Shown piece after piece: positions 1 through 64,000 of a stretch of DNA of 64,000 bases. How positions within the stretch are numbered: the first letter of the stretch is position 1; every line of letters begins with the position of its first letter. The translations under genes were made by a program, and so were the position numbers. Below the pieces are notes generated by a model. The model was given only the letters and a program-made list of their open reading frames with translations, did not search any database and was not told the origin of the DNA. Where the stretch lies: contig JACPPI010000011.1 of assembly GCA_016190985.1 (NCBI GenBank), positions 1-64,000 on the forward strand, read 5' to 3'. The stretch is from Opitutia bacterium. Its GTDB lineage: Bacteria > Verrucomicrobiota > Verrucomicrobiia > Opitutales > Opitutaceae.

Positions 1-123
1 TCGTCGAACACGGCTGGGAGTTGAGCCTCCACGCGACCCGGGCCCTGCGCCGCATGCGCCGCCGGCCGCGGATCATCCGGGCCTGCTGGGTTCAATCTGA
101 GCTTTGCCTTTAACGTCAGGCTA

Positions 124-396
124 TTAGGCGAATCTCAATAGTTTAGCAAGGAAGCCCGGTTCGTCGAAGCTGCAACCGGAGCCGACCATGTAGCTCGGGC
201 AGAAATAGATTCCTCCCTTGGAAATGCTGCGGACCCCCCACTTGTGGCCAGCTGGATCGATGAGATCGAAGCCGGCCCCCTCGCTGGGAGCCAACCGCCC
301 CTTGATCACTTCGTGGGCAATGCGACGTTCAAGCAAGAAGGAGACGCGCCGGCCGTCTAGGCTTGCCCCGATTTGACGGACAGAGCGTTGAGCCAA
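124..396 (-). pseudogene. Truncated gene fragment beside the IS3 element
   Basis: An open frame of 90 codons whose ATG and first dozen codons lie inside the left end of the IS element (from 363 up), so the native 5' end is gone. The body has a globular, non-repetitive composition (for example GGIYFCPSYMVGSG), unlike a shadow frame. It stops abruptly after FLAKLLRFA, which reads like a second truncation near 140. I do not recognise the family; a small nuclease-like protein is only a guess. Its orientation is opposite to the fragment on the other side of the IS, so the two are not halves of one gene. Confidence 0.4.
363..383 (+). repeat. IS3 left terminal inverted repeat
   Basis: Left end of the element. 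It pairs with 1600-1620, and the outermost ten bases TTGCCCCGAT are identical in the complement. Confidence 0.8.
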
Positions 397-411
397 ATAA
401 AGGACTCAACC

Positions 412-753
412 ATGAAGACCAACCAAGCGGCTGGTGCCACGCGCCAGCGACGTGACGAGGCGTTCAAGCAGGAAGCGGTGCGCCTTTGGCAGAGCAGTGG
501 CCGGTCGGCGCAGACGACCGCCCAGGAACTGGGCATCAAAGAAGATGCTCTCTACCGGTGGAGGCGGGCAGGCCAGTTGGCCCGGTCCTCCGGGCCGGCT
601 GGCCTGCCCGCCAGCAAGGATGCTTTGCCGGCCGAGATCATGCGGCTGCGGCAGGAAGTCGTCCGCCTGACCGAGCAACGTGACATCCTAAAAAAAGCCG
701 CGGGCCTCCTCTCCGAACCGCCGCCCAGAGGTATGCCCGGATCCAGAGCCTGA
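412..753 (+). CDS. IS3-family transposase OrfA
   Basis: DNA-binding subunit of 113 aa. It begins with a helix-turn-helix resembling IS3/IS911 OrfA (residues about 10-55: EAFKQEAVRLWQ followed by AQELGIKEDALYRWR) and ends in a leucine-zipper-like heptad segment (EIMRLRQEVVRLTEQRDILKKA). The ATG at 412 (ACCATGAAGACC) is preferred over an upstream start at 373 that would lie within the inverted repeat. The slippery A7G at 690-697 lies in the zipper region, where IS3 elements make the OrfAB fusion by -1 frameshifting; that mechanism is inferred from the family. Confidence 0.85.
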   Translation: MKTNQAAGATRQRRDEAFKQEAVRLWQSSGRSAQTTAQELGIKEDALYRWRRAGQLARSSGPAGLPASKDALPAEIMRLRQEVVRLTEQRDILKKAAGLLSEPPPRGMPGSRA

Positions 754-785
754 GCGGCGAACACCCCATCACCGGTCTGTGCGCG

Positions 786-1577
786 GTGCTCGAAGCCTCC
801 CGCAGTGGCTATTATGCTTGGCGGGATCGTCCGCCCAGCACCCGGGCCCAAGCCGATGCCGTGCTCCGGCCGCAGATCCGGCAGGCGCATGCCGCTTCCG
901 GTGGCACCTATGGCAGCCCGCGGATCCTGCGGGAACTCCAGCAGCCGGTCGGACGCAAACGCATCGCCCGGTTGATGCGGGAGGAGGCCATCCAGGGCCG
1001 GTCCCCGCGACGTTACCGGGTCGTGACGACGGACAGCCGGCATGATGAGCCCATCGCGCCCAATCTGCTCGCGACGGCCGCGCCCCCGACCAAACCCAAC
1101 GAGACGTGGGGCACCGATATCACCTATGTGGCGACCGACGAGGGCTGGCTGTATCTGGCCGGGGTGCTCGACCTGTTCAGCCGCCGCTTGGTCGGCTGGG
1201 CCTTGGGGTCGAACCTGGCGACCGCCTTGCCCTTGGCCGCCCTGCTCATGGCGATCCGGCAACGCCAGCCTGCACCCGGCTTGATCCATCACTCGGACCG
1301 GGGCGTCCAATACGCTTCGGCGGACTATCGCAGCGAACTGGCCCGGCATCAGCTCGTGGCCTCCATGAGCCGCCGGGCCAACTGCTACGACAACGCCACG
1401 ATGGAGTCGTTCTGGAGCACGCTCAAACTGGAGCTGGTCTATCGGCGGCGCTTCGCCACCCGCGCGGAGGCCACCACGGCGATCTTTGCCTACATCGAGG
1501 GCTTCTACAACCGCACCCGACTCCACTCCGCCCTCGGCTACCAATCCCCCCTCGACTTCGAGGCCAACCAAAACTAA
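786..1577 (+). CDS. IS3-family transposase OrfB (DDE integrase core)
   Basis: Catalytic half of the transposase, 263 aa from the first ATG; the frame is open upstream to the slippery site, so the working protein is probably the OrfAB fusion. It starts with the HTH_21-type segment (SRSGYYAW, GTYGSPRI) and has the rve core with WGTDITYV (first Asp), HHSDRGVQY (second Asp) and NATMESFWSTLK (Glu), the D-D-E triad of the family. The C-terminal FYNRTRLHSALGYQSP motif is standard. It ends 43 bp before the right inverted repeat boundary. Confidence 0.92.
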   Translation: MLEASRSGYYAWRDRPPSTRAQADAVLRPQIRQAHAASGGTYGSPRILRELQQPVGRKRIARLMREEAIQGRSPRRYRVVTTDSRHDEPIAPNLLATAAPPTKPNETWGTDITYVATDEGWLYLAGVLDLFSRRLVGWALGSNLATALPLAALLMAIRQRQPAPGLIHHSDRGVQYASADYRSELARHQLVASMSRRANCYDNATMESFWSTLKLELVYRRRFATRAEATTAIFAYIEGFYNRTRLHSALGYQSPLDFEANQN

Positions 1578-1599
1578 CCATCAACCATCCCCTCAACCC

Positions 1600-1620
1600 C
1601 TGTCCATTTTATCGGGGCAA
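1600..1620 (-). repeat. IS3 right terminal inverted repeat
   Basis: Right end of the element (ATCGGGGCAA at the outer edge), complementary to 363-383. Confidence 0.8.
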
Positions 1621-1972
1621 TCCCAAACCGTATGATCCAACCGGCAAAGGAGAATATGCATACCTCGACGGCCTCGCTGGACTCTTCAGTAGCAAGAAAC
1701 TTCTCAGAGAAGTCACTGATGTGCATGAATCGCTTGGCTTCATCGCCCGCTCGCGCACCAAGGCCGTCGGGGCACAATCGTTGACTGGCTACACTGCTAC
1801 CGGCAGTCCCTTGGGTATCATATCCAACAGATTGAATCTAAACGCTCAGCCCTTCGGATTCACCGGAGCTAGTGATGAACATAGCGCCCAATTCAACCGG
1901 CCGATACAACGGCAATTGATAGGATTCTATAGAACCATCGTCGATGCGGTTGTGCCTGCGCCCTCACCATGA
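1621..1972 (+). pseudogene. 3' remnant of a larger gene cut by the IS3 element
   Basis: An open frame entering directly from the IS right end encodes about 115 residues (NPKPYDPTGKGEYAYLDG ... VVPAPSP). It ends in a TGA that overlaps the ATG of the next gene (ATGA at 1969-1972), which supports this as the real coding frame. The segment DEHSAQFNRPIQ followed by GFYRT resembles the catalytic-histidine tail of alpha/beta-hydrolase effectors, for example type VI lipases, but this is a tentative reading. Its N-terminal part is absent from the window. It is not transcribed from its own promoter any more, but could be read from the IS. Confidence 0.55.
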
Positions 1973-3150
1973 AAAAGTATATCATAATTTTAGTAGGGCT
2001 AGTTCTTATTGGCGTCATCATATGGCTAGGCATTAGCCGCTACAATTTATCTCCTCCATTGGCTTCGCGCTCTACGGTTAGTAATTCGCAGCTTTCAGAT
2101 AAAACGAACACTGGTGCCCAGCAGAATTCTTCTACAAAGCAAAACCCAACAGTGTCTGATGAAGATAAAGCCCTAGACGCAGCATACAGGGCCAGACGGC
2201 AGCGTGAGCGGCAGGCACTTGCGGATAAAGATGAACGTGATTTCAATACGCCCATCACATTTTACGGTATCGTGCTTGATGAAAAAGACCTACAAGTCAG
2301 TGCTCCCACGGTCTTATATGCCAGCATTGATGGCTCATTTGATGGGGAAAGGAAACTGCAAGGAGATCAGGGGGGTCGTTTTACCATATCAGGTATCCGC
2401 GGCAAGTATCTGGACGTGAAGGTAGCGCATCCAGGTTATTACGAAATTGGCGAATCAAGACGTAGATTTACTTACGCTAGCAATGATCGCGGGCCGGACT
2501 TCAAACCCGATCCCGCCAAGTCTGAGATTTTCCGGCTCCGGAAGAAAGGCGAGGCCGCCGAGCTGGTGCGAGAGGATGAACGTGTCCTGTTCACCAAAGA
2601 GGATGGGCATGCGCGCAGCTTCAGCCTTTACGACCACTCGCGGCGGCGCGACCAACCCGACTATGTGATCTTGCAGGGAGTCGATACGGCTGAACTCGAC
2701 CGGCAGGGCAAACCTGTCCGCCGGTTGGAAATGGTTGTGCCAAAGGGAGGCATCCAGCAGCGCACTGATCCGTTCGCCTTTGTCGCGCCCAGTGACGGTT
2801 ATCAGTCCAGCATGTATTACATGCGCATACCCGGTCAGCCGCTCGACTACTTCGTGAAATTCGACAACGGCAACTACGGCCGCTTCACCATCATGGGCTC
2901 CGGCGGCGAATACTGGATTGAGTCATATCTAAATCCCGACCAGTCGCCCAACCTCGAATACGACCCTGCCAAGGAAATCACCGTTATTCGCAACGGCCTC
3001 ATGGGTATCGACCTGCTCTACCCGGCGAGCGACGACCCCAACAAGCCCACGCCCAAGTCGACTCCGTCCAAACCCGTCGAGCGTCCTGGCGGGACGCTTA
3101 TCGAACGCCGCCGCAACGCCGCTCCCCCGCCAGCACCTCCGCGCAGTTGA
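1969..3150 (+). CDS. Membrane-anchored protein of unknown function (AT-rich gene)
   Basis: A 393-aa protein that I do not recognise by family. It has an N-terminal membrane anchor (residues 4-22, IIILVGLVLIGVIIWLGI), a Ser/Thr/Gln-rich linker, a highly charged stretch (AAYRARRQRERQALADKDERD) and then a beta-rich region resembling a carboxypeptidase-regulatory or transthyretin-like fold (residues about 85-175). A second domain is followed by a Pro-rich tail (residues about 360-393). The first third is visibly AT-richer than surrounding genes, suggesting acquisition. Its start overlaps the stop of the truncated upstream gene, so the two were translationally coupled. An effector/partner or toxin/immunity pairing is possible but unproven. 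Confidence 0.75.
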   Translation: MKKYIIILVGLVLIGVIIWLGISRYNLSPPLASRSTVSNSQLSDKTNTGAQQNSSTKQNPTVSDEDKALDAAYRARRQRERQALADKDERDFNTPITFYGIVLDEKDLQVSAPTVLYASIDGSFDGERKLQGDQGGRFTISGIRGKYLDVKVAHPGYYEIGESRRRFTYASNDRGPDFKPDPAKSEIFRLRKKGEAAELVREDERVLFTKEDGHARSFSLYDHSRRRDQPDYVILQGVDTAELDRQGKPVRRLEMVVPKGGIQQRTDPFAFVAPSDGYQSSMYYMRIPGQPLDYFVKFDNGNYGRFTIMGSGGEYWIESYLNPDQSPNLEYDPAKEITVIRNGLMGIDLLYPASDDPNKPTPKSTPSKPVERPGGTLIERRRNAAPPPAPPRS

Positions 3151-3198
3151 ACCTGATGCCTCGCGGGGTGAGGGCACCCGCCCACAACCAAGACTCAA

Positions 3199-3762
3199 TC
3201 ACCGCAGCGCCACGGGCGGGCCGAGCACCTCGCGCAGGATGAAGGCCCGGCGCAACGCCGCCGGCTCGCGTAAATCATCCAAGACCGTGGAGCGGGAGAG
3301 CGCCCGGGCATCTGACGCGTGATCGGCAGTCGCCGCCTCGTATTGCGCCCGCTTCAAGGCAGCGGTCTTCATCATCTGTGCCTCCGCCAGTTTCTCAGCC
3401 AGCGCCGCCTGCTCCTCCAGGATTTCCGCCTGCCGCTGGGCCTCATAATGCACCGTGCTCGCACGTCGCACCGGTGTGCCTTGCGTCACCACCACTTCGC
3501 GTATCACGGGTGGCGGTTCGTCAGATTCAACCTGTGGCCGCACCGGTTGTTCGTTGGCATAGCCGCGCCCTCGCTCGGCGATCTTGCGCTGGATCTCTTC
3601 GCGGATCTTGCGTGTGCGCTCGGCCAACTCGGGATCGTCGAAGGTCGCCTCGGGAGTCGAGGCCTCTTCCTCCCCCGCCCCTTTGCGGTTTTTGCTCAGC
3701 CACCAGGCGATCGAGCCGGCGATGGCGATGATGAGCTGAAGATGATCGAGAACCCAGTCCAT
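3199..3762 (-). CDS. Conserved hypothetical membrane-anchored coiled-coil protein
   Basis: 187 aa from the ATG at 3762 (MDWVLDHLQL); an upstream in-frame ATG at 3801 is less likely. One N-terminal transmembrane segment (LQLIIAIAGSIAWWL) is followed by a charged, Glu/Arg/Ala-rich cytoplasmic or periplasmic domain with coiled-coil character (QRQAEILEEQAALAEKLAEA). The C-terminus RRAFILREVLGPPVALR is a pattern shared by small proteins of this lineage, from memory only. It lies 99 bp downstream of floA on the same strand and could be the last gene of that operon. No enzymatic motif is seen. Confidence 0.7.
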   Translation of the reverse strand: MDWVLDHLQLIIAIAGSIAWWLSKNRKGAGEEEASTPEATFDDPELAERTRKIREEIQRKIAERGRGYANEQPVRPQVESDEPPPVIREVVVTQGTPVRRASTVHYEAQRQAEILEEQAALAEKLAEAQMMKTAALKRAQYEAATADHASDARALSRSTVLDDLREPAALRRAFILREVLGPPVALR

Positions 3763-3861
3763 GATGTTGAAAGTATCAAGAGACCAAGGACCAAGTAACA
3801 AGAGACCGGAGTGACCGCGTTGTCACCTGCCCTGATCCTGTCACTTGATCCCTGTTACTTT

Positions 3862-4866
3862 TCACTTCTTCCCCTCGGGATGGGCGATGGACGAACGCAT
3901 GCCGGTGTCGGCCTGGATGTTTTCCATCTTGTAATAGTCCATGACGCCGAGGCGGCCGGTGCGGAAGGCCTCGGCCATGGCGAGCGGCACCTGGGCCTGG
4001 GCCTCGACAACCTTGGCCTGCATCTCCTGCACGCGGGCCTTCATCTCCTGCTCAAGGGCGACGGCGGCCGCGCGGCGGATTTCGGCCTGGGCCTGGGCCA
4101 TGTTCTTGTTGGCCTCGGCCTGCGATTCCTGGAGCTTGGCGCCCACGTTCTCGCCCACGTCCACGTCGGCGATGTCGATGGAGAGAATCTCATAGGCGGT
4201 GCCGACGTCGAGGCCGCGCGCGAGCACGGTCTTGGAAATGCTGTCGGGATTTTCCAGCACCTGCTTGTAACTCTCCGCCGCGCCGATGGTCGTCACGATG
4301 CCCTCGCCCACGCGCGCGATGATCGTCTCCTCCTTGGCGCCACCGACGAAGCGGGTGAGGTTGGTGCGCACGGTGACGCGCGCCTTCACCTTCACCTGGA
4401 TGCCGTCCTTGGCCACGCCGTCAATGGTGGTGCGGCCGCCCTCGGGATTGGGGCAGTCGATGACCTTGGGGTCGACCGAGGTGCGGACGGCCTCGACCAC
4501 GGATTTGCCGGAGCCCTTGGTCGCCAGATCGATGGCGCAGGCGCGGTCCCAGTTCAGCTCGATGCCGGCCTTTTGCGCGGCGATGAGCGCCTGCACGGTC
4601 GGCACCACGTTGCCGCCGGCCTGGAAGTGCGAGGCGATCTGGTCGGCGCTCAGCTCGATGCCGGCGCGCACGGCCGTGATGCGGGCATCCACCACGAGCC
4701 CGTAGGGGATGCTGGCCAGCTTCATGGCGATGAGCTTGGAGATGCCGACGGGCGCGCCGTTAAACAACGCCCGGACAAAGGCGCCGACGAGGCTGAAGAC
4801 GAGGCCGGCGACAAACAGGCCGAAGATGCCGACGATGACGAGAACAGTGATGGTGAATCCGCTCAT
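3862..4866 (-). CDS. floA: Flotillin-like protein FloA
   Basis: A 334-aa membrane scaffold protein of the FloA/YqfA (UPF0365) family, which organises ordered lipid microdomains in the cytoplasmic membrane. The N-terminus is a hydrophobic hairpin (residues 5-35). It is followed by the SPFH/Band-7 domain (about 40-220) and a C-terminal Ala/Glu-rich region with repeated EA-type motifs ([27 protein letters not shown] and on). Length and order match the family. It is the third gene of a minus-strand operon with two NfeD proteins; its ATG overlaps the stop of the short NfeD gene (ATGA, 4863-4866). The nfeD-floA pairing is the standard bacterial arrangement. Confidence 0.93.
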
Positions 4867-5342
4867 GAGGAGGTTTGGTTTTTGGTTACGATCAGACGAA
4901 AATTGTCGAGGCCGGTCACGCGGACGGGGACGCCCTTGGCGAGATAGCCGGATTGGGAGAAGGCCTCATACTGCCGGCCCTGCACGGTGACATAGCCGCT
5001 CGGCGCCAGCGCCGTGGCGGTCTCGCCGGCCTGGTTCAGGATCGCGTTCAGATCGGCCACCACTGGCTGGCTGGTGCCGTCCACCGTGGCGTGCATCGAG
5101 AGTTTCCTGGCGAATCTGGTCTTGGGCAGGACAACAAACTCGACGTAGAACGTGGCGCCCAATAGCACGCCGCCGCCCAGCAGCGCGATCAATCCGCCGT
5201 CCATGCCGTAGAGGCTGAAGGCCATCACCACCCCGGCGACGATGGCGAGGCCGCCGAGGATTCCCAACACGATGCCGGGAACAAAGACCTCAAGAGCGAG
5301 GAGCAAGACGCCGGCCAGAAAAAGGGTGATGATCGTGGTCAT
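4863..5342 (-). CDS. Short NfeD-family membrane protein
   Basis: A 159-aa NfeD protein without the protease domain. Two or three transmembrane helices occupy residues 3-75 ([25 protein letters not shown] carries the typical hydrophobic Gly-rich pattern). A C-terminal soluble OB-fold NfeD domain follows (residues about 100-155, [22 protein letters not shown]). It overlaps both neighbours by 4 bp, so it is translationally coupled between the long NfeD protease and floA. NfeD proteins are membrane partners of flotillins and SPFH proteins; the exact role here is inferred from this arrangement. Confidence 0.88.
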
Positions 5343-6769
5343 GCGCGGTTCTCCTTCTCCACGATGAGGCCAAAATCCGTGCGCCCCTTCACCACGATGG
5401 CCGTGTTCGCGCTCACGGAACCGAGGCTGACTTTCGCGGGATAGCGCCGGCCGTCGACCTCCACCTCGCCGCTGGGAAACAGGCCGGTCACCGCGACACC
5501 CCGCCGCCCGGTCAGGCCCTCAAGCGCGCCCGCCGCCTGCGGCGCGACGCCGGCCAGCTGCGCGGGCGCCCCCGATGCGCCTTGCATCGCCAGGTGCTGA
5601 TAGAGCGACGTCTTGGGCAGAAATTTGAGAAAGGCCGCAAACAGCCCGATGGCGATGACCAGCGCCAGGCCGAGATTGAGCACCGGCTGCATCAGCATGT
5701 CGCCCGAGAAATTCACGTTCAGCGGCTGGCCGGGCCAGTAGTCCGCCCCCGCCCAGACCAGCGAACCCAGCATGAAGACCACGCCGGTCAGCGCCACCAC
5801 CACCAGGCCGGGGAAGAAGACCAGCTCGATCGCCACCAACATGACGCCGATCGCGAAGAGCAGCGCCGGTTCATGCCCCGACAGGCCGGCCACGTAGTTG
5901 CCGAGGAAAACCAGCGCCAGCAGCGCGATGCCGACCGCGCCCGGCCAGCCGAAGCCCGGGGTCTTGAACTCGATGAAGAGCGCCAGCAGGCCGAGCCCCA
6001 TCAGGATGGGAGAAAGTTTGTTCATGTATTGCGCCAGCTCCTCGGACCAGGTGATCTCGAAGTGGCGCACCTCGTAGTTGTTCGCGCCGAACTTGCCGGT
6101 GAGCAGCGCCGTGAGGTCGGCCGCCTTGCCGGCGCCCAGCAGGGCTTGCGGCGGCTCGCCGTATTTTTCCAAAGCCTCGGTGGCGGTCAGCGAGAGCAGC
6201 TCGCCCTTGGGTTTCAGCACCTTGTCGCCGATCTTGAGTTCATAGTCTTCGTCAATCATGGCCGAGATCACCTGCCCGCGATAGCCCTTGCCCTCGGAAG
6301 AGGCCCGCATCCGCGCGCGCAGGTAGCTCACGATTTTCTGTTTCATGGTCTTGTCGACGTCGCCGCCGGTGGAGAGCACGGGGGCGGCGGCGCCGATCAC
6401 GCCGTTGGGCGCGAAATAGATCTCGTCGGTCACGGCGGAGATGAACGCGCCGGCCGACATCGCCTCCCGGTCGACGAAGGTGATTTTCCGGCCGGGAAAC
6501 TTGTCCAGCGCCTCCATGATGTCGAAGGTCACATCCAGCGCGCCGCCGGGGGTGTTCATGTCGAGCAGCACCACGTCGGCCTTCTGCGCGATCGCCTCCT
6601 TCAGGCCGCGGCGGAGGATGTAGAGCGTGGGGCTGTTGATCTCGTCCTTGACCGGAATGACGTAAACCACGGTCTTTTTGCCCGGCGGCGGCGCAGCCGC
6701 CGGCTCGGCGGCCGTGCCGGCCAGCGCACCGAGGAGCAACGCGGCGAGAAGGGCTGTCTGCTTGAACAT
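5339..6769 (-). CDS. Long NfeD protein with ClpP-class serine protease domain (NfeD1b type)
   Basis: A 476-aa membrane serine protease. A signal peptide (residues 1-21) precedes a ClpP/crotonase-fold protease domain (about 33-230). The putative catalytic Ser is S105 in REAMSAGAF, after DMNTPGGALD; the general-base Lys is probably K143 or K145 in TMKQKIVSYL, by analogy with archaeal 1510-N. Four to five transmembrane helices follow (about 255-390), then a C-terminal OB-fold NfeD domain (about 415-475, GVAVTGLFPSGEVEVDGRRYPA). It is first gene of the nfeD-nfeD-floA operon and overlaps the next gene by 4 bp. Likely membrane protein quality control near FloA domains. Confidence 0.9.
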   Translation of the reverse strand: MFKQTALLAALLLGALAGTAAEPAAAPPPGKKTVVYVIPVKDEINSPTLYILRRGLKEAIAQKADVVLLDMNTPGGALDVTFDIMEALDKFPGRKITFVDREAMSAGAFISAVTDEIYFAPNGVIGAAAPVLSTGGDVDKTMKQKIVSYLRARMRASSEGKGYRGQVISAMIDEDYELKIGDKVLKPKGELLSLTATEALEKYGEPPQALLGAGKAADLTALLTGKFGANNYEVRHFEITWSEELAQYMNKLSPILMGLGLLALFIEFKTPGFGWPGAVGIALLALVFLGNYVAGLSGHEPALLFAIGVMLVAIELVFFPGLVVVALTGVVFMLGSLVWAGADYWPGQPLNVNFSGDMLMQPVLNLGLALVIAIGLFAAFLKFLPKTSLYQHLAMQGASGAPAQLAGVAPQAAGALEGLTGRRGVAVTGLFPSGEVEVDGRRYPAKVSLGSVSANTAIVVKGRTDFGLIVEKENRA

Positions 6770-6870
6770 CAGGCGGGCAGCTTACGCTTCTCCGGCCCGC
6801 ACGCAAGCACCGCGAACTTACAATCCGCCTTCTTCTTTCAAAATCCCCGCCTCCAGGCAAGAATTAGCGC

Positions 6871-7260
6871 TCACGGCTTGGCGGCCGCCTTGCGCAAGGC
6901 TTCCGCGTTGTCCGGATCGGTGACGGCGGCGGCCCGGGCAATGGTGAGGACATCGCTCATGAACTGCTTTTCCCGGGCCGGGTTGTATTCCTTCCGGGCA
7001 CGCGCCGCCGGCGAAACGCCTCCCGGCAGGATGAGCCTGTTCAGGATGCTGCGGTCGGGCACGCTGAGATTTTTCCGGGCGAGTTCTTCATTAAACGCCT
7101 TCGGGCCAAGGATGCCGCTATGGTCCAGGCGCGGGCGCGGCGGCGGCTTCACGGTCATTTTTGGCAGTCCGAGCACATCGATATCACCGGGCGTGGCGTG
7201 GAAAGGCGGCGGGCATGGCGGCGTAGCAGTGATCAAAAAGCCCTTGCCCCGCCGTCGCAT
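6871..7260 (-). CDS. Hypothetical protein, 129 aa
   Basis: Unrecognised family. The product is Pro-rich at the N-terminus (TPPCPPPFHATPG, PKMTVKPPPRP) and then helical and charged (AFNEELARKNLSVPDRSILNRLIL). No signal peptide is convincing. The ATG at 7260 is chosen because a GAGGTGA Shine-Dalgarno-like sequence lies about 8 bases upstream and contains the stop codon of the preceding lipoprotein gene, so the two are probably translationally coupled. A shorter start at 7158 (M of KMTVKPPP) is possible. Nothing in the sequence suggests a biochemical function. Confidence 0.6.
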   Translation of the reverse strand: MRRRGKGFLITATPPCPPPFHATPGDIDVLGLPKMTVKPPPRPRLDHSGILGPKAFNEELARKNLSVPDRSILNRLILPGGVSPAARARKEYNPAREKQFMSDVLTIARAAAVTDPDNAEALRKAAAKP

Positions 7261-7267
7261 CCCGGCA

Positions 7268-8545
7268 TCACCTCGGCCCAGCTTCCTCCCAGTCCAAAAA
7301 GTATCCGACCTCGGTAAGAGACGTGGACTGGGACGTCATCATAAAGACCGCACGCAAGCCATCGGTGAAAAAGGGGTCTCCGGTCAGGTTCCTCCGTGGC
7401 GCAGACGGAGTCGAGACGCCCACTCCGCGAACAAGCCCGATTTTGGCGACATGCTGCGAGTAGAGGAGATCTTGCACGAGATATTCCCTGGCGTTGTCGA
7501 CGTCGGCGTCGATCTTGTGGGTCACGAGAGGCCAGGCCTTAAGGGTGAAACGCACTCCGATGTCGCGGCTGATCGCCCCGACCCACACCGGCTTGCCTTT
7601 GAAGCGGAGCGGGGCGAGCCAGAGGCGAAGATGGTTTCTCTCCCGAATCGTGGCCCTGGTCTTCTGAAATCCGATGTCCTGGGGGCGGCCGTAGACATAA
7701 AGAGGACTGAAGGGCGAATATTCATATTGGCCCCCAAAGACAAAGGAGGCGAAGGTTTTCCATTCAGAACCGCCATAGACTGTTTCCGTCTCATGCCATC
7801 CCCTTGCGACGAAGGCAGGCCACGGTTCGTGCCATGCCTGGCCCTCACCTCCGATGACAACAAGATTGAGCGGGTCACCGGTTGCCTTGCCTTCCTTATC
7901 GGTCGCATAGCATGGCAGGGTTTCGAGAGCCGAACGGAACTCCGCTTCGCTGTCGTAGGAGAGGATCTGATCCGTGGAGTATATCGCGTCAAAGTTCACG
8001 CTCATGTGATCGGGGCGTATTCCCGGAACTGTCAGAAAAAAGCTGAAGGTCTTCTTCTGCCGGGATCCGAGGAGTTCAACAAGGACCGCTTTTGATCCCT
8101 CCGTGAGGTTGGTGAAGAGAAATCCCGAGGAGACCGCGCCGCGGGGAACATGGAGGTCTATTTGTTGACTGTAGAAGTGGTCGTCCATTTCCCTGTTTCG
8201 GGACCAGGAAAACCTGAAATGGCTTTTCCATGATGCCTCGAGCGGAGAAAAATAGTCCTTGTCGATGCTGACCGGCAGCAGCCTGTAGTCCATCTGGTCA
8301 CGATTGTCGATCTTCAGCCAGACCGGCTGGATGCCCTTGCGGGCCAGATCAACGCCAAAGGCTTCCTTGCTTTCTGCCGCACTCAGGACGGCCACGGTGA
8401 CCGACACCGCGCCGTCGCTCTTTATCTGAGCCCGCTTAAAAAAGGCCATCTCCTTTATGGGACGAGGACTGAAGCTTGCACAGCCGTAGCCGGACAGAAG
8501 ACAGAAGCCTGCGATCGCAATGCGAGGTAAAGTTGCGGAATTCAT
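7268..8545 (-). CDS. Probable lipoprotein with LssY_C-like domain
   Basis: A 425-aa exported protein. It has an N-terminal signal with a lipobox-like Cys (LLSGYGC, Cys22, although Tyr at -2 is unusual), a central beta-rich domain (about 40-170), and a C-terminal region from about 215 on that resembles the LssY C-terminal domain: DPLNLVVIGG, HLRLWLAP and GKPVWVGAISRDIGVRF, then TDGLRAVFM. LssY_C proteins are usually attached to PAP2 or DedA membrane domains; here the domain is on a free-standing lipoprotein, and its biochemical role is unknown. It is followed after 7 bp by a hypothetical gene. Its 5' end overlaps a divergent XRE regulator frame, suggesting the regulator starts later than its first ATG. 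Confidence 0.75.
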   Translation of the reverse strand: MNSATLPRIAIAGFCLLSGYGCASFSPRPIKEMAFFKRAQIKSDGAVSVTVAVLSAAESKEAFGVDLARKGIQPVWLKIDNRDQMDYRLLPVSIDKDYFSPLEASWKSHFRFSWSRNREMDDHFYSQQIDLHVPRGAVSSGFLFTNLTEGSKAVLVELLGSRQKKTFSFFLTVPGIRPDHMSVNFDAIYSTDQILSYDSEAEFRSALETLPCYATDKEGKATGDPLNLVVIGGEGQAWHEPWPAFVARGWHETETVYGGSEWKTFASFVFGGQYEYSPFSPLYVYGRPQDIGFQKTRATIRERNHLRLWLAPLRFKGKPVWVGAISRDIGVRFTLKAWPLVTHKIDADVDNAREYLVQDLLYSQHVAKIGLVRGVGVSTPSAPRRNLTGDPFFTDGLRAVFMMTSQSTSLTEVGYFLDWEEAGPR

Positions 8546-8886
8546 GGTTTCACCTTGTTTCGTGGAGCGGCAAACTCCACCAAGAGCCGGCTCCTTCGGC
8601 CATAGTCAAATTCCGAAAACGGAGCAGGCCGCAGCAACCGCAGAACGTCATAGGCAAACAAGTGCGCAAGCTGCGCCACGCCCGTGAGCTGACTCAGGAG
8701 ACGCTGGCAGCAAAATGCAACGGGCTCGGCTGGGATTTGGGCCGGGGCACCTTGGCAAAAATTGAAGCCGCCGTGCGTTGTGTCACCGACGCCGAGCGGT
8801 TCGTGCTGGCCAAAGCCCTCAAACAAGAGCTGGGCGACCTCCACCCCCAAGACGAGCGAGCCGTCCTTGCTTTGTTCGGCGAATGA
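8476..8886 (+). CDS. XRE-family helix-turn-helix regulator
   Basis: A small DNA-binding protein with a Cro/C1-type HTH (IGKQVRKLRHARELTQETLAAKC ... GRGTLAKIEAAVRCVTDAE, about residues 55-110 of the longest frame). The longest frame (136 aa) starts at 8476 inside the divergent lipoprotein gene, a 70-bp overlap that is probably not real. Other starts are TTG at 8533 or GTG at 8662, the latter giving a 74-aa protein that clips the first helix. The HTH call is solid and the start is not. It could regulate the divergent lipoprotein gene. Confidence 0.65.
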   Translation: MHSRSRTEDRSLRSQCEVKLRNSWFHLVSWSGKLHQEPAPSAIVKFRKRSRPQQPQNVIGKQVRKLRHARELTQETLAAKCNGLGWDLGRGTLAKIEAAVRCVTDAERFVLAKALKQELGDLHPQDERAVLALFGE

Positions 8887-9082
8887 CTCCTGATTTCCGC
8901 GCCAAGCCTGCTCACGCCATAAATACGGTCCACCGGGCTTGCCAGACACCGCCGCCTTGGGCGAGGGCCGGGTGTCGTGCCGGAGAAAGAGCGGCGTTCC
9001 GGTTCGCCTTGCAGGAAGGCCTCAAGAATTTGTCTGACTTTGTATTGGAACGCGGCGGCTTTCTGTTCTACCAACAGCCTCC

Positions 9083-10003
9083 ATGGAACGCATCCCGTAT
9101 CTCGGGCACACAATTTTCAAATGGCAGGTCGGACCCTCCTCCTTTCTGGCCCTGCCCGAAATGGGCGCCCGGCTCATGAACTGGAGCGTCACGCTCGGCG
9201 ACGGCAGCGTGCGCGACATCATCTACTGGCCCGAGGTGGAGAACCTCGACGCCATCGCCAGCGTGCGCGGCGGCAATCCGATCCTCTTCCCCTTCTGCGG
9301 GCGCAGCTTTGACCAGGGCGAGATCCACCACTGGCGGGCCGCGGACGGCGTCCGCCGGGCGATGCCGATGCACGGCCTCGCCCGGCAGGGCAAGTTCCGC
9401 ACCATCCGCCTCGACGAGGGCGGCTTCTCCGCGCAATTCGTGCCCGACGAGGCGGCGAAGGCCGCCTACCCCTACGACTACGAGTTCGTCGTCAGCTATC
9501 GCTTCGATCCGCGCGGGCTGTTCGTCGAGCTGCAGCTGACCAACCTCGGGAGCATTCCCATGCCCTGGTCCGCCGGGCATCATTTCTACCTCACCCTGCC
9601 CTGGAGCGCCGGCCGTTACCGCAAGGATTACCTGCTGGAGACCACCGCGACCAGGCATTTCCAGCGCGACGAGCGCGGCGGGCTGGCGCCCTTCACGCGC
9701 GTCAGCGCCCGCGAAACCCTCGCCAATGCCAACCTGATCGACCTCGTCCACACCGGCCTGCGCCGCGAGGTGTTCGCGCTCACCGAGGTGCCCACGGGGA
9801 ACCGCCTGCATTTCCGCAGCGGCATGGCCAACAGCCCGGCCCATGATCTGGCCGTCGTCACCTGGACGGCGGACGACAAGGCGCCCTACTATTGCATCGA
9901 GCCCTGGATGGGGCCGCCCAATGCGGCCGAGACCAAGGTCGGCCTCCACACGGTCGCCCCGGCTCAGACGCAGAAGTTCTACGTCGAGATCACCATCGGC
10001 TAA
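9083..10003 (+). CDS. Aldose 1-epimerase (galactose mutarotase-like)
   Basis: A 306-aa cytoplasmic mutarotase-family enzyme that interconverts the alpha and beta anomers of a hexose or hexose phosphate. The beta-sandwich pattern runs from FLALPEMGARLMNW to the C-terminus. Candidate active-site residues are the His of MPMHGLAR, the paired His of SAGHHFYL and the Glu of YYCIEPWMGP, which fits the His/His/Glu site of the family. NPILFPFCGR is also typical. Substrate cannot be inferred. The start is MERIPYLGHTIF. It is followed by tatA after 40 bp, which is probably coincidental adjacency. Confidence 0.88.
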   Translation: MERIPYLGHTIFKWQVGPSSFLALPEMGARLMNWSVTLGDGSVRDIIYWPEVENLDAIASVRGGNPILFPFCGRSFDQGEIHHWRAADGVRRAMPMHGLARQGKFRTIRLDEGGFSAQFVPDEAAKAAYPYDYEFVVSYRFDPRGLFVELQLTNLGSIPMPWSAGHHFYLTLPWSAGRYRKDYLLETTATRHFQRDERGGLAPFTRVSARETLANANLIDLVHTGLRREVFALTEVPTGNRLHFRSGMANSPAHDLAVVTWTADDKAPYYCIEPWMGPPNAAETKVGLHTVAPAQTQKFYVEITIG

Positions 10004-10043
10004 ACGTCGGATCTCCCCCACCGGGTCTCAACATTCCATCCCC

Positions 10044-10334
10044 ATGATATTTCCGCTGGCATTCATCGAGGGCATCGGCGGCCCCGAGCTGATGATGATC
10101 ATGTTCATCGTCCTGCTGCTGTTCGGCGCCAACCGCCTGCCCGAGCTGGCCCGCGGCATCGGCAAATCCGTCCGGGAATTCAGGAAGGCCGCGAGCGGCG
10201 TGGAGGACGAGGTCCGCCGCGCCATGGAGGAAGAGCAGCCCAAGAAATTTCCCACCCACCCGCCGGCGCCCCCCGGCGGGACCATCCCGCAGGCCGCGCC
10301 GGACAAGCCGGCCCCGCCGCCCGCCGCGGGTTAG
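10044..10334 (+). CDS. tatA: Sec-independent translocase subunit TatA/TatE
   Basis: A 96-aa TatA-family protein, the pore-forming subunit of the twin-arginine translocase. It has a short N-terminal transmembrane helix (GGPELMMIMFIVLLLFG), the conserved FGANRLPELARGIGKSVREFRKA amphipathic helix with its hinge Gly, and an acidic then Pro-rich tail (KFPTHPPAPPGG). The ATG at 10044 is chosen; the longer open frame upstream overlaps the epimerase. No tatC is seen in the window. Tat export is needed here for the ActB precursor (53590). The gene converges with an ABC permease and the two stop codons overlap by 4 bp. Confidence 0.92.
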   Translation: MIFPLAFIEGIGGPELMMIMFIVLLLFGANRLPELARGIGKSVREFRKAASGVEDEVRRAMEEEQPKKFPTHPPAPPGGTIPQAAPDKPAPPPAAG

Positions 10335-11671
10335 TCGAAGAGCGGTCCGCGGTTGAACCGCCACACGGCGACCGCCATCACTCCGGCGGCGATGCCGAGC
10401 AATATGCCGACGGTCGGCAGGATTTGCAGGAAGGATTGCCCCGCCCACAGCACCTGGGAGAAGCCTTCCATCGACCAGTAGACCAGGGTGAACCTGGCGA
10501 TGGTCTGCATGAACTCCGGCATGAAGCTGACCGGGAACCACGCTCCGCCGGTCGCGCTCATCGTCAGCACCAGGAAGGTCGCGAGCCCGTTGGCCGCCGC
10601 CGCCGTCGGCGCGATGGACGCCAGCAGCATGCCGAAGGCCGTGCACGCGGCCGCCGCCGCCGTGCAGATGACGAGGAGGCTGCCGAAATTGCCGAGCACA
10701 TCGATGCCGTAGAGCAGCCGGCCGGCAAAAAACAGCGCGGTGAGCTGGACCAACCCCAGGAGCACACCGTAGAGAAACCGGCTCCACAGGATATGGGAGC
10801 GCCGCACCGGCGCGGACAGCAACCGCTGGAAGAGCCCGGCCTTTTTCTCGTCGAAAAACGCCGCCGCCGAGGCGCTGAGCGCAAACAGCAGGAACATCAT
10901 CGCCCAGCCGCCGACGACGCGGGTCGCCTCCGGGCTCTTCACGTCCTTGCCCACGACCTGCTCGCTCTCAATCTTCACGATGCGGGAGAAGAAATCGGTC
11001 GGCGTCGCGGCCGCACCGGGCGTGGCGGCGTCTGCGACGGCCCCCAGGCCAAAATCACCCGACGCCAAGGCCTGCTTGGTCTCATCGAGGTCGCCGCCAA
11101 AGGCCTTGGTCACGGCCGCGGCCACCGCGCCGTTGAACTGCTCGAGGCGCTCGCCGCCGAGGTATTTCTTCGCCCCGGCCTGCAACGACTGGCCGAGCAG
11201 CTGGGGCACGTTGGAAAATATCGCCTTCTGCAGCAGGCCGTTGACCGTCTGGGTCTCGATTTCGTTGCGCGGGTCGGACAGGATCTTCAGGTGCAGGCCG
11301 ATGCCTTTGCTCGCGATCACATCCGCCGGGATGACCAGCGCGAAGCGGAATTCGCGGTTGCGGATCATCGGCCGCAGATCCTCCTCCCGGAGCGGCCGCT
11401 CCGACTTGTCGGGGTTGACGCGGTTGGTCAGGACGCGGAACGATTTCTCCGCCTTGAGGGCGTCGACGAGTTTTTGCGCGGCGGGATTGTCGCTCTGGTT
11501 CACCACCGCGAGGCGCACGCCGGTCGGGCCGGTGTCCTTGCGGTTCAGGCCGAAGACCTGGCCGAAAATGTAGATGAGCGCGACCGGCACCAGGAAGGTG
11601 AGGCTGACCGCCGCCCGGTCGCGGAAGAAGTTGGCGAAGTCTTTGCGGAGAAGGGTGAGGATGATGCGCAT
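10331..11671 (-). CDS. ABC-2 type transporter permease
   Basis: A 446-aa membrane subunit of the ABC-2/NatB-YhgE type. One helix at residues 20-38 (AAVSLTFLVPVALIYIFGQVFG) is followed by a large extracytoplasmic domain (about 45-245). Five further helices (about 250-440) include AWFPVSFMPEFMQTIARF, typical of ABC2_membrane_3 proteins. It lies 9 bp downstream of the ATPase gene on the same strand, making a two-gene exporter operon. Substrate is unknown; such exporters commonly handle ions, antibiotics or lipids. Confidence 0.88.
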   Translation of the reverse strand: MRIILTLLRKDFANFFRDRAAVSLTFLVPVALIYIFGQVFGLNRKDTGPTGVRLAVVNQSDNPAAQKLVDALKAEKSFRVLTNRVNPDKSERPLREEDLRPMIRNREFRFALVIPADVIASKGIGLHLKILSDPRNEIETQTVNGLLQKAIFSNVPQLLGQSLQAGAKKYLGGERLEQFNGAVAAAVTKAFGGDLDETKQALASGDFGLGAVADAATPGAAATPTDFFSRIVKIESEQVVGKDVKSPEATRVVGGWAMMFLLFALSASAAAFFDEKKAGLFQRLLSAPVRRSHILWSRFLYGVLLGLVQLTALFFAGRLLYGIDVLGNFGSLLVICTAAAAACTAFGMLLASIAPTAAAANGLATFLVLTMSATGGAWFPVSFMPEFMQTIARFTLVYWSMEGFSQVLWAGQSFLQILPTVGILLGIAAGVMAVAVWRFNRGPLFD

Positions 11672-11680
11672 GGGAGTCCT

Positions 11681-12598
11681 TTATTCGCGGAGGCTGCGGC
11701 CGGTGAGGTGGAGAAAGACCGCCTCCAGTGTGGGGCGCTCGCTGATGAAGAGGCGGGAGGACAGCTCCAGCTCCTCGGTCAGCGCGTAGAAGGCGGAATT
11801 CTTGAAGCCGGGGGCCGGGTGAAAGCGATGCTGGTCGCCACCCGTGGTGACTTCGCCGTGCGCGGCCAGTCGCGCCGCCAATCCCGCGGTCAGGGGCGAG
11901 GCGGGAAAACTGATCTCCTCCTGGAACGGCAGGCGGGCCAGCAGCTCCTCCAGCGTGCCCAACGCGTGGATTTTCCCATGGTCGATGACGCCGATGCGGG
12001 AGCACAGCCGCGTCGCCTCCTCCATGTAGTGCGTGGAGTAGATCACGGTCAGGCCGTCGCGGACGCGGGCCTCGAGAAAATCAAAGATGGCGTTGCGCGA
12101 CTGCGGATCGATGCCGACCGTGGGCTCGTCGCACAGGAGGAGCTTCGGCCGGTGCAGAAGCGCCGCCACCAGGTTCAGCCGGCGCTGCATGCCGCCCGAG
12201 AAAGTCTTCACCTGGTCCCGCCGGCGGTCCGCCAGTTGCACCGCCGTCAGCGCCTCGTCGATGCGCTGGCGCAGGTCGGCGCCGCGGAGACCGTAGAGTT
12301 CGCCGAAGATGCGCAGGTTCTGCTCGGCGCTCAGATCCTCATACAACGCGATGCTCTGCGGCACGAGCCCGAGCGAAACCCGCGTGGACGGATCGGCCGC
12401 GGTGACCGGCTTGCCATCCAGCGTGATGCCGCCGGCCTCCGGCGCCCGCAGGCCGGCAACCAGCGACATGAGCGTGGTTTTGCCCGCGCCGTTGGGGCCG
12501 AGCAGACCGAAGAACTCGCCGGGCGCGATGTTGAGCGAAACGTCGTCCAAGGCCGTGAGTGCGCCGTAGCGCTTGGTGATGTGATCCAGTTTGAGCAT
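11681..12598 (-). CDS. ABC transporter ATP-binding protein
   Basis: A 305-aa ATPase of the ABC-2 exporter. Walker A is GPNGAGKTT (residues 34-42), the Q-loop region VPQSIALYEDLSAEQNL, the signature FSGGMQRRL, Walker B LLLCDEPTVGID and the switch His in YSTHYMEEA. A C-terminal extension of about 85 residues follows the ATPase core (ELLARLPFQEEISFPAS onward), as in DrrA-like drug exporters. It is first gene of the operon with the permease 9 bp downstream. The start ATG is MLKLDHITKRYG. Confidence 0.93.
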   Translation of the reverse strand: MLKLDHITKRYGALTALDDVSLNIAPGEFFGLLGPNGAGKTTLMSLVAGLRAPEAGGITLDGKPVTAADPSTRVSLGLVPQSIALYEDLSAEQNLRIFGELYGLRGADLRQRIDEALTAVQLADRRRDQVKTFSGGMQRRLNLVAALLHRPKLLLCDEPTVGIDPQSRNAIFDFLEARVRDGLTVIYSTHYMEEATRLCSRIGVIDHGKIHALGTLEELLARLPFQEEISFPASPLTAGLAARLAAHGEVTTGGDQHRFHPAPGFKNSAFYALTEELELSSRLFISERPTLEAVFLHLTGRSLRE

Positions 12599-12674
12599 GA
12601 GGTGCCGGGTTTGTGGAATGATCGAATACCGGACACTGCTTCCCGGCGAGCGTGGCGGCGCGGACGGAAGTCAT

Positions 12675-12688
12675 GGTCATGCATGACC
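12675..12688. promoter_or_regulatory. 14-bp perfect palindrome, candidate operator
   Basis: GGTCATGCATGACC is self-complementary over 14 bp. It lies in the 264-bp divergent spacer, 77 bp upstream of the ABC ATPase start and 175 bp upstream of the small gene at 12863. No T-run follows on either strand, so it is unlikely to be a terminator. Which regulator binds is unknown. Confidence 0.35.
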
Positions 12689-12818
12689 CCGGACTTTCCC
12701 ATTCGCGGGAACGGATGATTTCATCTTCGCATAGCCACGGCCGTGCCGGCCCGGAGCGAAAAACGTGAAGAACATTCCTATCGGATGGCCGGCAGTCACT
12801 TGCGTTGCGGACTGCAAC

Positions 12819-12834
12819 TTGGCACATGCCTTGC
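12819..12834 (+). promoter_or_regulatory. Sigma-54 (-24/-12) promoter
   Basis: TTGGCACATGCCTTGC matches the sigma-54 consensus TGGCAC-N5-TTGC with the diagnostic GG-N10-GC spacing. It lies 28 bp upstream of the ATG at 12863 on the same strand. Transcription would start near 12845. Enhancer-binding sites are not identified. Confidence 0.65.
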
Positions 12835-12862
12835 GTGTATGTAGGGCAACAAAACATTTCCC

Positions 12863-13144
12863 ATGAAAACGAACTCGCTCCTCACCCTCGCCCTTTTCGC
12901 GGTGCTCGCCTCCGGTGCCAGCGCCGCTTCCAACCAGCCCCAAGCCGAACCCATCGCCCTGCCGACCTACGTGGTCGACGCCCCGCGCCATCAACTGGCC
13001 GAGCAGCGGCTCAACGCCAGCCTGGATGCCCTGCGCGCCAAGGCCAGCACGCCGATGGACCTCTCCGCGGAGCTGCCCGTCCTGAAGAACCGGTCGGCGT
13101 ATGCCTCCACGCCACTGATCCCGCTCCGCCAGGCAAAATCCTGA
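12863..13144 (+). CDS. Small secreted protein (MKTNS), 93 aa
   Basis: A short exported protein with a clear Sec signal peptide (MKTNSLLTLALFAVLASGASA, cleavage after residue 21 or 22) and a mature part of about 70 residues. A conserved-looking IALPTYVVDAPR segment is followed by an amphipathic helix (LAEQRLNASLDALRAKA). PTYVV-type N-termini also occur in outer-membrane-associated proteins of this lineage, from memory only. It is preceded by a sigma-54 promoter and followed by a strong rho-independent terminator, so it is a monocistronic unit. Its 3' UTR shares a motif with that of the small gene at 17468. Function unknown. Confidence 0.75.
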   Translation: MKTNSLLTLALFAVLASGASAASNQPQAEPIALPTYVVDAPRHQLAEQRLNASLDALRAKASTPMDLSAELPVLKNRSAYASTPLIPLRQAKS

Positions 13145-13163
13145 ATTTTGGTTGTCAGTGTGT
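13145..13163 (+). repeat. 3' UTR motif shared with the gene at 17468
   Basis: ATTTTGGTTGTCAGTGTGT directly follows the stop codon. The same string with one substitution and a 4-base insertion (CAGT) follows the stop codon of the minus-strand small gene (17438-17460). Confidence 0.6.
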
Positions 13164-13188
13164 TCTTTGCTAGTGTGTGTGTGTCAAA

Positions 13189-13216
13189 AACCCGCCTCGC
13201 AAGAGGCGGGTTTTTT
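13189..13216 (+). terminator. Rho-independent terminator of the small secreted-protein gene
   Basis: The stem CCCGCCTC/GAGGCGGG has a GCAA loop and is followed by six T residues. It ends the monocistronic unit at 12863-13144. Confidence 0.9.
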
Positions 13217-13251
13217 GTCGCCCGGCCCGGACCAGCGGCAAAGATGGCGGC

Positions 13252-13548
13252 GTGCCTGCCGATGAATCCGACGCCCCCGTCGCCCTGCCGATCACGGGCG
13301 AGCTGGATCTGCACACTTTCCGCCCGGCGGAGATCACCCGTTTGCTGGACGACTATTTCGCCGCCTGCCGGCAGCGCGGCCTCCACCGCGTCCGGGTCGT
13401 GCATGGCAAGGGCACCGGTGCGCTCCGGGCGACGGTGCACGCCTACCTGCGGCGCGCGCCCGGCATCGCGGGTTTCGCCCAGGGCGACGAGACCTCGGGC
13501 GGCTGGGGCGCGACCATCGTTACACTCAAGCCCGATAATTCCTGCTGA
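13252..13548 (+). CDS. Smr domain protein
   Basis: A 98-aa stand-alone Smr (small MutS-related) domain, a fold associated with nucleic-acid cleavage, including nicking of DNA or RNA. The two family motifs are present: LDLHTF (in place of LDLHG, residues about 19-24) and HGKGTGALR (residues about 50-58). The GTG at 13252 is chosen because an upstream ATG at 13177 would place the start before the terminator hairpin at 13189-13216. A weak GGCGG lies just upstream. It is located between two monocistronic genes, with no obvious operon partner. Confidence 0.82.
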   Translation: MPADESDAPVALPITGELDLHTFRPAEITRLLDDYFAACRQRGLHRVRVVHGKGTGALRATVHAYLRRAPGIAGFAQGDETSGGWGATIVTLKPDNSC

Positions 13549-13596
13549 GGCCGCGCGACTATTGTGCAATGATGCGGGTTCTTTCAGCGCCTTCCC

Positions 13597-14397
13597 ATGA
13601 ACTCCATGCACGAAATTGACTACCACATCCACGGCGACGACATGCAGTTTGTCGAAGTCGAACTCGACCCGCAGGAAGCCGTCGTCGCCGAGGCCGGCGG
13701 CATGATGTATATGGACGAGCACATCGCCATGGAGACGATCTTTGGCGACGGCTCGCCGCAGAACTCCGGCCTCATGGGCGCGCTGCTTGGCGCGGGCAAG
13801 CGCCTGCTCACGGGCGAATCGCTTTTCATGACGGTCTTCCAAAACCAAGGCGGCGGAAAAAAGAAAGTGGCCTTCGGCGCACCCTATCCCGGCAAGATCA
13901 TCCCCGTCAACCTGGCCGAGCTGGGCGGCGAGCTGATTGTGCAGAAGGATTCCTTCCTCTGCGCCGCCAAGGGCGTGAGCATCGGCATCGCGTTCCAAAA
14001 ACGGCTCGGAGCCGGCCTCTTCGGCGGCGAAGGCTTCATCATGCAGCGGCTGACCGGCGACGGCTGGACCTTCATCCATGCGGGCGGCACCCTGCTTGAG
14101 CGCACGCTGGCCCCCGGCGAAACGCTGCGCGTGGACACGGGCTGCATCGTCGGTTTTCAGCCGACCGTCGACTACGACATCCAATTGGTCGGCGGCATCA
14201 AGACGGCGCTCTTCGGCGGCGAGGGGCTGTTCTTCGCCACGCTGCGCGGCCCGGGCAAGATCTGGCTCCAGTCCCTGCCCTTCTCGCGCCTGGCCGGCCG
14301 CATCGTCGCCGCCGCGCCGCAGACCGGACGCGGTGGACGCGAGGAAGGCTCCATCCTCGGCGGCCTCGGCCGCGTGCTCGACGGCGACAACCGCTGA
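13597..14397 (+). CDS. AIM24/TIGR00266-family protein
   Basis: A 266-aa cytoplasmic protein of the AIM24-like TIGR00266 family, with a tryptophan-attenuator-binding-like beta-roll fold. Typical segments are VEVELDPQEAVVAEAGGMMYM near the N-terminus, LMGALLGAGKRLLTGESLFMTVF, and FGGEGLFFATLRGPGKIWLQSLPFSRLA near the C-terminus. The N-terminus could be at residue 1 or at the second Met (residue 4, MHEIDYHI). The biochemical role of the bacterial family is not settled. It is probably monocistronic. Confidence 0.88.
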   Translation: MNSMHEIDYHIHGDDMQFVEVELDPQEAVVAEAGGMMYMDEHIAMETIFGDGSPQNSGLMGALLGAGKRLLTGESLFMTVFQNQGGGKKKVAFGAPYPGKIIPVNLAELGGELIVQKDSFLCAAKGVSIGIAFQKRLGAGLFGGEGFIMQRLTGDGWTFIHAGGTLLERTLAPGETLRVDTGCIVGFQPTVDYDIQLVGGIKTALFGGEGLFFATLRGPGKIWLQSLPFSRLAGRIVAAAPQTGRGGREEGSILGGLGRVLDGDNR

Positions 14398-14474
14398 GCC
14401 GTTTATCCAGCCGGCCAGCCGTCCGTCATTGCCAGCTTGTCATCAGGGCCGGCAGGCGGGAGAAGAACCGCGCC

Positions 14475-15182
14475 ATGAAAAACTACGCTCTTTACGGCCT
14501 GATCAACGCGGTAGCGGTCACCCTCTTCTCGCTGCTGCTCTATTTCACCGGACTCCAAACCGAGCACCTGGACATCGGGGTTCATTTCCAATGGCTCCTG
14601 GCCATCACCTCCTTCGTCATCATCTACCTTGGCGTCAAGGAGGAGCGGGAGACCAGGCCCGATCAGCGCATGAGCTACGGCAGCGCCTTTGGCGGAGCCG
14701 TGCTCATCAGTCTGGTCGCTGGCGTGCTCAACTCCCTGTATGCCTATGTGCATTTCTCATATGTTAACACCGCGTTCAGTGAATATATGATCCAATATCA
14801 GACGGCCAAGATGACGACCGCAGGTCTGCCGGACAGCGTCATTGAGCAGGCCACAACCCGGACGCAGAATAGTTTTGGCCCTGTCCGGCAGGCCGTTGGC
14901 AGCGGGATTGTCACGGTTGTGAGTGGCGCCGTATACGGGCTGATGCTGGCCCCGGGCCAGACCCAACGCGGCAGCATGAAGCGCATCGCCATGGTCAACG
15001 GCTTGATTTGCGGCTTCTTCGGCCTGCTGGGAGGCGCCGCCAACGGTTTCCTCACAAAATCGGTCGGCAGCTCCGCCCTGATCGGCCTGTTGGGTGGCGG
15101 CATCGGTGGCTGGCTGATCACCTACCTGCTTTTGAAATTCACCAACTACACACCGCGCTTTGCCAACGAGGAGCCGATGTAA
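14475..15182 (+). CDS. DUF4199-like integral membrane protein
   Basis: A 235-aa protein with an N-terminal region resembling DUF4199: a helix at 5-25, a second at 40-53 (ITSFVIIYLGVKEERE), then RMSYGSAFGGAVLISLVAGVLNSLYAYVHF. A soluble loop (about 100-140) and three more helices follow (IVTVVSGAVYGLML, MVNGLICGFFGLLGGAANGFL, GGGIGGWLITYLLL). It is likely a cytoplasmic-membrane protein of unknown function. The ATG follows GGGAGAAG upstream, a good ribosome-binding site. Confidence 0.8.
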   Translation: MKNYALYGLINAVAVTLFSLLLYFTGLQTEHLDIGVHFQWLLAITSFVIIYLGVKEERETRPDQRMSYGSAFGGAVLISLVAGVLNSLYAYVHFSYVNTAFSEYMIQYQTAKMTTAGLPDSVIEQATTRTQNSFGPVRQAVGSGIVTVVSGAVYGLMLAPGQTQRGSMKRIAMVNGLICGFFGLLGGAANGFLTKSVGSSALIGLLGGGIGGWLITYLLLKFTNYTPRFANEEPM

Positions 15183-15190
15183 GGCAAACC

Positions 15191-15214
15191 GGGGCGACGT
15201 TGGCACGTCGCCCC
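15191..15214. other. Perfect hairpin between convergent genes
   Basis: GGGGCGACGT and ACGTCGCCCC flank a TGGC loop, a 10-bp perfect stem just after the DUF4199 stop. No T-run follows on either side. It may act as a bidirectional transcript stop or be a repeat element. Confidence 0.5.
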
Positions 15215-15258
15215 GATGCGCTGCACACACGGGCGCGGCTCCGGCCGCCCCAAATTGA

Positions 15259-16266
15259 TCAGAAGGAACGGAACGAGCGGCCAATTTTCCGGCCCGGCTC
15301 CCGGCCCAGCTCGCGGCCGATCTTCGTCTTGGCTGGCTCCAACGGCACCACCTCGTGCTCGAACTTGTCACCGGCCTCGAAGCTGATCGTGTCCCTGTCC
15401 AGTTTCTCCAGCTGCTTCACCACCTCGGGCGGCAGCTTCTTGCGCTCCTCCTCGGTGTTGATCGGCCCCTGGAAGGTCACCTTGCCCTTGGCGTCCTTCA
15501 CCGTCAGCTCGCGCTTGCCGTCGTCGGACTTGATCTCGATCGAACCGTCGTCGTCGGAGTAGGAAATGTTGCTGTTGGGAAGATCGAGGATCGTGGAGCC
15601 CTTGCCGCCGCGCCGGATGATGTGCACACCGGGGCCGGTCTGGATCCGCACGCGATCGCGACCGATGAGGCGCAGGATGTCCTTGGCCTCATCCGCACCC
15701 ATCCCGGGCAGGTCGCGCAGCCGCTCCAGGCTGCCCAACGGTGTCGCCATGCTCCACCCCATGCCGCCCGGGCCATTCTGGAAGAAAAAGCCTCCCGACG
15801 CCATCTTGGGCACCTCATGGCTGCCGAGCTTGGCCTTGACGGAGGTCTCCTTGCCGCCGCGGATGACGGTCAGCTTCACCTCGTCGCCTTCCTTTTTAGC
15901 GCGCACCAGCACGCCGAGCTGCTGCTGGTTGACCAGCACCTGGTCGTCGAGCTTGGCGAGCACGTCGTCCTCCTTGAGGATCGCGGCGGCGGAGCTGTTG
16001 TCGGCGATATGCGTGACAACAAGGCCGGTGTCGCGCGCAAGACCGAGCTGGACCGCGAGGGTGCGGCCGACCGGCGCCGTCTCGACGCCGAGGAAGGCGA
16101 CTTTTTCTTTCTCCATCTTGTCGCCGCCGTGACTGGTGGCGAAGCCATGCCGGGAACCGTCCGTGTCGAGCCGGCGGATGGTGATTTCTTTTTCGGCCGC
16201 CCAAGCGGAAGGCAGGAGGCTGGCTGCGGCCAAGGCCGGCAGCAGGTATTTGCGGTATGTTTTCAT
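15259..16266 (-). CDS. Secreted PDZ-domain protein
   Basis: A 335-aa exported protein. The signal peptide is MKTYRKYLLPALAAASLLPSAWA, and the ATG at 16266 is chosen for that reason. A PDZ domain spans about residues 50-150 (VAFLGVETAPVGRTLAVQLGL, GLVVTHIADNSSAAAILKEDDVLAKLDDQVL, DEVKLTVIRGGKE). No HtrA-type protease domain is present. The rest is beta-rich with a charged region (about 240-300) and an Arg-rich C-terminus (GRELGREPGRKIGRSF). It is last in a sigma/anti-sigma/PDZ operon, suggesting a periplasmic sensor or effector of envelope stress, which is inferred from context. Confidence 0.82.
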   Translation of the reverse strand: MKTYRKYLLPALAAASLLPSAWAAEKEITIRRLDTDGSRHGFATSHGGDKMEKEKVAFLGVETAPVGRTLAVQLGLARDTGLVVTHIADNSSAAAILKEDDVLAKLDDQVLVNQQQLGVLVRAKKEGDEVKLTVIRGGKETSVKAKLGSHEVPKMASGGFFFQNGPGGMGWSMATPLGSLERLRDLPGMGADEAKDILRLIGRDRVRIQTGPGVHIIRRGGKGSTILDLPNSNISYSDDDGSIEIKSDDGKRELTVKDAKGKVTFQGPINTEEERKKLPPEVVKQLEKLDRDTISFEAGDKFEHEVVPLEPAKTKIGRELGREPGRKIGRSFRSF

Positions 16267-16295
16267 AGGGGATAAGGGTTCAAGATGGGAGCTGG

Positions 16296-16808
16296 TCAAT
16301 TCGGGTTGTAGCTGGCGGGCACGACGCGGACCTCGTCGCGCGGCACGGTCCACTTGATGGAGGCGTTATTGCGCGGATTCTTCCAGGTGTAGGTGTCGAC
16401 GTAGCGCGCGCGGACCTGGCGGGCCGGGGCCGCGCCCTCGACCTTCACCTCGCCCTCGTCCTTGAGGTCGTAGAGGACATTGGTCGCCTTGGTGGGCTCG
16501 TAGACCGCAACCGGTTGAACCGGGGTGCTGGTCGCCGCCAGGGTGGGTGCAGCGGTCGTCTGGCGAGCCGGCCGGAGAGTGATCAGGGCCACCGTCGCCA
16601 CGAGGGCCAGGGCCGCCGCGAGGCCGGCCGTGCGCCAGCCGAGCCATTTCCACGAGTTCAGGTTGGTGGCGGTGGTGAAGCGCGGGCGCTCCGTGGCCGG
16701 CAGTTCCGCCGCCAGCTCGCGATCAATCTGCTCCAGCCAGAGGGGCGCCGCGCGGCGCGGTTGCAGCGCCTTCAGTTCAGTTTCAAGTTCGTCGAGAGAG
16801 TTATCCAT
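16296..16808 (-). CDS. Probable anti-sigma factor, single-pass membrane protein
   Basis: A 170-aa protein with a short cytoplasmic N-terminal part (MDNSLDELETELKALQPRRAAPLWLEQIDRELAAELP begins it), one transmembrane helix (about 58-78, TAGLAAALALVATVALITL) and an extracytoplasmic domain ending in RNNASIKWTVPRDEVRVVPASY. No classical zinc-binding HxxxCxxC of ZAS anti-sigmas is visible, so the call rests on position and topology: it overlaps the ECF sigma gene by 8 bp and is followed by a PDZ protein. Confidence 0.72.
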   Translation of the reverse strand: MDNSLDELETELKALQPRRAAPLWLEQIDRELAAELPATERPRFTTATNLNSWKWLGWRTAGLAAALALVATVALITLRPARQTTAAPTLAATSTPVQPVAVYEPTKATNVLYDLKDEGEVKVEGAAPARQVRARYVDTYTWKNPRNNASIKWTVPRDEVRVVPASYNPN

Positions 16809-17352
16809 GGTGGGCGGGCTTCAATTCCTTGCGGAGCGCGGCCAGCGCATAGCGGTAGCGCGAAGCTGCGGTGTTGGCCGGGATCTCGAGCGTCGCGCCG
16901 ATCTGCCCGAAGGTGAGTTCGTTCCAGATCTTGAGCACGAGCACCTCGCGTTGGACGGACGGCAGGCGTTGCAGTGCGGCCTCGATCTCCTGGCGGCGCC
17001 CGGCGTCTTCGCCGGGTTGGGGCTCAAAGGCGCAGTCGCGTTCCTCCAGTCCGCCGTCGGCCTTTTCCTCGCGCGCGGCGCGGCGGGCCTGCCGCCGGGC
17101 ATGATCCAGCGCGGCGCGGCGGATCGAAGTGACCAGCAGGGCCTGCGGATCGCCCGGCAGATGCCGCTGGTGCCGCCAGTAGCGGACGAAGGCTTCCTGC
17201 ACCACGTCCTCGGCATCGGCGAAGGAGCGGGTCCACTGGCGGGCGCACAGCAGCAGCTTGGGGCCGTGGGCTTCAAGCCACTGTTTCCAGGTGCTGCGTT
17301 CATATGTCGCCTCCATGCAATCCGTCTTGGGTTGTTTCCTGAAGAGCGTCAC
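16801..17352 (-). CDS. ECF-type RNA polymerase sigma factor
   Basis: A 183-aa sigma-70-family ECF factor. Region 2 contains ADAEDVVQEAFVRYWRH and region 4 the HTH LPSVQREVLVLKIWNELTFGQIGATLEIPANTAASRYRYALAALRK. A charged linker (RRQARRAAREEKADGGLEERD) joins them. The start at 17352 gives 183 aa; an internal ATG at 17316 (MEATYERS) is equally plausible. It is first gene of the operon with the anti-sigma candidate and PDZ protein, and it is expected to direct transcription of envelope genes and probably its own operon. Confidence 0.9.
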   Translation of the reverse strand: MTLFRKQPKTDCMEATYERSTWKQWLEAHGPKLLLCARQWTRSFADAEDVVQEAFVRYWRHQRHLPGDPQALLVTSIRRAALDHARRQARRAAREEKADGGLEERDCAFEPQPGEDAGRRQEIEAALQRLPSVQREVLVLKIWNELTFGQIGATLEIPANTAASRYRYALAALRKELKPAHHG

Positions 17353-17403
17353 AGCGGGGATGTTCTGTCTAAGCTAAGGCCGGCCGGCGCCGGATGCAGA
17401 CAT

Positions 17404-17434
17404 TAAAAGAGGCCGGGGGTTCGCCCCGGCCTCT
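17404..17434 (-). terminator. Rho-independent terminator of the small membrane-protein gene
   Basis: On the minus strand AGAGGCCGGGG pairs with CCCCGGCCTCT around a short loop and is followed by TTTTAATG. It ends the unit at 17468-17638. Confidence 0.85.
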
Positions 17435-17437
17435 GTT

Positions 17438-17460
17438 ACACACTGACACTGAACTAAAAT
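17438..17460 (-). repeat. 3' UTR motif shared with the gene at 12863
   Basis: Read on the minus strand this is ATTTTAGTT-CAGT-GTCAGTGTGT, located 7 bases after the stop codon of the small gene and directly before its terminator. Compare 13145-13163. Confidence 0.6.
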
Positions 17461-17467
17461 CCGGCGC

Positions 17468-17638
17468 TTACCGGGCGGCGTAGTTCCGCGGCCCCTGACG
17501 GTAGTCCACAACCGCCACCGCGAACAGGATGGCTACCGCGAGGTAGCTGACGGTGACGGCGATGGTGGTGACGGCGATCAGGGCCAGACTGCTGGCGGTG
17601 ATGGCGGTAAGAGTGAGATGGAGGGTGTTGGTCTTCAT
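17468..17638 (-). CDS. Small membrane protein (MKTNT), 56 aa
   Basis: A 56-aa hydrophobic peptide starting MKTNTLHLTLTAITA. One long or two short transmembrane helices occupy residues about 8-42, ending in a basic tail (DYRQGPRNYAAR) that suggests an inside C-terminus. The ATG at 17638 is chosen; the frame is open further upstream but into the divergent promoter. It has its own terminator. The gene is divergent from a LysR regulator across a spacer that contains an inverted repeat, so it is a likely target of that regulator. The N-terminus resembles the small protein at 12863. Function unknown. Confidence 0.65.
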   Translation of the reverse strand: MKTNTLHLTLTAITASSLALIAVTTIAVTVSYLAVAILFAVAVVDYRQGPRNYAAR

Positions 17639-17713
17639 AAGATTGGGTGGTTGCTTGGTTGGCTGGTCGGGCACATGATTTGGTGCTGACCGGAGTATAC
17701 GGCACGGCTTGCA

Positions 17714-17737
17714 ATAGTTGAAATACTTAGTATCTAT
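17714..17737. promoter_or_regulatory. LysR-type operator in divergent promoter
   Basis: ATACTTAGTAT (17723-17733) is an 11-bp palindrome nested between ATAG (17714) and CTAT (17734). It lies 21 bp before the LysR ATG and just upstream of a TATACT -10-like element on the minus strand that would drive the small gene at 17638. The position suits autorepression and activation by the adjacent regulator. Confidence 0.5.
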
Positions 17738-17757
17738 CAGATTCATTGTTTTTAACT

Positions 17758-18723
17758 ATGGAGATATACCAACTGCGTTACTTCTTGGCTGTCGCTGAGA
17801 CAGGCAACTTTACCAAAGCCGCCCAGCGCTCTTTTATCTCCCAGCCATCGCTGAGTCAGCAAATCCTGAACCTGGAGGAGGAGTTTGGCCAGAAGCTGTT
17901 TAACCGGCTTGGCCGCAAGGTCGTGCTGACCGAGGCCGGCAGGACTTTGCGCGAAGGCGCCCGACGGATCATCAGTGAGGCCGATCTCACCTTGCAGGAG
18001 CTAAAGGAAAACGCCACCGACGGACCCCGAGTCAACGTCGGCGCAATCCCGACGGTCGCGCCTTTTTTCTTTCCGGCCGTCCTGGCCCATTGCCGCGCCA
18101 GCGACATCAAGCTCAACATCCACACGCAGGAGGATTTTCGCCGCCCTCTCGCCGAGGCCGTCCTGGAGGGACAGCTGGACTGCGCCCTGATCTCCCTGCC
18201 CTTCAATGAGCCCCGGTTGCTCATCGAAAAACTCTACGGCGAACCGCTCTGGCTGGCCGTGGGGGCGCAGCACCCGCTCGCCCACGCGGAACACGTCACC
18301 TTTGATGCGCTGCGCGAGGAGCATTTCATCCTGCTGGGTGAAGCCTCCAGCCTCACGCTGCAAATCCAGCATTTCTGCGGCAGCCACGATTTCGAACCGC
18401 GCATCAGCCACCGTTGCAGCCAGCTGGCCACGGCCAAATCTCTCACGGCTATGGGACTCGGCATCACCGTCCTGCCCAAAAGCGCCCGCAGCGCGACCGA
18501 TCCCGCCGGCCTCGTCTTCCGCAAGTTCACCGGCCCGGTCCAGCCCTCGCGCGACATCGCCCTCGTGCGGCACCGGCGGCGGCAACCGGGAAAAGGCGCG
18601 GCGCTGTTCGCCGAACTCGCGCGCAAGGTGGTCGGCCCGGTGCGCGTTTCCGACTCGGCGCCGCCGTTCCGGCCGCCGGCCCCGCCGGCCGCAAGCCGGG
18701 TTGCGCCCGAAATGATTCCCTGA
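17758..18723 (+). CDS. LysR-family transcriptional regulator
   Basis: A 321-aa regulator from the ATG at 17758 (MEIYQLRYFLAVAETGNF); the TTG upstream is unlikely. An N-terminal winged HTH spans about residues 1-60 (FTKAAQRSFISQPSLSQQILNLEEEFGQKLFNR), followed by a periplasmic-binding-protein-like effector domain (about 88-300). The domain resembles the OxyR/HcaR group in general layout, but a single Cys such as that of HFCGSHDF (about 218) is not proof of redox sensing. The C-terminus is extended and Pro-rich. A palindromic operator lies in its 5' spacer. It is followed after 14 bp by an MFS exporter that it may also control. Confidence 0.88.
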   Translation: MEIYQLRYFLAVAETGNFTKAAQRSFISQPSLSQQILNLEEEFGQKLFNRLGRKVVLTEAGRTLREGARRIISEADLTLQELKENATDGPRVNVGAIPTVAPFFFPAVLAHCRASDIKLNIHTQEDFRRPLAEAVLEGQLDCALISLPFNEPRLLIEKLYGEPLWLAVGAQHPLAHAEHVTFDALREEHFILLGEASSLTLQIQHFCGSHDFEPRISHRCSQLATAKSLTAMGLGITVLPKSARSATDPAGLVFRKFTGPVQPSRDIALVRHRRRQPGKGAALFAELARKVVGPVRVSDSAPPFRPPAPPAASRVAPEMIP

Positions 18724-18737
18724 AATCCTGACTCTTC

Positions 18738-20015
18738 ATGCCCGCCACCGCCACCCACCATCACCTCCCGCCGGGGCGCGAGCGCGCCACGCTGCTGGTG
18801 CTGGGGGCGGTGCAGTTCACGCACATCCTGGATTTCATGATCATGATGCCGCTGGGCTCGCAGCTCATGTCGGCCTTCCAGATCACGCCCGCGCAGTTTT
18901 CGCGCCTAGTGGCGTGCTACGGCATCGCCGCCGCGGTGAGCGGCTTGGCCGGCGGGTTTATGCTCGATAAGTTCGACCGCAAGCGCGCCCTGCTCGCGCT
19001 CTACTCCGGCTTCGGCCTCGCCACCCTCGCCTGCGGCCTGGCCCCCAGCTACCAGATGCTGCTCCTGGCCCGGCTGGCCGCGGGGGCCTTCGGCGGGCTG
19101 GCCAGCTCGCTGGTCACGGCGATGGTGGGAGATTTCATCCCGCCGGCCCGGCGCGGCCGCGCCATGGGCATCGTGACCGCCGCCTTTCCCGTGGCCTCGG
19201 TCCTTGGCATTCCGGCCGGCCTCACGCTGGCGGGCCATTTCGGCTGGCACGCCGCTTTTTTCCTGCTCGCGGGCTGCGCGGTGGCCAACCTGCTCCTCGG
19301 GTCGCTGGCGCTGCCGCACCTGCGCACCGCCGTGCAGGGCCACGAGCCCTGGCAGCAGATGAAGCAGATCATGACCCACGGCGTGCATCACCGGGCCTTC
19401 GCCGTCGGCACCATGCTGGGCATGGCGGGCGGCGTCCTGATGCCGTTTCTCGCCCCGTCGTTCGTCGCCAACGTCGGCCTCAGCGAGCGAACCGATCTGC
19501 CGGTGGTCTACGCGGTCGGTGGCGTGGCCACCGCCATCAGCACGCCGATCATCGGGTGGTTGAGCGATCACATGGACCGCCTGCGCCTGCTGGTCATCAT
19601 GTCGGCCTGTGCCATGGTGGTTACCTTGGTTGTCATGCGGCTGAGGCCGTCCTCTGTCCTGATCGCCAGCGTGATGATGGCACTCTTCATGGTCGCCATG
19701 TCGGGCCGTTACGCCCCGGCGATGACGATGATCACCAACGCCGTGGAGGCCCGCTACCGCGGCGGATTCATGAGCATCATCTCCGCCCTGCAACTGGCCT
19801 CCAACGCGGTCGCCAGCATCCTCGCCGGCTGGTTTGTCACCCGGGACAGCGCCGGCCACCTGCTGGGCCTGCCCATGGTCAGCTACGTGGCCGTCGGTTT
19901 CCTGATCCTGACCCTGCTCTTCGCCTATCAACTCCGGGCCGCCGCGCCGCACGTCGCCGGCCCGCCGAAAAAAGCCGCCGTGCCGCCTCCGTCGCCCGAT
20001 ATAGCCGCCGCCTGA
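18738..20015 (+). CDS. MFS transporter, DHA1-like exporter
   Basis: A 425-aa major facilitator with 12 predicted helices. N-terminal elements HILDFMIMMPLGSQLM and FMLDKFDRKRALL (the loop 2-3 motif with D-x-x-x-R/K) fit the DHA1 drug-efflux type, and VVYAVGGVATAISTPIIGWLSDHMDRLRLL is the corresponding second-half loop. A His-rich N-terminus (THHHLPPG) and a Pro/Ala tail are poorly conserved. It is 14 bp downstream of the LysR gene, probably an operon, and 5 bp upstream of the U32 gene. Substrate unknown. Confidence 0.88.
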   Translation: MPATATHHHLPPGRERATLLVLGAVQFTHILDFMIMMPLGSQLMSAFQITPAQFSRLVACYGIAAAVSGLAGGFMLDKFDRKRALLALYSGFGLATLACGLAPSYQMLLLARLAAGAFGGLASSLVTAMVGDFIPPARRGRAMGIVTAAFPVASVLGIPAGLTLAGHFGWHAAFFLLAGCAVANLLLGSLALPHLRTAVQGHEPWQQMKQIMTHGVHHRAFAVGTMLGMAGGVLMPFLAPSFVANVGLSERTDLPVVYAVGGVATAISTPIIGWLSDHMDRLRLLVIMSACAMVVTLVVMRLRPSSVLIASVMMALFMVAMSGRYAPAMTMITNAVEARYRGGFMSIISALQLASNAVASILAGWFVTRDSAGHLLGLPMVSYVAVGFLILTLLFAYQLRAAAPHVAGPPKKAAVPPPSPDIAAA

Positions 20016-20020
20016 CCGCC

Positions 20021-22621
20021 ATGCCGACCGCGCCCACAACCGAATCCGCCCCCACGCCGCGCGCCGCGCCCGTGCGGCCGGAGTTGCTCGCGCCGGCCGG
20101 CGACTGGGAATGCGCCAAGGCCGCCGTCGAGAACGGCGCCGACGCCATCTACTTCGGCCTCGAGCGCTTCAATGCCCGGATGCGGGCGAAGAACTTCACC
20201 GTCGCCGACCTGCCCAAGCTGATGGAGTTCCTCCACCGGCGCGGCGTTCGCGGCTACGTGACCTTCAACACCCTCGTCTTTGCCGACGAGCTGGCCGCCG
20301 CGACCGACTACCTGAAGGCCATCATCACCGCCGGAGCGGACGCCGCCATCGTGCAGGACATCGGCATTTGCCGGCTCATCCGGTCGCTCTCGCCGGATTT
20401 CCCGATCCACACCTCCACGCAGATGACCGTGACCAGCGCCGACGGCGTGGAATTCGCCCGCGCACTCGGGGCCAACCTCGTCGTGCTCGCCCGGGAGAAC
20501 TCGCTCAAGGAGATCGCCGCCATCCGCGCCGCGCAGCTCGCCGCCGGCACCGCCCTCCCGCTGGAAGTCTTCGTGCACGGCGCGCTCTGCGTCGCCTACT
20601 CCGGCCAGTGCCTGACCAGCGAATCCCTCGGCGGCCGCTCCGCCAATCGCGGCGAATGCGCTCAGGCCTGCCGCATGCCCTACGAGCTCGTCTCTGATGG
20701 CAAGACCGTCGATCTCGGCGATCGCCGCTATCTGCTCAGTCCGCAGGATCTCTCCGGCCTCGACGTGCTGCCCGACCTCGTGCGCGCCGGCGTTGCCTCG
20801 CTCAAGATCGAGGGTCGGTTGAAGAGCCCCGAATATGTCGCCAATATAACCCGTGTCTACCGGCAGGCGCTCGATCGAGTGATGATCGAGGTGTTCGGCC
20901 CGGCACCCGCGCCGGAGGACCGCGTGATGGACGCCGTGCGCCAGCAATCGCTCTACGATCTTGAGATGGGTTTCTCGCGCGGACTCTACCCCGGCTGGTT
21001 CCGCGGCATCCACAACCAGGAACTCGCCCACGCTCGTTTCGGCACCAAGCGCGGTGTCTACCTCGGCCAGGTGACGCGGGTCGGCGCCGCCAGCGTCACC
21101 CTCAAGCTGGCCGGACCCGCCAAGCCGGGCGATGGCATCGTGTTCGACGCCGGCCGGCCCGACGGGAAGGAGGAAGGCGGCCGCATCTACTATGTGGACG
21201 AGCACAAGGGTGAGACCCAGCTGCGCTTTGGTGAGGGCGACATCGATTTCGGCCGCGTCCATGTCGGCGACCGCGTCTGGAAGACCAACGATCCCGCGCT
21301 CGACCGCCGCGTGCGCGCGACCTTTGAGGGCGAGCAGATCCGCTTCCGGCGCGACATCCACTTCGAGGTGCACGGCGCCGTCGGCACGCCCTTGACCCTC
21401 TTCGCCCGCGACGAGCAGGGGCACGTGACCAAGGCCGAGTCCGCGCTGCCCTTGGTAAACGCCGAGAAACAGCCGCTCACCACCGAGCGCCTCACCGACC
21501 AGCTCGGCCGGCTCGGCGGCACGCCGTTCCAGCTCGGCACCCTGCAAAACCATCTTGAAGGCGACGTCATCCTGCCGGTCAAGGAGCTGAACGCACTGCG
21601 CCGGCGTGTCGCCGCCGAACTGGAGGCCCAACGCGCCGTCCCCCAGCGCTGGCAGTTCGCTGAAAAATTCACCCTGCCTGTTTTCCCGCCTGCCCCGGCC
21701 GCCGCCACCGCCGAGTTGATCGTCGTCATCCGCGAGCCGCACCAGTTGGACGCCGCGTGGGCCGCCGGGGCCCGCACCATCTACTGCGAGTTTGAGAACC
21801 CCAAGCACTACCGCGACACCGTCGTCCGCTTCCGGCAACTGCAGGCGGGCATTGCTTCCGGCTCTCAACCCTCAGCCCTCAACCCTCAACTTTCCTCCAG
21901 CATCTGGGTCGCCGCCCCACGCGTCTTCAAGCCCGGCGAGGAATGGATCATCAAGCAGGTGCTGTCGTGCGAGGCCGACGGCTGGCTCGTCCGCAACTAC
22001 GATCATCTGCAATTCTTCGCCGGCCGGCGCGTGCGCGGCGATTTCTCGCTCAACGTCGCCAACCCGCTCACCGCCGATTGCTTCATCAACCGCCACGGGC
22101 TGGAGCGCGTCACCGCCTCCTACGACCTGAACATCGGGCAGCTGGAGGCGCTGCTGCAAAGCGCGCCGGGCGCGTGGTTCGACATCACGCTGCACCAGCA
22201 CATGCCGATGTTTCACATGGAGCACTGCGTGTTCTGCGCGTTCCTGTCGCAAGGCAAGGACTACCGCGACTGCGGCCGGCCCTGCGACACCCACCGCGTG
22301 GCGCTGCGCGACCGCGTGGGCGCCGAGCATCCGCTCAAGGCCGACGCCGGCTGCCGCAACACCGTCTACAACTCCCGCGCCCAGACCGGCGCCGAATACG
22401 CGGCGCGCCTGATGGCCCTCGGCGCCCGCAGCTTCCGCATCGAATTCCTGGCCGAGCCCGCCGACGAGGTGACGCGCACCGTCGAACGCTACCGCCAGCT
22501 CCTCGCCGGCGCGATCAGCGGCGCGGAGCTGTGGCGCGAACTGAAACTCATCAACCAGCTCGGCGTCACCCGCGGCCAGATGGAAACCCCGGCCCGCGTT
22601 CTGCCCCGCAAGGGAAGCTGA
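20021..22621 (+). CDS. U32-family (RlhA-like) protein
   Basis: A long U32 peptidase-family protein, 866 aa from the ATG at 20021 (MPTAPTTES). The family includes RlhA, which hydroxylates C2501 of 23S rRNA, and the tRNA-modifying TrhP. The N-terminal half (about 20-330) has LLAPAGDWECAKAAVENGADAIYFGLERFNARMRAKNF, the STQM segment, HGALCVAYSGQC and RSANRGECAQACR, and ends with LKIEGRLKSPEYVA. A Cys cluster (MEHCVFCAF, DCGRPCDTH) near residues 730-755 may hold an Fe-S cluster. The C-terminal half is an extension not found in short family members. A CTCAACCCT repeat inserts SQPSALNPQLS near residue 615. Confidence 0.85.
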   Translation: MPTAPTTESAPTPRAAPVRPELLAPAGDWECAKAAVENGADAIYFGLERFNARMRAKNFTVADLPKLMEFLHRRGVRGYVTFNTLVFADELAAATDYLKAIITAGADAAIVQDIGICRLIRSLSPDFPIHTSTQMTVTSADGVEFARALGANLVVLARENSLKEIAAIRAAQLAAGTALPLEVFVHGALCVAYSGQCLTSESLGGRSANRGECAQACRMPYELVSDGKTVDLGDRRYLLSPQDLSGLDVLPDLVRAGVASLKIEGRLKSPEYVANITRVYRQALDRVMIEVFGPAPAPEDRVMDAVRQQSLYDLEMGFSRGLYPGWFRGIHNQELAHARFGTKRGVYLGQVTRVGAASVTLKLAGPAKPGDGIVFDAGRPDGKEEGGRIYYVDEHKGETQLRFGEGDIDFGRVHVGDRVWKTNDPALDRRVRATFEGEQIRFRRDIHFEVHGAVGTPLTLFARDEQGHVTKAESALPLVNAEKQPLTTERLTDQLGRLGGTPFQLGTLQNHLEGDVILPVKELNALRRRVAAELEAQRAVPQRWQFAEKFTLPVFPPAPAAATAELIVVIREPHQLDAAWAAGARTIYCEFENPKHYRDTVVRFRQLQAGIASGSQPSALNPQLSSSIWVAAPRVFKPGEEWIIKQVLSCEADGWLVRNYDHLQFFAGRRVRGDFSLNVANPLTADCFINRHGLERVTASYDLNIGQLEALLQSAPGAWFDITLHQHMPMFHMEHCVFCAFLSQGKDYRDCGRPCDTHRVALRDRVGAEHPLKADAGCRNTVYNSRAQTGAEYAARLMALGARSFRIEFLAEPADEVTRTVERYRQLLAGAISGAELWRELKLINQLGVTRGQMETPARVLPRKGS

Positions 22622-22728
22622 GCCATCTCGTATTATCCGCCTAGGCCGAAGAGAGCATTTCCCCTCGGGCGGGAGCAAATTTTGTCGCCTCGGGTTGAAG
22701 CCGGCCCCTAGGCTCCGCGCACCCTGCC

Positions 22729-23949
22729 ATGAGCGAAGCCCCGAAAACCACCGCCGCCAGCCCGGCCCCCGCGCCCCTGCCTTCCGCCGAGCTGGAGATC
22801 AAGGACGCCCGGATCATCTTCGACCCGATCTGGGACGACCTGGAGGCGCACTTCGGCCGCCAGCACCTGCGTTTCCCCAAGGAGATCATCCTCCTCGGCG
22901 GCGCGCCCGGCGCCGGCAAGGGCACCAACACCGGCTTCATCGCCAAGACCCGCGGCCTGACCTGCGCGCCCATCGTGATGAGCCAGCTCCTCGACACGCC
23001 GGAGATGAAAAAACTCAAGGACGCCGGCCACATGATCGGCGACCGCGAGGTGCTGGCCGTGCTCCTGCGCCGGCTGCTCAAGCCCGAATACCGCGACGGC
23101 GTCATCCTCGACGGCTTCCCCCGCACCAAGGTGCAGGTCGAGTGCCTGAAGATGCTCTACGAGAAAATGACGCAGCTCTGGCGCGAGTTCTACGGCACGC
23201 CGCTCGCCATTCACTTCCGCCAGCCGGTCATGCAGATCGTGGTCCTCTTCATCGACGAGAAGGAGAGCGTGGCCCGCCAGCTCAAGCGCGGCCGGCTGTC
23301 CAAGGCCCACAACGAGGAGGTCCGCCGCTCCGGGCACGGCGTGCTGCAGGAGGAGCGCGCCACCGACTTCGACGAGAAACTGGCCCGCCGCCGCTACCAG
23401 GTGTTCAAGGAGCAGACCTGGGATGCCCTGCTCTCGCTCAAGGACGTCTTCCACTACCACCTGATCAACGGCGAAGGCGCGATCCCGGAGGTGGAGCAGA
23501 ACATCCTCGGCGAGCTCGAGTATCAAAGCTCCCTCGAGCTGGACCCGCGCACCTACGACCGGCTGCGCACCCTCCCGCTCGCCAGCGAGATCATCATCCA
23601 CGCCCGGCAGGAACTGGTGAAGCGCCTCGACGGCTACGAGCTGGGCCACCCCGAGGTCTTCCAGCGCGTCGTCACGCTGATCGAGAAGAAGATGATGCCC
23701 ATCATCACCCGGCACGCGCTCTCCGGCCACGCCAACATCAACAGCGAGGATCCGGTCTTCGACGAGCCGCTCGCGCTCGCGATGCTCATCGACATCTTTT
23801 CCGAGCGCGGCTACCATGCCGTGGTGGACGTGCACCGCATCGAGATTCCCGAGAGCGTGGACCTGAAGACGGGCAAGATCGCCTGCCGCCAGAAGAAGGT
23901 CTACCGCTGCATCATCCGCTTCAAGGGCTCCGAGATCCGCCGCGGGTGA
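22729..23949 (+). CDS. Adenylate-kinase-like nucleoside monophosphate kinase with C-terminal extension
   Basis: A 406-aa P-loop kinase. Walker A is GGAPGAGKGT (residues 57-66), the NMP-binding segment has DGFPRTKVQVE, and a lid-like Arg-rich region (VARQLKRGRLSK ... RRSGHG) follows as in adenylate kinases. The core ends near residue 240-260. The remaining 150 or so residues (HARQELVKRLDGYELGHPEVF, HANINSEDPVFDEPLALAMLIDIFSERGYHAVVDVH) are an unusual extension; typical Adk has about 215 aa. Phosphorylation of an NMP is expected but specificity is not shown. It is followed after 44 bp by a GNAT gene. Confidence 0.82.
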   Translation: MSEAPKTTAASPAPAPLPSAELEIKDARIIFDPIWDDLEAHFGRQHLRFPKEIILLGGAPGAGKGTNTGFIAKTRGLTCAPIVMSQLLDTPEMKKLKDAGHMIGDREVLAVLLRRLLKPEYRDGVILDGFPRTKVQVECLKMLYEKMTQLWREFYGTPLAIHFRQPVMQIVVLFIDEKESVARQLKRGRLSKAHNEEVRRSGHGVLQEERATDFDEKLARRRYQVFKEQTWDALLSLKDVFHYHLINGEGAIPEVEQNILGELEYQSSLELDPRTYDRLRTLPLASEIIIHARQELVKRLDGYELGHPEVFQRVVTLIEKKMMPIITRHALSGHANINSEDPVFDEPLALAMLIDIFSERGYHAVVDVHRIEIPESVDLKTGKIACRQKKVYRCIIRFKGSEIRRG

Positions 23950-23993
23950 TCAGCCTCCGCAAAGCCGGCGGCTGCCAAGGGCCCATTGTTGCG

Positions 23994-24506
23994 ATGAAGA
24001 TTTTCGAGACCGAGCGCCTGGTCCTGCGTCGTTTCACACCGGACGACGCACCGCTGATCCTCCACCTGTTGAACGAGCCGCTGTTTCTCCGGTTCATCGG
24101 CGACAAGAACGTCCGCACCCTCGAGGACGCCGCGCAGTATCTCCGGCACGGCCCGCTCGCCAGCTACGCCAAGCACGGCTTCGGGCTCTTTCACGTGAGC
24201 CTGAAGGCGGACGGCACGGCCATCGGCATGTGCGGGCTGCTGAAACGCGACACGCTGGAGGACGTGGATGTGGGCTTCGCCTACCTGCCGCAGTTCGGCG
24301 GCCACGGCTACGCCACCGAGGCGGCGCAGGCCACGCTGCGCCACGGGCGCACCGTGCTGGGCCTGAAGCGGATCGTGGCGATCACCGCGCCCGGCAACAC
24401 GGCCTCGATGAACGTCCTGAAAAAAATCGGCCTGCGCCACACCGCCACCCTGCGATTGGCCGGCTACACGACCGACAGCCTGCTTTTCACCCCGGCGGAG
24501 GCGTGA
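23994..24506 (+). CDS. GNAT-family N-acetyltransferase
   Basis: A 170-aa acetyltransferase resembling the RimJ/RimL group (Acetyltransf_3). It begins MKIFETERLVLRRFTPDDA, has the acetyl-CoA-binding region FAYLPQFGGHGYATEAAQATLRHG and the NTASMNVLKKIGL motif. The ATG at 23994 follows the NMP kinase by 44 bp. The acceptor (protein N-terminus, small molecule) cannot be stated. It converges with the TPR gene at 24535. Confidence 0.88.
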   Translation: MKIFETERLVLRRFTPDDAPLILHLLNEPLFLRFIGDKNVRTLEDAAQYLRHGPLASYAKHGFGLFHVSLKADGTAIGMCGLLKRDTLEDVDVGFAYLPQFGGHGYATEAAQATLRHGRTVLGLKRIVAITAPGNTASMNVLKKIGLRHTATLRLAGYTTDSLLFTPAEA

Positions 24507-24534
24507 TCGGTGGAACGCGTGGCCCGCAAAACGT

Positions 24535-26877
24535 TCAAGGCCCCGTGGGACGCGGAGTTTCCGCCTCCCGGAGCAGGCGGGCGGCCGCCGGGTCGTCGGG
24601 CAGCAGGCGGCCGATCTCACGCGCCAACAGGACGGAGTGGTCGTGCTCGTCGCGCGCGGCCAGATCGCGCACCAGCTTGAAGGCCGCGCTGCGTGACGCC
24701 CCGCCCTTGATGACGAGTTCCTTGAGGGCCGCCAGCGCCCGCGGCCGCTGGTCAAGCCCGAGGCGCACCTGCACCTCGCGGACCTTCACCTCCGCGGCGC
24801 CGTCCGCCAGCCAGGCCGGGGGCTTGTCGTGGAGATATTTCAGGAGGCGCTCCGCCTGCGCCCACTCCTGGACAAGAATGTTGCGGTCCAGCGCCGCGAG
24901 CGCAACCGCCTGGCTCACCACGGTGGGAGCCAGATCATCCGCCAGCTTGAATTCCGACAAAGCCTGTTTCACCGCGGCGGCCGCGCCGGGGGCCGCGGCG
25001 ATCTCGCCGGCGAGAAGCCGGGCCTCGCCCGGGCGGCCGCGCGCCACCAGCCGCTGCACAACGCGGACCAGCTGGAGCACATCGGCCTCGCTCCGGTAAC
25101 GGTCGAGCCAGGAGCGCGCGGCGGTGCGGCTGGCGATCTGGTCGAGCGTGAGATAAGCCAGCTCGACCTCGCGCACGGCGAGGTCCGCCTCGATCTGGGC
25201 GAACCAGGCGGGTTTTTGGGCGCGGATGGCCTTGGCCAGGTCCCGCGCGGCGCCGAGCGCATCCTTTTGCAGCAACTCGTCCAACTGCTGGCGGGCTTCG
25301 CCGGCTGTGGCGGGCAGGAGGACGAGCGCGACCGCCGGCTCGTCATCGGTCCGCACCTTGGCGGGCGCGGCCGCCAGCGCCTCGGCGAGGCGTTTCTGCG
25401 CCACCAGCAGCGGGTCGCTCAGCGGATACATCTGCAGGCCGGCCCGGACCACCTCGGCCGCGCCGGAAGGGTTGCCGGATTTCTCGAGCACGGTGACGGC
25501 CAGCTGCCAGGCGGACAGTTGCGCCTGACCGCGAGCGGCGGTGAGGTGGGCCAGCAGGTAGACCACCTGATCCGGCGTGCCGGAAAAGGCCGTGCGCGCC
25601 AGCCGCTTGATGAACTCGGGATGAAAGCGCTGCGGCACCTTGAGCGTGTCGATGGTGTTTTCCCACCCGCCCAGCAGGCGGACCGCCTGCTCCACCTCGC
25701 CGTGGCGCAGGGCCAGCTCCGTCTGATGCACCTGAAAGGCGAACGGGCTCAGCCGCGCCGAGGTGGCCATGGTGCGGATCCGCGACACCACTTCCGGCAG
25801 GTCCAGGTTGACGGCCAGCGCGGCCAGGGCCTGCAAGGCGCCGTCGTGGGCGCGGAACAGCCGGTAGTATTCCTGCTCGGCGGCATCGCGGTGGCTCAAC
25901 CGTTTCATCCGGTGCCAGCTCTGAAAGGCGAGCAGGTAGGCGCCGGGCTTGTCGGGGATCTCCGCTTTCAGGTGGCGCAGCGCGCTGAGCAGCGCGTCGG
26001 CATCGCCCGTGGCCACCGCGATCTCCGCGGCCTGCCGCCAGGCGCCGGCGCCGACCGCCGGCGCCGCCAGCATCCTGTCAGAGATCGCTTTCGCGTCCGC
26101 CGGGTGGCCGGTGCGCAACAACAGTTCGATTTGCAAGGCCGCCAAATCCGCCTGCGCAGTGGGGGTCGCGGGCGGGATGATCGAAGAAAACGCCGCTTCC
26201 GCCTCGGTCAGCCGCCCGAGTTGCAGGAGAAAGCCCACCCGGGCCCGCTCCAGCAGGAAGCGGGCCTCCGGGGCCATCACCCCGGGCCGGGCGGGCTGCA
26301 GCAGGCCGGTGACCACCTCCAGCCCGTGCGTCTGGGTTTGGAGCGCGCCATAGCAGCCGAGCAGACCGGCCAGCAGCTTCGGGTTGTCGCGGGCGAAAGG
26401 CAGGCCCTCTTCCAGCAGGGCGACCGCGCGGGCAGGCTCATATCCGATCATCAACTGGGCCAGCAGCAGGCGGCCCTCCACGTTGCCGGGCGAGCGCGCC
26501 AGCCCGGCGCGCAGGTTGTAGAAGGCGTTCGTGTAGTCGCGCGCCTTGAGGTCATCGGTGGCCGTCAGGATGGCCGTGTCGCCGCGTTTTTCCCGCAGGC
26601 CCGGCCACCGCCAGGGCGCGGCGAGGTCGAACCACCCGACCTGGTTGTGCGGCTGCCGGTCGAGCCAGAGAAACAACGCCGTGACGGCCACCAGCCAGCC
26701 CGCGGCCGCCAGGCCCGCCAGCGCGATGAGCAGGCGCCGGTGGAAAACCTCGAACCGCCAGACGGGGTCGGACTGCCGCTCGATGCGCAGGGCGACGGAG
26801 CGCAGCAGCCAGAGCCGGCGATCGCCCGGCGCCAGTTCGCGCTTCAGCGAAGGATTGAGACTGAAAAGAATCTTCAC
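24535..26877 (-). CDS. Membrane-anchored TPR-like protein, about 780 aa
   Basis: A large Ala/Leu/Arg-rich helical protein with a short cytoplasmic N-terminus, one transmembrane helix (about 50-72, LLIALAGLAAAGWLVAVTALFLWL) and a long extracytoplasmic repeat region built of two-helix units of TPR or Sel1-like spacing (for example YNLRAGLARSPGNVEGRLLLAQLM, ALLEEGLPFARDNPKLLAGLLGCYGAL). GTG at 26877 (gtgaagattcttttc) is preferred; TTG at 26922 would be immediately after the preceding stop. It is the last gene of the efflux operon, 45 bp after a permease, so it may assist that system; that is inference. Confidence 0.75.
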   Translation of the reverse strand: MKILFSLNPSLKRELAPGDRRLWLLRSVALRIERQSDPVWRFEVFHRRLLIALAGLAAAGWLVAVTALFLWLDRQPHNQVGWFDLAAPWRWPGLREKRGDTAILTATDDLKARDYTNAFYNLRAGLARSPGNVEGRLLLAQLMIGYEPARAVALLEEGLPFARDNPKLLAGLLGCYGALQTQTHGLEVVTGLLQPARPGVMAPEARFLLERARVGFLLQLGRLTEAEAAFSSIIPPATPTAQADLAALQIELLLRTGHPADAKAISDRMLAAPAVGAGAWRQAAEIAVATGDADALLSALRHLKAEIPDKPGAYLLAFQSWHRMKRLSHRDAAEQEYYRLFRAHDGALQALAALAVNLDLPEVVSRIRTMATSARLSPFAFQVHQTELALRHGEVEQAVRLLGGWENTIDTLKVPQRFHPEFIKRLARTAFSGTPDQVVYLLAHLTAARGQAQLSAWQLAVTVLEKSGNPSGAAEVVRAGLQMYPLSDPLLVAQKRLAEALAAAPAKVRTDDEPAVALVLLPATAGEARQQLDELLQKDALGAARDLAKAIRAQKPAWFAQIEADLAVREVELAYLTLDQIASRTAARSWLDRYRSEADVLQLVRVVQRLVARGRPGEARLLAGEIAAAPGAAAAVKQALSEFKLADDLAPTVVSQAVALAALDRNILVQEWAQAERLLKYLHDKPPAWLADGAAEVKVREVQVRLGLDQRPRALAALKELVIKGGASRSAAFKLVRDLAARDEHDHSVLLAREIGRLLPDDPAAARLLREAETPRPTGP

Positions 26878-26922
26878 CTGCCCGCCATGAAGGCCGACCG
26901 CGCGGAGGCCCGCAATCCGCAA

Positions 26923-28161
26923 TTACTCGAAGCGCAGGGCCTCGATGGGGTCGAGGCGGGCGGCCTTCCACGCCGGGTAGAATCCGAAGCCGACGCCGAT
27001 GCCGGAGCAGACCACCAGGCCGATGAACGCCCATTGCCACGGGAAGATGGCGCCGGCCTTCAGCAGCATCGCGATGGCGTTGCCGCCGACCACGCCCAGC
27101 AGGATGCCCAGCAGCCCGCCGGCGAGCGAGATGGCCACGGCCTCGAGGAGGAACTGCGTGAGGATGGACTTGCGCCGCGCGCCGAGGGACTTGCGGATGC
27201 CGATCTCCTTGGTGCGCTCGGTCACGGAGACGAGCATGATGTTCATGATGCCGACGCCGGCGGCGAGCAGCGCGATGCCGGAGATGACAAACGAGCCGGC
27301 GGCCACCACGTCGGCCACGCTGGCGAAGATGGAGATGATCGAATCGTTGGAATAGATCTCAAAGTCGTTCTCCTGCTCGGGGGCGAGACCGCGCGCGATG
27401 CGCATGGCGGTGATGGCCCGGTCCATCAGGGCGTTGTAGACCGTCTGGTTGGGCGCCTGGGTGGCGATGTTGACCGTGTGGCCCTCGACGCCATAGTCAT
27501 TCAAAAACCGCGTGATGGGGACCATCGCGATGCTGTCGCCGCTGCGGCCGAACTGGTTGCCCTTCTCCGCGAAGACGCCGACGACGGTGTAGGTGTGGTC
27601 GTTGAACTTGATGACCTTGCTGATCGGATCCTCCGAGGGGAAAAGGCGCTTGCGCACGTCGGCCCCGATGAGGATGACGGGGCGGGCGAGGTCGACATCG
27701 TCCGGCGTGAGGTTGCGGCCGAGGTCGATGCTGAACTGGTTGGCGCTGAGGAAATGCTCGTTGGTGCCGCCGAAGGTGAGGCCCGGCGGGGTCTTGCGCC
27801 CGTTGTAGAAGGCCTGCCCGCCGCGGCGCTGCTCAAAGGTCTTGAGGCAGATGATGTCGGCCGAGCCTTCCATCAGGCGCATGAAGCGCAGGCCCTGCTC
27901 GAGGGTGATGTCGCGGCGCAGCTCGTATTTGCGGCGGCCCTGGGGACTGCCGCCATTGATGGGCCATTTGGCGAACTGGAAGATGTTCGAGCCGAGGAAG
28001 CTGATGCCCTGCTCGATCGAGCCGCGCAGGGCCGAGACCGCCGTCATGACCCCGATGACCGAAAACACGCCGATGGTGATGCCCAGCATGGTCAGAGCCG
28101 AGCGGAGCTTGTTCGCGCCCAGCGAGCCCAGAGCCATGCGGATGATTTCGGCGGGCCGCAT
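26923..28161 (-). CDS. MacB-like ABC permease (FtsX domain), second copy
   Basis: A 412-aa FtsX-type permease from the ATG at 28161 (MRPAEIIRMALGSLGANKLRSALTMLGITIGVF). There is one N-terminal helix, a large periplasmic MacB_PCD domain (about 55-270) and three C-terminal helices containing VTERTKEIGIRKSLGARRKSILTQFLLEAV, the conserved FtsX loop. It ends ARLDPIEALRFE, typical of the family. It sits directly downstream (4 bp) of a second, non-identical permease, implying a heterodimeric exporter. It lacks a fused ATPase, unlike MacB itself. Confidence 0.9.
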   Translation of the reverse strand: MRPAEIIRMALGSLGANKLRSALTMLGITIGVFSVIGVMTAVSALRGSIEQGISFLGSNIFQFAKWPINGGSPQGRRKYELRRDITLEQGLRFMRLMEGSADIICLKTFEQRRGGQAFYNGRKTPPGLTFGGTNEHFLSANQFSIDLGRNLTPDDVDLARPVILIGADVRKRLFPSEDPISKVIKFNDHTYTVVGVFAEKGNQFGRSGDSIAMVPITRFLNDYGVEGHTVNIATQAPNQTVYNALMDRAITAMRIARGLAPEQENDFEIYSNDSIISIFASVADVVAAGSFVISGIALLAAGVGIMNIMLVSVTERTKEIGIRKSLGARRKSILTQFLLEAVAISLAGGLLGILLGVVGGNAIAMLLKAGAIFPWQWAFIGLVVCSGIGVGFGFYPAWKAARLDPIEALRFE

Positions 28162-28165
28162 GGTG

Positions 28166-29416
28166 CTATTCGTAACGCAGCGCCACGACCGGATCGAGGC
28201 GGGCGGCGCCCCAGGCCGGGGCGAAACCGGAGACGATGCCCGTGGCCACCGACACCGCCAGGCCGACGAAGACCAGGCTGAAGGAGAAGACGATGGGGAA
28301 CGAGGGAAAGACCGCGCCGACCCCGGCCACGAGCCCATAGGTCAGCAGCAGGCCCACCACCCCGCCGATGAGGCAGATGGAGACGGCCTCGATGAGGAAC
28401 TGGAGCAGGATGGTGCGGCGGCGCGCCCCGAGGGCCTTGCGGGTGCCGATCTCCTTGGTGCGCTCCTTCACCGAGACAAAGGTGATGTTCATGATGCCGA
28501 TGGCGCCGACGAAGAGCGACAGGCCGGTGATGAACAGGCCGGCCATGGCGATGCCCTGCTTGACGGGATCGAGCTGCGCCTTGAAGGCCGCCTGCTCGTT
28601 GACCGAGAAATTGTCGCGCTCGCCCGGCAGCTGGCCGCGCACCCGGCGCATGGCCCCGGTCAGCTCCTCCCTGGCCTCGGCGAGGCGGAGCTTGTCCGTG
28701 ACCTTGACCCGGATCGAGGCGTCCTGGCGGCCGGCGAAATATTTCTGGAAGGCGGTGAGCGGAAGCACGGCCTGGTTGTCGAAACTGAAGAGCCCGAGAA
28801 ACTCGCCCTGCTTGGCGAAAACCCCGACGACCTCGAAGGGCTGGCCGTTGACCATGACGGTCTCGCCCACGGCGGACCGGCCGGGGAAGAGCGCCTCGGC
28901 GACGTCGTGGCCGAGCGCGACGACCTGCCGGCCGGAGCCGGCCTCGGCCTCGTTGAAGAGGCGGCCTTCCTTGTAGTCGGCGGAGATCAGGCGGGCGTAT
29001 TCCGCCAGGGTGCCGATGGTGAAGACGCCGCTGACCTTCGCGTCGCCGACCTTGACCGAGCAACCGCGGGTGAGCACGGGCACGGCGATCTGGAGCAGCG
29101 AGTTGGGCGTGCCGGCGATGACCCGGTTGATGCGCTCGGCGTATTCGGGCCGGATGCGCGGACGGTTGTTGTAGTTCCACCAGTCCTCGACGGGGCCCCA
29201 CGGCCATTTCTCGATGTAGAGCACGTCCTCGCCCAGCATGGCGAGGCTGTTCTGGAAACCGGTGTCGATGCCGCGGATGGCGGTGCCCATGAGCGTGACG
29301 GCCACGATGCCGATGATGACGCCGAGGGCGGTGAGGACGGAACGCATCTTGTTGGCCCGGATCTGGGTCCAGGCGATGCGGACGGACTCGGTGAACTCGT
29401 AGAGGAGGCGGTTCAT
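28166..29416 (-). CDS. MacB-like ABC permease (FtsX domain), first copy
   Basis: A 416-aa permease paralogous to the next gene: N-terminal helix (LTALGVIIGIVAVTLMG), periplasmic core domain (about 45-285), and three C-terminal helices with VKERTKEIGTRKALGARRRTILLQFLIEAV and the terminal ARLDPVVALRYE. It is encoded 53 bp downstream of the ATPase gene and 4 bp upstream of its partner. Transport of a periplasmic substrate through a TolC-like channel is expected of the family; substrate is unknown. Confidence 0.9.
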   Translation of the reverse strand: MNRLLYEFTESVRIAWTQIRANKMRSVLTALGVIIGIVAVTLMGTAIRGIDTGFQNSLAMLGEDVLYIEKWPWGPVEDWWNYNNRPRIRPEYAERINRVIAGTPNSLLQIAVPVLTRGCSVKVGDAKVSGVFTIGTLAEYARLISADYKEGRLFNEAEAGSGRQVVALGHDVAEALFPGRSAVGETVMVNGQPFEVVGVFAKQGEFLGLFSFDNQAVLPLTAFQKYFAGRQDASIRVKVTDKLRLAEAREELTGAMRRVRGQLPGERDNFSVNEQAAFKAQLDPVKQGIAMAGLFITGLSLFVGAIGIMNITFVSVKERTKEIGTRKALGARRRTILLQFLIEAVSICLIGGVVGLLLTYGLVAGVGAVFPSFPIVFSFSLVFVGLAVSVATGIVSGFAPAWGAARLDPVVALRYE

Positions 29417-29469
29417 GTTGAGCGGGGGTGGAGGATGTGGCCCGAAGCCATCCAGTTGTATGAAATAGA

Positions 29470-30207
29470 TCAGGCTTGGCTGACGTCGGACTCGATCAGA
29501 CCGTCGCGCAGGCGGACGATGCGGCGGGCGTGGCGGGCGATGTCCTCCTCGTGCGTGACCACGATGATGGTGTTGCCCTGCGCGTAGAGCTCCTCGAGAA
29601 GCTGCATGATCTCCTCGCCGGTGCGGGAGTCGAGGTTGCCGGTGGGCTCGTCGGCGAGGAGGATGGAGGGATTGTTGACGAGGGCGCGCGCGATGGCCAC
29701 GCGCTGGCGCTGGCCGCCGGAAAGCTCGTTGGGCTTGTGGCCCATGCGGTCGCCGAGGCCGACGTTGGCGAGCGTGAGGCCCGCCTTCTCGCGGCGCGCC
29801 GTGGAGCCGAGGCCGGCGTAGACCAGGGGCAGCTCGACATTGGCCAGCGCGGTCGAGCGCGGCAGCAGGTTGAAGGTCTGGAACACAAACCCGATCTCGC
29901 GGTTGCGGATGTCGGCCAGCTCGTCGTCGGTCATGGTGGAGACGTTCTTGCCGCCGAAGAAATACCGGCCGCTGGTCGGGGTGTCGAGGCAGCCGAGCAT
30001 GTTCATCAGGGTGGACTTGCCGGAGCCGGAGGGGCCCATGATGGCGAGATATTCGTTGCGCCGGACATTGAGCGACACGCCGCGGAGGGCGTGGACGGTC
30101 TCCGCGCCCATCTTGTAGAGCTTGGTGACGCCGTCGATCTCGATGACCGTGGCGCCGGGCGCGCGGGTGGCGCGGGGCGCGGCGGAGGTGCTGGGAGCGG
30201 GGCTCAT
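29470..30207 (-). CDS. MacB/LolD-like ABC ATPase
   Basis: A 245-aa ATPase from the ATG at 30207 ([12 protein letters not shown]). Walker A is [10 protein letters not shown] (about residues 68-77), the signature [15 protein letters not shown], Walker [13 protein letters not shown] and the His switch [11 protein letters not shown]. The Pro/Ala-rich N-terminal leader before [11 protein letters not shown] is not conserved, so a later start is possible. It is second gene of the operon, 20 bp after the membrane fusion protein. Confidence 0.92.
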
Positions 30208-30227
30208 GGCGGGGGACCGTGGCGCGC

Positions 30228-31604
30228 TCAATTCTTGTCGTCCTTCTTGGGCTTCTCGATGAGAACCTTGCTGCCGTCCTTCAGGGTGCGGCTGATGGCG
30301 GCGTAGGTGCCGGACACCACCTCCTCGCCGGCCTTGACGCCGCTCTTGATCTCGATGGAGGAGTTGTCGGCGATGCCGGTCTCGACGGAGCGGAGCACGA
30401 CCTTGTCGCCCTGCTTGATGAAGACGGCGCGGCGGAGCTTCTCGGCGGTGCGCTTGGCGGAGTCGCGCTCCTGCTCGACCTCGAGGTCGTTGCCGGAACG
30501 CTCCTTGGCCTCCTTGGCCTTCTGCTTCTGGAGCTCCTCGGTGGTCTTGCCGCCCTCGGCGCGCACGGTGACGCTCTGCACGGGCACGGCGACCACGTCC
30601 TTCACCGTCTGGGTCTCGATGTCCACGGTGGCGCTCATGCCCGGGCGGAGCTTGGTGTCGGGATCGAGGACCTTGATCTTGACGAGGAAGTTGGTGACCT
30701 CGTCGGACGCGGAGGCGGCCAGCGCCGCCTGGTTGCTGCCGGCGCCGCCGAGGCTCAGGGCGGAGCTGCTGATCTCGTAGACCTGGCCCTTGAAGCGGCG
30801 GCCGGGGAAGGCGTCGACGGTGACGGCGGTGGTGTCGTTGATCTTGACGTTGATGATGTCGTTCTCGTTGACCTTCACGCGCACCTCCATGTTGGCGAGG
30901 TCGGCCACGCGCATGACCTCGGTGCCGGCAAACTGGTTCGTGCCCACCACCCGCTCGCCGACCTCGCTGGTCAGGGAGCTGATGGTGCCGTCCATGGGGG
31001 CGTAGATGGTGGTCTTGGCGAGCAGGTCGCGGGCCTGGCTGAGCGAGCCCTCGGTGCGGCGGATCTGGGCGAGGGAGGAATCGTAATCGGCGCGGGCGAC
31101 GTTGTGGTTGGCGGTGGCGGCGTTGAAATCGGCCTCGGAGATGAGCTTCTTGCCGTAGAGTTCCTGGGCCTGCTTGAAGTCCAGCTCCGCCTTGGTGAGG
31201 CGGGCCTGGCTGAGAACACTGGTGGCGCGGGCCGAGGCCAGGGCGGCCTCCTGCTGCTCCACCTGGGCCTGGTAAGTGTCCGGCTTGATGCGCACGAGCA
31301 GGTCGCCCTTCCTGACCCGCTGGCCTTCCTGAAACGGCAGCTCGATGAGCTCGCCCGAGACCTCGGGGGCGATCTTCACTTCCGTCTCCGGCTGCACCTT
31401 GCCTGTGGCGGTGACGAGGTGGGTGATGGTCTTCACGACCGCCTTTTCGACGGTGACGCTGATGGGCGCCTCCTTCTTGCGCGTGGCGCCGTAGGCGACG
31501 AGGGCGATGATGGTCACGGCCGCGACCCCGAGCAGGATGAACAGGTTGCGGCGGGATTTCTTCCGGGGCGCGGCGGGGGCGGTTGGGTTCGTAGGTGCAG
31601 GCAT
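30228..31604 (-). CDS. HlyD/MacA-type membrane fusion protein
   Basis: A 458-aa periplasmic adaptor. It has a cytoplasmic N-terminus ([13 protein letters not shown]), one transmembrane helix (about 20-40, [20 protein letters not shown]), lipoyl and barrel domains with [25 protein letters not shown], a coiled-coil hairpin (about 115-205) and a C-terminal beta domain. A Lys/Glu-rich insertion (about 360-400, [14 protein letters not shown]) is unusual. It is first gene of the operon MFP-ATPase-permease-permease-TPR. A hairpin is present 91-116 bp upstream of the start. Confidence 0.9.
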
Positions 31605-32107
31605 GGGGGGACAGTTGGTCGGTTAGATTGGACGAAAAGAAAGGCGCTTGGCCAGCGCTTACTCCGCGGCGCTTCCTGCCAGGTCCGGAAAACACAGAAG
31701 GGCCCCGATGGGCCCTTCTGCAACACAACTGACAACTGCGAACGGGCGCAGTGCCGCAACGGTGGCGGCGCGGGGAAACACCAGAGCGACGAGCCGGGCG
31801 GTTTCAGCGGCAAAAGCCCCGGTGGCGGGGACGAAAGGCGGCGGGAGGCGGGTCGTGCTGGCCATGGGGTCAAAACACCCGGTTCCGGCCCAAAGTTGCA
31901 CCCAGATTTGATGAGCGGACGCCGGGCCCGGATGAGTGGTAATCGGCCGGTTCCCAATAGTCCGTCTATCAGAAGGGGAATAAGGACGTCAGGTCTCTCA
32001 AGAAACAAGGCCGCTGGGCCGCACGGCGATAATCTGGCGGATCACAAGCGGGACCAAGCCCAAGATCGCCCGTGGTGTCACCCGATCAAGGCCGGCGTTC
32101 ATGCCGT
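31605..32107. other. Intergenic region of about 500 bp
   Basis: No convincing gene is seen; the open frames have low-complexity shadow composition. It holds the hairpin at 31695-31720 and the 5' region of the MFP operon. A promoter is expected here but no strong -35/-10 pair was identified by eye. Confidence 0.6.
31690..31720 (-). terminator. Hairpin upstream of the efflux operon (terminator or attenuator)
   Basis: On the minus strand CAGAAGGGCCC pairs with GGGCCCTTCTG around a 4-base loop (ATCG), followed by TGTGTTTTCC. It is far (about 390 bp) from the ppgK stop but only 91 bp before the MFP start, so it may be a leader attenuator instead. Confidence 0.5.
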
Positions 32108-32848
32108 TCAGCGGCCGGCCTGCTCCCAGGCCAGCGCGGCGCCGACGATGCCGGCGTCGTTGTGCAATTTGGCCGGCACGATGCGGGCCCGGGCCTTGAG
32201 GTGTTTGAACCACTTGTCCGACTTCTTGCTCACGCCGCCGCCGATGATGATCAGCTCCGGCGAGCAGAGGCGCTCGGCCACGGCGAGAAAGACGTTCACG
32301 CGCAGCGCCCACTCGCGCCAGCCGAGGCCGCGCCGCTTGCGCACGGCGGCCGAGGCGAAGCGCTCGATGGGCTTCCCTTTCCACGGGATGTGCCCGAACT
32401 CGATGTTGGGCATCAACCGGCCTTGGAAAAACAGCGCCGAGCCGATGCCCGTGCCCAGCGTCAGCATCAGCACCGCGCCCGGCTGCCCCTTCCCCGCCCC
32501 GAATTTCATCTCCGCCAGGCCGGCGGCGTCGGCGTCGTTGAACAGCCGCGCCCGGCGGCCGGTGGCCCCGCCGAACAGCGCCGCGCCGTCCTTGTGCTCC
32601 CAATTGCGCCCGAGGTTGCCGACGAGGCCGATGCGGTTGGCCTGGATGACGCTGGGGAAACCGATGCCAACCGGGCCGCGCCACTTGAAATGCCGCGCGA
32701 TCTCCCGCGCCGCGGCCAGCCCCTGGGCCGTCGGGCACGGCGAGCCGACCTCGACCCGGTGTCGTTCCGCCAGCAGTTTGCCGGTCCTGGTGTCCACGGG
32801 CGCGCCTTTGAAGGCCGAACCGCCGATGTCGATGCCAAGGACTTTCAT
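32108..32848 (-). CDS. ppgK: ROK-family polyphosphate glucokinase
   Basis: A 246-aa sugar kinase. MKVLGIDIGGSAFKGAPVD is the N-terminal phosphate-binding loop, resembling PpgK. The core has LFNDADAAGLAEM (catalytic Asp), TLGTGIGSALFFQGRL and PNIEFGHIP, the latter replacing the Cys-rich zinc motif of other ROK kinases, which fits the ppgK/GMK subgroup. It phosphorylates glucose using polyphosphate or ATP; donor preference is inferred from similarity. The next gene, 11 bp upstream, is an FKBP isomerase. Confidence 0.87.
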   Translation of the reverse strand: MKVLGIDIGGSAFKGAPVDTRTGKLLAERHRVEVGSPCPTAQGLAAAREIARHFKWRGPVGIGFPSVIQANRIGLVGNLGRNWEHKDGAALFGGATGRRARLFNDADAAGLAEMKFGAGKGQPGAVLMLTLGTGIGSALFFQGRLMPNIEFGHIPWKGKPIERFASAAVRKRRGLGWREWALRVNVFLAVAERLCSPELIIIGGGVSKKSDKWFKHLKARARIVPAKLHNDAGIVGAALAWEQAGR

Positions 32849-32859
32849 GGTGCGCCAGA

Positions 32860-33312
32860 TTACGCGGGGTTCCGCGCCTGTTGCAACTCCGCGTGCGTGG
32901 CGGCGCGCGCGGCCACCAGTTCCACCTCGAAATGCAGCTCCTGCCCCGCCAGCGGATGGTTCGCGTCGAGCAGCACCTCGTCGCCCTCGATGGCCACGAC
33001 CGTCACCACCGGCGCCTGGCGGTCGGGTCCGGTCCGGAATTGCTCGCCCACCCTGACGTCCGCCACCGGCAGCCGGTTCCTGGGCACTGTCTGCACCAGG
33101 TCGGCCTCGCGCAACCCGTAGCCGCGCTCCGGCGGCACGACGACCTTCCGCTTCTCCCCCGCCGTCATCTGCCGGAGCGGTTCCTCCAGGCCCCCGATGA
33201 TCTGCCCCGCGCCTTCCACGCAGGGCATGGGCTCGCCGCCGCGCGAAGTGTCGAGCACGCGGCCGGCCGCGTCGCGCAGCGTGTAATGGAAGGTGAGCAG
33301 CCGGGGCGTCAT
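32860..33312 (-). CDS. SlyD-like FKBP-type peptidyl-prolyl isomerase
   Basis: A 150-aa FKBP isomerase of the SlyD group: FHYTLRDAAGRVLDTSR at the start, a flap with PCVEGAGQIIGGLEEPLRQMTAGEKRKVVVPPERGYG, and an insert-in-flap chaperone domain (QTVPRNRLP ... VVAIEGDEVLLDANHPLAGQELHFEVEL). No His-rich metal tail is present. The ATG at 33312 overlaps the stop of the preceding permease gene by 4 bp, so it is translationally coupled to it. It assists folding in the cytoplasm. Confidence 0.9.
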   Translation of the reverse strand: MTPRLLTFHYTLRDAAGRVLDTSRGGEPMPCVEGAGQIIGGLEEPLRQMTAGEKRKVVVPPERGYGLREADLVQTVPRNRLPVADVRVGEQFRTGPDRQAPVVTVVAIEGDEVLLDANHPLAGQELHFEVELVAARAATHAELQQARNPA

Positions 33313-35828
33313 GTCTCCTGCCGCAGGATTTCCAGCGGCGGATGCCCGCTCACGCCGCGGTTGGCCAGCAGGCCGGTGACGATGGTGAGCGCCGTCACCA
33401 TCACGACCGCCGCCGCGAGCCACGGCCACGGCGGCACGGCGGACACCTTGAAGAGGAGCTTCGCGAGCAGCCCGTTCGCCAGCACGGCCAGGCCGCCGCC
33501 GGTCGCGGCCGCCAGCAGGCCGAGCACGGTGTATTCCGCCAGCATGATCTGCCGCAACTGCCGGCGCTGCGCCCCGAGCGTGCGCAGCAACACCGCCTCG
33601 CGCACGCGCTGGTGCCGGCCCATCAGCACGGCGCTGACCAGCACGACCACCCCCGTGGCCACGGTGAAGCTGGCGAGAAAGGAAATCGCCCACGCGATCT
33701 TGGTGAAGATGCCGTCGAGCAGGCGCACGATGAAACCCAGGTCGATGGCCGACACGTTGGGCATCTCTTTCGCCACCGCCTTCTGCAGCCGGGCCGCCTC
33801 GTCCGTGCTGCCCGTGCGCGTGGCGGCGGCGTAGGTGGCCGGGGCGCCATCGAGCGGCCCCGGGGGAAACACAAAGAAAAAGTTCGTCTGCATCCGCTGC
33901 CAGTCGACCTGCCGCACGCTGCCGATGACCGCCTTCACCACCACGCCCTGGACGTTGAAATCCAGTTCGTCACCCACCCCCAGTTGCAGGTCCTTGGCCA
34001 GCCAGGCCTCGACTGACACCGGCGCGCGCGCCTCCCCGGCGGGGGCCGCGCCCTCGAACTTGCCCGCCGTCACCTGCTCCGTGTCGTCCAGCGCGGCGCG
34101 AAAGGTGGAGCGATACTCGCGCCGCAGCGCCCAGGCCGGCACGGTGTTCGCCTTGTCGGCGCCGATCTCCTCCACCGTGCGGCCCTTCAGCGCGCCGAGC
34201 CGCATGGTGACGATGGGCGTGACCTTGGCCAGCGGCACGCCTTCGCGCCGGGCGATTTCCTTGAGCCGGTCGATCTGGTCGGCCTGCACGTCGAAGAACA
34301 TCAGGTTGGGCCGCTCGCCGAGGTCGAGGCCGCGGAGCTTGGCGAGCAGCGACGCCCGCGTGAGCGCGAGCGTCAGCAGCATGAACGTGCCGAGCCCGAG
34401 CGACAGCATCAGCAGCGCCGTGCGGTTGTTGGGCCGGTGGACGTTGGCGATGCCCTGCCGCCACGTGTAGGGCAGCCCGCCGGTGCGCACGCGCCGCGCC
34501 GCCCAGATGATGAGCTCCGCCACGCCCGCCAGCACCGCGAAGCTGGCGATCATCCCCAGGCTGAACGCCAGGCCCAGCCGCCAGCTCGACATCTGCAGCG
34601 CGCCGACCGCCCACATGGCCGCGCCGATGGCCGCATAGACCGCATAGCGCAGCGGATCGGGCCGCACAAAATCGTCCTCGAAACCCGACCGCAGCACATG
34701 CAGCGGCGCCACGCGGCGCACATTGAGCAATGGCAGCAACGTGAACAGCGCACTGATGCCCACGCCCGCGCCCAGGCCCGTGAACAGCGCCCGCCACGAC
34801 ACGGCGAACGCGATCTGATACGGCACGTAATCCCTCAGCAGCGCCGGCAGCACGGCCTGCAGCGACAGGCCCAGGCCCGCGCCCAGCAGGCTGCCGGCCA
34901 GCCCGAGGCCCAGCCCTTGCACCAGATAGATGGCAAAACTGGTCCGCACGCTCGCCCCGAGGCAGCGCAGCACCGCCACCGTGGCCAGCCGCTGCCGGAT
35001 AAAGACATGCATCGCGCTCGCCACGCCGACCGCGCCCAGGAAAAGCGCCAGGAAACCCACGAGACTCACAAACGAAAACAGATTTTTCAGCGCGTCGCCC
35101 AGTTGCTCCTTGCGCTCCTCGGCCGTCGTGAAGCCCAGCCGCTCGCCCCGCAGCTCGTCGCGCAGCGTCTTCTTCAGCGCCTCGGCGTCCGCGCCGGGCG
35201 GCAGCTTCAGGTAGGCGTTGTGCTGCGACAGGCTGCCGCGCTGCAGCAGGCCCGTCCCGCGCAGCGCGGCCATCGACACCTCGACGCGCGGCGCGAACAT
35301 CGACGTGAACGGCGAGAGGCCGGGATATTTCTTCAACGCGCCGACAATCGTGAAGGTCGTCGCGCCGAGCCGGATCTCGCTGCCCACGGCGAGGCCGGCC
35401 TGCGTCATCGCCGTTTCCTCGATGATGGCGGCGTTTGGTTCCCGCAGCCGCGCATAGGCGTCGGCGGGCACGGTCTCCACCTCGCCGTAGAACGGAAACC
35501 CGCCCTCGACCGCCGTGAGCGAGACGAGCCGGCGGCCGCCGTTGCCGAAATCCGCCATCGTGTTGGTGGCGATGCTGGTCGCCAGCTCGCCGCCGGTGGC
35601 GCGCAGGCGGGCGATTGTTTTTTCGGTGAATTCGCGCCGCCCGGTCACGTTCAGGTCGGCCCCGAGCAGGCCCTTGGCCTGGCTGTCGATGGCGCCGCGC
35701 AGGTTGTCGCCCAGCGCGCTGATGCCCGTCAGCGCGGCGACTCCGAGCACGATGGACAGCGAGTAGAGCAGCAGCCGGCGTCGGCTCGCCCGCGTGTCCC
35801 GCCAGGCCATTTTCAGGATGAAACTCAT
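33309..35828 (-). CDS. YbbP-like ABC permease with two FtsX domains
   Basis: An 839-aa permease from the ATG at 35828 (MSFILKMAWRDTRASRRRLLLY). It has an N-terminal helix and a MacB_PCD-type extracytoplasmic domain, one FtsX domain at about 250-400 (FSFVSLVGFLALFLGAVGVASAMHVFIRQR, VAVLRCLGASVRTSFAIYL), a central helix pair, a second extracytoplasmic domain (about 500-690), and a C-terminal FtsX domain (VREAVLLRTLGAQRRQLRQIMLAEY). This is the E. coli YbbP layout. With the adjacent ATPase and divergent tesA it reproduces the tesA-ybbA-ybbP locus. Export of lipid-linked substrates is speculated for the family. Confidence 0.9.
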   Translation of the reverse strand: MSFILKMAWRDTRASRRRLLLYSLSIVLGVAALTGISALGDNLRGAIDSQAKGLLGADLNVTGRREFTEKTIARLRATGGELATSIATNTMADFGNGGRRLVSLTAVEGGFPFYGEVETVPADAYARLREPNAAIIEETAMTQAGLAVGSEIRLGATTFTIVGALKKYPGLSPFTSMFAPRVEVSMAALRGTGLLQRGSLSQHNAYLKLPPGADAEALKKTLRDELRGERLGFTTAEERKEQLGDALKNLFSFVSLVGFLALFLGAVGVASAMHVFIRQRLATVAVLRCLGASVRTSFAIYLVQGLGLGLAGSLLGAGLGLSLQAVLPALLRDYVPYQIAFAVSWRALFTGLGAGVGISALFTLLPLLNVRRVAPLHVLRSGFEDDFVRPDPLRYAVYAAIGAAMWAVGALQMSSWRLGLAFSLGMIASFAVLAGVAELIIWAARRVRTGGLPYTWRQGIANVHRPNNRTALLMLSLGLGTFMLLTLALTRASLLAKLRGLDLGERPNLMFFDVQADQIDRLKEIARREGVPLAKVTPIVTMRLGALKGRTVEEIGADKANTVPAWALRREYRSTFRAALDDTEQVTAGKFEGAAPAGEARAPVSVEAWLAKDLQLGVGDELDFNVQGVVVKAVIGSVRQVDWQRMQTNFFFVFPPGPLDGAPATYAAATRTGSTDEAARLQKAVAKEMPNVSAIDLGFIVRLLDGIFTKIAWAISFLASFTVATGVVVLVSAVLMGRHQRVREAVLLRTLGAQRRQLRQIMLAEYTVLGLLAAATGGGLAVLANGLLAKLLFKVSAVPPWPWLAAAVVMVTALTIVTGLLANRGVSGHPPLEILRQET

Positions 35829-35832
35829 GGCC

Positions 35833-36525
35833 TCATGCGGTCCCAAGCTCGTCCGAGGCCACGGCGCCGTGGCGCAGGCGGATGATGCGCTGGGTGCGGC
35901 GCGCCAGCTCCAGGTCGTGGGTCACGAGCACGAGCGTGGTGCCGCGCTCGCGGTTGAGGCCGAAGATGAGCTCGACCATGGCGTGCGCCGTGTCGCCGTC
36001 GAGATTGCCCGTCGGCTCGTCGCAAAAGAGGATGCGCGGCCGGTTGACGAAGGCCCGCGCCAGCGCCACGCGCTGCTGCTCGCCGCCGGAAAGCTTCACC
36101 GGGTAATGGTCGAGCCGCGCGCCCAGGCCCACGCGCTCGAGCAGGGCGCGGGCCTCGCCCTCGCCGCCGCCCTCGCCGCGCAGCTCCAGCGGGACCAGCA
36201 CGTTTTCCAGCGCGGTGAGCGTGGGCACGAGCTGGAAGTTCTGGAACACGAAGCCGACCGCCTCGTTGCGGATCCGCGCCCGGCCGTCCTCGTCGAGGCC
36301 GCCGATCTCGCGGCCCGCCAGCGCCACGGTGCCGCCGCTGGGCCGGTCGAGCCCGGCGCAGAGCCCGAGCAGCGTGGTCTTGCCGCTGCCCGAGGGGCCG
36401 ACGATGGCGCAGGTCGCGCCGGCCATGATCGCGAACGACACCTCGTGCAGCACGGTCAGCGGGCCGGCCGCGGTGGGATAGGTCTTGGTCAGGCGCTCGA
36501 CTTTTAGGATAGTTTCGCCAGTCAT
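35833..36525 (-). CDS. YbbA-like ABC ATPase
   Basis: A 230-aa ATPase from the ATG at 36525 (MTGETILKVERLTKTY). Walker A is VGPSGSGKTTL, signature LSGGEQQRVALARAF, Walker [13 protein letters not shown], His switch LVTHDLELARRT. It precedes its permease by 4 bp. Its start codon is only 11 bp from the divergent tesA start, so the two promoters must overlap the coding ends. Confidence 0.92.
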   Translation of the reverse strand: MTGETILKVERLTKTYPTAAGPLTVLHEVSFAIMAGATCAIVGPSGSGKTTLLGLCAGLDRPSGGTVALAGREIGGLDEDGRARIRNEAVGFVFQNFQLVPTLTALENVLVPLELRGEGGGEGEARALLERVGLGARLDHYPVKLSGGEQQRVALARAFVNRPRILFCDEPTGNLDGDTAHAMVELIFGLNRERGTTLVLVTHDLELARRTQRIIRLRHGAVASDELGTA

Positions 36526-36536
36526 GTTTTCTCCAA

Positions 36537-37187
36537 ATGGGCCTGAAGCAGACTGAAATTCCCGCAAAGCGCAAAAGCCAAACGTGGCGGGCGGTCGTTC
36601 TCGGCCTGTGGCTGGTCGCCGGGCTGGGCGCGGCGGAGCCGAAGACCCTGATCTTTTTCGGCGACAGCCTGACCGCCGGCCTCGGCGTGGACCCGGACGA
36701 GGCCTTCCCGGCGCTGATCCAGCAAAAACTCGATGCCCGCGGCCGCGCGTGGCGGGTCGTCAACGCCGGATTGAGCGGGGAGACCACCGCGGGCGGCCTG
36801 CGCCGGCTCGACTGGATCCTGCGGCAACGGGTGGACATCCTCGTCCTCGCGCTGGGCGGAAACGACGGGTTGCGCGGAATAGACCCGGCAAGCTCGCGCT
36901 CCAACCTCGACGCCATGATCAAGCGAGTCCGCGCGCGCTATCCTGCCGCCAAGGTCGTGCTGGCCGGCATGCAGATGCCGGCCAACCTGGGCGCCGATTA
37001 CACGCGGCAGTTCGCCGCGATGTATCCCGATCTCGCCCGGGAAAACCAAACCGCCCTCATTCCCTTCCTGCTGGAAGGGGTCGGCGGCGTGCCGGGCCTC
37101 AACCAGGCGGATGGCATCCATCCGACCGCCGCCGGCCACAAAATTGTCGCCGAGACCGTCTGGCGTGTATTGGAACCACTGCTATGA
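36537..37187 (+). CDS. tesA: TesA-like SGNH hydrolase (arylesterase/acyl-CoA thioesterase I)
   Basis: A 216-aa exported GDSL/SGNH esterase. A signal peptide (basic MGLKQTEIPAKRKSQTW, then hydrophobic to about residue 32) precedes FFGDSLTAGLG with the nucleophile Ser. The SGNH Gly lies in NAGLSGE, the Asn in LGGNDGLRG, and the Asp/His pair in DGIHPTAAGH. It hydrolyses acyl thioesters or esters in the periplasm. It is divergent from ybbA as in Proteobacteria, and its stop overlaps the ATG of the next gene, so it also begins an operon. Confidence 0.92.
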   Translation: MGLKQTEIPAKRKSQTWRAVVLGLWLVAGLGAAEPKTLIFFGDSLTAGLGVDPDEAFPALIQQKLDARGRAWRVVNAGLSGETTAGGLRRLDWILRQRVDILVLALGGNDGLRGIDPASSRSNLDAMIKRVRARYPAAKVVLAGMQMPANLGADYTRQFAAMYPDLARENQTALIPFLLEGVGGVPGLNQADGIHPTAAGHKIVAETVWRVLEPLL

Positions 37188-38092
37188 GCCGCCGCCTCGG
37201 ATTAGTTGCTCTCGCCCTCCTTGTCGCCGGCCCCGCGCCGGCCCAGACGCGCGCGCCCGCCGCCGGCTGGCTCGGCAACTTCACCGTCACCGCGTCCGGC
37301 ACGGCCAGCTGGGTGGACAACCTCAGCCGCACCTCCGCCGAGCCCAACCGCAAAGACGCCGCCACCTACGAACTGAACCTGGCCGCCAGCCGGCACGAGC
37401 AGCTTTCCTCCAACTGGCTGCTGCATGCCGGAGCCGAGGCCACGGTGCTCAGTGTGCCCGACTACGAGCGCACGGATCATTTCAAGGCCGGCGCGCGCCT
37501 CGGCCTGCAACGCAAATTCGGCCTCGGCCCGCTCGCCCCGGTGTTGCGGCTCGACACCGCCCTCACCTACAAGGCCGCCCGTCTCGCCGCCGACCGCGGC
37601 TGGACCGCCGCGGCCAGCCTGCGCTTCGCCAAACGTTTCACCCCGGCCCTCAAGGCCGGCGTCACCGCGTTGTGGCTGGACCACGCCGCGCGCAGCGCGA
37701 TCTTTGACCTCCGCCAGCGCTCCTTCGCGGTGGATGCGACCTGGGACATCAGCGGGCGCTGGAGCCTCAGCGGCAGCGCGGGTCGCTTGAGCGGCGACGT
37801 CGTGGCCAACGCCGCGCCGTCCGTCTGGAGCCAGGCCCTGAGCGGCGGCCTCGGGCCGGTCGTCGCCACCTACTACAACTCCCGCCCGTGGGTGGCGACG
37901 CACCTCTACGGGCCGGACTGGGTCTCCTACAACGTCGAGGCCGATCTCGACCTGTGGTCCCTCGCGCTGTCCCGCGTCCTGACCGAAAACACCACGGCCG
38001 AACTCCGCTACGGCAGCGCTTTCGTCGTCAATAAAATCGGCGTCCGCTACCCCACCGAATCTTGGGGACTTGGCCTCGTGCATCAGTTTTAA
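37184..38092 (+). CDS. Predicted outer-membrane beta-barrel protein
   Basis: A 302-aa protein with a signal peptide (MSRRLGLVALALLVAGPAPA) and alternating hydrophobic/polar strands throughout, rich in Trp/Tyr/Arg girdles (TASGTASWVDNLSRTS, TAELRYGSAFVVNKIGVR), ending in Phe (GLGLVHQF), a signature of BamA-inserted barrels. I do not recognise a narrower family. Its ATG overlaps the tesA stop. The following cupredoxin and cyclase genes are separated by 8 and 5 bp, so it is likely a four-gene operon. Confidence 0.75.
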   Translation: MSRRLGLVALALLVAGPAPAQTRAPAAGWLGNFTVTASGTASWVDNLSRTSAEPNRKDAATYELNLAASRHEQLSSNWLLHAGAEATVLSVPDYERTDHFKAGARLGLQRKFGLGPLAPVLRLDTALTYKAARLAADRGWTAAASLRFAKRFTPALKAGVTALWLDHAARSAIFDLRQRSFAVDATWDISGRWSLSGSAGRLSGDVVANAAPSVWSQALSGGLGPVVATYYNSRPWVATHLYGPDWVSYNVEADLDLWSLALSRVLTENTTAELRYGSAFVVNKIGVRYPTESWGLGLVHQF

Positions 38093-38100
38093 TCCCAGCC

Positions 38101-38745
38101 ATGAAATCTCGAAGCATCCAGGCCGGTTTGGCCCTCACCGTTGCACTGGCCGGCGCCAGCGCGGCGAGTGAACTCGCGATCTCGGCCAAAGGCCCCAAAG
38201 GCGAGCCGGTGGCCGACGCGGTCGTCTCGCTCATCCCGTTGGATGGCGCCGTGCCGCCCGCGACCGGCGCCACCGCGTCGATCGGCCAGCAGAACCAGGA
38301 ATTCTCGGCCTACGTGACCGTCGTGCAGGCCGGCGCGCGCGTGCTTTTCCCCAACACCGACACGGTGCAGCACCACGTCTATTCGCTCTCCAAGGCCAAG
38401 AAATTCGAGCTGCCGCTCTACAACCCGGGCCAGAACGAGTCGTTCGTCTTCGATGTGCCCGGCCTCGTGACCCTCGGCTGCAACATCCACGACTGGATGC
38501 TGGCCTACATCGTGGTGGTGCCGACGCCGTGGTTCGCCAAGACCGACGCCGCCGGCCTCGCCACCCTCGCCGCGCCTGCCGGGCGCTACCGGCTCGAGCT
38601 CTGGCATCCGCGACTGGCGGCGCTGGTCACGCAGGAAATCACGCTCGGGGCCGCGGAAGCCGCCACCCGCGACTTCACTCTCACCCTGAAAGCCGACAAG
38701 CGCATCCGCCGGGGCGGCGCGACCAAGACGGGCGGCTACCGCTGA
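38101..38745 (+). CDS. Periplasmic cupredoxin-like (plastocyanin-type) protein
   Basis: A 214-aa exported protein from the ATG at 38101 (signal MKSRSIQAGLALTVALAGASA). It has a cupredoxin fold with copper-ligand candidates in FPNTDTVQHHVYS and LGCNIHDWMLAYI (His, Cys, His, Met order), plus FVFDVPGL and a C-terminal carboxypeptidase-regulatory-like region (DAAGLATLAAPAGRYRLELWHPRLA). This resembles proteins annotated as methylamine-utilisation cupredoxins. Electron transfer or copper binding is likely; partners are unknown. Confidence 0.8.
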   Translation: MKSRSIQAGLALTVALAGASAASELAISAKGPKGEPVADAVVSLIPLDGAVPPATGATASIGQQNQEFSAYVTVVQAGARVLFPNTDTVQHHVYSLSKAKKFELPLYNPGQNESFVFDVPGLVTLGCNIHDWMLAYIVVVPTPWFAKTDAAGLATLAAPAGRYRLELWHPRLAALVTQEITLGAAEAATRDFTLTLKADKRIRRGGATKTGGYR

Positions 38746-38750
38746 CCACC

Positions 38751-40508
38751 GTGGCCTTTCGCCTCCTCCGTTTCCGCCATTTCAGCCGGCAGCTGCTGCT
38801 CCTGCTGGTCGGGCTCATCGCGCTCGTGCAGACGGCGGTCTACCTGCTCGTCACGCGGGCCAACCGCCACAACGCCATCGAGCACATCGACCAGAACCTG
38901 CGGATCGGCGCGAATATTTTCCGCCAGAACCTCAGCGAGCGCATCGAGTTCCTCGCCGGCAGCGCCAAGGTCATGAGCGCCGACGCGGGCATCAAGCCGC
39001 TGCTGATGCAGGATCCGGTGGACCGGAAGACCCTGCGCTCCGTCCTGCTCAGCTACACCAAACGCGTGAAGGCGCCTGTCATCTCACTGCTCTCCCCCGA
39101 GGGCGAACTGCTCGCCATGACCGACGATGTGCTCGGTGCCGAGAACGTCGGTCCCTTCGGTGAATTGATCCGCCAGGCCACCGAGGCCGACCAGGAACAG
39201 GCCAGCGGGTATTCCTACCTCGCGGGAAAACTTCACGTGCTGGTCGTCGTCCCGCTCTACGCCCCCTACCCCAGCGTGGTGGCGTGGTTCGGCCTCGCCT
39301 ACCCGATCGACACGGCTTTCGCCAACGCCGTCAAGAACGCCACCCGGCTCGAAGTCTCATTCACCTCGAATCCCGACGAGCCGAATCTGCGCGTGCTTTC
39401 CACGACCCTTCCGCCCGACTTGGCGGACTCCGTCGCCCGGCACATGACCGCCAGCCACACTTCCGCGCTCGGCAGCGAAATGCTCACCCTCGGGGGCGAG
39501 CCCTACGTCACCCTCTTCGAGCCGCTGGATCTGCTCGGCGAGGCCCCCGCGCGCATCGCCCTCCAGCGCCCGTTGACCGCCGAGCTGGCCCCGGCCCGGG
39601 AGCTGGAAAGGATCGTGCTCTACATCTCCCTTGCGGCACTCGCTGCCGCCACGCTGGCGGCGCTGTGGATCGCCCGCGGCGTCAGCCAGCCGGTGCAGCA
39701 GCTCGCCGCCCACACCAAGCTCGTCGCCGCCGGCGACTACACCCGGCGCATCGAACTCCCGCGCGAGGACGAACTCGGCCAGCTCGCCACGGCCTTCAAC
39801 CAGATGACCGACGGCCTCGCCGAGCGCGACCGCGTGCGCGACCTCCTCGGCAAGGTCGTGTCGCCCGAGATCGCCGCCCAGCTGCTCCACTCCGACCTCC
39901 AGCTCGGCGGCGAGGAGCGCGAGGTCACGATCCTTTTTTGCGACCTGCGCGACTTCACGACCCGGAGCGAGAAGCTGCCGCCCGCCGACGTGCTGGCGCT
40001 GCTCAACCGCTACCTCGACCGCATGAGCGCCATCATCGAACAGCACGGCGGCGTGATCGACAAATACATCGGCGACGCGATCATGGCGCTCTTCGGCGCG
40101 CCGGTGGCCGCCCCCGACGCCCCCGAGCGCGCCATCGCCGCCGCGCGCGACATGGCCCGCGCGCTCGACATCCTCAACCGCGAATTCGCCGCCGAGGGCA
40201 AGCCCGCGCTCGCCTTCGGCATCGGCATCAACACCGCCCGCGTCGTCGCCGGCAACATGGGCTCGAAGACCCGCCTCAATTACACGGTCGTCGGCGACGG
40301 CGTGAACCTGGCCTCGCGCCTGGAAGGCCTGACGAAGGATCCGGCCTACGCCACGCCCATCATCGTCAGCGAGGCGACCCTGGCCGCGATGAAGACCCGC
40401 CCGCCCGCCCGCCCGCTCGGCGAGGTGAAGGTGAAGGGCAAGGCCGAGGCCGTGAAAATCTTCGCCCTCGCCGCCAAGGGCGATTCCGCCCCGCCCTATT
40501 CCTCTTGA
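38751..40508 (+). CDS. Membrane class III adenylate/guanylate cyclase with CHASE-like sensor
   Basis: A 585-aa receptor from GTG at 38751 (VAFRLLRFRHF). Helix 1 at about 15-35, an extracytoplasmic double-Cache-like sensor (about 40-280), helix 2 (about 290-312), a HAMP domain (IARGVSQPVQQLAAHTKLVAAGDYTRRI) and a C-terminal class III cyclase (about 375-570). Metal-binding Asps are in ILFCDLRDF and KYIGDAIMALFG, and the transition-state Asn/Arg in VVGDGVNLASRLEG. The Lys before YIGDA fits ATP specificity. It ends the tesA-OMP-cupredoxin-cyclase unit, suggesting a cAMP signal coupled to a periplasmic redox or copper input; this is inference. Confidence 0.88.
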   Translation: MAFRLLRFRHFSRQLLLLLVGLIALVQTAVYLLVTRANRHNAIEHIDQNLRIGANIFRQNLSERIEFLAGSAKVMSADAGIKPLLMQDPVDRKTLRSVLLSYTKRVKAPVISLLSPEGELLAMTDDVLGAENVGPFGELIRQATEADQEQASGYSYLAGKLHVLVVVPLYAPYPSVVAWFGLAYPIDTAFANAVKNATRLEVSFTSNPDEPNLRVLSTTLPPDLADSVARHMTASHTSALGSEMLTLGGEPYVTLFEPLDLLGEAPARIALQRPLTAELAPARELERIVLYISLAALAAATLAALWIARGVSQPVQQLAAHTKLVAAGDYTRRIELPREDELGQLATAFNQMTDGLAERDRVRDLLGKVVSPEIAAQLLHSDLQLGGEEREVTILFCDLRDFTTRSEKLPPADVLALLNRYLDRMSAIIEQHGGVIDKYIGDAIMALFGAPVAAPDAPERAIAAARDMARALDILNREFAAEGKPALAFGIGINTARVVAGNMGSKTRLNYTVVGDGVNLASRLEGLTKDPAYATPIIVSEATLAAMKTRPPARPLGEVKVKGKAEAVKIFALAAKGDSAPPYSS

Positions 40509-40558
40509 CCCGCCCGCCGGCGGCCACGGGCCACCCACTCCGAAACCCCGCGACCCTA

Positions 40559-40614
40559 TGTCAACCATTAGTTGACATCAGCCGCCTGCCGTTTTGGTCA
40601 ACTATTAGTTGACA
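40559..40614. repeat. Pair of direct-repeated palindromes
   Basis: TGTCAACCATTAGTTGACA (40559-40577) and GTCAACTATTAGTTGACA (40597-40614) are near-identical 6-7-bp inverted repeats around a 5-base spacer, 37 bp apart centre to centre. They lie between the convergent cyclase and thioesterase genes. Neither is followed by a T-run in a direction that would make a terminator. Confidence 0.7.
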
Positions 40615-40636
40615 AAAACCCCGGCCGGGAGCCGGG
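40613..40636 (-). terminator. Terminator of the acyl-CoA thioesterase gene
   Basis: On the minus strand CCCGGC pairs with GCCGGG around a 5-base loop, followed by GGTTTTT. It sits 9 bp after the stop at 40645. Confidence 0.65.
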
Positions 40637-40644
40637 CCGGAGAA

Positions 40645-41079
40645 TCAGCCGGCCCAAGCCGACGCCGGCGCTTCCTGCAGTTGGGCGCGGGCCTCCGCCG
40701 GGATCGGCTGGGCGGCCATTCCGCCGTTGGCGTCCGCCTTCACGCAGACCGCGGTGATTTCGCCGGTCGCGCACAGCGCGCCCTCCCGACGGAAGTGGAA
40801 GGCATAGGTCACCGAGCGCGTGGAGAGCTTCTTCACGAAGAGCTTCACCTCCACGGTGTCGTTGAAGCGCAACGGCGCGCGGTAGGAGCAGCTGACGTTC
40901 ACCCGCGGCCAGCCCACCACCTGCCCCGGCACGAACGAGATCAGCGGCAGTCCGAGCGAGCGGTAGAAGGCCGTCTCGCACACTTCCATCCAGCGGAAGA
41001 AATTCGTGAAATGCATGATGCCGGCCATGTCGGTCTCATGGAACTCCACCTGGCGTGTGAGGCTGAACTCGCTGGGCAT
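40645..41079 (-). CDS. YbgC-like acyl-CoA thioesterase (hot-dog fold)
   Basis: A 144-aa 4HBT thioesterase from the ATG at 41079 (MPSEFSLTRQVEFHETDMAG). The catalytic region FHETDMAGIMHFTNFFRWMEVCE has the conserved Asp (of ETDMAG) and the WME segment of the YbgC/4-hydroxybenzoyl-CoA thioesterase group. It hydrolyses small acyl-CoA thioesters; substrate unproven. It is followed by a minus-strand terminator at 40613-40636, and preceded by a membrane protein on the same strand 40 bp away. Confidence 0.88.
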   Translation of the reverse strand: MPSEFSLTRQVEFHETDMAGIMHFTNFFRWMEVCETAFYRSLGLPLISFVPGQVVGWPRVNVSCSYRAPLRFNDTVEVKLFVKKLSTRSVTYAFHFRREGALCATGEITAVCVKADANGGMAAQPIPAEARAQLQEAPASAWAG

Positions 41080-41119
41080 AGGCGCAGGATTCCCGGCGCG
41101 CCCCGCAAGGCAATCCGTT

Positions 41120-42394
41120 TCACGCCGCCGCCGGCCGGCCGTGCCGCCACCACGCACCCGCCTGCCGCCCGAGCAGACCGAGGGTCACACGCAGCAGGCA
41201 GGCCACCCAGGCCCAGGTCAGGAGCTGGGAGACCGTCAGCGCGCCCTTGAGCCACGTGCCCGCCAGCAGGCGCGAGTGCGGCCCGACCAGCAGGTTCAGG
41301 AGCACCGCGATGACGCCCTCGAACCAGACCACGGCGAGCAGCAAGACCAAGATTCTCCGGGCCCGCGGACCATCGATGGAGTCTCCGCGTTTCAGCCACA
41401 GCCAGGGCAGCAGCCAGACGGCAAACACCAGTTTGTAGACGTAGGAGGAACCGATAAAAAACAGCCCCAACACCATGGCGGCCCCGAGGACAAACTCCCG
41501 CTCGGCGTTCTGCCCGACCGGCGTCTCCGCGCGCGCGCCAGGTGTCCATTTCCGCCAGGCACCGGCCCCGGCCCACAACGCCATGAGCCCCGCCGGCACC
41601 AGCCAGCCAATGGTGCCTGTGAGACCCAGGTTGCGCAGGAGGACCGGCGCGCCGTAGGCATAGAGCCATTCCGGACGGGCGATGAAACGAGCCGCGCTTT
41701 TCAACCCCGGCTCCAACCCGGGCCAGGCCAGCACCAGCACCAACCCATAGAGCCCGAGGCTGGCGATGAATCCGCGCCGCGAACGGATGCCGAGCAGCGC
41801 CACCAGCGTGACCAACGGATAATATTTCAGCACCGCCGAGACGGCGAACAGCCCGACCCCGGCGGCGCGCGCTGTCCATCGCTCGGAACGAAAACACAGG
41901 AGCCCCATGCTGATCAGCACGAAAACCACCAGGTCGTTGTTCGCCCGGTTCACGGCCATCAGGAACGCCGGGGAAAGCAGCAGCAGCGCGAGAGCCACAC
42001 CCTCGCTCCAGTTGCGCGGTCGCGCCATCACCATCGCGGTCACCAGCACCACCCCGAGAAGAGCGGCCCCGAGCCAGCGTGTGTCCGCCCGCGTCAGGCC
42101 GAGGCGGCCGAGTTCCAGCCACCAGGTGGTGTAGACATGGGGCCGGTGATACGGATCAAAATTGTTGGGCAGAAACGGATCCACCCCGGCCCGCGCGGCG
42201 TCGCACGCGGCCAGGATGCCATAAAGATCCATGAACGGCCGGTTCGCCTCGCCGATCCCCGTGGCCACCCACATGGCGGGAAATTGAAAACACGCCCACC
42301 AGACCGTCAGCACCACCGCAGCGACCCAAAGGGGCAATCGCATGGTGTTTGCGCTGTCACCGGCTGGCGGGGAGATGCTCACGACCGAGACCAT
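41120..42394 (-). CDS. GT87-like (DUF2029) membrane mannosyltransferase
   Basis: A 424-aa polytopic protein of about 10-11 helices with short loops; FMDLYGILAACDAARAGVDPF, LPNNFDPYHRPHVYTTWWLELGRLGLTRAD and VLKYYPLVTLVALLGIRSRRG match the pattern of polyprenol-linked mannosyltransferases of the GT87 (DUF2029) family. The ATG at 42394 (MVSVVSISPP) is preferred because GGGGAGGCGGGCG lies just upstream; a start at 42343 (MRLPLWV) is possible. Polyprenyl-phosphate mannose is the usual donor. No other glycan gene is adjacent, so its role in envelope glycosylation is inferred only. Confidence 0.8.
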   Translation of the reverse strand: MVSVVSISPPAGDSANTMRLPLWVAAVVLTVWWACFQFPAMWVATGIGEANRPFMDLYGILAACDAARAGVDPFLPNNFDPYHRPHVYTTWWLELGRLGLTRADTRWLGAALLGVVLVTAMVMARPRNWSEGVALALLLLSPAFLMAVNRANNDLVVFVLISMGLLCFRSERWTARAAGVGLFAVSAVLKYYPLVTLVALLGIRSRRGFIASLGLYGLVLVLAWPGLEPGLKSAARFIARPEWLYAYGAPVLLRNLGLTGTIGWLVPAGLMALWAGAGAWRKWTPGARAETPVGQNAEREFVLGAAMVLGLFFIGSSYVYKLVFAVWLLPWLWLKRGDSIDGPRARRILVLLLAVVWFEGVIAVLLNLLVGPHSRLLAGTWLKGALTVSQLLTWAWVACLLRVTLGLLGRQAGAWWRHGRPAAA

Positions 42395-42470
42395 CGCCCG
42401 CCTCCCCGGACGTGGCAACGCCGTTCAACCGCGGCTTGAGTCGGGGCGCGGGGCTGTCAGGCTGCGCGGC

Positions 42471-43187
42471 ATGAACACCCTATCCCGTTTTCTCGCCGTG
42501 GGCGCGCTGCTCACCGCCGTCCAGGCCTTCGCCGCCGGCGGCTTCGAAGGAAAAGTGAGCCTGGCCATCACCGCCGGCAAGGGCCAGGCAATGAACCTCG
42601 ACTATTCCATGAAGGGCCGGCAGCTCCGCACCGACATGAACGCCGAGGGCCACCAGATGACCAGCCTCATGGACCTCGACAAGCTCGAGGTGCTGATGCT
42701 GATGCCCGAGCAGCAGATGTATATGGTCATGCCGATCAAGAAGCCCATCGAGCAGGCCATGGAAAAGGCGGGCGACGGCACGGCGGACGTCGAGGTCACC
42801 GGCAAGACCGAGACCATCCTCGGCTACAAGTGCAATCAGATCCTCGTGAAGGACAGGGGCTCCGTCACCGAGGTGTGGGCCGCCGAGGGGCTGGGCGCGT
42901 TCATGGGCCTGGGCCAGGGCGGTGGCGGCGGCGGCAACCCGATGGCCGGCATGTTCGGCGGCGGTGGCCGCAAGGGCGGCGGCGGCGCCAAGTGGGAGGA
43001 GGCGCTCAAGGGCAAGGGCGGTTTTCCGCTGCGTGTGATCACGCGCGACGCCAAGGGCAAGGACACCTTCAAGATGGAGGCGACCAAGATCGAGCCCGGC
43101 AGCCTGCCCGATTCGCTCTTCAGCCCGCCGGCCGGCTACCAGAAATTCGAGATGCCCGACATCGGCGGCATGTTCAAACGGGGGTAA
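42471..43187 (+). CDS. DUF4412-like exported protein
   Basis: A 238-aa exported protein from the ATG at 42471 (signal MNTLSRFLAVGALLTAVQAFA). The core resembles DUF4412: NLDYSMKGRQLRTDM, MLMPEQQMYMVMPIKKP, VTGKTETILGYKCNQILVKDRG. It has a Gly-rich low-complexity stretch (about 150-175, GLGQGGGGGGNPMAGMFGGGGRKGGGGAKW), and a C-terminal PDSLFSPPAGYQKF motif. Lipoprotein-localisation-like (LolA fold) is the usual prediction for DUF4412. It is monocistronic and convergent with the cytochrome operon. Confidence 0.8.
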   Translation: MNTLSRFLAVGALLTAVQAFAAGGFEGKVSLAITAGKGQAMNLDYSMKGRQLRTDMNAEGHQMTSLMDLDKLEVLMLMPEQQMYMVMPIKKPIEQAMEKAGDGTADVEVTGKTETILGYKCNQILVKDRGSVTEVWAAEGLGAFMGLGQGGGGGGNPMAGMFGGGGRKGGGGAKWEEALKGKGGFPLRVITRDAKGKDTFKMEATKIEPGSLPDSLFSPPAGYQKFEMPDIGGMFKRG

Positions 43188-43266
43188 GCGAGCGCAGCCG
43201 ACGGCAGGTTGCGCGCGGGCGCGCAACGTGGCGGGCCGGCACGCCACCGGCAAAGCAAGGCATCCC

Positions 43267-43297
43267 AAAACAAAAGGCCGGGCGAGCGCCCGGCCTT
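43267..43297 (-). terminator. Terminator of the act/cytochrome operon
   Basis: On the minus strand AAGGCCGGGCG pairs with CGCCCGGCCTT, followed by TTGTTTTGGG. It lies 37 bp after the stop of the last cytochrome gene. Confidence 0.8.
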
Positions 43298-43302
43298 GAT
43301 CT

Positions 43303-43327
43303 TGTCGCGAGCAAGCTCGCTCCCACA
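43303..43327. repeat. REP-like palindrome
   Basis: TGTCGCGAGCAAGCTCGCTC then CCACA. The core GCGAGC-AA-GCTCGC is a perfect inverted repeat, and the whole string closely resembles the abundant REP sequences of Pseudomonas genomes (known from memory). It sits between the operon stop and its terminator. Confidence 0.5.
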
Positions 43328-43333
43328 GGCAAC

Positions 43334-43984
43334 TCAGTTGCCGATCTTCAGCAGCTCGGCGGCGGTCCAGAAGGTGGCGCGGCTGGCGGTCTCGGCGCGG
43401 ACCTTGGCGACGGCCTCGGGCGACACCTCGGGCGCGGCGTTGCCCCAGGAGGCGCGCACGTAGGACAGCACGTTGGCGATCTGCTCGTCCTTCAGCGCGG
43501 CGCCGAGCGGGGCCATGACGTTGTTGAACTCCACGCCCTTGACCGTGAGCGGGCCGTTGAGGCCGTGCAGCACGATGCGGATGGCGCGCGCCTCGCTGCC
43601 AGTGGCCCACTCGGAACCGGCCAGCGGCGGATACTGGCCGGGGACACCCAGGCCGTTGGCCTGGTGGCAGGCGATGCAGGTGGTGTCGAAGACCTTCTTG
43701 CCCATCTGCGCCCGGGTCAGCGCGACGACCTTGACGGCGCCGGGCTTCTCGCGGTTGGCGTGCTCGCTGTAGACCAGCGGGTCGAAACGCAGCGAATAGT
43801 GCGCGAGGTAGATCGAGCCGAAGAAAATGGCCGAGCACATGAGGCCGAGCAGCACGAGCGGAAGCTTGGAATAGCCGCCGGCCTTCTCGGGCTTGGCCGC
43901 CACCAGCCGGGCATGCACCTGCTGGATGCTGTCGTCGCTGGCGGCGGACTGCTCGACGCGGAGATGGGGTTCGTTCGCGCTCAT
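43334..43984 (-). CDS. Membrane-anchored monohaem cytochrome c
   Basis: A 216-aa protein with a cytoplasmic N-terminus of about 40 residues, one transmembrane helix (about 41-62, LPLVLLGLMCSAIFFGSIYLA) and a periplasmic cytochrome c domain. The haem site is CIACH (103-107) and the likely axial Met is in VEFNNVMAPLGAAL. It has an unusually long N-terminal tail and a 40-residue C-terminal tail (AETASRATFWTAAELLKIGN). It is last gene of the act/ccoNO operon, 1 bp after ccoO, so it is probably the electron acceptor or wire to an oxidase encoded elsewhere. Confidence 0.88.
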   Translation of the reverse strand: MSANEPHLRVEQSAASDDSIQQVHARLVAAKPEKAGGYSKLPLVLLGLMCSAIFFGSIYLAHYSLRFDPLVYSEHANREKPGAVKVVALTRAQMGKKVFDTTCIACHQANGLGVPGQYPPLAGSEWATGSEARAIRIVLHGLNGPLTVKGVEFNNVMAPLGAALKDEQIANVLSYVRASWGNAAPEVSPEAVAKVRAETASRATFWTAAELLKIGN

Positions 43985-43985
43985 C

Positions 43986-44657
43986 TTAGTGGCCTGCCTC
44001 CTTGTGGGGCGCGGGCGCGTTGCGGCTGCGCTCGGTGGGATAGTCGTAGGAGTCCTTCAGGCTTTGCAGATAGGCGGCCAGCGCGACGGCCCGCGCCGTC
44101 GGCACGACCTCCAGGCCGGGACCGGGCGCGAACTTGGAGGGCAACGTGAGGGCGTGGGCCGAAGGCTGGCGGCCGGCGACCGGATGCACGTCGAAGAGGA
44201 ACGGATGCGCCGGCATGTTGGTGCCCTTGGCGACCGACTGCGGGGCGTAGAGGAGCTTGTAGAACCACTCGGCGTATTCCGCCGGCTTGGCCTCGCCGAG
44301 GCGCGCGCCGACGTTGCGCAGGTCGGGGCCGAGGCGGTTCTGACCGATGAGCACGGTCTGGTCGCGGATGTAGTCGCGGGCATAGCTGCCGCGCTCGCCC
44401 CACTTGCGGGCGAGGTCGGAGCCGAAGCCCTCGTGGCGGACCTGCTGCGTGTGGCAGGTGACACAGCCGAGGTCCTGATAAACGAGGCGGCCCTGGTCGG
44501 CCAGGCCGGAGAGCGGCTGCGGATAGAGCGTCTCATCCGCCGGATCCTTGAACTGGCCGAGCCCGCCGATCTGCCGGTGCGCGGTCAGGAGGAGGCCGGC
44601 CCAGGAAAGCGCGAGCGTGGCGAAGACGCCGAGGAAGAGGGTCAGGCCGTTTTTCAT
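43986..44657 (-). CDS. ccoO: CcoO-type cytochrome c subunit
   Basis: A 223-aa cytochrome of the cbb3-oxidase CcoO family. N-terminal helix (about 5-24), then QGRLVYQDLGCVTCHTQQVR with haem site CVTCH (65-69), the family segment ARKWGERGSYARDYIRDQ, LIGQNRLGPDLRNVG, and the axial-Met motif TNMPAHPFLF. Haem attachment is intact, unlike the catalytic residues of the CcoN-like partner. Its start overlaps the end of that gene by 4 bp, so the two are co-translated and probably form a complex. Confidence 0.9.
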   Translation of the reverse strand: MKNGLTLFLGVFATLALSWAGLLLTAHRQIGGLGQFKDPADETLYPQPLSGLADQGRLVYQDLGCVTCHTQQVRHEGFGSDLARKWGERGSYARDYIRDQTVLIGQNRLGPDLRNVGARLGEAKPAEYAEWFYKLLYAPQSVAKGTNMPAHPFLFDVHPVAGRQPSAHALTLPSKFAPGPGLEVVPTARAVALAAYLQSLKDSYDYPTERSRNAPAPHKEAGH

Positions 44658-46126
44658 GGGCCGACGCCTTTCAGGCTATGGCCCGCAGGTGCGTGGGCCT
44701 CGGTTGAGAGATCAGGTGGAACACGGAAAACGGCGGCGGCGGTGCCCTGCGAATTGATCGGGCAGGCGATCCAGATGAAGTTGATCAAAAACGCCACGTG
44801 GCCGACCAGCAGCAGGGCCAGCACGGCGCTGCGCAGCGCGAACCAGGGCGCCATCGCCTTGGTGATGGCGGCAAACGGCACGGCGGCGTCATTGAGCATG
44901 TGCCCCTGCGACCAGCCGGCGTAGGTCAGGCCCGCGACCATGAGCAGCACGCCCAGCGCGGTGGCGCCGAAGTGCGCCTTCACGAGCGCGGGCGAGCGCC
45001 ACTCCTTGCCGGTCAGGCGCGGCAGGAGGAAATAGGCGGCGCCGAACATCGCCGTCGAGAAACAGGCGTAGAAGGTCAGCCAGTCCCGCAGCCCGTCGAG
45101 CATGGTGAACTGCGCGGTCACGGCGAAACCGCGCATCGAAAGCGCGAGGTTCATGGCCGCGGCGAGCACAAAGCTCGTGATGCTGATGATGATGAAACGG
45201 AGCGTCAGGCTGTTCCGGGCGGCGGCGTGGCGGCCGGACAGCGTGCCGAAGAGGTTGAGCGCCACGATGACGACGCCGACCACGACGAGCATGTTGGCCA
45301 CGATGCCCAGGGTCGGGATCCACACCGGCACCGGCGCGCCGATCAGGCGGCTGCCGCCGGCGAAAGCCGACGTGATCGCCAGCCACCAGAAGGCCAGCGG
45401 CGCGAGGTAGTAGTTGGCGACCGGCTTGCCGAGGATCTTGGGCAGGAAGTAATACGCGGCGGCGAGCGCGACCGGCACGAACCAGAGGTTGTAGAGGCCG
45501 TGGGCATACCAGGCGTTGACGACGGGCTGGAGCACGCCGCGCACGGGCGCCTTGAAGAGCATGACCTGCGCGAGGGCGTAGAGCCACGGGAACCAGAAGG
45601 CCGCGCCGAAGAGATACCATTGCGAGGCGTAGACATTCTCGGTGTTGCGGATGCTGAAGGTGGTGACGGCCCAGACGCCGATCAGGGCATAGGCCGTGAG
45701 GAGGAGCAGGCTCACGTAGCGCGGCATCTCCAGCAGTTCGAAGGAGGTCGAATAGCCGCCCAGAATGCCGAGGACGCCGAGAGCGACACCGGTATTCCAG
45801 AACTTGGCGGCAACGAAGAGCCAGCCGCCGTGGCGCAGCGTGGTCGCGGAGAGCCGGGCCATGAGCCAGAGGCCGAACGCAAAGGCGGCATTCATGCCCC
45901 AGCCGTAGACGAGGGCGTTCTGCGCGGCGGGGGCGAGGCGGCCGTGGGTCGTCCACTCGCAGGCGCTCAGGAACCCGGGTTGGTGCAACTGCATCGCGGC
46001 GGCCAGCTGCATGACACCGCCGACCAGGAGCCAGCCCAGCGCGTAACCGAAGAAGACGAGCACGGGCCACCTGGCCGAGGCGTCGATCTCGATTTGCTCC
46101 GAGCGGTTGGGGGCGGTTGAATTCAT
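44654..46126 (-). CDS. CcoN-like haem-copper oxidase subunit I lacking metal ligands
   Basis: A 490-aa protein with about 12 transmembrane helices and clear sequence similarity to cbb3 CcoN (GRLAPAAQNALVYGWGMNA, NAWYAHGLYNLWFVPVALAAAYYFLPK, VWIPTLGIV, LFGTLSGRH, GAAYFLLPRL). The six histidines that bind haem b, haem b3 and CuB are mostly gone. Helix 2 GRLRPLH is GRLAPAA (His to A68). Only the first CuB His (H209) remains. The HH pair is S259-R260, and GHVH is L346-R347-D348-W349. The protein cannot be a standard oxidase. It is co-translated with ccoO and sits in the act operon. A structural or electron-transfer role with ACIII is inferred. Confidence 0.85.
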   Translation of the reverse strand: MNSTAPNRSEQIEIDASARWPVLVFFGYALGWLLVGGVMQLAAAMQLHQPGFLSACEWTTHGRLAPAAQNALVYGWGMNAAFAFGLWLMARLSATTLRHGGWLFVAAKFWNTGVALGVLGILGGYSTSFELLEMPRYVSLLLLTAYALIGVWAVTTFSIRNTENVYASQWYLFGAAFWFPWLYALAQVMLFKAPVRGVLQPVVNAWYAHGLYNLWFVPVALAAAYYFLPKILGKPVANYYLAPLAFWWLAITSAFAGGSRLIGAPVPVWIPTLGIVANMLVVVGVVIVALNLFGTLSGRHAAARNSLTLRFIIISITSFVLAAAMNLALSMRGFAVTAQFTMLDGLRDWLTFYACFSTAMFGAAYFLLPRLTGKEWRSPALVKAHFGATALGVLLMVAGLTYAGWSQGHMLNDAAVPFAAITKAMAPWFALRSAVLALLLVGHVAFLINFIWIACPINSQGTAAAVFRVPPDLSTEAHAPAGHSLKGVGP

Positions 46127-46135
46127 CGGCAGGTC

Positions 46136-46441
46136 TTACTTCTTGGAATGGTCGCGGACGGTGAGTTCGATGGCGCGCCCGATGGGGAGGCGGACGACAC
46201 CCGCCTTCTGATCAACCCAGGCGTAACCGGTCGCGGCGGCGCGGTCGGCGGCGAGCTTCTCGACGAGCAGGGCCTTGCGGTCGGCGGGGGTGCGGACGCC
46301 CTCGACTTTTTCCACGGTGTAGGCGCGGGGCACGTAGACCTTCCAGGCCAGCCAGCCGAAGACGGTGAAGCAGAGCAGCACGAGCACCGTGGTGAAGACC
46401 GGCGTGCGGCGCGGGAAGGATAAATTGGCGGAATCGCTCAT
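46136..46441 (-). CDS. Small single-pass membrane protein in the act operon
   Basis: A 101-aa protein with a short N-terminus, one transmembrane helix (about 16-36, FTTVLVLLCFTVFGWLAWKVYV) and an extracytoplasmic domain ending in GYAWVDQKAGVVRLPIGRAIELTVRDHSKK. The last segment, with AGVVRLPIGRAIELTV, looks conserved. No cofactor site is present. Its position, 3 bp after actF and 9 bp before the CcoN-like gene, suggests it is an accessory subunit of the ACIII/CcoNO assembly. I do not know its family. Confidence 0.75.
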   Translation of the reverse strand: MSDSANLSFPRRTPVFTTVLVLLCFTVFGWLAWKVYVPRAYTVEKVEGVRTPADRKALLVEKLAADRAAATGYAWVDQKAGVVRLPIGRAIELTVRDHSKK

Positions 46442-46444
46442 GGC

Positions 46445-47047
46445 TCAGTGGGCGGCGGGCACGGCGCCGGGTTCGGGGGCGGCGGCGTCGTGGTGGGTGA
46501 GCGCCTCGACGATGCGCGGGTCGCGGATCGGGATCAGCTTGGCCGTGGGAAAACTCCGGAGATACGACCAGGCGCAGATGCCGCCGACGCCGATGACGGA
46601 GGTGGCGACCCAGAGCAGGTTGAGTGAGAGGAAGGGCTGGGGATCATCATGGCCGTCGCGGAGCGCGGGCAGCACGTTGTAGCAGAGGTCCACCAGGATG
46701 ATGACGGCGATCCAGAGGCTGATCCGGAGGGCGGGCCTGATCTCGGCCTTGTTGCGATAGCGCAGCCAGGCGAAGAACGGCAGGAAGAAGTGGCCGAAAA
46801 GCAGGAGCATCCCGACCCAGAGCCAGTCGCCGTGCTCGCGGATGTTATACCAGAAGGTCTCCTCGGGCACGTTGGCGTTCCAGATCAGGAAATACTGGGA
46901 GAAGGTGACATAGGCCCAGAAGACCACGAAGGCGAAGGCCAGGGCCGTGAGGCAGTGCAGCTGGTTGGTGTTGAAGATGCCCTTGTAGTCGCCGCGGGCG
47001 AGCAGCCACCAGGTGATGACGACGCCGATGGCCATGGCGGCGCGCAT
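46445..47047 (-). CDS. actF: ActF C-terminal part (frame-disrupted)
   Basis: 200 aa starting at the ATG at 47047 (MRAAMAIGVVITWWLLARGDYKG). It has the C-terminal half of ActF, a membrane subunit of alternative complex III: ALAFAFVVFWAYVTFSQYFLIWNANVPEETFWYN, GHFFLPFFAWLRYRNKAEI and three or four helices. It lacks the N-terminal half, which is in a different frame just upstream (46845-47564 entry). Whether it is translated is uncertain: no ribosome-binding site is obvious. See the finding on the frame change. Confidence 0.7.
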   Translation of the reverse strand: MRAAMAIGVVITWWLLARGDYKGIFNTNQLHCLTALAFAFVVFWAYVTFSQYFLIWNANVPEETFWYNIREHGDWLWVGMLLLFGHFFLPFFAWLRYRNKAEIRPALRISLWIAVIILVDLCYNVLPALRDGHDDPQPFLSLNLLWVATSVIGVGGICAWSYLRSFPTAKLIPIRDPRIVEALTHHDAAAPEPGAVPAAH

Positions 47048-47564
47048 GGTCGTTGTCCTGCGCGAAGGAGGCCTGGCGGAGGCGGGCGGAGAGCCAGATC
47101 CAGCCGGCGAAGAACGCCACCGTCATGCCGGTGAACATGTTCACGTTGAGGAAGCTCGCCTTCTTCTGGTAGAGGATGTCGGTGCCGACGGTGCCACCGC
47201 CGCCGTGCAGCGCGTGACCGAGGTCCATCCAGGGCCACACGAAGCCGGGCTTCACCCACGCCGAGATAAGCAGCGGGAGGAAGAGGACAAACAGCCACTT
47301 GAAGGCCGAGAGGCCGTGCTCGAACTGGCGGCGGATGACGGTGGACCAGCCGGCGTCGAAGATGTGGTGGATCATCACCAGCATGAGCATGCCGATGGCG
47401 ACGGCCGTCCAGTAGGTGACGCCGACGAGATAGGACAGGGCGACGCCGTGCGGCTCGGCGACGAAGAGGCCGAGGGCGGTGACCGCGAGGCCGGCGAGGC
47501 CGGCCATGAGGAACTTGTTCGCCAAGGCGGCGGTGGAAGCAGGACTGGAAGCGGGAGCGCTCAT
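46845..47564 (-). CDS. actF: ActF N-terminal part (frame-disrupted)
   Basis: The coding part runs from the ATG at 47564 (MSAPASSPASTAALANKF) to about 47049 (RLRQASFAQDND) and has three or four helices matching the N-terminal half of ActF, including LVGVTYWTAVAIGMLMLVMIHHIFDAGWSTVIRRQFEH. After that the frame continues to 46845 with Arg/His-rich shadow sequence (HARRHGHRRRHH). The true downstream half is in the -1/+2 frame. From memory, ActF normally continues with a DW-x-M-S-L ... WFST-x-YG helix that is absent in either frame, so a segment is probably missing too. Confidence 0.7.
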   Translation of the reverse strand: MSAPASSPASTAALANKFLMAGLAGLAVTALGLFVAEPHGVALSYLVGVTYWTAVAIGMLMLVMIHHIFDAGWSTVIRRQFEHGLSAFKWLFVLFLPLLISAWVKPGFVWPWMDLGHALHGGGGTVGTDILYQKKASFLNVNMFTGMTVAFFAGWIWLSARLRQASFAQDNDHARRHGHRRRHHLVAARPRRLQGHLQHQPAALPHGPGLRLRGLLGLCHLLPVFPDLERQRARGDLLV

Positions 47565-47565
47565 T

Positions 47566-48207
47566 TTATTTCAGTCCTCCGCGCAGTTCGGCCGGGACAT
47601 CGTCGAGCTTGCCATGGGCGGCGCGCTGGAGGGCGCGCACGTAGGCGACCACGGCCCAGCGGTCGTCGGGCGAGAGCTTGTCCGCGTAGGACATCATCGT
47701 GTTCTTGCCGTGGGTGATGGTGTGGAAGATCTCGCCCTCGGCCATGCCGCGCAGGCGGTCGTCGTGGTAGGTCGGCGTGGTGAGCATGCCGTAGGACTTG
47801 GTGATGCCGTTGCCGTCGCCGAGCGCGCCGTGGCAGGGCGCGCAGTAGATCTGGTAGCGGTCCTGGCCGCGGCGCACAAAAACCTCGGTGACCTCGACGC
47901 CGGCCGGAAACCCGCGGCCGAAGCCGTCATCGGCCAGCTTGCCCTCGTAGCGGAAATCGTCGGCTCGGAGGAAGGCGGGGTCGGCCTTCGTGCCGTCGCG
48001 GCCGTAAGGCACGGCGCCGGCGGGCAGCGGCCGGTCGGCGCGGCCGTCGGCGAAGAACTTGGACCCGGCCTGCGGCTTGTATTTGGCCTGGCGGTCCATG
48101 TCGGGGAACACCTCGATCGGCGGCCGCGGCGAGCGCAGGCCGCGCAGGCCCATGACGGAGACGAGCAGCACGACCGTGAAGGCGAGGGTGTAGTAGGCGA
48201 AACGCAT
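47566..48207 (-). CDS. actE: ActE, monohaem cytochrome c of alternative complex III
   Basis: A 213-aa cytochrome with an N-terminal anchor or signal (about 3-20) and a C-terminal cytochrome c domain: haem site CAPCH (122-126), GDGNGITKSYGM and axial Met in TMMSYADKLSPDDRW. The N-terminal domain has the ActE-type motifs (PPIEVFPDMDRQAKYKPQAGS). It receives electrons from ActB/ActA. It ends 1 bp before the actF start. Confidence 0.92.
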   Translation of the reverse strand: MRFAYYTLAFTVVLLVSVMGLRGLRSPRPPIEVFPDMDRQAKYKPQAGSKFFADGRADRPLPAGAVPYGRDGTKADPAFLRADDFRYEGKLADDGFGRGFPAGVEVTEVFVRRGQDRYQIYCAPCHGALGDGNGITKSYGMLTTPTYHDDRLRGMAEGEIFHTITHGKNTMMSYADKLSPDDRWAVVAYVRALQRAAHGKLDDVPAELRGGLK

Positions 48208-48208
48208 G

Positions 48209-48739
48209 TCAGGCCTCCAGCTCCGTGATGTCCTTGCCGCCGATCTTCGCGAGCAGGTCGCGGGTGGCGGTGGCGTGGTATTTCGGGTCGTTGGCCTCGA
48301 TCACGATGTAGAGGCGGTCGTCGAGCGCGCGGACGAACTGCGGGGCCTTCATCACCGGGTGATAGTGCATCGGGAGCCTGTTGAGCAGGAACATGCCGCC
48401 GATGGTGGCGAAAGCGGTGAAGAGGATCGTCAGCTCGTAAGAAACCGGGAAGGCGAACATGGGGCTGAACATGGGCTTGCCGCCGACCACGAGCGGATAC
48501 TCAACCCAGCCGAGCCAGGCGATGAAGCTCATGCCGGTGACGAAACCGGTGATGCCGCCGGCGAGGGAGAAGCGCGGCACCTTGGAGCGGCGCACGCCCA
48601 TGGCGGCGTCGAGGCCGTGGACCGGGAACGGCGTGAGCGCGTCCCACTGCGAGTAGCCGGCGTCGCGGACCTTTTCGCAGGCATGGTAAAGGTCCGGCGT
48701 GGTGTCGAAGGCGGCGATGAGCCCGTAGGTCTGGTTCAT
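48209..48739 (-). CDS. actD: ActD (DUF3341) membrane subunit of alternative complex III
   Basis: A 176-aa protein from the ATG at 48739 (MNQTYGLIAAFDTTPDLYHACEKVRDAGY). An N-terminal soluble ferredoxin-like alpha/beta domain (about 1-60) is followed by two transmembrane helices (about 68-90 and 105-127) and a C-terminal half (HYHPVMKAPQFVRALDDRLYIVIEANDPKYHATATRDLLAKI), the pattern of DUF3341. It ends 1 bp before the actE start and begins 13 bp after the end of actC. Confidence 0.93.
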   Translation of the reverse strand: MNQTYGLIAAFDTTPDLYHACEKVRDAGYSQWDALTPFPVHGLDAAMGVRRSKVPRFSLAGGITGFVTGMSFIAWLGWVEYPLVVGGKPMFSPMFAFPVSYELTILFTAFATIGGMFLLNRLPMHYHPVMKAPQFVRALDDRLYIVIEANDPKYHATATRDLLAKIGGKDITELEA

Positions 48740-48752
48740 GGCGGCGGCTCCT

Positions 48753-50209
<1,457 letters not shown>

Positions 50210-50210
<1 letters not shown>

Positions 50211-53200
50211 CAGCCGTGTCCTCCCTTCTTGGCTTCGTGCTGGTCAGCGCCGTGGCCGGCGCCGTGCGCCGGGTGGTTTTTTTGGTTATACTCGACGCGG
50301 CTGAACGGGAGGGCGGCGTAGTCGGGCATGGCGGGGTTCGGGTTGCGCAGCTTGCCGAGGTAGGTCGTGCGCGGGCGGATGTTGAGGTAGCCGAGGACGG
50401 CGTAGTCGCGGTCCTGCTGCTTCGCGCGGGAGACGGCGCTGCGCTCGTCCTTGATATTGCCGAAGACAATGGCCTCGACCGGGCACACCTGCTGGCAGGC
50501 GGTCTTGATCGTGCCGTCGGGGATGACGACATCGCCGCCGGCGCCGGCCGAGCGCTTCTGCGCGATCTTGGCCTGCTGCACGCGCTGGACGCAGTAGGTG
50601 CACTTCTCCATGACGCCGCGCATGCGCACGGTCACATCGGGGTTCTTCACCATCTTGACCAGCTCGGGCATGTCGCCCTGCTGGCCGAGCGGGCCCAGGT
50701 AGAGGGCGTCGAGCGAGCGCTTGTTGAAGTCGAAGAAATTGAACCGGCGCACCTTGTAGGGGCAGTTGTTCGCGCAGTAGCGCGTGCCGATGCAGCGGTT
50801 GTAGGCCATGACGTTGACGCCCTCGTCGTCGTGGACCGTGGCGTTGACCGGGCACACGGTCTCGCAGGGCGCGAGTTCGCAGTGCTGGCAGGTCATGGGC
50901 TGCATCGAAACCTGGGGGTCTTCCGGCAGTATCTTGTTGCCCTCGGCGCCGAAGGCCGCGGCGTCGGCGCGGCCGTCCGAGTAGTAGCGGTCGAGGCGGA
51001 TCCAGTGCATCTCGCGGCCGCGCATCACCTGCTCCTTGCCGACGATCGGGATGTTGTTCTCGGCCTGGCAGGCCACCACGCAGGCGTTGCAGCCGATGCA
51101 GGTGTTGAGGTCGATCGACATGCCCCACTGGTGGATGCCGTCGAAATTCGGGGTTTCGTAGAGCGAGTTGCCGCGCGGGGTCGTGGTCGCGATGAAAGCC
51201 GGATCCTTGCCGGCGTCCTTGCCCAGCACAGGCGGTGTGTGCGACTCCATGCCGATGCCGGCAACGAACTTCGGGTTCTCCTTAAACTCATCGACATTGG
51301 CCTCGCGCACGATGTCGCGGCCCTCCATCGACCAGTGCTCCTGGGTGTTGGCGAGCTGGCGTCGCTCGCCGGTGGGAGTCATTTTCGCGCCGGTGGCGAA
51401 GGCCAGGCCGTCGCTCGCGCGCAGCGGATAGGCGCTGAAGCCTGCGCCGGTGCCGATGTGGCCCGACTGCGTGCGGCCGTAGCCAAGCGGGAGGACGACG
51501 GTGTAGTTCGACAGGCCGGGTTGGATGTGGACCGGACCGGAAATCTTGCGGCCGTTGAGCGTGACCTCGAAGACCCGGGCGTTCTCGCGGCCCTGGTAGA
51601 AATCGGCCTCCTCCTTGCGCGCGACCTGCAGCAGGCTGCCGGCGGGCACGATGCCCAACTCGGCGGCGAGCTTCGGGCTGACGAGGATGGCGTTGTCCCA
51701 CGAGATCTTCGTCATCGGGTCCGGGCATTCCTGCAGCCAGCCGTTGTTGGCGAAACGGCCGTCGTCCATCTTGTGGTCGGTGGTGAAGCGGACCTCGAGG
51801 TTGTTCAGCGACAGCGCCGTGAAGGCGGGCAGCCGGGCGAAGGCGGCGCCGGAACGCTGCACGTCAAAGGCGACCGCCGCCGGCTTGTAGGCGGAGCTCT
51901 CGAGCAGGCCGTCGTGCAGGAATTTCTCGAACGCCTTTTTCGCGTCGCCGCCGGTGAGCCTGCCGATCGTGATGAAAACCTGCTCGTAGGCCCCGGTCTG
52001 CTCCTCGCCGGCGAGGCGGGCGAGCAGCTCGGCCTCCATCAGGCCGTTGAAGAGCGGCATGATCATCGGCTGCACCGGCACGATCGTGCCGTCGGCCGTG
52101 CGGGCGTCGCCCCATGACTCGAGATAATGCGTCGCGGCCAGATGCGTGCCCGCGAGGGCCGAGGTCTCGTCCCGGTAGTAGCCGTAGCGGATGACTTCCG
52201 GCACGGACTTCAGCAGCGCGCCGAAATCAAGGTCGGCGGGCGCGTTGTAGGCCGGGTTGCCGTTGAGGACGAGGAGGGTCTTGACCGCGCCGGCCTTGAT
52301 GGCGGTGGCGAGGGCCGTGATGGTCGAGGCGGCGGGCGCGGCCACCTCGACGAAATCCACGGTCTTGCCCAAATTGCCGAGCCTGGCGTTCATCGCGTAG
52401 GCGAGGCAATGGACGGCGGCGGGCTGGTGGGCGCCGGCGACGACGAGCGATTCGCCGCGATGTTCCAGCAAATCCTTGGCGCACTGCTCGACCCAGGCGG
52501 CGTTGACCTCGAGGCCCTTGGCCAATGATTCAAAATCGTTTGTCCCCAGCACGTGCCCGCCGATCGCTGCGGTGAGCGCGAGCATGTGGCTGCTCGCGAG
52601 CCGCAGGCGGTGGTCCGCCATGCTGCCGGTGAGCGAGAAGCCGCTCTCGGCCACGTAGAGGCGGTTCATCGGGTCGGTCGGCCTGGCGACGCGGCGGCCC
52701 TTGGCGAACTCGCGGGCGTAGTAGAGCGAACCGGACTCGGCGTGGAAGAAATCGGCGTCGAGCGAGAGGATGCGCCTGGCCTGCGCGAAGCGGTAGACGG
52801 GCTTCACGTTTTTGCCGAAGGCGGCCTGCGCCGCCGCCAATGGCGGCTCGTCCTGCACGGGCTCGTATTCGGCCCAGATGGCCTTGGGGAACCTGGCCTT
52901 CAGTTTGGCGACGAGGCGCGCGCGGGTCGGCGAGGCGGATTCGTCGGCGAGGAAGGCCAGGCCCTCGCCGCTGCCGGCGTAGGTCTTGCTGATGCGGGCG
53001 AGCAGGTCGTTGACCTGGGCGGTGGAAAGGGTGTCGCCGTCCTTTTTGGTGTGCGCCGTGGCGCGCTCGGGGTCGTAGAGGTCGAGGACCGAGGCCTGCG
53101 CGAGGAGCGAGCTGGCGCCGCCGTGCGGGAGGTAACTCGGGTTGCCTTCCAGCTTGGTCGGGCGTCCTTGGTGGGTCTCGGCGAGGAGCGGGATGGCCGA

Positions 53201-53590
53201 CTTGCGCAGCGGCATGGCCGTGGCGAAATAAAGCGGGAGGCCGGGGACGGTGTATTCGACGGACTTGCCGTAGGGCAGGATGTGGGCCTCGGGGCGGCGG
53301 CAGCCGGCGAGCCCCATGCCGCCGAGCGCGAACGAGGCCGCCATCAGCTTCATGAACTGGCGGCGGTCCACGCCGTCCATTGACGACGCGCCCTCGGGGA
53401 ACTCGCGGGCGAGGTGCTCGCGGAAGCCGGGCGTGTCGGCCAGCTCGTCGAGGCTGCGCCAGTATTTCGGGCCGGTTTTTGTAGGCACAGTAGATTGAGT
53501 GTCACCCACAGTGGACGCAGGCATGGCATCCAGCGGAAAACCGGCGGGGGCGCGGGAAGCGGGAGCGGAATGATCAAATTTGCGTTTCAT
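50210..53590 (-). CDS. actB: ActB, fused molybdopterin-like and iron-sulphur subunit of alternative complex III
   Basis: An 1126-aa exported subunit. The signal is twin-arginine ([17 protein letters not shown], residues 75-91) behind a long leader, with a Cys at 97 (LAGC). The N-terminal half is molybdopterin-oxidoreductase-like (ActB1), which in this family carries no Mo cofactor, and the C-terminal part (ActB2) has four Cys clusters: [12 protein letters not shown] (about 830), [14 protein letters not shown] (about 900), [12 protein letters not shown] (about 935) and CTYCVQR with CQQVCPVEA (about 995-1030). They carry electrons from ActC-bound quinol to ActA/E. Its start overlaps the actA stop by 1 bp. 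Confidence 0.95.
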
Positions 53591-54243
53591 CAGCGATGGC
53601 AGCCGGAGCAGCTGGTGGGCGGTTTGATCCGGGCGAGATCGACGAATTCCCTGGCCTTGGCCGCGCCCTCGGCGTCCACGATGCGTTTCGAGTCGAGGTT
53701 GAACACGTTCTCGGGGCGGCGGACGCGCCCGGCGGGGTCGCGGTGGCAGTCGAGGCACCAGCTCATGCTGTGGGGCTGGTCGTGGTAGACGGTGGCCATC
53801 TCGTTGACCTTGCCGTGGCACTCGACGCAACTGACGCCGCGGTTCACGTGGACCGAGTGGTTGAAGTAGACGTAGTCGGGGGTCTGGTGGACCTTGACCC
53901 ACGGCACCGGCTCGCCGGTTGCGTAGCTCTGGCGCACCACCTCGAGCAGCGGGCTCGCGGGCTTGATGATGCTGTGGCAGTTCATGCAGGTCTGCGCGGC
54001 GGGGACGCTCGATGTGCCGGACTTCTCCACCGCGGCGTGGCAATAGCGGCAGTCGAGGCCGAGCTGGCCGGCGTGCAGGCTGTGCTCAAACGGGACGGGC
54101 TGGACCGGCTGGTAGCCGACGCGGAGGTAGGCGGGCGTGGCGTAGTAGGTGATTCCGGCCGTCGCGACGCCGCCGAGCACGCCGAGAAAAATCACGATCT
54201 GCAGCGGCAGGGCGTTGGCGGATTTCGGGAAAATCTTCGACAT
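53590..54243 (-). CDS. actA: ActA, pentahaem cytochrome c of alternative complex III
   Basis: A 217-aa cytochrome with an N-terminal transmembrane helix (about 13-33) and five CxxCH sites: CRYCH (65), CMNCH (86), CVECH (139), CLDCH (163) and CSGCH near the C-terminus. This number is the canonical one for ActA. It is the first gene of the act operon apart from a possible small gene just upstream, and it ends at the actB start (1-bp overlap). It transfers electrons from ActB towards cytochrome c. Confidence 0.95.
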   Translation of the reverse strand: MSKIFPKSANALPLQIVIFLGVLGGVATAGITYYATPAYLRVGYQPVQPVPFEHSLHAGQLGLDCRYCHAAVEKSGTSSVPAAQTCMNCHSIIKPASPLLEVVRQSYATGEPVPWVKVHQTPDYVYFNHSVHVNRGVSCVECHGKVNEMATVYHDQPHSMSWCLDCHRDPAGRVRRPENVFNLDSKRIVDAEGAAKAREFVDLARIKPPTSCSGCHR

Positions 54244-54249
54244 GACGGG

Positions 54250-54480
54250 TCAGCAGCGGCCGGCTTGGCGCGGCACGGCGCGGGCCTCGGGCCGCAGGGA
54301 AACCGGGGCGGGTTTCGCCGCCGCCGCCGACTTGGCCAACACGGCCGGGACAAGGCCGAACGCAACCATCATGCCGCCCAATCTGGCGAAGAATGATTTA
54401 CGCGAACAATCCGGACTCTCGTGGTGTGTGCGGTTCAAATCCCCGCTAGGGAAAGAAGCCCTTTCGCCAATGTAAAACAA
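54250..54480 (-). CDS. Possible small Tat-like leader protein upstream of actA
   Basis: A 76-aa frame ending 6 bp before the actA start. The segment SRKSFFARLGGMMVAFGLVPAVLAKSAAAAKPAP resembles a twin-arginine signal (SRKSFF with one Arg replaced by Lys), and it is followed by a short Arg/Pro-rich tail. The N-terminal 15 residues after the ATG at 54480 may not be real; a TTG start at 54438 (LNRTHHESPD) is possible. Its location suggests it is the first gene of the act operon. Function unknown; it could be a small exported subunit. Confidence 0.45.
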   Translation of the reverse strand: MFYIGERASFPSGDLNRTHHESPDCSRKSFFARLGGMMVAFGLVPAVLAKSAAAAKPAPVSLRPEARAVPRQAGRC

Positions 54481-54574
54481 AATTTCCGCCCAGCCCGCCC
54501 GCCGGGAGCTTATTAGCGATGTCGGGCCGGAAATTTTTCCGGCTTATCACGAAAGTCCGCGCGAGATGCCCGGC

Positions 54575-55276
54575 TCAAGGGACGAATTCCCCGTCGCGCA
54601 TCGGCTTGATCTCGTCGCAACGGTGGGCGATGTCGGGATTGTGCGTCACCAGCACGACGGCCTGGCCGTTTTCCTTGGCGAGCCGGGTGAGCAGGTCGAA
54701 GACGAGGCCCGAGTTCTTCACGTCGAGGTTGCCGGTGGGCTCGTCGGCGAGGATGATGGCCGGCTGGTTGGCGAGGGCGCGGGCGACGGCCACGCGCTGC
54801 TGTTCGCCGCCGGAGAGCTGCGTCGCGAGGCGGTGGCCCTTGTCTCCGAGCCCGACGTCCTTCAGCAAAGCCTGCGCCCGCCCGGTCATCTGCTCCTCGG
54901 TGAGGCGGCCGAGCTTGCGCATGGGCATCATGATGTTGTCCAGCGCCGAAAACTCCTGCATCAGGAAGTGGAACTGGAAGACGAAGCCGATGTGCTCGCA
55001 GCGCGCCGCCGTGCGCGCGAGATCGCCGCTGTTGGACATGAGCTGGCCGCGGATCCAGATGGCGCCGTCGTCCGGCTGGTCGAGCAGGCCGAGGAGGTAG
55101 AGCGTCGTGCTCTTGCCGCACCCGGAGGGACCGACGATGGCCGTCACGTTGCCGCTGCGGGCCTCGAAGGACACCCCCCGCAGCACATGCACCCGGCCTT
55201 CCCCCTGCCCCAGATAGCGGTGGAGATTCTCGCAGCGCAGGGCGAGGCCGGGACTGCTTTGGACCGGGGCGCTCAT
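54575..55276 (-). CDS. LolD/MacB-like ABC ATPase
   Basis: A 233-aa ATPase. Walker A GPSGCGKST (49-57), signature LSGGEQQRVAVARAL, Walker [13 protein letters not shown], His switch LVTHNPDIAHRC. It overlaps the permease gene by 4 bp. It is the last gene of the operon TolC-HlyD-permease-ATPase, a second tripartite exporter separate from the one at 24535-31604. Confidence 0.92.
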   Translation of the reverse strand: MSAPVQSSPGLALRCENLHRYLGQGEGRVHVLRGVSFEARSGNVTAIVGPSGCGKSTTLYLLGLLDQPDDGAIWIRGQLMSNSGDLARTAARCEHIGFVFQFHFLMQEFSALDNIMMPMRKLGRLTEEQMTGRAQALLKDVGLGDKGHRLATQLSGGEQQRVAVARALANQPAIILADEPTGNLDVKNSGLVFDLLTRLAKENGQAVVLVTHNPDIAHRCDEIKPMRDGEFVP

Positions 55277-56535
55277 TGGGAGGTGCCGCGGATGATGTCA
55301 CCCGGTTCCAACCGCGCGGCGCGGCGGGCGGGTATGACGGCCGCGGTCATGACGACCACGGCGGCGGTGATGGTGGCCACGGCATAGTGCCAGATATTCC
55401 AGGAGACCTGGAAGCTGTCGGCGGAGAAGATGCCGCGGATGCGGATGGGGGTCTTCGAAACCGCATAGGTGACGCCCGCGCCGAGCCCCCACCCCCCGAT
55501 GGTGCCGATCACCAGCACAATGGCGCCGAGCCAGATGAAGATGCGGGATATGTCGCGCCGGGTGTAGCCCATCGAGCGCAGGATCGCGATCTCCTTGGTC
55601 TTCTCGATGACGATCATCGCGAGCGTGTTGAACATGCCCAGGCCGGAGATGAGGATGATGGTGGAGACGGTGAGCGCGGCGGAAATCTGCAGGGCCTTGA
55701 AGGCCTGGAGCCAGCTCTCCTCGCGCTCCTGCCAGCTCTTGGTGTTGTGGCGGAGCACCGCTTCCATCTGCAACGCGTCCTGCGGCGCCCGGTCGCGATC
55801 GAACAGGGCGACCTGGATGAAGGACGCCCCGCTGGCCTTCTTCAGCAACGAGCGCGCCTCGCCGAGGTGCAGGTAGATGCGCACCCGGTCGATGTCGCTG
55901 ACGCCGGTGGAATAGATCGCCGAGACGCGGTAGCGGCGCTGCTCGGTGCCGGCCTGCAGGATCAACGAATCACCCACCGCCAGCTGCAAGCGGTCGGCCA
56001 GCACCTTGCCCATGAGGACGCCCTGCGGGGTGTTGCGAAAATCCTCCAGGCTGCCGCCGCCGCGCAGGACCTGCGCCGCGAGGTCGGACACCGCGAGGTG
56101 ATCGTCCAACCTGATGCCGTAGACCTTGGCCGAATCGTTTTTGAAGGAGCTGTCGGCGATGACCGAGCCCTCGACCACGGTGGAAACGCCGGCGACGTTG
56201 CGGAATTTGCGCAGCGCCTCGGTCAACAGCGCGGGGTCCTCCACGCCCGCGATGTATTTGCGCGCCGAGCGGTCCGAGCCGACCTCGAATTTGCTGGCCT
56301 CGGGGTTGTGGCCGGCGGCCGCCATGGCGAAGATGGTGTCCTGGAACTTGTCCTCGATGCGGATGGCGCCGTTGGTCCCGAGGATGGTGCGGATGAAGAA
56401 CTGCTCGAACCCGCTGGTCTGGGCCTGGGTGACGATGAAGAAACCCACGCCAAAGATGATGCCGGCGAGGCTCATCAGCATCGAGCGCTTGCGGGCCGTC
56501 AGGAACCGGAGGGCGATGCGAAGGTTGTTGGACAC
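55273..56535 (-). CDS. LolC/E or DevC-like ABC permease
   Basis: A 420-aa FtsX-type permease: N-terminal helix (MLMSLAGIIFGVGFFIVTQAQTSGF), periplasmic domain (about 45-270) and three C-terminal helices with FNTLAMIVIEKTKEIAILRSMGYTRRDISRIFIWLGAIV, the FtsX loop. It ends ARLEPGDIIRGTSQ. The neighbours (HlyD, TolC) make it a DevBCA-like exporter rather than a Lol lipoprotein system, in which no HlyD or TolC is used. Substrate unknown. Confidence 0.9.
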   Translation of the reverse strand: MSNNLRIALRFLTARKRSMLMSLAGIIFGVGFFIVTQAQTSGFEQFFIRTILGTNGAIRIEDKFQDTIFAMAAAGHNPEASKFEVGSDRSARKYIAGVEDPALLTEALRKFRNVAGVSTVVEGSVIADSSFKNDSAKVYGIRLDDHLAVSDLAAQVLRGGGSLEDFRNTPQGVLMGKVLADRLQLAVGDSLILQAGTEQRRYRVSAIYSTGVSDIDRVRIYLHLGEARSLLKKASGASFIQVALFDRDRAPQDALQMEAVLRHNTKSWQEREESWLQAFKALQISAALTVSTIILISGLGMFNTLAMIVIEKTKEIAILRSMGYTRRDISRIFIWLGAIVLVIGTIGGWGLGAGVTYAVSKTPIRIRGIFSADSFQVSWNIWHYAVATITAAVVVMTAAVIPARRAARLEPGDIIRGTSQ

Positions 56536-56555
56536 GGCGCGCGGGCCCGGCGGGC

Positions 56556-57692
56556 CTAGTTCGGCAGAACCTGGGCGCGCACGCGTTCCCCTTCACGGTA
56601 GCGGTCCTGCTGCTCGACGACCACCGACTCGCCGGCGGTCACGCCGCCAAGGATCTCGACCTGGTTGAGGCTTTCGTAACCCTTCGTCACTTTGCGCCGC
56701 ACAAGCCGGCCGCCCTCGACCACGTAGACGTATTCGCCGACCAGCGCCCGCCGGGGGATGATGACGGCGTTGGCCCGCTCCGCGATGATGATGAGGACTT
56801 CGCCGGTGAGGCCGGGCAGGAGCACGCGGCCCTCGGGCAGGGCGAGGTCGAGGAAAATGGTGTAACGCTGGGTGGCCACATCGGCGGAGGGCAGGATCTT
56901 GGAGATGACCGCGTTGTATTGGTCGGCCCCGAACGTGAGGAAGCGCACCGTGGCCTTCTGGCCGAGCCTGATGGCGGCGAAGTTCTCCTCGCTGATCTTG
57001 GCCTCGATGGTGCGCCCGACCGCGATGATGGTGGCGATGGGCGAGTTGCTGCCGATCAGGTCCCCCACCCGCGTGGTGACGGAGGTGACCACGCCGTCGG
57101 AGGGCGCGATGATGGTCATCTTGGACTTTTCCCGCTCCTTGACGCGGAGGCTGTTCTCGAAATTTTCCAGCACGAGCCGGTTGTTGACCTCATCCAGCTC
57201 CATGCGCTGCTCCAGCTGCTGATAGAGGCGCTTCTGCTTTTCAAACTCGGCGGCGGGATAGGCGCCGGCCTTGGTCTGGCGGTCGAGATTGTCCAGCGTG
57301 TCCCGGGCGTTCAGCACCTCGGGGCGCAGGGTGGAGCCCAGCTCAACCTTGCGCTTCGCGGCGGTGATCTCGTTCCTGATGCGCTCGATGTCGAGGTCGA
57401 CGTCGCCCGTGTCGATCTGCACGAGGACGTCGTTCTTGAACACCCGCTGGCCGACATCGAGGGAACTCGAGCTGACGCGCCCGCCGACCTCGCTTTTCAG
57501 CTCGATGATGAATTCCGCCTTCACCTCCACCGTGCCGGGCACCGTGCGCACCGATTTGCCGATGACGGCCGCCGCGACCAGGGCCACCGGCCGCAGCAAA
57601 TAGGAGACGCCGTAGCCGATGCCGGCCAGCACGGCCGCGACCACGGCCAGCCGCAAGGACCAGTTCGGCGCAGTTCTCGGAGGCTGGCTCAT
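56556..57692 (-). CDS. HlyD/DevB-like periplasmic adaptor
   Basis: A 378-aa membrane fusion protein with one N-terminal helix (about 10-32), lipoyl-type segments (VGGRVSSSSLDVGQRVFKNDVLVQI, TIIAPSDGVVTSVTTRVGDLIGSNSPIATI), a coiled-coil hairpin (about 115-185), a beta-barrel and a C-terminal domain (IIPRRALVGEYVYVVEGGRLVRRKVTKGY). It overlaps the TolC stop by 4 bp. Confidence 0.92.
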   Translation of the reverse strand: MSQPPRTAPNWSLRLAVVAAVLAGIGYGVSYLLRPVALVAAAVIGKSVRTVPGTVEVKAEFIIELKSEVGGRVSSSSLDVGQRVFKNDVLVQIDTGDVDLDIERIRNEITAAKRKVELGSTLRPEVLNARDTLDNLDRQTKAGAYPAAEFEKQKRLYQQLEQRMELDEVNNRLVLENFENSLRVKEREKSKMTIIAPSDGVVTSVTTRVGDLIGSNSPIATIIAVGRTIEAKISEENFAAIRLGQKATVRFLTFGADQYNAVISKILPSADVATQRYTIFLDLALPEGRVLLPGLTGEVLIIIAERANAVIIPRRALVGEYVYVVEGGRLVRRKVTKGYESLNQVEILGGVTAGESVVVEQQDRYREGERVRAQVLPN

Positions 57693-59044
57693 TTCATTGC
57701 GGTCAGGTTTGCAACCACCGGATCTTCCATGATGGTGCCGAGAAATTCCCCGGTGCGATACAGGCAGTCGCTGCGGCCGTTGTAGGCGTTGATCTGCGCG
57801 TCGATGAGCGCCAGGCGGGCGAGGTTCACCTCGTCCTCCGAGCTGACGCCGCGGGCGAAATCATCCTGCTTGGTCTTCAGGTTTCCCTCGCTGGAAAGCA
57901 CGGCCCGGTCGAGGATGGCCATGCTGCGCGCCGCAAAGTCGACCTGCCTTGCCTGGGTCTGGGCCAGCTGGGTCAGGCGCTCCGTCAGATCCTTGTAATC
58001 GTTTTCCATCTGGTGGCGCCGGGCCAGCCCGTTGCGCACCGCCGCCTGAGAGGAGAATCCGTCAAAGATGGTCCAGTTGGCGGAGACACCGCCGAAGAAC
58101 GAATTGAAGCGGTATTTCTGGGCCACGTTGATGGTGTAGCTTTGTTGATCCTGGCTGGTGCCGAGCACGAGATTGAACTTCGGGCGCAGCCGGGTCTTCA
58201 GGTTGGCGCAGTTGAGGGCCTCGTTTTCCAGCTGCTTGCGCAGGGTGACCGCTTCGGCCGTGGGCAGGTCCTTCTGGTTGAGGTAACCGGCCAGCAAACG
58301 CTCATAAGCGCCGGCTTCGTAGGGGACAGGCTGGATGGCCTCCGGGATGGCGTCGTCCGACATCAGCGGGCGGCCGGACAGACGGGCGAAGGATATTTTG
58401 GCCATCTCAAAATCAAAGCGCGCCCGCTCGCTGCCGATCTGCGCCTGCTCGGCGGCCAGTCGCACGGGGAAAATCTGAAATTCGGAGATAACCTTCTGGC
58501 TCAGGCGGACCTCCTCCTTCGCCAGCTGGTTCTTGGTGTATTCGGCGTAAAAGGCGGCGCGCTTGACCGTCGCTTTCTGGATGATCAGCCGCATGAAGTC
58601 GCCCCGCAGAGTCTGGGCCAGGGCCCGGTAACCGTCTCGATACTGCCCCTTGGCGATGCTGGCCTGAATCTCACCCATTTGGGCATTATTGCGTCGTTCA
58701 CCCCAGTGGAACAGTGGCTGGCTGATCGAGAAGTTATAATAAACCTTGGTGACGCTCAGGCGCCCGGACAGATCGGCCCGGGTGTCACGGGCTTCGAAGT
58801 AATTGGCATAGCCGCCGACATTGGGCAGCAGGTTGGCCCGGGCCTGGAGCCGGTTGTTTTCGGCGATCTCAAGATCCAGGGCCCGGTTGATCATGCGCGG
58901 GGATTGCTGCACGGCGGCCTGGAGCACCGGCTCCAGTTGCGGGAGGATTTTTTCCGGCAACGCCAGCCCGCTGGCCGTGGTCTCCGCCGCGATAATTCCA
59001 CCCGCAAGGAACGGGAGGGCGGAGAGTATCTTGAGGGATTTCAT
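57689..59044 (-). CDS. TolC-family outer-membrane efflux protein
   Basis: A 451-aa outer-membrane channel subunit from the ATG at 59044 (signal MKSLKILSALPFLAGGIIA). It has two OEP repeats with long helices (ARANLLPNVGGYANYFEAR, VRNGLARRHQMENDYKDLTERLTQLAQTQARQVDFAARSM, VNLARLALIDAQINAYNGRSDCLYRTGEFLG) and short strand segments typical of TolC. It is first gene of the operon and overlaps the HlyD start by 4 bp, so it serves this exporter. Confidence 0.9.
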   Translation of the reverse strand: MKSLKILSALPFLAGGIIAAETTASGLALPEKILPQLEPVLQAAVQQSPRMINRALDLEIAENNRLQARANLLPNVGGYANYFEARDTRADLSGRLSVTKVYYNFSISQPLFHWGERRNNAQMGEIQASIAKGQYRDGYRALAQTLRGDFMRLIIQKATVKRAAFYAEYTKNQLAKEEVRLSQKVISEFQIFPVRLAAEQAQIGSERARFDFEMAKISFARLSGRPLMSDDAIPEAIQPVPYEAGAYERLLAGYLNQKDLPTAEAVTLRKQLENEALNCANLKTRLRPKFNLVLGTSQDQQSYTINVAQKYRFNSFFGGVSANWTIFDGFSSQAAVRNGLARRHQMENDYKDLTERLTQLAQTQARQVDFAARSMAILDRAVLSSEGNLKTKQDDFARGVSSEDEVNLARLALIDAQINAYNGRSDCLYRTGEFLGTIMEDPVVANLTAMK

Positions 59045-59198
59045 GGTGAGATAAGGAGGGAAGAGGCCGCAGCAAAGGCCGGGCCTTGGCAATCAGGAAA
59101 TGAATGACAACGAGGCCGCAGCACCGCACGCCTAATTTATTAATAGCCTTTGCGCGGCCAAATCCCCAAGACTCCAGCCATCAACCGCTGTTTTGCTG

Positions 59199-60011
59199 AT
59201 GTTGCGCCGTATCCTGCCCTTCGCCGCCGACCTGTGGACGCACCGCGAGCTGCTCTGGCAGTTCACGCTGCGCAACGTGGAATTGCGCCACAAAGGCAGC
59301 CACCTGGGGCTGGTCTGGTCGTTCCTCAACCCCCTGCTCATGCTCGGGCTCTACGTGCTGGTGTTTGGCTACATTTTCGGCGGCACATTCGGCATTCTGC
59401 CCGGGGAGACGCGCGTGGACTATGCGCTGGGGATTTTTCTCGGCCTGACCCTGTTTCATTTCGTGTCCGAAGTGCTGGGCCTTTCTCCGAGCCTCATCGT
59501 GGGCAACCCCAATTTCGTGAAGAAGGTCGTCTTCCCGCTCGAAATCCTGCCGGCCGCCAACGTGGGCGGGGCGGTTTTCCACATGCTGATCAGCCTCGGA
59601 CTGGTGCTGTTGAGCCTGGCGATTTTCAGCGCACATTTTTCGGCCGGAATCCTGTGGTTGCCCGTCATCATCCTGCCACTCATCCTGCTGGGCTTGGGCA
59701 TCGCCTGGCTCATTTCTGCCCTCGGGGTGTTTCTGCGGGACATCGGGCAGATCATGCAATTCCTCACCATGGCCCTGATGTTTTCCAGCGCGGTGTTTTA
59801 TTCCGCGCAGAAAATCCCGGCCCCCGCCTGGGCCTTCATGCGCCTCAACCCGATCCTCCTCGCCATCGAGCTCGCGCGCGATGCGGCGCTCTGGAACCGC
59901 CCCCTCAACTACCACCACCTCGGTTACCTGTATGCCGTCAGTCTCGCGACCTGTTATCTCGGCCACCTTGCCTTCCACAAAATGAAACCCGCCTTCGCCG
60001 ACGTGATCTGA
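59199..60011 (+). CDS. wzm: Polysaccharide ABC exporter permease (Wzm)
   Basis: A 270-aa ABC-2 permease from the ATG at 59199 (MLRRILPFAADLWTHRELL). Six helices; NVELRHKGSHLGLVWSFLNPLLMLGLYVLVFGYIF is the typical ABC2 polysaccharide-export start, followed by NPNFVKKVVFPLEILP and ALGVFLRDIGQIMQF. It exports O-antigen, teichoic-acid-like or capsular glycans together with Wzt, 6 bp downstream. It is the first gene of a polysaccharide locus on the plus strand. Confidence 0.93.
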   Translation: MLRRILPFAADLWTHRELLWQFTLRNVELRHKGSHLGLVWSFLNPLLMLGLYVLVFGYIFGGTFGILPGETRVDYALGIFLGLTLFHFVSEVLGLSPSLIVGNPNFVKKVVFPLEILPAANVGGAVFHMLISLGLVLLSLAIFSAHFSAGILWLPVIILPLILLGLGIAWLISALGVFLRDIGQIMQFLTMALMFSSAVFYSAQKIPAPAWAFMRLNPILLAIELARDAALWNRPLNYHHLGYLYAVSLATCYLGHLAFHKMKPAFADVI

Positions 60012-60017
60012 GCCCCC

Positions 60018-61445
60018 ATGCCTGCCGAAAACGCCATTACCGCGCATCACTTGTCCAAGGCTTACCGCATCTGGACCGATCCGTCCCAGCGCCTGTTCAG
60101 CCCGCTGCTGGCGGAGACGGGGCGGCTGTTGCCCGGCGGCCTGGGGCGCGGTCTGCAACGGCGCGCCGCCGCCGGCTACCGGGATTTTTTCGCCCTGACC
60201 GACGTGAGCTTCGAGGTAAAACGCGGCGAGGCGGTGGGCATCGTCGGCCGCAACGGCGCGGGCAAAAGCACGCTGCTGCAGCTCATCGCGGGCACGCTGC
60301 AACCCTCCGCCGGGTCGATCGAGGTCAACGGCCGGGTGGCCGCGTTGCTCGAGCTGGGCGCCGGCTTCAACCCCGACTTCACCGGCCGGGAAAATGTCCA
60401 CCTCAGCGCCGCCGTGCTGGGTTTATCCCGGCAGGAAACAGAAAGCCGATTTGACGAAATAGCTGCATTTGCCGATATCGGCGATTTCCTCGACCAACCG
60501 GTCAAGACCTACTCCAGCGGCATGATGATGCGCCTGGCCTTCGCCGTGAACACCTGCGTGGACCCCGACATCCTCATTGTCGACGAGGCCCTGAGCGTCG
60601 GCGACGCACCATTCCAAGCGAAGTGTTTCCGGCGGCTGCGCCAGCTGATCGAGAAGGGCGTGAGCCTGCTCTTCGTTTCTCACGACCTTAGCACTGTCCG
60701 CTCCATCTGCTCGCGAGCGCTGTGGTTGAAAAACGGCCGCCCCGAAATATGGGGCGAGGCCAAACAAGTAGCCCGCGAATACGAGAAATTCTGCTGGCAG
60801 GAGCAGGGCGTCGTTCTGAACGGCGCGGAGGAAAATCGGTCCAAGGCGCCTATCTACAACCCGCCAGCAGCGTCCGTTGCCACGGAACAGGTCCAAGCCC
60901 CGGCGGCCCTGTTTGCATCTAACGCCCCCTACGCCGCCATGCGCGAACGTTCGCGTTACGGGACCGGGCATGTCAGCATCAACAATGTCGTCATGACCAA
61001 TCCCGCCGGCGAACCGGCGACGATGTTCGAGTATGCAGACACCGTGACGATCTGGGTGCTCATCGAGGTGAAACAACCCGTCGCCACCGAGTGCGTCATT
61101 TCCTTCCTCCTGCGCGACCTGAAGGGCAATCCGGTCATCGCCACGCAGGATGTCACCATCCGCCGAAGGATGGATGGTCCGGCCGGCCAGCGTTTCGTGG
61201 CGCGCACGACCCTGCCGCTGCCGCTGCACCATCAGAAATACGTGCTGCATGTGGCGACATTCGGCTTCAAGAACGGCTTGGTGCATACCGACGGGCGTTA
61301 CGATTTTGGCAACGCAGTGCTCTGGGATGTGATTGAGGAAGCTGCTATACTCGAAGTGCGCACTTGCCCGGCGATGCCCTTGTCCGGGCCTGTGCATCTT
61401 GACCGCCCGGTGGAAATCACCGCGCTAAAGCATCCAGTCTCATGA
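60018..61445 (+). CDS. wzt: Polysaccharide ABC exporter ATPase with carbohydrate-binding domain (Wzt)
   Basis: A 475-aa ATPase. Walker A is GRNGAGKSTL (about residues 77-86), signature YSSGMMMRLAFAV, Walker B ILIVDEALSVGD, His switch SHDLSTVRS. A C-terminal Wzt_C-type beta-sandwich (about 315-470: GHVSINNVVMTNPAGEP, VTIWVLIEVKQP, HVATFGFKNGLVHTDGRYDF) recognises the non-reducing end of the exported glycan in family members. That domain implies an end-modified polymer, which fits the methyltransferases nearby. Its stop overlaps the next ATG by 4 bp. Confidence 0.93.
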   Translation: MPAENAITAHHLSKAYRIWTDPSQRLFSPLLAETGRLLPGGLGRGLQRRAAAGYRDFFALTDVSFEVKRGEAVGIVGRNGAGKSTLLQLIAGTLQPSAGSIEVNGRVAALLELGAGFNPDFTGRENVHLSAAVLGLSRQETESRFDEIAAFADIGDFLDQPVKTYSSGMMMRLAFAVNTCVDPDILIVDEALSVGDAPFQAKCFRRLRQLIEKGVSLLFVSHDLSTVRSICSRALWLKNGRPEIWGEAKQVAREYEKFCWQEQGVVLNGAEENRSKAPIYNPPAASVATEQVQAPAALFASNAPYAAMRERSRYGTGHVSINNVVMTNPAGEPATMFEYADTVTIWVLIEVKQPVATECVISFLLRDLKGNPVIATQDVTIRRRMDGPAGQRFVARTTLPLPLHHQKYVLHVATFGFKNGLVHTDGRYDFGNAVLWDVIEEAAILEVRTCPAMPLSGPVHLDRPVEITALKHPVS

Positions 61446-62194
61446 GCCCAGTCCCCCACCTCCCGCTGGCCGAACTCGGCCGGCTGCTACAGTGCGATAC
61501 TCCGCCGCCGTCCGCCTCGACGCAGACTCTGGCTGGTTGGAAGATGGAACGCGATGACGCCCCGATCTTCTCCTACCTTTACCGCCAGCATCAGCCGCGC
61601 CGCCATTTGGAATTCGGCACCTGGCAGGGTTTCGGCACCTGCCTGTGCTTGGAGTCATGCGCGGCCACCGTCTGGACGCTCAATCTGCCGGACGGTGAAG
61701 CCAAGTTCGACGGCTCCTGGGCTTACGGCGAACGGGTGACGGACGAGTCGCAATCCCCCTCTGGCGCCATGCGGGTCAACTTCGGCCAAGACGAGGCCGG
61801 CCCGCGCACCTACCATCGCACCGATGCGGCGTCTTATATCGGCCGCCTCTATCGGGAAAAGCACTTGGGGCACCGCGTCTGCCAGATTTATTGCGACAGC
61901 TGTATCTGGGACACCGCCGCCTACCCGTCCGGGTTTTTTGACAGCGTGCTGATCGACGGCGGACACCAAGCGGAGGTTGTCATCAGCGACACGCGCAAAG
62001 CGCTGCCTTTGCTACGGACCGGAGGCCTGATGCTCTGGCATGACTTTTGCCCACTACCCGACGTCATTGCCGCGGCGCCGGCCGTGCAGGGCGTGACCGC
62101 CGCCATCGAAACCCTACGGTCGGAACTGGATCAGCAATGCTCTGCCCTGTTCTGGATCGACCCCAGCTACCTGCTGCTCGGCATCAAAAAATGA
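61442..62194 (+). CDS. Class I SAM-dependent methyltransferase (Methyltransf_24-like)
   Basis: A 250-aa enzyme. HLEFGTWQGFGTCLCLE is motif I of the Rossmann fold, and SVLIDGGHQAEVVISDTRKALPLLRTGGLMLWHDF is the acidic and metal-binding segment of Methyltransf_24 (compare DGxHxYexVxxDxxxaxPLLrPGGxiv-HD). It may modify a sugar or terminus of the polymer exported by Wzm/Wzt. It is translationally coupled to wzt. Confidence 0.8.
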   Translation: MSPVPHLPLAELGRLLQCDTPPPSASTQTLAGWKMERDDAPIFSYLYRQHQPRRHLEFGTWQGFGTCLCLESCAATVWTLNLPDGEAKFDGSWAYGERVTDESQSPSGAMRVNFGQDEAGPRTYHRTDAASYIGRLYREKHLGHRVCQIYCDSCIWDTAAYPSGFFDSVLIDGGHQAEVVISDTRKALPLLRTGGLMLWHDFCPLPDVIAAAPAVQGVTAAIETLRSELDQQCSALFWIDPSYLLLGIKK

Positions 62195-62295
62195 CTGACT
62201 ATTCCCGCCCGCCGCCCGTCGCTTCATCGGCGCGGAAAGCACGGTTGACTCCCGCGCGCGGCGGTCGCAATTAACGCGGTTCAACTTCCTCCTTC

Positions 62296-63303
62296 ATGAA
62301 AGATAAGCTCATCGTGGTGTGTGGTGCCGGTGGTTTCATCGGCGGACATCTGGTCGCAGACCTGCTCAAACAGGGCCACAAGCGCATCCGCGCCGTGGAC
62401 CTCAAGCCCCTGGACCGCTGGTATCAGCGCTTCGACGGCGTCGAGAATCTCTCCCTCGACCTGCAGGAGCTGCCCGCCTGCCGCACCGCCACCAAGGACG
62501 CCTTCTGGGTCTACAACCTCGCCGCCGACATGGGCGGCATGGGCTTCATCGAAAAGAACAAGGCCCTGTGCATGCTCACCGTGCTCATCAACACCCACCT
62601 GCTCAAGGCCGCCCGCGAGCACGGGGTGCGGCGCTTCTTCTACGCCTCCTCCGCCTGCGTCTACGCCCACGACAAGCAGACGAATCCGGACATCACCGGC
62701 CTGATCGAGGCCGATGCCTACCCCGCCATGCCCGAGGACGGCTACGGCTGGGAAAAGCTCTTCAGCGAGCGCATGTGCCGCCACTTCACCGAGGATTTCG
62801 GCCTCATCACCCGCGTGGCCCGTTATCACAACGTCTACGGCCCGCACGGCACTTTCGACGGCGGCCGCGAGAAGGCCCCCGCCGCGGTCTGCCGCAAGGT
62901 CATCACCGCGCTGCTGTCCGGCAGGCATGAGATCGAGATCTGGGGCGACGGCCACCAGACCCGCAGCTTCATGTATATCGACGACTGCCTCCACGGCACG
63001 CAGGCCATCATGCGCAGCGAGAACATCGCCTTCCCGATCAACCTTGGCAGCGAGGAGAAGGTCTCCATCAACCAGCTCGTCGACCTCGTCGAGTCCATCG
63101 CCGGCACCAAGCTGAAGCGCAACTACAACCTCTCCGCCCCCAAGGGCGTCAACGGCCGCAACTCCGAGAACACCCTCATCCGCAAGTCGCTTGGCTGGGA
63201 GCCCTCCATCCCGCTGCGCGCCGGCATGGAGAAGACCTACGCCTGGATCCACGACCAGATCAAGTCCGGCAAGTCCAAGGACTCGGTCGTCAACATCAGC
63301 TGA
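62296..63303 (+). CDS. GDP-mannose 3,5-epimerase-like NAD-dependent epimerase/dehydratase
   Basis: A 335-aa extended SDR. N-terminal NAD-binding motif [13 protein letters not shown] (residues about 8-20), the segment [13 protein letters not shown], the catalytic SSACVY with YGWEKL (Tyr-x-x-x-Lys), and [25 protein letters not shown] and [17 protein letters not shown]. These strings, notably [10 protein letters not shown] and GGREKAPAA, are those of GDP-mannose 3,5-epimerase. It would convert GDP-D-mannose to GDP-L-galactose or GDP-L-gulose for the exported glycan. Other GDP/UDP-sugar epimerases are possible. Confidence 0.85.
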
Positions 63304-63305
63304 CC

Positions 63306-64000
63306 ATGAGCACCCCCGCCTCGCTCGACAGTGTCCGCGACTACTGGAACCGCCGCCCCTGCAACCTGCGGCACGGCACCGCCGAGGTCGGCACGCGCGA
63401 GTATTTCGATCAGGTCGAGGCCCGGAAATACATGGTCGAGCCGCATATCCCCGCCTTCTCGGAGTTCGAGAAATGGAAGGGTAAGAAGGTGCTCGAGATC
63501 GGCTGCGGTCTCGGCACGGCTGCCGTGTCTTTTGCCCGCGCGGGAGCCGACTACTCGGCGGTGGAACTCTCCGATGAATCGCTGAAGCTCGCCCGCAAGC
63601 GTTTCGAGGTTTACGGTCTGAAGGGCCGCTTCTACTCGGGCAATGCCGAGGAGCTGTCGAAGGTGGTGCCCGTGGAAACCTACGACCTCGTCTATTCGTT
63701 CGGCGTTATCCACCACGCTCCCCATCCGGAAAAGATCGTCGCGGAGGTGCGCAAATTCATGGGCCCGCAGTCCGAATTCCGGCTCATGCTTTACGCCAGG
63801 AATTCCTGGAAAAACATCCTCATCGAGGCCGGTTTCGACCAGCCCGAGGCCCAGTCCGGCTGCCCCATCGCCTTCACCTACACCCATGACGAGGTGCGCA
63901 AGCTCATGCAGGGGTTCACGATCACCGATATCCGCCAGGAGCACATCTTCCCTTACATCGTCGAGAAATACGTGAAGTATGAGTATGAACTCCAGCCTTG
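63306..64000 (+). CDS. Class I SAM-dependent methyltransferase (incomplete at window end)
   Basis: The frame starts at the ATG 2 bp after the epimerase stop and runs off the window after about 231 codons. [20 protein letters not shown] is motif [16 protein letters not shown] the acidic strand, and [23 protein letters not shown] the motif II/III region. It belongs to Methyltransf_11/23-type enzymes. It begins [20 protein letters not shown]. Its place in the locus suggests sugar methylation. Confidence 0.85.

Follow-up and report, generated by a model that had tools for sequence, protein, structure and literature searches.

The ccoN-like gene at 44654..46126 (minus strand) of the window, the 64,000-nucleotide stretch of an Opitutia bacterium genome analysed here (GenBank assembly GCA_016190985.1, contig JACPPI010000011.1), encodes a protein with the COX1-family fold but without five of the six ligand histidines and the active-site Tyr. 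The site was lost repeatedly among its relatives, while the fold, the gene order, the haem site of the partner CcoO and the cytochrome c of the same cluster were kept under purifying selection. Taken as a whole, the gene is probably the ligand-less form of a cbb3-derived module that is linked to alternative complex III (ACIII) in the class Verrucomicrobiae, although we hold this reading with moderate confidence.

The product consists of 490 amino acids (ATG at 46126, stop at 44654). It matches the Pfam COX1 family with 145 bits, and the solved structures closest to it in sequence are CcoN chains of cbb3 oxidases. The score against the NCBIfam ccoN model TIGR00780 was 114.9 bits, below the cut-off of 583; the ligand-intact family member of genome G070 likewise stays below it, with 253.7 bits. 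An AlphaFold2 model based on a 49-row alignment (pLDDT 90.2) has the 12-helix fold of subunit I, and Foldseek gave TM scores of 0.84-0.86 to solved CcoN chains. Using HMMER, residues 29-449 were aligned to Pseudomonas stutzeri CcoN (3mk7), whose aligned residues we take to be the ligands of haem b, haem b3 and CuB. A68 occupies the column of the helix-2 haem b His, S259-R260 the columns of the CuB His pair, and R347 and W349 those of the two histidines of GHVH. H209, at the CuB His column, is the sole ligand His of the six that is retained. An alignment with ligand-bearing relatives (44-48% identity) gave identical columns and placed S253 at the active-site Tyr column. The first-pass annotation had aligned the same residues to the ligands and counted five of six histidines as lost with H209 left; both alignments agree with it, and the loss of the Tyr is an addition to it. 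Six histidines in shifted positions would have spoken against that annotation, and no shifted ligands were seen in the 3mk7 alignment, in the alignment with relatives or among the residues newly fixed in the clade of the window. The latter (30 rows) are the start Met, W20, W102, R136, W248, R260, D348 and W349, with no His or Cys among them, and R347 is common to the rows ending in RRW. The protein would accordingly reduce no oxygen, and the form found in the clade of the window probably binds no haem; its core appears to be repacked with R260, R347-D348-W349 and W248.

All neighbouring genes considered here are on the minus strand. Upstream, actA (53590..54243, multihaem cytochrome c), actB (50210..53590, iron-sulfur protein, start approximate), actC (48753..50210, NrfD), actD (48209..48772, ActD PF11821) and actE (47566..48207, mono-haem cytochrome c) were identified with Pfam, and their multihaem, Fe-S, NrfD, ActD and mono-haem domains follow in this order. 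actF (46445..47564) was assigned by similarity to relatives. It is split over two frames, neither half has a Pfam match, and it lacks approximately 52 residues relative to that of L038; the gene is in one frame in the five relatives checked. The break is either a real deletion or an assembly fault. A 101-residue gene (46136..46441), conserved in the family, lies between actF and the ccoN-like gene, and its product has no match in Pfam or NCBIfam. The initial description placed the ccoN-like gene directly behind actA-F, and this small gene is an addition to it.

Downstream, the ccoO-like gene (43986..44657) overlaps the ccoN-like stop by 4 bases. The mono-haem cytochrome c subunit that it encodes contains both CVTCH and M148, as had been stated earlier for its haem site and Met ligand. 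A CcoO with CxxCH thus adjoins CcoN, as in a cbb3 complex; it matches Pfam FixO with 61.5 bits and scores below the TIGR00781 cut-off. CcoP carries two haem c motifs. The final gene of the cluster (43334..43984) instead encodes a mono-haem cytochrome c (CIACH) that has one CxxCH and falls below the TIGR00782 cut-off. A terminator-like hairpin is located 3' of this gene (43274..43297, minus strand), with 6 such hairpins found in the region against 2.5 expected.

The gene order actA-F, small gene, CcoN, CcoO and cytochrome c is that of the family. Matches were found in 82 of the 95 related genomes searched, genuine CcoN matches included. Among the best 80 of 373 relatives, an act gene is located upstream on the same strand at 79 loci, and the contig of the remaining one stops at the gene. 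CcoO is located downstream at 75 of these loci, the other five contigs ending no more than 2 bases from the stop of CcoN, and cytochrome c at 69, with ten of the rest ending within 700 bases of the stop. L104 has room downstream of CcoN, yet no recognised cytochrome c copy is present there. In a second sample, 60 further stretches were added to the best 80 loci. In four of them (L170-L173), no ACIII operon is recognisable beside CcoN; these were used, together with the CcoNO of the source genome (L002), as canonical CcoN references. Of the remaining 56, 54 have act genes upstream. The other two are L133, in which the contig stops at the gene, and L175, which is an intact copy separate from ACIII. 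The best cytochrome c match is upstream of CcoN in seven of the 56. The L175 copy is the second one of genome G033; it is ligand-intact and without ACIII, and an A-type coxA is located about 9 kb upstream on the same strand.

We scored the ligand state at columns 68, 209, 253, 259, 260, 347 and 349. In the best 80 loci, 37 read HHYHHHH and 43 differ, two of the latter being cut before the last columns. The locus of IMCC26134 (L070) is intact. Across all family rows, which include duplicate identifiers for one genome (L070/L164, L075/L165 and L023/L049), 48 of 139 are intact and 91 are ligand-lost. In no ligand-lost row is the Tyr present, and in none are the two CuB histidines both retained. 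The replacements differ by group: AHxSRRW around the window, and QQGRHQQ, AYGVQQQ, HSAQKFI, SESSHFV and others elsewhere. In L107, L116 and L118, both axial histidines of haem b are kept whereas the CuB pair and the Tyr are gone, and these copies perhaps represent an intermediate stage of the loss.

The number of losses was estimated from trees of a quick type with support by SH-aLRT only. In the ActC tree (113 rows: 75 lost and 38 intact), the state changes 14 times, with at least 8 changes forced by starred branches, and the window belongs to an all-lost set of 18 rows (starred support of 100). Trees of ActE, ActD, cytochrome c and CcoO (99-107 rows, six long rows dropped) gave 13, 12, 12 and 7 changes, respectively, although noisy short genes tend to inflate such counts. 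The CcoN tree calculated without the ligand columns has 5 changes, all forced, and unites 53 lost rows in one starred clade; the minimum over all trees is five. Parsimony is blind to gain versus loss, and we read the changes as losses because regain of seven specific residues is implausible. When the ActC tree is midpoint-rooted and strict irreversibility is imposed, 19 maximal all-lost clades result, many splits being weak, and 16 remain with seven long rows dropped. A single loss is incompatible with the starred branches of the ActC and CcoN trees, which leaves five or about a dozen.

The lower number would apply if an old inactive CcoN-CcoO lineage had spread by operon exchange, so that about five losses, rather than a dozen, took place. 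This is a serious possibility, but we lean against it. The five changes and the 53-row clade of the CcoN tree point to it, together with the seven changes of the CcoO tree and a mild rejection by CcoN of one ActC grouping (p-AU 0.023, the group having been picked after viewing the tree). On the other hand, ActC rejects the 53-row clade for the 41 shared rows (p-AU 7e-9), and the counts on the ActC tree, with its 8 forced changes, and on that of the short cytochrome c gene are higher; relaxed pockets could, moreover, attract each other in the CcoN tree. The conflict between CcoN and ActC reflects either such an attraction among lost copies or the exchange of CcoN-CcoO pairs.

The partner proteins retain their haem-binding motif. 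CxxCH is present in all 87 CcoO sequences from ligand-lost rows and in 84 of 85 cytochromes c, the exception being due to masked letters. The Met ligand of CcoO is found in 66 of the 87 rows, and the others have Cys (10), His (3), Arg (3), Lys (2), Ala (1) or a gap (2). Therefore, the CcoO haem is not unchanged everywhere. The ten CcoO-like proteins with Cys in place of Met are those of L119, L121, L124-L126, L129, L130, L135, L137 and L138, and the exchange suggests a changed haem potential. Five CcoO residues that are conserved with intact CcoN (Y67, T106, M107, T109 and S143) are kept in 6-17% of the rows with lost CcoN, which would be in line with a lost electron path into CcoN.

The ligand pattern is known for 77 genomes, 13 intact and 64 lost. 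Another strongly matching COX1-family protein is encoded in all 64 lost genomes; by match counts, more than one COX1-family match is also present in 12 of the 13 intact genomes. In G070 (99% complete), the single COX1-family match is the intact family member and cytochrome bd was not found. The ancestor of the family probably worked as an oxidase. G277, which is placed together with G070 in an 11-row group of the ActC tree, has a ligand-lost copy and one other COX1-family protein. The source genome encodes a caa3-type oxidase on contig C23, with a cytochrome c domain in subunit II, and a fused CcoNO above the ccoN cut-off on C33, as well as one further COX1-family match below cut-off. C33 carries a third haem-copper oxidase-like protein of 567 residues (L177 5401-3698), which does not reach the curated cut-off for any of the NCBIfam models matched; it adjoins a weak COX2-like gene and an SCO1-like gene. 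At 19 lost loci, all from the further stretches, an A-type coxA relative follows CcoN in the same orientation at a distance of 1.4-2.3 kb; none of the best 80 loci has one within the sequence examined. The downstream genes of L178 are COX1, COX3 and COX2 by Pfam, and a COX2 gene together with a COX1 match is likewise found downstream in one intact genome (L181).

Judging from these genes, the cbb3-derived module without an oxygen site would probably serve as a membrane scaffold and c-haem relay from ACIII to another oxidase, which we favour with some reserve. The ligand-less CcoN-like protein would dock CcoO and the cytochrome c on ACIII, and electrons could thereby run to a separate catalytic oxidase, from menaquinol through the ACIII haems, the CcoO haem and the cytochrome c. 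The final oxidase in the source genome would be the caa3-type enzyme on C23 or the fused CcoNO on C33. The scaffold role appears probable because the metal ligands were lost repeatedly and separately while the partner haem proteins were kept. A non-catalytic CcoN holding CcoO and a cytochrome c beside ACIII was already the hypothesis of the first-pass annotation; the clade-wide loss of the pocket, the purifying selection and the CxxCH counts (87/87 and 84/85) fit it and support it in part, and the function itself is a prediction. Several observations weigh against a relay. Intact genomes, too, commonly encode the oxidases that accompany a lost copy (12/13 have more than one COX1-family match), and one intact operon is also followed by COX2 and coxA. 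Within the sequence examined, coxA is found at 0/80 of the best loci. The CcoO sequences of 21 out of 87 lost rows do not retain the Met ligand, and actF is broken in the source assembly.

Alternatively, the ligand-less CcoN may only help to assemble or stabilise ACIII or a neighbouring oxidase, as a subunit without a part in electron transfer, and CcoO and the cytochrome c may persist for that structural reason or another. The preserved membrane fold with a lost redox site and the varying Met ligand (21/87) are consistent with this, and the accessible text of PMC10715153 proposes such a role for an inactive bc1 complex and for a COX1-like protein without ligands in Acetobacter. However, a purely structural role would not require CxxCH, and its retention in 87/87 CcoO and 84/85 cytochrome c sequences counts against this explanation, which we consider rather unlikely. 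A new function of the pocket, as an ion or proton path or a site for another cofactor or quinone, is quite improbable. R260, D348, W349 and W248 are fixed in the old site by the clade of the window, but quite different residues are found there in other lost lineages, and no new conserved His/Cys site is present among the 30 rows of this clade.

The ligand-lost genes are also constrained. By a simple counting method and with pairs that are not independent, dN/dS is 0.08-0.26 for ligand-lost CcoN (14 pairs) and 0.036-0.117 for intact CcoN in 7 of 8 pairs with a finite value, and ActC has a lower value than CcoN in 12/12 lost and 5/7 intact pairs having both. Of the CcoN positions, 59 are conserved regardless of the ligand state, with D15, S17, Q169-W170-Y171 and F179-P180-W181 among them, and another 52 show conservation in intact rows but have mostly disappeared from the lost ones. 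The replaced columns are identical throughout a genus-level clade, including the single-contig genomes G003 and G013. The initial judgement that the gene is not decayed is borne out by these clade-wide replacements and by dN/dS well below 1, and a dead gene, which would be suspected if this copy alone had lost the ligands, does not apply because the loss is common to the clade and recurrent, though relatives elsewhere keep the ligands. Despite the interrupted actF in the same operon and a CcoN dN/dS about twice that of intact relatives, decay or an assembly error in the source genome is hardly credible for the ccoN-like gene, being refuted by the clade-wide pattern.

In its fold and in the order of CcoN and mono-haem CcoO, the module resembles cbb3 oxidase (3mk7 and 6xkw), and the intact members keep the His and Tyr residues. 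In contrast, the protein here lacks the Tyr and five of the six His, the cytochrome c has one CxxCH, and the ccoN and ccoO model scores are far below the cut-off. ACIII genes also adjoin oxidase genes in Flavobacterium johnsoniae and Rhodothermus marinus, where, according to the accessible parts of the reports, ACIII is bound to aa3/caa3 (PMC8552683, PMC8361435), whereas a ligand-less cbb3-like module is located behind actF here. In F. johnsoniae, aa3 is fed by ACIII even without ActE, and the available part of PMC8552683 discusses a splitting of the electron paths. For verrucomicrobial methanotrophs as well as Opitutaceae, C-type oxidase genes next to ACIII have been noted (PMC8498564, with reference to Refojo et al. 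2010). These are very probably the same genes as the present family, although they are termed oxidase there and ligand loss is unmentioned in the accessible text. The Acetobacter COX1-like protein (PMC10715153) is similar in being subunit I-like, said to lack all metal-binding residues, and yet retained. It differs in that it is clustered with ctaB, with no ACIII, CcoO partner or recurrent loss described in the accessible portion, whereas the direct neighbours here are actF, the 101-residue gene, the ccoO-like gene and the cytochrome c gene. The C-type oxidase/ACIII adjacency and a ligand-less COX1-like protein are therefore already in print; a description of a ligand-less CcoN beside ACIII, or of its recurrent loss, was not found in the accessible text of the open-licence PMC literature.

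Five genomes of 2.2-2.5 Mb (G133, G144, G161, G230 and G338) have two to four pmoA-family matches each and appear to be Methylacidiphilum-like. Their family copies read SESSHFV (four) or ADAAHQT (one) and are ligand-less. COX1-family matches number 30 in six genomes, family copies included, and the other kinds are A-type-like, B-like and a kind with a GLGHHYFW motif, presumably NOR-like. None of the three other COX1-family proteins tested, all from kinds other than the A-type-like one, matched ccoN. In G161 (L141 5079-11646), nosZ and nosD are inserted between actF and the small gene, the same arrangement as the nos genes reported in the ACIII cluster of M. caldifontis IT6 (PMC11102522, accessible part). 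G101, of the same family as the pmoA-bearing genomes and with one pmoA match, has no match to the ACIII-linked family, which fits the statement, in the available text of a review, that not all three oxidase types are present in Methylacidithermus (PMC8498564). A cbb3 oxidase beside ACIII has been reported in methanotrophs (PMC8498564, PMC6688271 and PMC11102522, each as far as accessible). It is most likely the ligand-less family protein, because none of the three other proteins tested matches ccoN. Because the ACIII-linked protein is ligand-less in all five pmoA-bearing genomes, the reported "cbb3 oxidase" is probably not catalytic. In the accessible texts, a cbb3 oxidase co-located with ACIII is connected with high O2 affinity in a Methylacidiphilum genome paper (PMC6688271), and the cbb3 type is counted among three terminal oxidases (PMC10205796).

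We tentatively suggest that Verrucomicrobiae may possess an assembly of ACIII, an oxygen-inactive cbb3 module and an oxidase, derived from a repeatedly converted oxidase, and that part of the "cbb3 oxidase" annotation of the class, including the enzyme to which the high oxygen affinity of verrucomicrobial methanotrophs is ascribed, could be this inactive module. The finding bears on published physiology, as the cbb3 position is ligand-less in the five pmoA-bearing genomes. Oxygen use and affinity are predicted from annotated oxidase genes, and such counts would be affected by the ligand-less family. The family offers a handle on the electron hand-over of ACIII, and its recurrent losses, with the haem c partners kept, provide natural replicates of the conversion of an oxidase to another use.
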